Below, in pieces: positions 1 through 18,650 of a DNA stretch of 18,650 nt. The notes under the pieces were generated by a model, which searched no databases, was not told where the DNA came from, and saw nothing but the letters and a program-made list of their open reading frames with translations. Made by a program: the position numbers and the translations under genes. The DNA comes from Oscillospiraceae bacterium (GTDB taxonomy: Bacteria; Bacillota_A; Clostridia; Oscillospirales; Oscillospiraceae). The DNA lies in contig JAFVPA010000036.1 in NCBI GenBank assembly GCA_017505505.1, positions 1 to 18,650 on the forward strand. Reading direction: 5' to 3'. Position 1 is the stretch's first letter, and the number at the start of each line of letters is the position of its first letter.

Positions 1-10
1 CACCCTAAGC

Positions 11-38
11 CACAGGCAGCCACCTGCCTGTGCCTTTC
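11..38 (+). terminator. Probable intrinsic terminator of an upstream gene
   Basis: A perfect 9-bp stem (CACAGGCAG, loop CCAC, CTGCCTGTG) is followed by a short pyrimidine-rich tail, CCTTTCCCC. The tail is not a clean U-run, so termination may be weak. It lies upstream of fchA and probably closes a gene outside the window. Confidence 0.5.
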
Positions 39-60
39 CCCGATTTCGTTAAAAATTTCT

Positions 61-131
61 TGTTGGGTGGGGGCTTGCCCCCACCGCGACCCGCTGACGC
101 AAAAAACGGTGGGGGCAAGCCCCCACCCTAC
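61..131. repeat. 71-bp palindromic intergenic element, TGTAGGG-type family
   Basis: The ends are inverted repeats: GGGTGGGGGCTTGCCCCCACC on the left is matched by its complement on the right, so each end is also a small hairpin. Size and layout match the 73-bp elements at 14253 and 15288 (outer GGG-rich ends, inner CTTGCCC hairpin, an A-rich centre after GC). It stops 29 bases before the fchA start, just ahead of its ribosome binding site. Confidence 0.75.
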
Positions 132-159
132 GATTTTATCATAAAGGAGAAACACACCT

Positions 160-780
160 ATGGATATGACTCTGGCTACCTGCCGTGAATTCGTTTCCGT
201 TCTGGCCTCCGACGCTCCCGCTCCCGGCGGCGGCGGTGCCGCTGCTCTGGTTGGTGCCATCGGTACCGCTCTGGGCAACATGGTCGGCTCCCTGACCGTT
301 GGCAAGAAGAAATACGCCGCTGTTGAGGCTGAGATCATCGACCTGAAGGCCAAGTGCGACGCCCTGCAGACCGAGCTGCTGAACCAGGTGGAGATGGACG
401 AGATCAACTTCCTGCCCCTGGCCAAGGCCTACGGCATCCCCAAGGACGACCCCAACCGTGACAAGGTCATGGAAGAGGCCACCATCATCGCCTGCTCCAC
501 TCCCATGAAGATCATGGAGCTGAGCTGCCAGGCCATCGAGTACATCGCCGTCTTTGCCGAGAAGGGCAGCCGTCTGGCTGTTTCTGACGCAGGCTGCGGC
601 GCTGTGTGCTGCAAGGCTGCCCTGCAGGCCGCATCCCTGAACGTGTTCATCAACACCAAGACCCTGAAGAACCGGGAAGTGGCAGAAGAAATGAACGCCA
701 AGGCTCTGGGCATGCTGGATAAGTACGGCGCCATGGCCGACGAGATCTTCAATTCCGTCAAGGCCGGCTTCGGCGTATAA
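160..780 (+). CDS. fchA: Methenyltetrahydrofolate cyclohydrolase / formiminoTHF cyclodeaminase family protein (FchA)
   Basis: This 206-residue cytosolic protein belongs to the small single-domain FTCD-C family. In acetogens this family interconverts 10-formyl-THF and 5,10-methenyl-THF in the methyl branch of the Wood-Ljungdahl pathway; the same fold acts as formiminoTHF cyclodeaminase in histidine or purine breakdown. The N-terminus carries the family's glycine-rich stretch APAPGGGGAAALVGAIGTAL (about residues 20-39), followed by the helical body typical of the fold. Length is normal for the family. The start is set by AAAGGAGA about nine bases before the ATG. folD follows 117 bases downstream on the same strand, which favours the folate C1 role over histidine degradation. 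Codon use is strongly biased, as expected for a highly expressed gene. No clear promoter is visible, so it may be read from upstream. Confidence 0.88.
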   Translation: MDMTLATCREFVSVLASDAPAPGGGGAAALVGAIGTALGNMVGSLTVGKKKYAAVEAEIIDLKAKCDALQTELLNQVEMDEINFLPLAKAYGIPKDDPNRDKVMEEATIIACSTPMKIMELSCQAIEYIAVFAEKGSRLAVSDAGCGAVCCKAALQAASLNVFINTKTLKNREVAEEMNAKALGMLDKYGAMADEIFNSVKAGFGV

Positions 781-795
781 GCGGCGAGTCGCCGC
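781..795 (+). other. Short GC hairpin right after the fchA stop codon
   Basis: GCGGCG-AGT-CGCCGC forms a perfect 6-bp stem directly abutting the stop codon. No U-run follows, so it is not a standard terminator. It could protect the 3' end of a processed fchA transcript or pause polymerase between fchA and folD. Function is inference. Confidence 0.35.
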
Positions 796-897
796 AGACA
801 ATTCGTGACGAACCTGGGAGGTGAACGTTACTCCTCTTGGGTACCGCTCGAATCGTTATATTGTATTTTTAATCTGTTTTAAAGGAGATTATTATAT

Positions 898-1770
898 ATG
901 GCTAAGAGATTACTGGGCAAGGAAGTCAACGAGGCTCTGGTTGCTGCTCTGCAGGGCCGTACCGCTGCTCTGAAGGAAAAGGGCGTTGTCCCCACCCTGG
1001 GCATCATCCGTCTGGGCGAGAACCCCTCTGACCTGTCCTATGAGAAGGGCGCAACCAAGCGCGCTGAGGAAGTGGGTGTTGCCATCAAGAACTACATCCT
1101 GCCCGAGTCCGCAACCAAGGAAGAAGTCCTGGCTGTCATCGACCAGGTCAACGCCGATGACTCCGTCCACGGCGTTCTGATGTTCCGCCCCCTGCCCAAG
1201 CACCTGAAGGCTGACCAGGACGAGATCTGTAACCGTCTGGCTCCCAAGAAGGACGTGGACTCCATGACCCACATGTCCAACGCCGGTGTCTTTGAAGGCC
1301 AGGACCTGGGCTATGCTCCCTGCACTCCCGCAGCCTGCATGGAGATTCTGGATCACTACGGCATTGACTGCAAGGGTAAGAAGGCTGTCGTTATCGGCCG
1401 TTCCCTGGTGGTCGGCAAGCCCGCTGCTATGATGCTGATGCAGAAGAACGCTACCATCACCATCTGCCATACCCGTACTGTTGACCCCGCTGCCATCTGC
1501 CGTGAGGCTGATATCATCATCTCCGCAGCCGGTGTTCTGAACAGCCTTACCAAGGACTTCGTCCGTCCCGGCCAGGTTGTCATCGATGTTTCCATGAACT
1601 GGAACCCCGAGAAGATCACCTCCAAGGGCAAGGGCGGCATGTCCGGCGATGCCATCTTCGACGAGGTGGAGCCCATCGTCGAGGCCATCACCCCCGTTCC
1701 CGGTGGTGTCGGCGCCGTCACCACCTCTGTGCTGATGAAGCACGTTGTGGAAGCTGCTGAGAAGGTATAA
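898..1770 (+). CDS. folD: FolD-family methylenetetrahydrofolate dehydrogenase, cyclohydrolase residues altered
   Basis: This 290-residue protein is a full-length FolD homologue, the NAD(P)-dependent enzyme for 5,10-methylene-THF to 5,10-methenyl-THF. Visible marks are the folate-site tyrosine (Tyr48), KDVD (118-121), the nucleotide-binding loop GRSLVVGKP (about 167-175) and the C-terminal TPVPGGVG signature. Two expected catalytic residues are missing. In an ungapped alignment to E. coli FolD the catalytic lysine of YxxxK is Ala52, and the QLPLP motif reads FRPLP, so its glutamine is Phe96. Both residues are required for cyclohydrolase activity in bifunctional FolD/MTHFD enzymes. The aspartate (Asp121) is kept. 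It therefore looks like a dehydrogenase only, working with the adjacent fchA product. The start has AAAGGAG about ten bases upstream. A clean terminator follows the stop. Confidence 0.9.
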   Translation: MAKRLLGKEVNEALVAALQGRTAALKEKGVVPTLGIIRLGENPSDLSYEKGATKRAEEVGVAIKNYILPESATKEEVLAVIDQVNADDSVHGVLMFRPLPKHLKADQDEICNRLAPKKDVDSMTHMSNAGVFEGQDLGYAPCTPAACMEILDHYGIDCKGKKAVVIGRSLVVGKPAAMMLMQKNATITICHTRTVDPAAICREADIIISAAGVLNSLTKDFVRPGQVVIDVSMNWNPEKITSKGKGGMSGDAIFDEVEPIVEAITPVPGGVGAVTTSVLMKHVVEAAEKV

Positions 1771-1786
1771 TTCTTTTCCGAAATTT

Positions 1787-1815
1787 AGGAGACTGCTTCG
1801 GCAGTCTCCTTTTTT
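1787..1815 (+). terminator. Intrinsic terminator of the fchA-folD unit
   Basis: A perfect 10-bp stem (AGGAGACTGC, TTCG tetraloop, GCAGTCTCCT) runs into a T-run. It begins 17 bases after the folD stop codon. Confidence 0.93.
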
Positions 1816-1826
1816 GTACGCTTATG

Positions 1827-2391
1827 TCATTCGAACAGGAAGGCATCGGCCTGCCGGGCTTCCAGCCGCTCTGCTTGGTGCGGAAGTGGTGCTCCAGAAT
1901 GGGAAGCAGCAGGATGCACACCAGCGTGGCGGTAAAGCCTCCGTTGTACAGGCAGAAGCCGCCGTGAAGGTTGGGCACCATGGTGACCATGTAGTAATGG
2001 AGGATGGCGGCGAACAACCCATAGCGCCAGCCGTACTTGTCGGAGATAGGTGTCAAACCGTTGGCGAAGCACAGTCCCACCATCATGGCCTGAGCGCTGA
2101 GGCTGGGTGAAGACACCTTCGGCCAGGTGCGCTACCAGCTGGCTGATGTGGGAGGCGATGGCATAGCCGGTCATGATGCACCAGACCCATGTTCAGGAAG
2201 GTGGCGGCGTAACCACCTACGGAGAAAAAATTGGTGGAGGCTTTGGTGGGGCTGTTCAATATCCTCCAGAAGCCCGGGAGCATATCGGCCCGGTCAGGCA
2301 TGAAGAAGGCGGCCACGAGGAAGCACAGGCTGAAGTAGGAAAAGAACAGCTTCAGGAACGTGTTTTCTGACAGGTGGTTCAGTCGTTTCAT
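1827..2391 (-). pseudogene. Degenerate DUF1576 membrane protein gene (internal deletion plus frameshift)
   Basis: Reading the minus strand from 2391, the first 70 or so residues (MKRLNHLSENTFLKLFF... to AATFLNMGLV) match the N-terminus of the intact DUF1576 protein at 2844-4175. The sequence then jumps, in another frame near 2174, to a stretch resembling residues about 334-354 (GYAIASHISQLVAHLAEGVF). It shifts frame again near 2116 to match residues about 358-430 (SAQAMMVGLCFANGLTPISDKYGWRYG..., MVPNLHGGFCLYNGGF). So about 263 codons of the middle are gone and at least two reading-frame breaks remain. The residues that survive are well conserved, suggesting recent decay of a once functional paralogue. 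The gene is divergent from the intact copy. The 3' boundary is approximate, taken from the TGA at 1827 in one frame. Confidence 0.88.
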
Positions 2392-2843
2392 GGGAGATCT
2401 CCGGCTGATAATAGATATCATGCATTAAACCATATTTTAAACATAAAGTCCAGCAAAATAGGGATAAAATGGCATTATGCGGATAAAATTGGGAGAAATT
2501 CCAATTTGGATAAGATTTCTCAGCCAAATTGCCCAATACACCCATATCTTGCTGGGATTGCCGCTTTTTGAATGAAAAATATCGATACTTTTATTACAAT
2601 AAGAAGGATCCTCTTCCATGACTGACGGATGAAAGTGGGTAACCACGGAGAAGCGCTGACGACGCAATGGGATCAGCACGTTTATTGCTTTGATTTGCGG
2701 GCAATTGCTCAGGAGAATTTGATATAAATGGATTGATATGTGGATATCGATATTTTTATTGACAAAAATAGGGTTATTTACTAAAATAATACTATCCATT
2801 CGGAGAAGAGAAATCTGATATCAGTGAAAATGGAGGGGAAAGT
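2392..2843. other. AT-rich 452-bp divergent spacer between the broken and intact DUF1576 genes
   Basis: No convincing gene is present. It is much richer in AT than its neighbours. Visible structure: GGATAARAT three times (2462, 2481, 2508); a perfect 7-bp inverted repeat AAATTGG/CCAATTT with an 8-bp spacer (2486-2507); and a 17-bp sequence, ATATCGATAYTTTTATT, occurring at 2579-2595 and again at 2744-2760 with one mismatch. The second copy overlaps the first bases of the -35 box of the intact gene. These look like regulator binding sites, but no regulator is identified. Confidence 0.6.
2759..2787 (+). promoter_or_regulatory. SigA-type promoter of the intact DUF1576 gene
   Basis: TTGACA (2759-2764) and TAAAAT (2782-2787) are separated by 17 bp. 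Transcription would start near 2794, about 50 bases before the ATG. A 17-bp repeated box ends at 2760 and overlaps the -35 element, which suggests control by a DNA-binding protein. Confidence 0.8.
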
Positions 2844-4175
2844 ATGAAAAAGATTAGAATGCTTTCTGAAAGTGCTTTTCTGAAAGTGCTCTTTGCCTTC
2901 TTCGCAGCATCGTTTTTGGTCGCATCTGTTTTTATGCCTGACAGGGATCAGATGTTTACGGGTCTGTGGCAGATCCTGTCCCAGCCCAGCAAGCTGACCT
3001 GCAGCTATTTCGCCATCGGCGGATATGCAGCCACCTTCCTGAATATGGGCCTTGTGGCTTTGATCTGTTTGGGACTGTTCCTGGTTTTTAAGGGAGTGCC
3101 CAATAACGCCTCCACGTTGGCATTTATTCTGACTACCGGATTTGGCTCTTGGGGCATCAACATTCTGAATATCTGGCCCACCGTCTTTGGTGTCATGCTC
3201 TACGGCATCGTGAAGAAGGAGAAATTTGGCGGCCTGGTGAATGCCATGCTGTTCTCCACAGGTATTGCTCCGCTGCTTACCGATCTGATGATTCGCTATC
3301 CTCACGCAGAGGTGGTGGGTTTCAATGCTGCCGGTATCGCATTGTCCTTGCTGGTTGGTGGTATCATTGGTTTCTTCCTGCCTGCAGGTCTGGCTAATTC
3401 CCCTAAGGTACACAAGGGCTTTGATCTGTATTCTGCAGCACTGCCCATTGGCATGACTGCTTTCTTTCTGAATGCAACATTGTATAAAACCATGGGTGTT
3501 GCACTGCCTGCCGGTGCTGACGGCGCACAGCTGCAGGTGGCATCTGCGGCTATTGTAAATACCTTCTGTCTGATTCTGTTCGGTCTGTGTGTGGTGTTTG
3601 CCTTTGCATTAGGCTGTAAGCCCAAGGATTACTGGAAGCTACTGAAGGATCCCAATCTGGTCACGAATTTCTCTTCCACCTATGGCAATGCTACTTTCCT
3701 GATGAACGTGGGTGTTTTTGGCCTGTTTATTCTGGCCTACTACAATGCAATTGGCGCGACCTTCAACGGTGTTACTTTCGGCATCATTTTCTGCATGCTC
3801 TCCACCTGCAATTCCGGCTCCCATCCCGGCAACGTCTGGCCTATCATGCTGGGCTATGTTGTTGCCTCTACGGTATTCGGCTGGCTGTCTTCTCTGGCGG
3901 GCGGTACCTTCACGCTGGCCATCAATGCCCAGGCTATCTGCGTGGGCCTGTGCTATGCCAACGGTCTCAGCCCAATCGCCGACAAGTACGGCTGGAAGTA
4001 CGGTTTCCTGGCTGCTGTTATGCATTACCTGCTGGTGACCTCCGTGCCCAATCTCCATGGCGGTTTCTGTCTGTACAATGGCGGCTTCACCGCAGCGCTG
4101 ATCTGCATTATTCTGATTCCCGAGCTGGAGCGTTTCGCCAAGACCAAGGACGAGCGTAAGGCATTGAAGAAGTAA
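2844..4175 (+). CDS. DUF1576 family polytopic membrane protein
   Basis: A 443-residue, very hydrophobic integral membrane protein with about ten predicted membrane segments. I recognise it as the DUF1576 family, whose function is unknown to me. An internal duplication can be read directly. LWQILSQPSKL...GGYAATFLNMGLVAL (41-73) is echoed by YWKLLKDPNLV...YGNATFLMNVGVFGL (263-294), and GSWGINILNIWP (101-112) by GSHPGNVWP (325-333). This two-fold repeat is common in transporters, so a transport role is plausible but unproven. Conserved polar motifs in the second half include CNSGSHPGN (322-330), DKYGWKYG (380-387) and PNLHGGFCLYNGGF (402-415). The start follows GGAGGGG. It has its own promoter and terminator, so it is monocistronic. 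A decayed paralogue lies divergently upstream. Confidence 0.85.
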   Translation: MKKIRMLSESAFLKVLFAFFAASFLVASVFMPDRDQMFTGLWQILSQPSKLTCSYFAIGGYAATFLNMGLVALICLGLFLVFKGVPNNASTLAFILTTGFGSWGINILNIWPTVFGVMLYGIVKKEKFGGLVNAMLFSTGIAPLLTDLMIRYPHAEVVGFNAAGIALSLLVGGIIGFFLPAGLANSPKVHKGFDLYSAALPIGMTAFFLNATLYKTMGVALPAGADGAQLQVASAAIVNTFCLILFGLCVVFAFALGCKPKDYWKLLKDPNLVTNFSSTYGNATFLMNVGVFGLFILAYYNAIGATFNGVTFGIIFCMLSTCNSGSHPGNVWPIMLGYVVASTVFGWLSSLAGGTFTLAINAQAICVGLCYANGLSPIADKYGWKYGFLAAVMHYLLVTSVPNLHGGFCLYNGGFTAALICIILIPELERFAKTKDERKALKK

Positions 4176-4185
4176 CAGAGAATCA

Positions 4186-4215
4186 AATCCCCGGACAAAA
4201 AGTCCGGGGATTTTC
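4186..4215 (+). terminator. Intrinsic terminator of the DUF1576 gene
   Basis: An 11-bp perfect stem (AATCCCCGGAC, A5 loop, GTCCGGGGATT) is followed by TTTTC. It begins 10 bases after the stop codon. Confidence 0.92.
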
Positions 4216-4228
4216 TTGGCCCGGCCAC

Positions 4229-4257
4229 TGGACAAAGCCTGTGGAGTATGGTATCAT
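4229..4257 (+). promoter_or_regulatory. Promoter of the TM1266-like/ABC importer operon
   Basis: TGGACA (4229-4234) and TATCAT (4252-4257) are 17 bp apart, and TGG just before the -10 gives an extended -10. The start would be near 4264, leaving an untranslated leader of about 125 bases before the first gene. Confidence 0.6.
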
Positions 4258-4311
4258 GACTTCAAGATCCTGACATTAAGCATAAGCTGCGTGAAAGGTG
4301 CTGATACTGTT

Positions 4312-4377
4312 CTGCCGCGGAAGATTTCCGGGGCAGGCCGTTGCCGCACCCATCCTGGGATGCGGTAATTTTTATTT
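4312..4377 (+). promoter_or_regulatory. Attenuator-like leader: hairpin plus terminator just before the ribosome binding site
   Basis: Two hairpins stand in tandem. The first (4312-4336) pairs CTGCCGCGGAA with TTCCGGGGCAG around one G-G mismatch. The second (4341-4368) is a long GC-rich stem (TTGCCGCACCCA with TGGGATGCGGTAA, one bulged A) followed by TTTTTATTT, the form of an intrinsic terminator. It ends at the GGAGG ribosome binding site of the TM1266-like gene. GGCA of the first hairpin can instead pair with TGCC at the foot of the second (GGCA-GGCCGT-TGCC), giving a possible antiterminator. No TPP-riboswitch core (CTGAGA) is present. The ligand or factor is unknown. Confidence 0.65.
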
Positions 4378-4389
4378 GGAGGAAATCAT

Positions 4390-4647
4390 ATGGAAACGCG
4401 GGTCGCCGTTATGAGCATCATTGTGGAGAACGGGGAAATGGTGGAAAAACTCAATTCCATTCTCCATGAATATGGTGAGTATATCATTGGCCGCATGGGA
4501 ATTCCCTACCGGAAGCGGAAGGTCAATATCATCGCCATTGCCCTGGATGCGCCCCAGAATACCATTTCCTCTCTGGCGGGCAAGGTCGGCAGCTTAAGCG
4601 GCATATCTGTCAAGACCGCATATTCCGGTGTGGTGAACACCGACTGA
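4390..4647 (+). CDS. TM1266-like putative iron-only hydrogenase system regulator
   Basis: An 85-residue ACT-like protein. The text METRVAVMSIIVENGEMVEK, LHEYGEYIIGRMGIPY (about 26-41) and the ending SLSGISVKTAYSGV match the family named for Thermotoga TM1266, called a putative [FeFe]-hydrogenase system regulator because it is often found near hydrogenase maturation genes. The family consists of this one domain, so it would have to bind a small molecule or a protein partner, since no DNA-binding domain is visible. It is first in an operon with an ABC importer, with 16 bases to the next gene. No hydrogenase or maturase gene is in the window, so the regulatory role here is inferred from the family only. 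The start is set by GGAGG seven bases upstream. Confidence 0.82.
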   Translation: METRVAVMSIIVENGEMVEKLNSILHEYGEYIIGRMGIPYRKRKVNIIAIALDAPQNTISSLAGKVGSLSGISVKTAYSGVVNTD

Positions 4648-4663
4648 AGGAGAGGTATATTTT

Positions 4664-5701
4664 ATGAAGATCCAAAAACTGTTTGCACTGGTTCTGGCAT
4701 TTGCACTGGTCCTGTCCATGGCCGCCTGCGGCCAGCAGGCTCCCCAGGAGACCACCGCTGCCCCCACCGAAGCCGCTGTGGAAGTTCCCACTGAAACTGC
4801 GGCTCCTGCTCCCAATCCTGTCAACGTCATGGTCCTCAACGGCACCACCGGCTTTGGTATGGCAAACCTGATGGATGCCGCCACCAAGGGCGAGGCCGGG
4901 CAGGACTATAACTTCACCGTGGAGACCGATGCCAGCAATATCGTGGCAGGCCTGGTCAACGGTTCCGTGGACATTGCCGCCCTGCCCACCAACGCTGCTG
5001 CCGCTGTCTACAACAAGACCCAGGGTGGTGTCCAGGTGCTGGCCCTGAATACCCTGGGCGTGCTGTATCTGGTCACGGATGGTTCTGTTACCATCGAAAG
5101 CATGGCAGACCTGGCCGGCCAGACCGTTTACGCGCCTGCCCAGAATCCCAGCTTCATCTTCCAGCACATCGTGGAGGCCAACGGCCTGACCGATGTGACC
5201 ATTGACAATACTTACGCCCAGCCTGCGGATCTGAACACCGCCGTGGCTGCCGGGGAAGTCTCCATCGCCGTGCTGCCGGAGCCTATGGTCACCGTGGCCC
5301 GGTCCAAGAACCCTGATCTGGTGGTGGCGCTGGACCTGACTGCCGAGTGGGATAAGGTCTCTCCCGCCGGTTCCCTGGTTCAGGGCTGTGTGGTGGTCCG
5401 CAAGGACTTCGTTCTGGAGAATGCTGCCGCAGTGAACACCTTCCTGGGTGAGTACGGCGCATCCATCGAGGCGCTGACCTCTGACATTGAAGGTACTGCC
5501 GCCAAGATCGAAGCCAATGGTATCTTCACCAAGGCAGCCGTGGCTGCCAAGGCCATCCCCAACTGCAACGTCTGCTTCATCACCGGAAGCGCCATGCAGG
5601 AGGCTCTGGCAGAGTTTATGAACATCATGTTCGCCGTGGCGCCTGCCTCCGTTGGCGGTGCTGTCCCCGGTGACGACTTCTACTGCATCCTGAACGGATG
5701 A
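4664..5701 (+). CDS. ABC importer substrate-binding lipoprotein (NMT1/THI5-like)
   Basis: A 345-residue secreted lipoprotein. A Lys-containing hydrophobic signal peptide ends in the lipobox LSMAAC with Cys22 as the lipidated residue, followed by a low-complexity Pro/Ala/Thr linker (about 24-50). The mature domain starts near VNVMVLNGTTGFG and shows the phrases of the NMT1/THI5 and aliphatic-sulfonate binding family: LVNGSVDIAALPTNAAAAVY, LADLAGQTVYAP-type text and AGEVSIAVLPEP. Members bind thiamine-pyrimidine precursors, sulfonates, nitrate or other small anions; the substrate cannot be told from sequence. It is cotranscribed with a permease whose ATG overlaps its stop codon (ATGA) and an ATPase. 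A good AAGGAGAGG site precedes the start. Confidence 0.88.
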   Translation: MKIQKLFALVLAFALVLSMAACGQQAPQETTAAPTEAAVEVPTETAAPAPNPVNVMVLNGTTGFGMANLMDAATKGEAGQDYNFTVETDASNIVAGLVNGSVDIAALPTNAAAAVYNKTQGGVQVLALNTLGVLYLVTDGSVTIESMADLAGQTVYAPAQNPSFIFQHIVEANGLTDVTIDNTYAQPADLNTAVAAGEVSIAVLPEPMVTVARSKNPDLVVALDLTAEWDKVSPAGSLVQGCVVVRKDFVLENAAAVNTFLGEYGASIEALTSDIEGTAAKIEANGIFTKAAVAAKAIPNCNVCFITGSAMQEALAEFMNIMFAVAPASVGGAVPGDDFYCILNG

Positions 5702-6447
5702 GCGGGGGCCGGAACCGAACCGTAAAAAACCTGCTGGCCACCCTCTTTTGGGTGGCCGCATGGCATATTCTGTCCTTGACTATGGGAAATCCCTTGCTGC
5801 TGCCCACACCGCTGCAGGTCCTGACAAGGCTCTGGCAACTGATGGGGACAGGGGACTTTTGGTCCATCACCGCCGTGTCCATCGGCCGTATCCTGCTGGG
5901 CCTGATTTCTGCCATGGTACTGGGTGTGGTGCTGGCGGTGCTGAGTGCAGCCAGCAGTATCGCGGATGCCCTGGTGGCCCCGGTGATGACGGTGATCCAG
6001 GCGACCCCTGTGGCTTCCTTTGCCATTCTGGTGCTGATCTGGCTGGACCGGGATTATGTTCCCGTACTGATCTGCGGCATGATGGTGCTGCCGGTGGTGT
6101 GGAGCAATGTCTGTGCCGGTATCCGGGAGACGGATAAGCAGCTGCTGGAAATGGCAAGGGTCTACCGGATGCCAAAGCGGCGCATCCTTCGGCGCATCTA
6201 TGTGCCCTCTGTGCTGCCCTATTTCCGGGCGGCCTGCTCCAGTGCTCTGGGCTTGGGCTGGAAGGCGGGGATCGCCGCCGAGGTGCTGACGGTGCCGAAG
6301 CAGTCCATGGGACGGATGATCGCGGATGCCAAGCTGTATCTGATGACGGAAGACCTTTTCTCCTGGACCCTGGCGGTGATTGTCCTGAGCCTGCTGCTGC
6401 AAAAGGTCATGCTGTATCTTTTGAAGGGGAGGGCTGGCCGTGCTTAA
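5698..6447 (+). CDS. ABC importer permease (NMT1/sulfonate-type)
   Basis: A 249-residue inner-membrane permease of the binding-protein-dependent type with about six hydrophobic segments. The cytoplasmic coupling (EAA) loop is visible at about 150-175: LEMARVYRMPKRRILRRIYV followed by PSVLPYF. The normally invariant glycine of the loop is an arginine here (VYRMPK). The N-terminal part LWQLMGTGDFW and the following long helix resemble SsuC/ThiX-like permeases. It overlaps the lipoprotein gene by four bases and the ATPase gene by eight, so the three are translationally coupled. It pairs with the lipoprotein at 4664 and the ATPase at 6440. Confidence 0.88.
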   Translation: MSGGRNRTVKNLLATLFWVAAWHILSLTMGNPLLLPTPLQVLTRLWQLMGTGDFWSITAVSIGRILLGLISAMVLGVVLAVLSAASSIADALVAPVMTVIQATPVASFAILVLIWLDRDYVPVLICGMMVLPVVWSNVCAGIRETDKQLLEMARVYRMPKRRILRRIYVPSVLPYFRAACSSALGLGWKAGIAAEVLTVPKQSMGRMIADAKLYLMTEDLFSWTLAVIVLSLLLQKVMLYLLKGRAGRA

Positions 6448-7003
6448 GCTGACGAACATTTCCCATCGCTATGGAGACCGCCCGGTGCTGAAGGACATTT
6501 CTCTTACATTGTCCCGTGGGCAAAGGCTTGCCCTCATGGGTCCCTCCGGCTGCGGTAAGACCACCCTTCTGCGGATCGCGCTTGGGCTGCTGAAGCCTGT
6601 TTTCGGTACGGTGGAGAATACTTTTGCCAAAACGGCTGTGGTGTTCCAGGAACCCCGGCTTCTGCCTTGGCGGACGGCACTGGAAAATGTGAATGCAGTG
6701 CTGTCGGATTCTCCCGCAACGGTGGAACAGGCCCGGAAGCAGCTGGCTCTTTTGGGGCTGGCAGATGCGGCGGACAAGTATCCCCGGGAGTTATCCGGCG
6801 GTATGCAGCAGCGCGTAGCCCTGGCCCGGGCTTTGGCCCTGGACGGGGACCTGCTGGTGCTGGATGAGCCCTTCAAGGCGATGGATGAAGCATTGCGCCG
6901 ATCGGTCATGGCCCAAGTGGCGACGACGCAGGCTGCCATTTTGCTGGTGACCCACGATGAAGCAGAAGCCGCAGCCCTGGGCTGTGAAATCATAAAGCTA
7001 TAA
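6440..7003 (+). CDS. ABC importer ATP-binding protein, compact form
   Basis: A 187-residue nucleotide-binding subunit. All core motifs are present: Walker A GPSGCGKTT (34-42), Q-loop VVFQEPRLLPW, signature LSGGMQQR, Walker B LLVLDEPF and the switch histidine in LLVTHDEAEA. It uses a GTG start inside the permease gene (8-base overlap). It is clearly shorter than usual ATPases of this family (about 240-260), ending soon after the H-loop and so lacking the C-terminal extension. A shortened beta-strand region between Walker A and the Q-loop is also apparent. No frameshift is visible: a strong terminator follows directly, so the short form looks genuine. Confidence 0.88.
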   Translation: MLKLTNISHRYGDRPVLKDISLTLSRGQRLALMGPSGCGKTTLLRIALGLLKPVFGTVENTFAKTAVVFQEPRLLPWRTALENVNAVLSDSPATVEQARKQLALLGLADAADKYPRELSGGMQQRVALARALALDGDLLVLDEPFKAMDEALRRSVMAQVATTQAAILLVTHDEAEAAALGCEIIKL

Positions 7004-7008
7004 AAACG

Positions 7009-7036
7009 ACCCGCCCGGAATATTCCGGGCGGGTTT
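7009..7036 (+). terminator. Intrinsic terminator of the ABC importer operon
   Basis: A perfect 26-bp palindrome (ACCCGCCCGGAAT and its complement, 7009-7034) is followed by a short T-rich tail (TTGTGT). An A-run precedes it, so it could also act on minus-strand transcripts arriving from the M42 peptidase gene. Confidence 0.85.
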
Positions 7037-7053
7037 GTGTATTTGAATAATGG

Positions 7054-7087
7054 TCGTAGGGACCGGCCTCCTAGCTGGTCCCTACGA
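7054..7087. repeat. 34-bp palindromic element, short form of the TGTAGGG family
   Basis: TCGTAGGGACC and GGTCCCTACGA are perfect 11-bp inverted ends around a 12-bp centre. It lies between two convergent transcription units and could also end the minus-strand operon. Confidence 0.65.
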
Positions 7088-7106
7088 TATGCGTTTAAGC
7101 GATGAT

Positions 7107-8147
7107 TTATACGTCCAGATATCCGCACAGTACCTTCAGCGTATTATACACCCCGTCAATGTGGCTGCGTTCGTAGCCGTGACTGGCGTACACGCCGGGG
7201 CCGATGAGGCCGTGGCGGATGTCGAAGCCGGCGCACAGGGTCACGTCCACGTCGGAGGAGTAGTGGGGATACACGTCCACCGCATAGTCGGCCCCGGTCT
7301 TTTTGGCGGCCTCGATGAGCTTGCCCACCACCTCGTAGCTGTAAGGGCCGGCGGAATCCTTGGCACAGATGGAGACCTGCCGTTCGGTGCAGGTCAGGCC
7401 TTCACCGACACAGCCCATGTCCACAGAGATAACCTCGGTGACACCCGCGGGAACAGAGGAGGCACCGCCGTGGCCCACCTCTTCGTAGACGGTGATGTGG
7501 ACATAGGTCCGGCGGCTGGGAATAATGCGGTTGTCGGACAGATACTTGGCGAAGCCCAGCAGGACACCCACACTGAGCTTGTCATCCAGAAAGCGGCTCT
7601 TGAGATAGCCGCTGGCGGTTCTTCTGGTCCGGGGCTCGAAGCAGACGAAGTCGCCGACCTCGATTCCCAGCTTGCGGACGTCTTCCGCAGAGCGTACATC
7701 CTCGTCCAGCACGATCTCTGTGGTGTCGAAGTCCCGCTTGGCGGTCTTGTAATCGGAGTTGACATGGACGGAAGCATTGATGAGCTGCAGTGTACCCTCA
7801 TAGATACGGCCGTCCCGGGTGTAAACCCTGGCGTTTTCTGCTTCGCCGTTTTCGGCCTGCATGCCGCCGATTTTGGTCAGCTGCAGGCGGCCGTCGCCTT
7901 TGATTCGGGCCACCATGCCACCCAGGGTGTCCACATGGGCTTCCAGCAGCAGGCCGTCTTCCGGATCGGCACCGCCCAGATCAACCAGTACGCCGCCCTT
8001 ATTGGTGATTTTGGCATCAAAGCCCAGATCCGCAAAGGCCTTTTGCACCCAAAGCGCAGCCTTCTTGGTAAAGCCCGCCGGGGAATCGATGGCGAGCACA
8101 GCGGCGGCCTGTTCCCAGGCCCAGTCCGCGTAAGAAAAGTTAATCAT
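7107..8147 (-). CDS. M42 family metallopeptidase (glutamyl/tetrahedral aminopeptidase-like)
   Basis: A 346-residue cytosolic dinuclear-metal aminopeptidase of the M42 family, which forms large dodecameric shells that trim peptides. Candidate metal and catalytic residues are all present: His71 and Asp73 in LLEAHVDTLGG, Asp188 in FLDDKLSVG, Glu222-Glu223 in VYEEVGHGG, Asp243 in SVDMG and His329 in GYERSH. Length is normal. The start is supported by AGGAGG, which lies inside the end of the upstream DUF218 gene; the two genes overlap by 8 bases and are probably coupled. Substrate specificity within M42 cannot be read from the sequence. Confidence 0.9.
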   Translation of the reverse strand: MINFSYADWAWEQAAAVLAIDSPAGFTKKAALWVQKAFADLGFDAKITNKGGVLVDLGGADPEDGLLLEAHVDTLGGMVARIKGDGRLQLTKIGGMQAENGEAENARVYTRDGRIYEGTLQLINASVHVNSDYKTAKRDFDTTEIVLDEDVRSAEDVRKLGIEVGDFVCFEPRTRRTASGYLKSRFLDDKLSVGVLLGFAKYLSDNRIIPSRRTYVHITVYEEVGHGGASSVPAGVTEVISVDMGCVGEGLTCTERQVSICAKDSAGPYSYEVVGKLIEAAKKTGADYAVDVYPHYSSDVDVTLCAGFDIRHGLIGPGVYASHGYERSHIDGVYNTLKVLCGYLDV

Positions 8148-8931
8148 ATTGTCCTCCTAACAGCAGGTAGTGCCAGACTCCGGCCACTTCCCGCATGAAA
8201 TGGTTGATCCGCTGGCCCCAGCGGCTTGTCCGGGCAGGGATGCCCACGAATTCCACATCGCAGGCTTTGGCAAACAGGCTGGCCCGGAACAGGTGGTATT
8301 CGCTGGACAGGACACCCAGCTTCGCGGGGCGCTGCCCGGTCTTCTCTTCAATAAGATCCAGGGTGAAATTCATATTTTCCCAGGTGGAGGTGGCATCATC
8401 CTCAATCCACAGCCGGTGAGGGTCGATGCCCAGAGCGACCAGCTCCCGGTACATGCATTCGGCTTCGGTGATGGGCTCGTCAGAACCCTGTCCTCCGGAG
8501 AGCACGGCGGTGACGTAGGGGTGGGCCTCCAGATATTTGTAAGCGGCGCAGATCCGGTCCCACAGGGAAACGGAAGGGCCGTTTTTGTTGACTTTTGCCC
8601 CCAAAACTACGATGTAGTCCACAGGCACACCCAGATCACCGAAGCTGGCCTTGATGATGATGGCTTCCGTGATGCCTACTACCAACAGTCCCACGATCAA
8701 TATTGCGGTGAAGATCCGAATGGTGAGTTTGGCAAAGGCCGGATATCTTAGCCCAATAAGGGGCACGAAGCTGTAAAATAAGATCAGCAGGATCAGACAG
8801 ACGCATACCAGGGCGGAAAAACTGTAGCCCGGGATGCAGAATTTTAAGAAAACGGCAAGGCCGGACAGCAGAGCGCAGACAATCAGCGCCACGATCCGCC
8901 CGGGGCCCAGCAGGGATAAAAGGGGTTTCAT
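8140..8931 (-). CDS. DUF218/YdcF-like membrane protein
   Basis: A 263-residue protein. Its first 95 residues hold three hydrophobic segments (about 10-35, 38-60 and 70-93), and the rest is a soluble DUF218 domain of the SanA/YdcF type. Motifs of the family are visible: DYIVVLGAKV, AVLSGGQGSDEPITEA, DDATSTWENM and LSSEYHLFRASLFAK. Relatives such as SanA and ElyC are linked to cell-envelope integrity and lipid-carrier or peptidoglycan metabolism, but the reaction is not settled. GGGAGG seven bases upstream supports the ATG. It is first in a two-gene minus-strand unit with the M42 peptidase. Confidence 0.86.
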   Translation of the reverse strand: MKPLLSLLGPGRIVALIVCALLSGLAVFLKFCIPGYSFSALVCVCLILLILFYSFVPLIGLRYPAFAKLTIRIFTAILIVGLLVVGITEAIIIKASFGDLGVPVDYIVVLGAKVNKNGPSVSLWDRICAAYKYLEAHPYVTAVLSGGQGSDEPITEAECMYRELVALGIDPHRLWIEDDATSTWENMNFTLDLIEEKTGQRPAKLGVLSSEYHLFRASLFAKACDVEFVGIPARTSRWGQRINHFMREVAGVWHYLLLGGQYD

Positions 8932-8988
8932 ATAAGCCTCCCATGAGGATGTAAATTATCGTTTATCGCACTGGCGCGGTAGCGCCCA

Positions 8989-9140
8989 ATGCCTTCCCCT
9001 TTGGGGAAGGTGGCAGCCCAAAGGGCTGACGGAAGAGGTATTTCTGCGGTGCGTTTTCGCCGAAAGCCAGTAATTGTTCAAACATCATTCCGCACCTCTC
9101 CCGCCCCCTTCGGGGGCACCCTCCCCAAAGGGGAGGGCAT
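8989..9140. repeat. 152-bp inverted-repeat element, CTTCCCC/GGGGAAG family
   Basis: The ends are near-perfect inverted repeats (ATGCCTTCCCC ... GGGGAGGGCAT). Each end folds on itself: CTTCCCCTTTGGGGAAG on the left, CTCCCCAAAGGGGAG on the right. Each is followed inward by a second small hairpin (CAGCCCAAAGGGCTG; GCCCCCTTCGGGGGC) and then an inward GAGGTG-like text. The size and layout are those of a MITE-like non-coding element. A related copy lies at 11207-11371. The 455-bp gap 8932-9386 contains only this, the element at 9237 and a short AT-rich stretch with the inverted repeat GATAAA/TTTATC (9150-9167). Confidence 0.8.
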
Positions 9141-9236
9141 TAGGGTGCTAGATAAACTACAATTTATCTTACCACATTCCGTCAAAGAAAACAAGCCGCC
9201 CCGGTCGGGGAATGTCGCGAAGCTAACAGAACGCAA

Positions 9237-9340
9237 TGTAGGGCGGGGTCCTGACCCCGCCGGGCAGTTCCGAGTTTTGAGCGGTAGACCTGACGCTCAG
9301 ACTTCGGTACTGCCCGGCGGAGGCAGGCCTCCGCCCTACA
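9237..9340. repeat. 104-bp palindromic element, TGTAGGG family
   Basis: The element begins TGTAGGGCGG and ends CCGCCCTACA. Each end contains its own hairpin (GGCGGGGTCCTGACCCCGCC; GGCGGAGGCAGGCCTCCGCC), then CGGGCAGT and ACTGCCCG as inner inverted repeats. It lies 46 bases beyond the thrS stop and may serve as its terminator. Confidence 0.78.
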
Positions 9341-9386
9341 GTTTCTTTCACAATAGTATCACGCAGGGGTGACGGATAAGGAGATC

Positions 9387-11183
9387 TTACACCTCTTTGC
9401 TCTTGGTGGCAATCTCCATCAGGCACTTGGCGATGAAGGCATCGGGAGTCATGGCACCCAGGTCCTCGCCCTTACGGGTACGGACGGAAACGGTGCCGTT
9501 CTCCATATCCCGGTCGCCGATGACCAGCATATAGGGGATCTTCTGCATCTGGGCTTCGCGGATCTTGTAGCCCAGCTTCTCGCTGCGGCAGTCGGTTTCC
9601 GCGTGGATGTTCAGGGCGTTCAGCTTTTCGGCCAGCTCCTTGGCATACTCGTGGGCCCGGTCGGTGATAGGCAGGACCTTGACCTGAGTGGGCATCATCC
9701 ACAGGGGCAGGGCACCTGCGTAGCGCTCGATCAGATAAGCCAGAGTACGCTCGTAGCAGCCCAGAGAGGTGCGGTGCAGGATATAGGGACGCTTCTTCTG
9801 ACCGTCGGAGTCGGTGTATTCCATACCGAACTGCTCAGCCAGCAGCTGGTCCACCTGGATGGTGACGATGGTGTCTTCCTTGCCGAAGACGTTCTTATAC
9901 TGGATATCCAGCTTGGGGCCGTAGAAGGCGGCCTCGTCGATGCCGATGGTGTATTCCACGTTCAGATCATCCAGGATCTTGCCCATAATGCTCTGCGCCT
10001 CGTCCCACTGCTCGGGGGTGCCGATATACTTGGTGCCGGCCTTGGCGGGATCCCACTGGGAGAAGCGGAAGGAACAGTTTTCCAGCATACCCACGGTATC
10101 CAGGCAGTACTTTGCCAGCTCCAGGCAGCCCTTGAACTCGTCCTCCAGCTGGTCGGGACGCAGCATGATGTGGCCCTCGGAGATGGTGAACTGGCGGACA
10201 CGGATCAGACCGTGCATCTCGCCGGAATCCTCGTTGCGGAACAGGGTAGAGGTCTCGCCCAAACGCATGGGCAGGTCACGGTAGCTGCGGGCCCGGTTCA
10301 GATATGCCTGATACTGGAAGGGACAGGTCATGGGCCGCAGGGCGAAGCATTCCTTGCTCTCATCATTGGGGTCGCCCAGAACGAACATGCCGTCCAGATA
10401 GTGGTCCCAGTGGCCGGAGATCTTGTACAGGTCGGACTTTGCCATCAGAGGGGTCTTGGTCAGCAGATAGCCGCGCTTCTGCTCTTCATCCTCCACCCAG
10501 CGCTGCAGGGTCTGGATGACACGGGCACCCTTGGGCAGCAGGATGGGCAGGCCCTGGCCGATCTCTTCCACCGTAGTGAAGAATTCCAGTTCACGGCCCA
10601 GCTTGTTGTGGTCCCGCTTCAGGGCTTCTTCCTGCTGCTTCAGATAGGCATCCAGCTCGTCCTTGCTGGGGAAGCCGATGCCGTAGATCCGCTGCAGCAT
10701 CTTACGGTTGGAGTCGCCACGCCAGTAAGCGCCGCAGGATTTGGTCAGCTTGAAGCCGTTGTGGCGCAGGCGGCCGGTGTGGTCCAGGTGGGGACCGGCG
10801 CACAGGTCGGTGAATTCACCCTGGGTGTAGAAGGAAATGACGGCATCTTCGGGCAGGTCTTCGATGAGCTCCTTCTTATAGGGCTCGTTGTTGGCCTCGG
10901 CCCAGGCAATGGCCTCCTCACGGGACTTCTCGCTGCGCTCCAGCTTGATGCGCTCCTTGACGATCTTCTTCATCTCGGCTTCGATCTTGGTCAGATGCTC
11001 GGGAGTGAAGGAGAAGGGAGCGTCAAAGTCGTAGTACCAGCCCTCGTCGATGGCGGGGCCGATGGCCAGCTGGACCTCGGGCCACAGGCGCTTGACGGCC
11101 TGGGCCATCACATGGGAGCTGGTGTGCCAGAAGGTTTTGCGGTATTCGGGATTTTCAAAGGTGTACAGGTTTGCTTCGGACAT
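9387..11183 (-). CDS. thrS: Threonyl-tRNA synthetase lacking the N-terminal TGS domain
   Basis: A 598-residue class II synthetase that charges tRNA-Thr. The editing domain starts almost at once, with HTSSH (His20, His24) and the later DLCAGPH. The catalytic core shows MTCPFQY with the zinc-ligand cysteine, RNEDSGEMHGLIRVRQF (motif 2 and a zinc-ligand histidine), HRTSLGCYER (motif 3) and the anticodon-binding end with KIREAQ and IGDRD. Bacterial ThrRS is usually about 640 residues because of an N-terminal TGS domain of about 60 residues, which is absent here. The open frame continues 97 codons upstream, but that stretch is T-box leader and a repeat, so the ATG at 11183, preceded by AAGGAGG, is the real start. 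Expression is controlled by the T-box leader upstream. Confidence 0.95.
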   Translation of the reverse strand: MSEANLYTFENPEYRKTFWHTSSHVMAQAVKRLWPEVQLAIGPAIDEGWYYDFDAPFSFTPEHLTKIEAEMKKIVKERIKLERSEKSREEAIAWAEANNEPYKKELIEDLPEDAVISFYTQGEFTDLCAGPHLDHTGRLRHNGFKLTKSCGAYWRGDSNRKMLQRIYGIGFPSKDELDAYLKQQEEALKRDHNKLGRELEFFTTVEEIGQGLPILLPKGARVIQTLQRWVEDEEQKRGYLLTKTPLMAKSDLYKISGHWDHYLDGMFVLGDPNDESKECFALRPMTCPFQYQAYLNRARSYRDLPMRLGETSTLFRNEDSGEMHGLIRVRQFTISEGHIMLRPDQLEDEFKGCLELAKYCLDTVGMLENCSFRFSQWDPAKAGTKYIGTPEQWDEAQSIMGKILDDLNVEYTIGIDEAAFYGPKLDIQYKNVFGKEDTIVTIQVDQLLAEQFGMEYTDSDGQKKRPYILHRTSLGCYERTLAYLIERYAGALPLWMMPTQVKVLPITDRAHEYAKELAEKLNALNIHAETDCRSEKLGYKIREAQMQKIPYMLVIGDRDMENGTVSVRTRKGEDLGAMTPDAFIAKCLMEIATKSKEV

Positions 11184-11206
11184 GATGATTACCTCCTTGG
11201 TGTGAT

Positions 11207-11371
11207 AAGCCTTCTCCTTGAGGAGAAGGTGCCCCGAAGGGGCGGATGAGGTGTAGTTGCGCGACGTATGCAATGGTACGAATTCGCCGAAATGAGAAGA
11301 GAAAAGGACCACCCTGCCGCACACCTCATCAGTCAGCTCGCGCTGACAGCTTCTCCTCAAGGAGAAGCCTT
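11207..11371. repeat. 165-bp inverted-repeat element inside the thrS leader
   Basis: The ends AAGCCTTCTCC and GGAGAAGCCTT are inverted (one mismatch), and each continues into a hairpin (CTTCTCCTTGAGGAGAAG on both sides), then smaller ones (GCCCCGAAGGGGC; GTCAGCTCGCGCTGAC) and an inward GATGAGGTGT on both arms. It shares its layout and an internal TTCGCCGAAA with the element at 8989. It sits between the T-box terminator and the thrS start codon, so every full-length thrS mRNA must carry it. Confidence 0.8.
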
Positions 11372-11384
11372 TGGGGCAGGCAAT

Positions 11385-11420
11385 AAAAAAGTCCCACCCC
11401 CTGACGAAACAGGGGTGGGA
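11385..11420 (-). terminator. T-box-controlled terminator of thrS
   Basis: On the minus strand TCCCACCCC pairs with GGGGTGGGA around a short loop, followed by CTTTTTT. It comes directly after the T-box sequence, which can form the competing antiterminator. Confidence 0.9.
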
Positions 11421-11629
11421 TACGAAATGTATTCCACGGTTCCACCCTGGTTGCCCTGCGAAAGGCAGAGCCACTCATTGACGCTTTAACGGGCGTACCC
11501 GGCCGGGCATTTCTTCCCGGCGGCTCGGAAGTGGTATCGCCTGCGGCAGGGGTACGGATGCCTTGCACCATGTGGCACCCTCTCTGAGAATCTTACCGGA
11601 AGCGCGTGTCTTCGTCACAGCTTTTTACT
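11385..11629 (-). ncRNA. T-box leader RNA of thrS
   Basis: Read on the minus strand, the leader holds the T-box sequence AGGGTGGAACCGTGG (11448-11434), which pairs with the uncharged tRNA acceptor end, and ends in a terminator. The 5' part is Stem I, with AGAGAG near 11583 and CTTCCGAG after the specifier region, both typical. ACC at 11535-11533, set in ATACCACTTCC, is the likely specifier codon and fits threonine. Uncharged tRNA-Thr should stabilise the antiterminator and switch thrS on. The 5' boundary is inferred from the promoter. Confidence 0.92.
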
Positions 11630-11635
11630 ACTGAA

Positions 11636-11664
11636 AAAATATCACAAAAATTTTTGAAAGTCAA
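11636..11664 (-). promoter_or_regulatory. Promoter of the thrS leader
   Basis: On the minus strand TTGACT (11664-11659) and TATTTT (11641-11636) are 17 bp apart, with TGA just before the -10. Transcription would start near 11629, a few bases before the T-box Stem I. Confidence 0.7.
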
Positions 11665-11765
11665 TGCCTTTCCCGGCGAAACCGGGCAGTCGAAAGTCCA
11701 AATGTTTGGCCGAAATCAGGCCTCCGGTTGTCCATAACGCCGAAGTAACCATAATTCCCATCAAG

Positions 11766-11869
11766 TTACATAACCTGACACCTTATGTAAACAATTGTAA
11801 CTGTTCGACACCAGATATCGTGGAGGTCAGACGGAAAACGACCAATATCCAGAGGGTGGGTTTACATAA
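11766..11869. promoter_or_regulatory. Three TTACATAA boxes between divergent thrS and the YabE-like gene
   Basis: TTACATAA occurs at 11766-11773, as its exact complement TTATGTAA at 11783-11790, and again at 11862-11869. The first two form a perfect 8-bp inverted repeat with a 9-bp spacer, a form typical of a dimeric regulator site. They lie upstream of both divergent promoters, about 60 bp from the YabE-like -35 and 100 bp from the thrS -35. The regulator is unknown. Confidence 0.5.
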
Positions 11870-11926
11870 TTTGTGGAACATTTTAGTGTCAAAAGTTGCG
11901 GAAAAATGTAAAAAACAAAGAAAAGC

Positions 11927-11954
11927 TTGACTTTTTGAAACAAAATGATATAAT
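11927..11954 (+). promoter_or_regulatory. Promoter of the YabE-like gene
   Basis: TTGACT (11927-11932) and TATAAT (11949-11954) are 16 bp apart with TGA before the -10 and an A-rich stretch upstream. Transcription would start near 11961. This places the promoter inside the longest open frame and rules out its upstream start. Confidence 0.85.
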
Positions 11955-11973
11955 AGGCACATCCAAAAGATAC

Positions 11974-12015
11974 CACGCATACAAATGTAACTTTTTGATA
12001 CAAAAGGTTTGCGTG
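11974..12015 (+). other. Hairpin in the YabE-like gene leader
   Basis: CACGCA (11974-11979) pairs with TGCGTG (12010-12015) across an AT-rich loop, within the roughly 90-base untranslated leader. The loop and flank hold two TGATAC copies. A regulatory role is possible but the stem is short. Confidence 0.35.
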
Positions 12016-12051
12016 ATACTTTTGCAACTGATTTACCGGGAGGATGCCGCC

Positions 12052-13119
12052 ATGAAAAAGCCCAGATCGAAAGCATACAGGAGAAGAGCGTGGGCTGTGC
12101 GGCTGTATGTGGCGCTGTTGAGTACCATCCTGGTGCTGTCTCTGACGGCCCTGCTGACCCAGACGGCCTTTGCCACCACTTACGTCATCACTGACGGAGA
12201 CCGGGTGGTGACCTATACCTCCTTCGCCACGGACCCTGCTGAAGTGCTGGGCCGGGCCGGGGTGGATTTAAGCGAGCGGGACACCTTTACCACGGAGCCC
12301 GTGGAGGGGGCGGAAGCCATCACCGTCCGCCGGGCCCGTTCCGTTACCATCCGGCACCATGGGAAGACCACGGCGACCACCAGCTATGGCGAGACGGCAG
12401 GGGAGCTGCTGCAGCGCCTGGGGCTGGCTGTGTCCGGAGAGGACGTGGTCTCCCATGGTTTGGACGAAGCGGTCTATGACGGCATGGTGCTGTCCATCGA
12501 CCGCACGGAAACGGTCCGGGAAGTATTCACCACTACCGTGCCCCACAGTGTCAGCCGCTGCAGCGATACCGCGATTCCAGCAGGTATTGAGGAAATTCTG
12601 GTGGAGGGCATCGATGGCGAAGTATTGTGCAGTGCCGATGTTACTTACCTGAATGGAAAAGAAATCAGCCGGACCGTGGTCTCCGAGACTGTGACCCGAA
12701 CCCCGGTTACGGAAGTCATCGGTGTGGGCACCGGGAAAGCACCCGAAACGGTGGATCCCAACGCCATGCCGGTCATCGGGGACGGTTACATAACCCTTCC
12801 CACGGGGGAGGTCCTGACCTATACCCATTCCGACACCGTCCGGGCCACGGCCTACACCCACACGGACAAGGGCTGCGATACCATTACGGCCACCGGCACC
12901 ACCGTCCGCTGGGGCACCGTGGCGGTGGATCCCCGGTACATCCCCTATGGCACCCGGATGTTCATTGTCGCCAGCGACGGCTCCTACATCTACGGCCTGG
13001 CCACCGCCGAGGACTGCGGCGGCGATATCAAAGGCGACCGGATGGACCTGTATATGCCCACCTACGAACAGTGCCGGGAATTCGGGCGCAGAAGATGCAC
13101 CCTGTATTTCCTGGGCTGA
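12052..13119 (+). CDS. YabE-like cell-wall protein (DUF348-DUF348-G5-3D)
   Basis: A 355-residue exported or membrane-anchored protein. A basic N-terminus and one hydrophobic segment (about 15-41) are followed by two DUF348 repeats (about 44-85 and 90-145, both with the LLxxxG(V/L) pattern). A G5 domain follows (about 150-225, with IPAGIEEILVEGIDGEV) and a C-terminal 3D domain (about 262-355). The 3D aspartates are seen in VAVDP and EDCGGDIKGDRMDLYM. The 3D domain is shared with MltA/Sps-type lytic transglycosylases, so it likely remodels peptidoglycan, as proposed for B. subtilis YabE and resuscitation-promoting factor relatives. I chose the ATG at 12052, after GGGAGG, because the promoter lies downstream of the longer frame's start. 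rsmA follows, as in the yabE-rnmV-rsmA order of Bacillus, but without rnmV. Confidence 0.9.
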   Translation: MKKPRSKAYRRRAWAVRLYVALLSTILVLSLTALLTQTAFATTYVITDGDRVVTYTSFATDPAEVLGRAGVDLSERDTFTTEPVEGAEAITVRRARSVTIRHHGKTTATTSYGETAGELLQRLGLAVSGEDVVSHGLDEAVYDGMVLSIDRTETVREVFTTTVPHSVSRCSDTAIPAGIEEILVEGIDGEVLCSADVTYLNGKEISRTVVSETVTRTPVTEVIGVGTGKAPETVDPNAMPVIGDGYITLPTGEVLTYTHSDTVRATAYTHTDKGCDTITATGTTVRWGTVAVDPRYIPYGTRMFIVASDGSYIYGLATAEDCGGDIKGDRMDLYMPTYEQCREFGRRRCTLYFLG

Positions 13120-13148
13120 TAAATTGTAGTTTCTCTCAGGAAGACCAA

Positions 13149-13285
13149 TGTAGGGGCGGATTTTTAATCCGCCCTAAACGTAGCGATAATTGCGTATCCA
13201 AATCAACGTGATTGGCATCTATTTTGAAAAATCGAAACGCTCAGTTTGGGAAAAGTTGAGGGAGGATTGAAAATCCTCCCCTACA
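13149..13285. repeat. 137-bp palindromic element, TGTAGGGG family
   Basis: The ends TGTAGGGG and CCCCTACA are perfect inverted repeats. Each continues as its own hairpin: GGCGGATTTTTAATCCGCC on the left, GGAGGATTGAAAATCCTCC on the right. The centre is AT-rich and has no coding sense. It is the longest and most AT-rich member of the family in the window. It fills most of the gap between the YabE-like gene and rsmA. Confidence 0.75.
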
Positions 13286-13330
13286 ATGGAGTATGGTATT
13301 CATTAAGAAAAACGATAATTTACATTTCCA

Positions 13331-13359
13331 TTGCAAAACCGCTGTTCTTTTGGTATGAT
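13331..13359 (+). promoter_or_regulatory. Promoter of rsmA
   Basis: TTGCAA (13331-13336) and TATGAT (13354-13359) are 17 bp apart, giving a start near 13366 and a leader of about 19 bases. This fixes the rsmA start codon at 13385 instead of the upstream ATG at 13331. Confidence 0.7.
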
Positions 13360-13384
13360 ATCCGAAAGAAAGGCGGTTCTTTTT

Positions 13385-14248
13385 ATGGTTAATGTATGCG
13401 ATATTCAGGTAATGAAGCCTCTTCTGGCGGAGCATGGTTTTCATTTTTCCAAGGCCAAGGGCCAGAATTTTCTGATCGCCCCCTGGGTGCCTCAGTCCAT
13501 CGCGGAGGACGCTGGGGTGGATGAAACGGCAGGCGTGCTGGAGATCGGTCCCGGTATCGGCCCGTTGACCCAGCAGCTGTGCCTGCGGGCGAAGAAGGTC
13601 TGTGCCGTGGAGCTGGATACCCGGTTAAAGCCCATTCTGGACATTACGGTGGGAGGATTTGACAATCTGGAGATCATCTGGGACGATGTGCTGAAGCAGG
13701 ATGTGCCCGCTCTGGTCCGGGAGAAGTTTGCGGGTTTGCGGCCCATGGCCTGTGCCAACCTGCCCTATTATATCACTTCTCCCATTCTGTCGGCTTTGCT
13801 GGAGGCGGACTGCTTTGATTCCGTCACCGTTATGGTCCAGAAGGAAGTGGCCCAGCGCATTGCCGCGGCCCCCGGCAGCGCCGATTACAGCGCATTTACT
13901 GTATTCTGCCAGTACTATGCGGAGCCGGAATTGCTCTTTGATGTGCCGGCCCACTGCTTTATGCCCCAGCCGAAAGTCACCTCCGCCGTCATCCAGCTGT
14001 GGGTACGGAAAGAACGGAACTGGGGCGCGCTGGACGAGGATGTTTTCTTCCGGACGGTAAAGGCAAGCTTCGCTATGCGCCGCAAGAAGCTGAGCAACGG
14101 CCTGGCTTCCGGCTTCCCGGAACTGGGCAAATCCGGTGCGGCTGAGGTCATTGAAGCTGCCGGCTTCGATGCCAACATCCGGGGTGAGACGCTGGGCATC
14201 CCTGAGTTCGTGCGGATCGCCAATGAAATCGTAAAGAGAAGAACATAA
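13385..14248 (+). CDS. rsmA: 16S rRNA dimethyladenosine transferase RsmA (KsgA)
   Basis: A 287-residue SAM-dependent methyltransferase that dimethylates two adjacent adenosines near the 3' end of 16S rRNA (A1518/A1519 in E. coli numbering), a late small-subunit maturation step. Visible motifs are KGQNFLI (25-31), the SAM-binding EIGPGIGPLT (53-62), the acidic VELD motif, DDVLK and the catalytic ANLPYYITSPI; the C-terminal part MPQPKVTSAVI and RRKKLSN is also typical. The start at 13385 is chosen over 13331 because a good promoter overlaps the latter; the ribosome site (AAAGGCGG) is only fair. Length is normal. Confidence 0.95.
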   Translation: MVNVCDIQVMKPLLAEHGFHFSKAKGQNFLIAPWVPQSIAEDAGVDETAGVLEIGPGIGPLTQQLCLRAKKVCAVELDTRLKPILDITVGGFDNLEIIWDDVLKQDVPALVREKFAGLRPMACANLPYYITSPILSALLEADCFDSVTVMVQKEVAQRIAAAPGSADYSAFTVFCQYYAEPELLFDVPAHCFMPQPKVTSAVIQLWVRKERNWGALDEDVFFRTVKASFAMRRKKLSNGLASGFPELGKSGAAEVIEAAGFDANIRGETLGIPEFVRIANEIVKRRT

Positions 14249-14252
14249 TTTT

Positions 14253-14325
14253 TGTAGGGCGGCTTGCCCTCAAGCCGCCGCAGCGTGGGGAAACAAGCGG
14301 CGGGCTGAGGGCAGCCCGCCCTACA
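14253..14325. repeat. 73-bp palindromic element, copy 1 of a near-identical pair
   Basis: It begins TGTAGGGCGG and ends CCGCCCTACA. Inside are the hairpin CGGCTTGCCCTCAAGCCG on the left and GGCGGGCTGAGGGCAGCCC text on the right. It matches the element at 15288-15360 at 67 of 73 positions by eye. It starts four bases after the rsmA stop codon and ends 15 bases before the next start codon. Confidence 0.85.
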
Positions 14326-14340
14326 GAAAAAGGTGTGATT

Positions 14341-14529
14341 ATGAGCGTTATGCTAACTTTGAAAGGCATCTGTATCATCATTGCCATGATCCTGGGCTTC
14401 CTGTTCCCGGCGTATCTGATTGATGCACTAAAAACGGAAGATGCGGAAAAGGCGCAGAATGCCCGGGGAAAGGCCTGTGCTACCTTTGGGTTTCTGGTGA
14501 TCTTCTTTATTGCATTGATCAATTCCTGA
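14341..14529 (+). CDS. Small two-helix membrane protein, unknown function
   Basis: A 62-residue protein that I do not recognise. It has two hydrophobic segments (about 8-28 and 47-61) joined by a short charged loop (ALKTEDAEKAQNARGKA). This gives a hairpin membrane topology with the loop on one side and both ends on the other. AAAGGTG upstream supports the ATG at 14341; a GTG six bases earlier is possible but less likely. It has no promoter of its own and is probably read through from rsmA across the 73-bp element. Good codon use and a plausible ribosome site favour a real gene. Confidence 0.6.
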   Translation: MSVMLTLKGICIIIAMILGFLFPAYLIDALKTEDAEKAQNARGKACATFGFLVIFFIALINS

Positions 14530-14540
14530 TGCAGATAAAC

Positions 14541-14568
14541 TGTAGGCGGGGGCCTGCCCCTGGCTACA
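14541..14568. repeat. 28-bp minimal TGTAG...CTACA palindrome
   Basis: TGTAG and CTACA bracket GGGGCCTGCCCC, an abbreviated version of the longer elements in this window. It sits between the 62-aa membrane protein and the HAD gene. Confidence 0.55.
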
Positions 14569-14602
14569 GTATCCATGACCAAACAGGTAAGGAGAAAGAA
14601 AT

Positions 14603-15286
14603 ATGATAGAATTCCTGTTTTTAGATTTAGACGACACCATCCTGGACTTCCATAAGGCCGAGCGCATCGCCATTTCCAAGACCATCCGGGAATTTGGTGT
14701 GGAGCCTACGGAGGAAATTTTAAATCTGTATCACAGCATCAACAAGTGGCACTGGGAGCAGCTGGAGCTGGGAAAGCTGACCCGGGCGGAAGTCCTGGTG
14801 AACCGCTTCGGTGTCCTGTTTGAAAAGCTGGGGCTGGAAGTGGATGCCCCCAGATGCGCCAAGGTGTATGAGCGGAATTTGTCCCAGGGCCATTGGTTCC
14901 TCCCCGGCGCGGAGGAGGCGGTGGATGCCCTGTCAAAAAAATACCGACTGTTTTTGGCCAGCAACGGTACCGCCGTGGTCCAGAAGGGCCGCATGACCAG
15001 CGCCAACCTGTACCGGTTCTTTGAAAAAGTTTTCGTTTCCCAGGAGATCGGCCACAATAAGCCTTCGAAAGCTTACTTTGACGGCTGCTTTGCCCAGATC
15101 CCCGGCTTTGACCCGGCCAGGGCTATGATCGTTGGTGACAGCTTAAGCTCCGACATCAAGGGTGGAATCAACGCAGGCATCAGAACCGTCTGGGTCAACC
15201 CGGAGCATAAACCCTGCGGTGATATCCGGCCTGATTATGAGATCGAGGCGCTGCACCAGCTGGAAGAGCTGCTGGAAACAATGTGA
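14603..15286 (+). CDS. HAD-superfamily phosphatase, YjjG-like nucleotidase
   Basis: A 227-residue HAD hydrolase. Motif I is DLDDTILD (nucleophile Asp8, acid/base Asp10), motif II LASNGT, motif III the lysine in IGHNKPSKAYF, and motif IV VGDSLSSDIKGG. An alpha-helical cap follows motif I. The overall text (NKWHWEQLELGKLTRAEVLVNRF, PGAEEAVDALSKKY) fits the YjjG/YfnB group, which hydrolyses noncanonical pyrimidine nucleoside monophosphates as a clean-up activity. Substrate identity is by family only. AAGGAGA precedes the start. The gene is bracketed by palindromic elements at 14541 and 15288. Confidence 0.85.
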   Translation: MIEFLFLDLDDTILDFHKAERIAISKTIREFGVEPTEEILNLYHSINKWHWEQLELGKLTRAEVLVNRFGVLFEKLGLEVDAPRCAKVYERNLSQGHWFLPGAEEAVDALSKKYRLFLASNGTAVVQKGRMTSANLYRFFEKVFVSQEIGHNKPSKAYFDGCFAQIPGFDPARAMIVGDSLSSDIKGGINAGIRTVWVNPEHKPCGDIRPDYEIEALHQLEELLETM

Positions 15287-15287
15287 C

Positions 15288-15360
15288 TGCAGGGCGGCTT
15301 GCCCTCAAGCTGCCGCAGCGTGAGGAAACAAGCGGCGGGCGGAGGGCAGCCCACCCTACC
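15288..15360. repeat. 73-bp palindromic element, copy 2 of a near-identical pair
   Basis: It has the same length and direction as the copy at 14253-14325, with six substitutions. Here the outer ends have drifted (TGCAGGG ... CCCTACC), so the terminal repeat is imperfect. It starts one base after the HAD stop codon and ends 16 bases before the next start codon. Confidence 0.83.
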
Positions 15361-15376
15361 ATAAAGGAGCATAGAT

Positions 15377-15604
15377 ATGGCAGAATACGAACTGGTCCAT
15401 GAGATTAAAAATTTGTGCCCCAACAACCAGATGCGGGATGTTTTCTTCGAAGAGATCGAATGCGAAGACCCGGAGGTCTGGCTGCGGCAGCGGCTGAAGG
15501 GGAGAACACTGGAACTGTCCGTGGAACCCAGGGCCGGGGGTGCGGTGACCATCCATGCGGTGGTGGACGGACTGATGCAGAAGTTCGTCTTTACACCCAT
15601 TTGA
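15377..15604 (+). CDS. 75-residue small cytosolic protein, unknown function
   Basis: A short acidic protein with no signal peptide or membrane segment. It reads like a conserved small protein of this group of Clostridia (NLCPNNQMRDVFFEEIECEDPE near residues 13-34, then a beta-rich C-terminus ending in LMQKFVFTPI), but I know no function for it. AAAGGAGC upstream supports the start. It is probably cotranscribed with the HAD gene through the 73-bp element and ends in a strong terminator, so it closes this transcription unit. Confidence 0.7.
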   Translation: MAEYELVHEIKNLCPNNQMRDVFFEEIECEDPEVWLRQRLKGRTLELSVEPRAGGAVTIHAVVDGLMQKFVFTPI

Positions 15605-15615
15605 ACAAATTGATT

Positions 15616-15645
15616 TGCGCCAACGATTTCGTTGGCGCACTTTTT
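15616..15645 (+). terminator. Intrinsic terminator after the 75-aa gene
   Basis: A perfect 10-bp stem (TGCGCCAACG, ATTT loop, CGTTGGCGCA) is followed by C and five Ts. It separates the rsmA-to-small-protein unit from the acetyl-CoA pathway genes. Confidence 0.93.
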
Positions 15646-15667
15646 GTAAAAACTATGAAATTGTGGG

Positions 15668-15712
15668 TTGAATTTGAACGCAATATGTGATACGATATCG
15701 TTGTATCGATAT
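15668..15712 (+). promoter_or_regulatory. Promoter of cooC with an operator-like palindrome at the start site
   Basis: TTGAAT (15668-15673) and TACGAT (15691-15696) are 17 bp apart with TGA before the -10. Overlapping the expected start site is the inverted repeat ATATCG-N6-CGATAT (15695-15712), well placed for a repressor. The remaining leader of about 65 bases shows no strong structure. Confidence 0.65.
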
Positions 15713-15771
15713 GGGTTAAAATTATGCCCGTCTGATGCAATGACCCCAGTCCCCGGAAAGGAGAAATTACA

Positions 15772-16536
15772 ATGCCTCATACCATTGCTGTTGCCGGTAA
15801 GGGCGGTGTGGGTAAGACCACCACCTGCGGCATGCTGATAGATTACCTGTGCAAGAAGAACAAGGGCCCCGTCCTTGTGGTGGATGCCGATGCAAACTCC
15901 AACCTGAACGAAGTTCTGGGTGTGGAAGTGGAAACTTCCCTGGGCCAGATCCGGGAAGAGATGGCTCAGGCCGAGCTGAAGGGCACCATTCCCAAGGGTA
16001 TGACCAAGGCTGATTACGCCGAGTTCAAATTCAACTCCGCACTGATCGAAGACGATGATTTTGATATGCTGGTCATGGGCCGGACCCAGGGCAAGGGCTG
16101 CTACTGCTATGTCAACGGTGTCCTCCAGTCCCAGGTGTCCAAGTACGCCAAGAACTATACTTATGTGGTCATGGATAACGAAGCAGGCCTGGAGCATGTG
16201 GCCCGGGGCACCCTGCCTCATGTGGATACCATGCTGCTGATCTCCGACTGTTCCCGCCGGGGCATCCAGGCGGTGGCCCGCATTGCGGAGATGATCGAAG
16301 AGATGAACCTGAATCCCGGTCAGATGGGCCTCATCGTCAACCGGGCTCCCGGCGGTGTTCTCAACGACGGCATCAAGGCCGAGATCGAAAAGCACGGCCT
16401 GAAGCTCTTCGGTGTCCTGCCTCACGACGAAGCCGTTTACGACTGCGACTGCAACGGCGATCCCAGCGCAAAGCTGCCCGATAACGACCCCATGAAGGTG
16501 GCTCTGAAGGGCATCATGCAGTCCATCGGGCTGTAA
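15772..16536 (+). CDS. cooC: CooC-type nickel-insertion ATPase for CO dehydrogenase/acetyl-CoA synthase
   Basis: A 254-residue MinD/SIMIBI-class ATPase. The deviant Walker A is GKGGVGKTT (9-17), followed by VVDADANSNL (37-46) as the switch I/Walker A' region. The metal-binding pair CxC is present as Cys110 and Cys112 in GKGCYCYVN, which in CooC dimers binds nickel or zinc at the interface. It acts in the cytosol to mature the nickel clusters of CO dehydrogenase (or acetyl-CoA synthase, as AcsF). AAAGGAGA supports the start. It is the first gene before acsD and acsC, so its role in the Wood-Ljungdahl cluster is well supported by context. Confidence 0.92.
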   Translation: MPHTIAVAGKGGVGKTTTCGMLIDYLCKKNKGPVLVVDADANSNLNEVLGVEVETSLGQIREEMAQAELKGTIPKGMTKADYAEFKFNSALIEDDDFDMLVMGRTQGKGCYCYVNGVLQSQVSKYAKNYTYVVMDNEAGLEHVARGTLPHVDTMLLISDCSRRGIQAVARIAEMIEEMNLNPGQMGLIVNRAPGGVLNDGIKAEIEKHGLKLFGVLPHDEAVYDCDCNGDPSAKLPDNDPMKVALKGIMQSIGL

Positions 16537-16540
16537 AAAA

Positions 16541-16611
16541 TGTCATTGCGGGGAGCGCAATGACAGTGCAAACCAATAATTCTGCATTATGCACTGCGCA
16601 TTCTGCATTAT
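16541..16611. repeat. Hairpin and direct repeats in the cooC-acsD gap
   Basis: A perfect 10-bp stem TGTCATTGCG/CGCAATGACA with a 5-base loop (16541-16565) follows four bases after the cooC stop codon, without a T-run. Then ATTCTGCATTAT occurs twice (16579-16590 and 16600-16611), repeat units 21 bp apart, about two helical turns. These are not a standard terminator; they could be small mobile or regulatory repeats or an mRNA processing site separating cooC from the abundant acs message. Confidence 0.6.
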
Positions 16612-16662
16612 TATAAATTACTATTTTCGTATTCCAAATTATTTCAAGGGGGATAATCAATT

Positions 16663-17604
16663 ATGGCTTTCACTCCTAAGACGGCTCCCTTCAGCGGCAA
16701 GATCAATGCCGTGACCCTGGGCACCGGTGACAAGGCAATCGTCGTCGGCGGCCAGAATGTGATGCCGTTCTACACCTTCGATGCACCCATCGAGAACGCA
16801 CCCAAGGTCGGTCTGGAAATCTCTGACCTGGCTTCCCAGTGGGAAGTCGCCAGCCTGAAGGAATTCTACGCTGGCTGCACCACTATGGCTGACTATGCCA
16901 AGAAGGCAGAGTCTGTCGAGGGCTGCGATTTCCTGTGCCTGAACTTCGTGGGCGCGGATCCCAACGGTGCTGACCGCAGTGTTGCTGACTGTGTCGCTGA
17001 CGCAAAGGCTGTCGCTGAGGCCGTCACCAAGCCCATCGTTGTCATGGGCTGCAAGAACATTGAAAAGGACGGCGAGCTGCTGGCTGCTCTGGCTGAGGCT
17101 CTGGCCGGCAAGAACGCCCTGTTCATGTCCGCAAAGAACGAGAACTACAAGACCGTCGGTGCTTCCGTCGCTCTGGCCAACGGCCAGAAGCTGGGCGCTG
17201 AGACCGCTGACGACATCAACCTGGCCAAGCAGCTGAACATCATGCTGAAGGGCCTGAACGTCAATCCCGAGAGCGTTGTCATGGATATCGGTACCGCCGC
17301 TGTCGGTTACGGCTATGAGTACGCCGCTTCCACCTTCGACCGTATCCGCCTGGCTGCCCTGCAGCAGTCCGACGCTGACCTGCAGATGCCCATCCTGGCC
17401 GCCGTTTGCAACGACACCTGGGGCGTCAAGGAATCCACCGCAACCGAAGAAGATGAGCCCGTATGGGGCTGCGTGGAAGAGCGCGCCATTTCCATGGAAG
17501 TCGCTACCGCAGCAGCTGACCTGGTCGGCGGCGCTGACCTGGTTGTCCTGCGTCACCCCGAGTCCGTGGCTACCATCAAGAAGTTCATCACTGAACTCGT
17601 CTAA
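16663..17604 (+). CDS. acsD: Corrinoid iron-sulfur protein small subunit (CODH/ACS delta subunit)
   Basis: A 313-residue TIM-barrel protein. With AcsC it forms the corrinoid iron-sulfur protein that carries the methyl group from methyl-THF to acetyl-CoA synthase. It starts with MAFTPKTAPFSGKINAVTLG and contains GGQNVMPFYTFDAPIENAPKVGLEISDL, CLNFVGADPNGADRS and SVVMDIGTAAVGYGYEYAAS, all typical of the delta subunit. Length matches the family (about 35 kDa). Codon use is strongly biased, as in highly expressed genes. AAGGGGG precedes the ATG by about eleven bases. acsC follows 20 bases downstream. Confidence 0.94.
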   Translation: MAFTPKTAPFSGKINAVTLGTGDKAIVVGGQNVMPFYTFDAPIENAPKVGLEISDLASQWEVASLKEFYAGCTTMADYAKKAESVEGCDFLCLNFVGADPNGADRSVADCVADAKAVAEAVTKPIVVMGCKNIEKDGELLAALAEALAGKNALFMSAKNENYKTVGASVALANGQKLGAETADDINLAKQLNIMLKGLNVNPESVVMDIGTAAVGYGYEYAASTFDRIRLAALQQSDADLQMPILAAVCNDTWGVKESTATEEDEPVWGCVEERAISMEVATAAADLVGGADLVVLRHPESVATIKKFITELV

Positions 17605-17624
17605 TCGGAAGGAGGATACATACA

Positions 17625-18650
17625 ATGGCTCTGAAAGGTCTTGACATTTTTAAGCTGTCTCCTAAGAAGAACTGTAAGGAGTGCGGCAGCCCCACCTGTA
17701 TGGCATTCTGCATGAAGGTGGCTCAGGGTGCAGTGTCCCTGGACAAGTGCCCCTACTTCTCTGAGGAAGCTCTGGCAACCCTGAACTCCGCCACCGCTCC
17801 CCTGATGAAGACCATTACCGTTGGCGATTACAAGCTGGGCGGCGAGACTGTCCTGTATCGTCACGAGAAGACTCTGGTCAACAAGAACATGTTCGCTGTC
17901 TGTGTCTGCACCGACTGCGCTGCTGACGCCGAGGCCAAGCTGGCTGAGGTCGCCAAGGTTGACTACGAGCGTATCGGCGAGAGAATGTACGTTGAGTTCA
18001 TCCATGTCGCCAACAAGCAGTCCGATCCCGCTGTCTACGCTGACCTGGTCAAGAAGGCTGCCGCTACCGGCCGCGCTCTGGTCCTGGAATGCTGGGACAC
18101 CGCCTGTGCTGAGGCCGCTCTGGCTGTTGCCGGCAAGAACGTGATCCTGGACGGCGCTACTCCCGAGAACTGGGAAGCTATGAGCGCTCTGGCTACCAAG
18201 GCCGGTGTTGCTCTGGGTGTCTGGGCTGAGAACATCTCCGACCTGTACGACCTGGTTAAGAAGCTGGAAGCTAAGGGCAACAAGAACCTGGTTCTGGACG
18301 TCACCGGCAAGACTGCCAAGGAGACCCTGGCCAACGCTGTTCTGGTCCGCCGTACCGCTCTGAAGCAGGAAGACCGTACCTTCGGTTATCCCTCCATCGT
18401 GAACGTTGCTAAGCTGGCTAAGGGCGATGACCGCATGCAGACCGCTCTGGCTGCTATGTTCATCGAGCGTTACGCTTCCATCATCGTTATGTCCAACATG
18501 TCCTACGCTCAGGCTCTGCCTCTGTACGGCCTGCGTCAGAACATCTTCACCGATCCTCAGAAGCCCATGAAGGTGGAAGCCAAGATCTACCCCCTGAACG
18601 GCGCCGACGAGAACAGCCCCTGCGCTCTGACTGTCGACTTCGCTCTGACC
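17625..18650 (+). CDS. acsC: Corrinoid iron-sulfur protein large subunit, N-terminal part (CODH/ACS gamma subunit)
   Basis: The first 342 codons of acsC, cut by the window edge in an open frame; the family is about 445 residues long, so the C-terminal corrinoid-binding domain is missing from view. The N-terminal [4Fe-4S] motif is complete: Cys17-x2-Cys20-x4-Cys25-x16-Cys42 (NCKECGSPTCMAF ... DKCPYF). The TIM-barrel part follows (FIHVANKQSDPAVYADLV, LVLDVTG, EDRTFGYPSIVN). The iron-sulfur cluster reductively reactivates the cobalt of the corrinoid. GGAAGGAGG upstream supports the ATG. It is in operon with acsD, 20 bases apart. Confidence 0.95.
   Translation, partial: MALKGLDIFKLSPKKNCKECGSPTCMAFCMKVAQGAVSLDKCPYFSEEALATLNSATAPLMKTITVGDYKLGGETVLYRHEKTLVNKNMFAVCVCTDCAADAEAKLAEVAKVDYERIGERMYVEFIHVANKQSDPAVYADLVKKAAATGRALVLECWDTACAEAALAVAGKNVILDGATPENWEAMSALATKAGVALGVWAENISDLYDLVKKLEAKGNKNLVLDVTGKTAKETLANAVLVRRTALKQEDRTFGYPSIVNVAKLAKGDDRMQTALAAMFIERYASIIVMSNMSYAQALPLYGLRQNIFTDPQKPMKVEAKIYPLNGADENSPCALTVDFALT

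What the first reader, a model, noticed from the sequence alone, without database searches (positions are those of the whole stretch)
898..1770. FolD without the cyclohydrolase lysine and glutamine, encoded next to a FchA
Aligned without gaps to E. coli FolD between the GxNP and EEVG landmarks, the catalytic lysine of YxxxK is Ala52 and the glutamine of QLPLP is Phe96 (FRPLP). Asp121 and the NAD(P) loop are kept. In bifunctional FolD/MTHFD enzymes that Lys and Gln are needed for the cyclohydrolase but not for the dehydrogenase step. The gene immediately upstream encodes FchA, which can do the missing step. The pair looks like a split of a normally bifunctional enzyme, possibly a clade-wide solution giving separate control of the two steps in acetogenesis. 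Lys50 and Lys54 flank the lost lysine, so a shifted lysine is a caveat.
Basis: partly seen in the sequence, partly recalled or inferred. Interest (0 to 1): 0.72.

Follow-up and report, generated by a model that had tools for sequence, protein, structure and literature searches.

The report
Dehydrogenase-only FolD paired with FchA
A bacterium's folate enzyme, normally a two-in-one catalyst, has lost the residues for its second step, and a neighbouring gene very probably does that step; this division of labour is already known in clostridia, but here it is tied to a sequence signature kept in a large bacterial lineage.

Summary
The FolD at 898-1770 has Ala52 and Phe96 where bifunctional enzymes have the YxxxK lysine and the QLPLP glutamine; Tyr48, Asp121 and the NAD(P) loop are kept. 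All 80 close relatives fetched have Ala52, 79 of 80 Phe96, and fchA lies just upstream in 78 (the other two start at contig ends). In 49 of 50 whole draft genomes of this group it is the only FolD found. In 147 genomes of the order, all 20 with a hydrophobic/hydrophobic FolD hold an fchA homologue, against 1 of 119 with other FolDs, and that one sits beside a formiminotransferase gene. The type is an old clade across the phylum sampled, not a local loss. E. coli mutants make dehydrogenase-only activity the likeliest reading: K54N has no detectable cyclohydrolase. A shifted lysine is unlikely: neither flanking lysine is conserved, and Lys54 is as common in canonical enzymes. The tie to acetogenesis is not supported: 17 of those 20 genomes show no full-strength AcsC/AcsD match. 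Monofunctional clostridial dehydrogenases with separate FchA were already known, so this is a new member of a known kind; I saw no paper linking this residue signature to FchA. No activity was measured.

The parts
160..780 (+). fchA, methenyl-THF cyclohydrolase (206 aa)
   Evidence: PF04961, 194 bits; nearest solved structure 7vg4, methenyl-THF cyclohydrolase, E 7.6e-34, against 4.5e-15 and 1e-14 for cyclodeaminases; NF045657 scored 165.6, under its cut-off of 275
898..1770 (+). folD-type methylene-THF dehydrogenase, predicted monofunctional (290 aa)
   Evidence: PF00763 and PF02882; AlphaFold2 model, mean pLDDT 81.5; TM-score (by query length) 0.83-0.89 to the 50 listed PDB chains, all FolD/MTHFD
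1051..1053 (+). codon 52, GCA Ala, at the place of the catalytic Lys of YxxxK (human Lys56, E. coli Lys54)
1183..1185 (+). codon 96, TTC Phe, at the place of the Gln of QLPLP (human Gln100, E. coli Gln98)
1258..1260 (+). codon 121, Asp, the kept folate-binding aspartate (human Asp125)
883..887 (+). ribosome-binding-site-like AGGAG before folD
   Evidence: read from the sequence
1787..1810 (+). terminator-like stem (10 pairs) with T-run after folD
   Evidence: 4 such sites were found in 1-2900 against 2.6 (sd 1.8) in shuffles, so its position, not the count, is the argument

Best explanation
The 898-1770 protein is a monofunctional 5,10-methylene-THF dehydrogenase of FolD fold. Its cyclohydrolase site has been emptied: the lysine and glutamine of bifunctional FolD are both hydrophobic, and other positions differ systematically too. 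The neighbouring FchA interconverts 10-formyl-THF and 5,10-methenyl-THF; FolD interconverts methenyl-THF and methylene-THF with NAD(P)H. In most testable near relatives fhs stands just upstream, so fhs-fchA-folD would encode formate to methylene-THF. Shown here: residues, their conservation, sole-FolD status in draft genomes, co-occurrence, gene order. Inferred: the activities, and that the genes are expressed together.
For: Residue loss is fixed in 80 of 80 (position 52, Ala) and 79 of 80 (position 96, Phe; one Leu) relatives. 49 of 50 draft genomes of the group have a single PF00763 match; the 50th has one further match of 21.1 bits, under the cut-off. Order sample: 20 of 20 hydrophobic-type genomes have PF04961, 1 of 119 other FolD genomes does, and that one (G108) has a formiminotransferase next to it. 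Of 175 genomes in which FolDs were read, 86 have a Lys-less FolD (two broken or partial genes included): 76 have fchA, 8 have no fchA but a second, Lys-bearing FolD, 2 have neither. fhs lies directly upstream of fchA in 53 of 65 testable near relatives. E. coli K54N: no detectable cyclohydrolase, about 19% dehydrogenase; Q98H: about 1% and 8% (PMC5688156, passages). Dehydrogenase residues kept in both types at 93% or more: Tyr48, Asp121, Gly167, Arg168, Ser169, Gly173, Pro175. Purifying selection; intact predicted fold. Precedent: a study of C. perfringens FolD, FchA and Fhs (title in a reference list; its abstract, recalled and not seen here, reports a monofunctional FolD).
Against: No activity was measured. 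On the tree the change is one or a few events, so the co-occurrence is not many independent tests: 1-2 independent pairs on well-supported branches, sign test p 1. G485 and G344 have Lys-less FolD, no fchA found and no Lys-bearing FolD read. An fchA homologue does not by itself predict the loss: in the phylum sample 28 Lys/Gln FolD genes lie in fchA-positive genomes (partly by my choice of genomes), and 6 of 13 such fchA loci examined show no formiminotransferase near by. FchA scores under its NCBIfam cut-off, and that model does not part cyclohydrolases from cyclodeaminases. E. coli Q98H also damages the dehydrogenase, so a FolD with Phe96 must compensate elsewhere. A simulation paper on MTHFD2 doubts that the lysine is the base, though it cannot exclude a catalytic role, and gives it a role in binding for the dehydrogenase step (PMC9173628, passages).
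Confidence: 0.85

Rival explanations
1. FolD is still bifunctional: Lys50, Lys54 or another residue replaces the lost lysine.
For: In the near group Lys50 is kept in 76 of 80 and Lys54 in 74 of 80.
Against: Lys54 corresponds to E. coli Lys56 and is Lys in 66 of 90 canonical FolDs beside the catalytic lysine; 11 of 69 hydrophobic-type FolDs have lysine at neither place. Both lie two residues from 52 in one helix, 43-59, of the model, so by helix geometry they point elsewhere (inference; no coordinates were available). The partner glutamine is gone as well.
Confidence: 0.07
2. The upstream gene is not the partner: it is a formimino-THF cyclodeaminase, and methenyl-THF is hydrolysed spontaneously or by another protein.
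For: FTCD_C genes in 7 of 13 loci examined from canonical-FolD genomes have a formiminotransferase beside or one gene away; NF045657 is not reached; spontaneous hydrolysis was invoked for E. coli mutants (PMC5688156, passages).
Against: No formiminotransferase (phmmer E 1e-15) was found in any of the 300 FolD-locus pieces then held or in the window; the closest solved relative is a methenyl-THF cyclohydrolase by about 19 orders of E-value; gene order fhs-fchA-folD.
Confidence: 0.06
3. FolD acts on another pterin or has become a regulator, not a methylene-THF dehydrogenase.
For: Several positions differ systematically from canonical FolD.
Against: It is the only FolD found in nearly every genome of the group, Asp121 and the NAD(P) loop are kept, and it sits with fchA and often fhs.
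Confidence: 0.02

Closest known systems
Monofunctional methylene-THF dehydrogenase with separate cyclohydrolase in clostridia (C. perfringens FolD/FchA/Fhs, Aluri et al. 2016: title seen in reference lists, abstract recalled; C. formicoaceticum, Ljungdahl et al. 1980: title seen; Peptostreptococcus productus: called monofunctional in PMC6443876, passages)
   Same: Dehydrogenase and cyclohydrolase on separate proteins; in C. perfringens with Fhs as well.
   Different: Here inferred from sequence only. Whether those characterised enzymes carry the same Lys/Gln losses was not checked, because I had no named sequences for them.
Bifunctional FolD/MTHFD (E. coli FolD, human MTHFD1, C. jejuni FolD 3p2o)
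   Same: Fold, two Pfam domains, Tyr48, Asp121, NAD(P) loop.
   Different: Catalytic Lys and Gln both replaced by hydrophobic residues; positions 276, 63, 49, 170, 171 and 273 also differ systematically from canonical clostridial FolDs.
Yeast MTD1 (1edz), monofunctional NAD-dependent dehydrogenase
   Same: FolD-related and monofunctional (title of Barlowe and Appling 1990 in a reference list; that 1edz is this enzyme is recalled).
   Different: Only a remote match (E 1e-8 over residues 39-189).
K/E-type FolD with fchA (relatives with truncated names beginning Desulf, Peptococcaceae, Carboxydocel)
   Same: In fchA-positive genomes in 11 of 11 cases, but 7 of these were fetched from genomes picked for having fchA.
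   Different: Keeps the lysine and has Glu for Gln; fchA lies downstream in the 7 cases where it is adjacent.

Membership tests
Bifunctional FolD (dehydrogenase/cyclohydrolase) | FolD fold with THF_DHG_CYH and NAD(P)-binding domains | tested here: met
Bifunctional FolD (dehydrogenase/cyclohydrolase) | Lysine of YxxxK | tested here: not met
   Ala52; 80 of 80 relatives Ala
Bifunctional FolD (dehydrogenase/cyclohydrolase) | Glutamine of QLPLP | tested here: not met
   Phe96; 79 of 80 relatives Phe, one Leu
Bifunctional FolD (dehydrogenase/cyclohydrolase) | Curated NCBIfam cut-off of a bifunctional FolD model | tested here: not met
   30 families hit; none of the 25 shown reaches its cut-off, best 255.4 against 396 bits
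Monofunctional methylene-THF dehydrogenase | Substrate aspartate, tyrosine and NAD(P) loop kept | tested here: met
   Tyr48, Asp121, Gly167, Arg168, Ser169, Gly173, Pro175
Monofunctional methylene-THF dehydrogenase | Separate cyclohydrolase gene in the genome | tested here: met
   fchA at 160-780; 20 of 20 such genomes in the order sample have PF04961
Monofunctional methylene-THF dehydrogenase | Dehydrogenase without cyclohydrolase activity | not testable with these tools
   needs purified protein
FchA (methenyl-THF cyclohydrolase) | FTCD_C domain, closest to a solved cyclohydrolase | tested here: met
FchA (methenyl-THF cyclohydrolase) | NF045657 equivalog cut-off | tested here: not met
   165.6 of 275 bits; none of 10 further FTCD_C proteins scanned reached it either

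The most novel reading that the evidence does not exclude
The two losses are a gain: a pair of hydrophobic residues with a wider pocket redesign makes a dry site that protects methenyl-THF from hydrolysis and hands it to FchA, perhaps in a complex encoded by the fhs-fchA-folD unit. A large clostridial clade annotated as bifunctional would then be a distinct dehydrogenase class, recognisable by residues 52, 96, 276 and 49, and expected to be insensitive to carolacton, since E. coli K54N no longer binds it (PMC5688156, passages).
Probability: 0.2. Interest if true: 0.6.

Novelty: new member of a known kind. Interest (0 to 1): 0.42.

Why it matters
It turns a biochemical fact known for a few clostridia into a rule that can be read from sequence. 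It would correct the annotation of 'bifunctional' FolDs in such Clostridia (a relative 94% identical bears that name), would tell metabolic modellers which genomes depend on FchA for purine and formate traffic, and predicts which FolDs carolacton-type inhibitors should not bind. It also argues against a tempting inference: this split is not a mark of acetogenesis.

Tried and rejected
Acetogenesis as the driver: rejected. 3 of 20 hydrophobic-type genomes in the order sample have a full-strength CdhD-type match. Among the other 17, G141 and G162 have short matches of 24.9 and 31.3 bits, over Pfam's cut-off, inside frames of 816-821 aa, which I did not count; G063, G083, G100, G128, G171 and G176 have weaker ones. 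Draft genomes may miss genes, so 3 of 20 is a lower bound. Fhs is near-universal in the order (143 of 147), so it does not explain the split either.

Pseudogene or degenerate copy: rejected by dN/dS 0.075-0.142 over nine pairs. Two more pairs, L027 and L032, gave 'not computable' and 0.652; I dropped them because the script compared them without codon alignment and their dN is far above what their protein identity allows, which points to a frame offset.

Statistical co-occurrence as independent evidence: tried and not granted; one or a few changes on the tree.

The first fhs-adjacency count used too tight an overlap limit and missed true neighbours; replaced.

Residue-level geometry was not possible: the tools give no coordinates. 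The phage search gave 55 records, all under 60% identity, and was not pursued. An NCBIfam scan of nine neighbours in L014 and a Pfam scan of ten in L041 showed no folate genes near those copies. A search meant to reach named acetogen FolDs gave names for the K/E type only.

Full report
Observation. The ORF at 898-1770 (+) encodes a 290-residue FolD-family protein (PF00763 and PF02882). Its residues are Tyr48, Lys50, Ala52, Lys54, Phe96, Asp121. HMMER alignments to C. jejuni FolD and human MTHFD1 place Ala52 on human Lys56, Phe96 on human Gln100 and Asp121 on human Asp125. These correspond to E. coli Lys54, Gln98 and Asp121 (E. coli Tyr50, Lys54, Lys56 and Asp121 are listed in PMC6443876, passages; Gln98 in PMC5688156, passages).

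The gene upstream (160-780) is an FTCD_C protein (PF04961). Its best solved relative is a methenyl-THF cyclohydrolase (7vg4, E 7.6e-34), well ahead of formimino-THF cyclodeaminases (4.5e-15 and 1e-14). It does not reach the cut-off of the NCBIfam FchA model (165.6 of 275 bits). None of 10 other FTCD_C proteins scanned did either, and one from a locus with a formiminotransferase (L304) scored highest of them, so that model does not decide. Both genes have ribosome-binding-site-like sequences and a terminator-like stem follows folD at 1787-1810.

Conservation near by. A scan of genome contigs gave 159 relatives, of which the best 80 were kept; nearly all bear titles of uncultured Oscillospiraceae, Clostridia or other Bacillota, many from animal guts. 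Ala52 is in 80 of 80, Tyr48 and Asp121 in 80 of 80, Phe96 in 79 with one Leu (L076); Lys50 in 76 (Arg in 4), Lys54 in 74 (Thr 3, Asn 2, Ala 1). fchA was found within 0.6 kb upstream in 78 of 80; in the other two (L028, L054) folD starts at base 3 and base 83 of the contig. Of 50 of these genomes searched whole, 49 have one PF00763 match; the other (G014) has a second, partial match of 21.1 bits, under the cut-off. dN/dS of folD over nine close pairs is 0.075-0.142 (two further pairs dropped, see Tried and rejected).

The order. In 147 genomes of the same order PF00763 was found in 139 and PF04961 in 23. Whole-domain PF00763 scores are split: 127 bits and more for canonical genes, 122 bits or less for the others. 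All 20 genomes with a low-scoring FolD read as hydrophobic at 52 (Ala or Ile) and at 96 (Phe or Leu): 19, plus G004, which is L005. All 20 have PF04961. Of the other 119 genomes with FolD, one (G108) has it. Two more PF04961 genomes (G124, G172) show no FolD; in G124 the contig ends at the fchA of an fhs-fchA pair, and in G172 the gene stands next to a formiminotransferase. G094 has both a canonical FolD and a variant beside fchA. I read 51 canonical-scoring genes of this sample; all 51 are Lys/Gln. The remaining 69 or so canonical-scoring genes were not read.

The phylum. In 299 genomes PF00763 was found in 292 and PF04961 in 175. I read 106 of the 299: every FolD match in 76 genomes with the weakest best match (G004 had been read), and one FolD each in 30 high-scoring genomes chosen because they have PF04961. 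The canonical group here is therefore biased towards fchA-positive, and second copies in other genomes were not read. Hydrophobic at both sites: 50 genes, 49 in fchA-positive genomes, 30 with fchA beside them (27 upstream, 3 downstream). Lys/Gln: 39 genes, 28 in fchA-positive genomes, one with fchA beside it. Lys/Glu: 11 genes, all in fchA-positive genomes, 7 with fchA downstream. A further 21 have Glu at 121, usually with Ile or Gln at 52. Broken or partial genes (L268, L269) and two odd ones (L182, L256) fall outside these classes. By genome, of the 175 read in both samples (69 and 106), 86 hold a FolD without the lysine, L268 and L269 counted: 76 with fchA, 8 without fchA but with a second, Lys-bearing FolD, and 2 with neither (G485, G344). 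Of the 89 genomes with Lys-bearing FolD only, 37 have fchA, many by my choice.

Exceptions on the other side. Of 13 FTCD_C loci fetched from canonical-FolD genomes (L301-L313, not all such genomes), 7 have a formiminotransferase gene beside them or one gene away, G108 among them; three of those (L301, L304, L306) also have an amidohydrolase, as in histidine degradation. The other 6 show none within the piece held and stay unexplained. No formiminotransferase was found in any of the 300 FolD-locus pieces then held, or in the window (pieces of about 2.5-21 kb).

Evolution. In a tree of 179 FolDs the hydrophobic type needs 2 changes (57.7 in shuffles). With the motif columns left out, Lys-less against Lys-bearing needs 7 (59.1 in shuffles). 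The type is therefore an old lineage distinct from the canonical FolDs of the same order. By the same token the co-occurrence with fchA is a long-kept association and not many independent events: only one or two independent pairs can be drawn on supported branches, and the sign test has no power. Transfer or old paralogy was not resolved. Both trees are quick searches with several long branches.

Other residues. Comparing 76 hydrophobic-type with 60 canonical FolDs (nine deep-branching canonical rows left out), positions 52, 96 and 276 separate the groups fully to two decimals, and 63, 49, 170, 171 and 273 strongly; Tyr48, Asp121, Gly167-Arg168-Ser169, Gly173 and Pro175 are shared at 93% or more. 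So the protein is redesigned and not just damaged. The AlphaFold2 model (30 sequences; mean pLDDT 81.5, low at 125-135) has TM-scores of 0.83-0.89 to the 50 listed PDB chains, all FolD/MTHFD.

Shifted lysine. Window Lys54 corresponds to E. coli Lys56, which canonical enzymes hold together with the catalytic lysine: 66 of 90 canonical FolDs have Lys at this place, against 54 of 69 of the hydrophobic type; 11 of those 69 have lysine at neither 50 nor 54. In helix 43-59 of the model, residues two apart face away from residue 52 (inference). Rescue is unlikely.

Mechanism. E. coli K54N has no detectable cyclohydrolase and about 19% of dehydrogenase; Q98H about 1% and about 8% (PMC5688156, passages). 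Hence Ala52 alone predicts loss of cyclohydrolase. Phe96 would hurt an E. coli-type dehydrogenase, so the other changes probably compensate (inference). A computational study of MTHFD2 sees the lysine mainly as a binding residue but does not exclude a catalytic role (PMC9173628, passages). FchA then supplies the 10-formyl-THF to methenyl-THF exchange. fhs lies directly upstream of fchA in 53 of 65 testable cases in the near set, 8 of 13 in the order set and 6 of 26 in the phylum set. In the window only 159 bases precede fchA, so this could not be tested there.

Acetogenesis. Full-strength CdhD-type matches (E under 1e-70) occur in 8 of 147 genomes of the order sample, 3 of them among the 20 hydrophobic-type genomes; three of the 8 (G054, G091, G149) have only a canonical-scoring FolD. 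In the window's own group 41 of 50 have CdhD matches over the cut-off, and AcsD and part of AcsC are in the window. So these bacteria are probably acetogens, but the FolD split does not follow acetogenesis.

Known work. Separate cyclohydrolase and dehydrogenase proteins in clostridia are established: titles on C. formicoaceticum and A. woodii enzymes (reference lists), a statement that the Peptostreptococcus productus enzyme is monofunctional (PMC6443876, passages), and a study of C. perfringens FolD, FchA and Fhs (title in reference lists; its abstract, recalled, calls FolD monofunctional). PMC7219735 says that some microorganisms have FchA as a separate cyclohydrolase (passages). PMC12449052 (passages) lists fchA among acetogen criteria for ruminant genomes and says FolD was not analysed for want of sequences. 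In the listings of searches and the passages I read, I saw no paper that ties loss of the lysine and glutamine to fchA; long lists were shown in part, and the library lacks most subscription journals.

Noticed in passing
L183, L189, L209, L212; also L195, L204, L205, L207, L208: FolD paralogues with Glu at position 121, mostly Gln or Ile at 52; in L183, L189 and L209 in tandem with a Lys/Gln FolD, several in genomes without fchA: perhaps another kind of divided FolD.
   Followed up: partly
L273, L278, L279, L287, L290, L293, L300: FolD with the lysine kept but Glu for the glutamine (VELPLP-like) and fchA directly downstream; relatives have truncated names beginning Desulf, Peptococcaceae, Carboxydocel.
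   Followed up: partly
window 1718-2421 (-) and 2844-4175 (+): A DUF1576 protein downstream of folD, and on the opposite strand short frames that resemble its two ends by eye, as of an inverted decayed copy. DUF1576 also follows folD in L041.
   Followed up: no
window 65-127: A GC-rich palindrome (GGTGGGGGC..GCCCCCACC) occurs twice just before fchA.
   Followed up: no
window 4390-7003: TM1266-type putative regulator named for iron-only hydrogenase systems, next to an Ssu/Sao-like ABC transporter (substrate-binding protein, permease, ATPase).
   Followed up: no
L268 (G465): A FolD of this type broken by an in-frame stop beside an fchA, in a genome with another, intact copy of the type (L192).
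   Followed up: no
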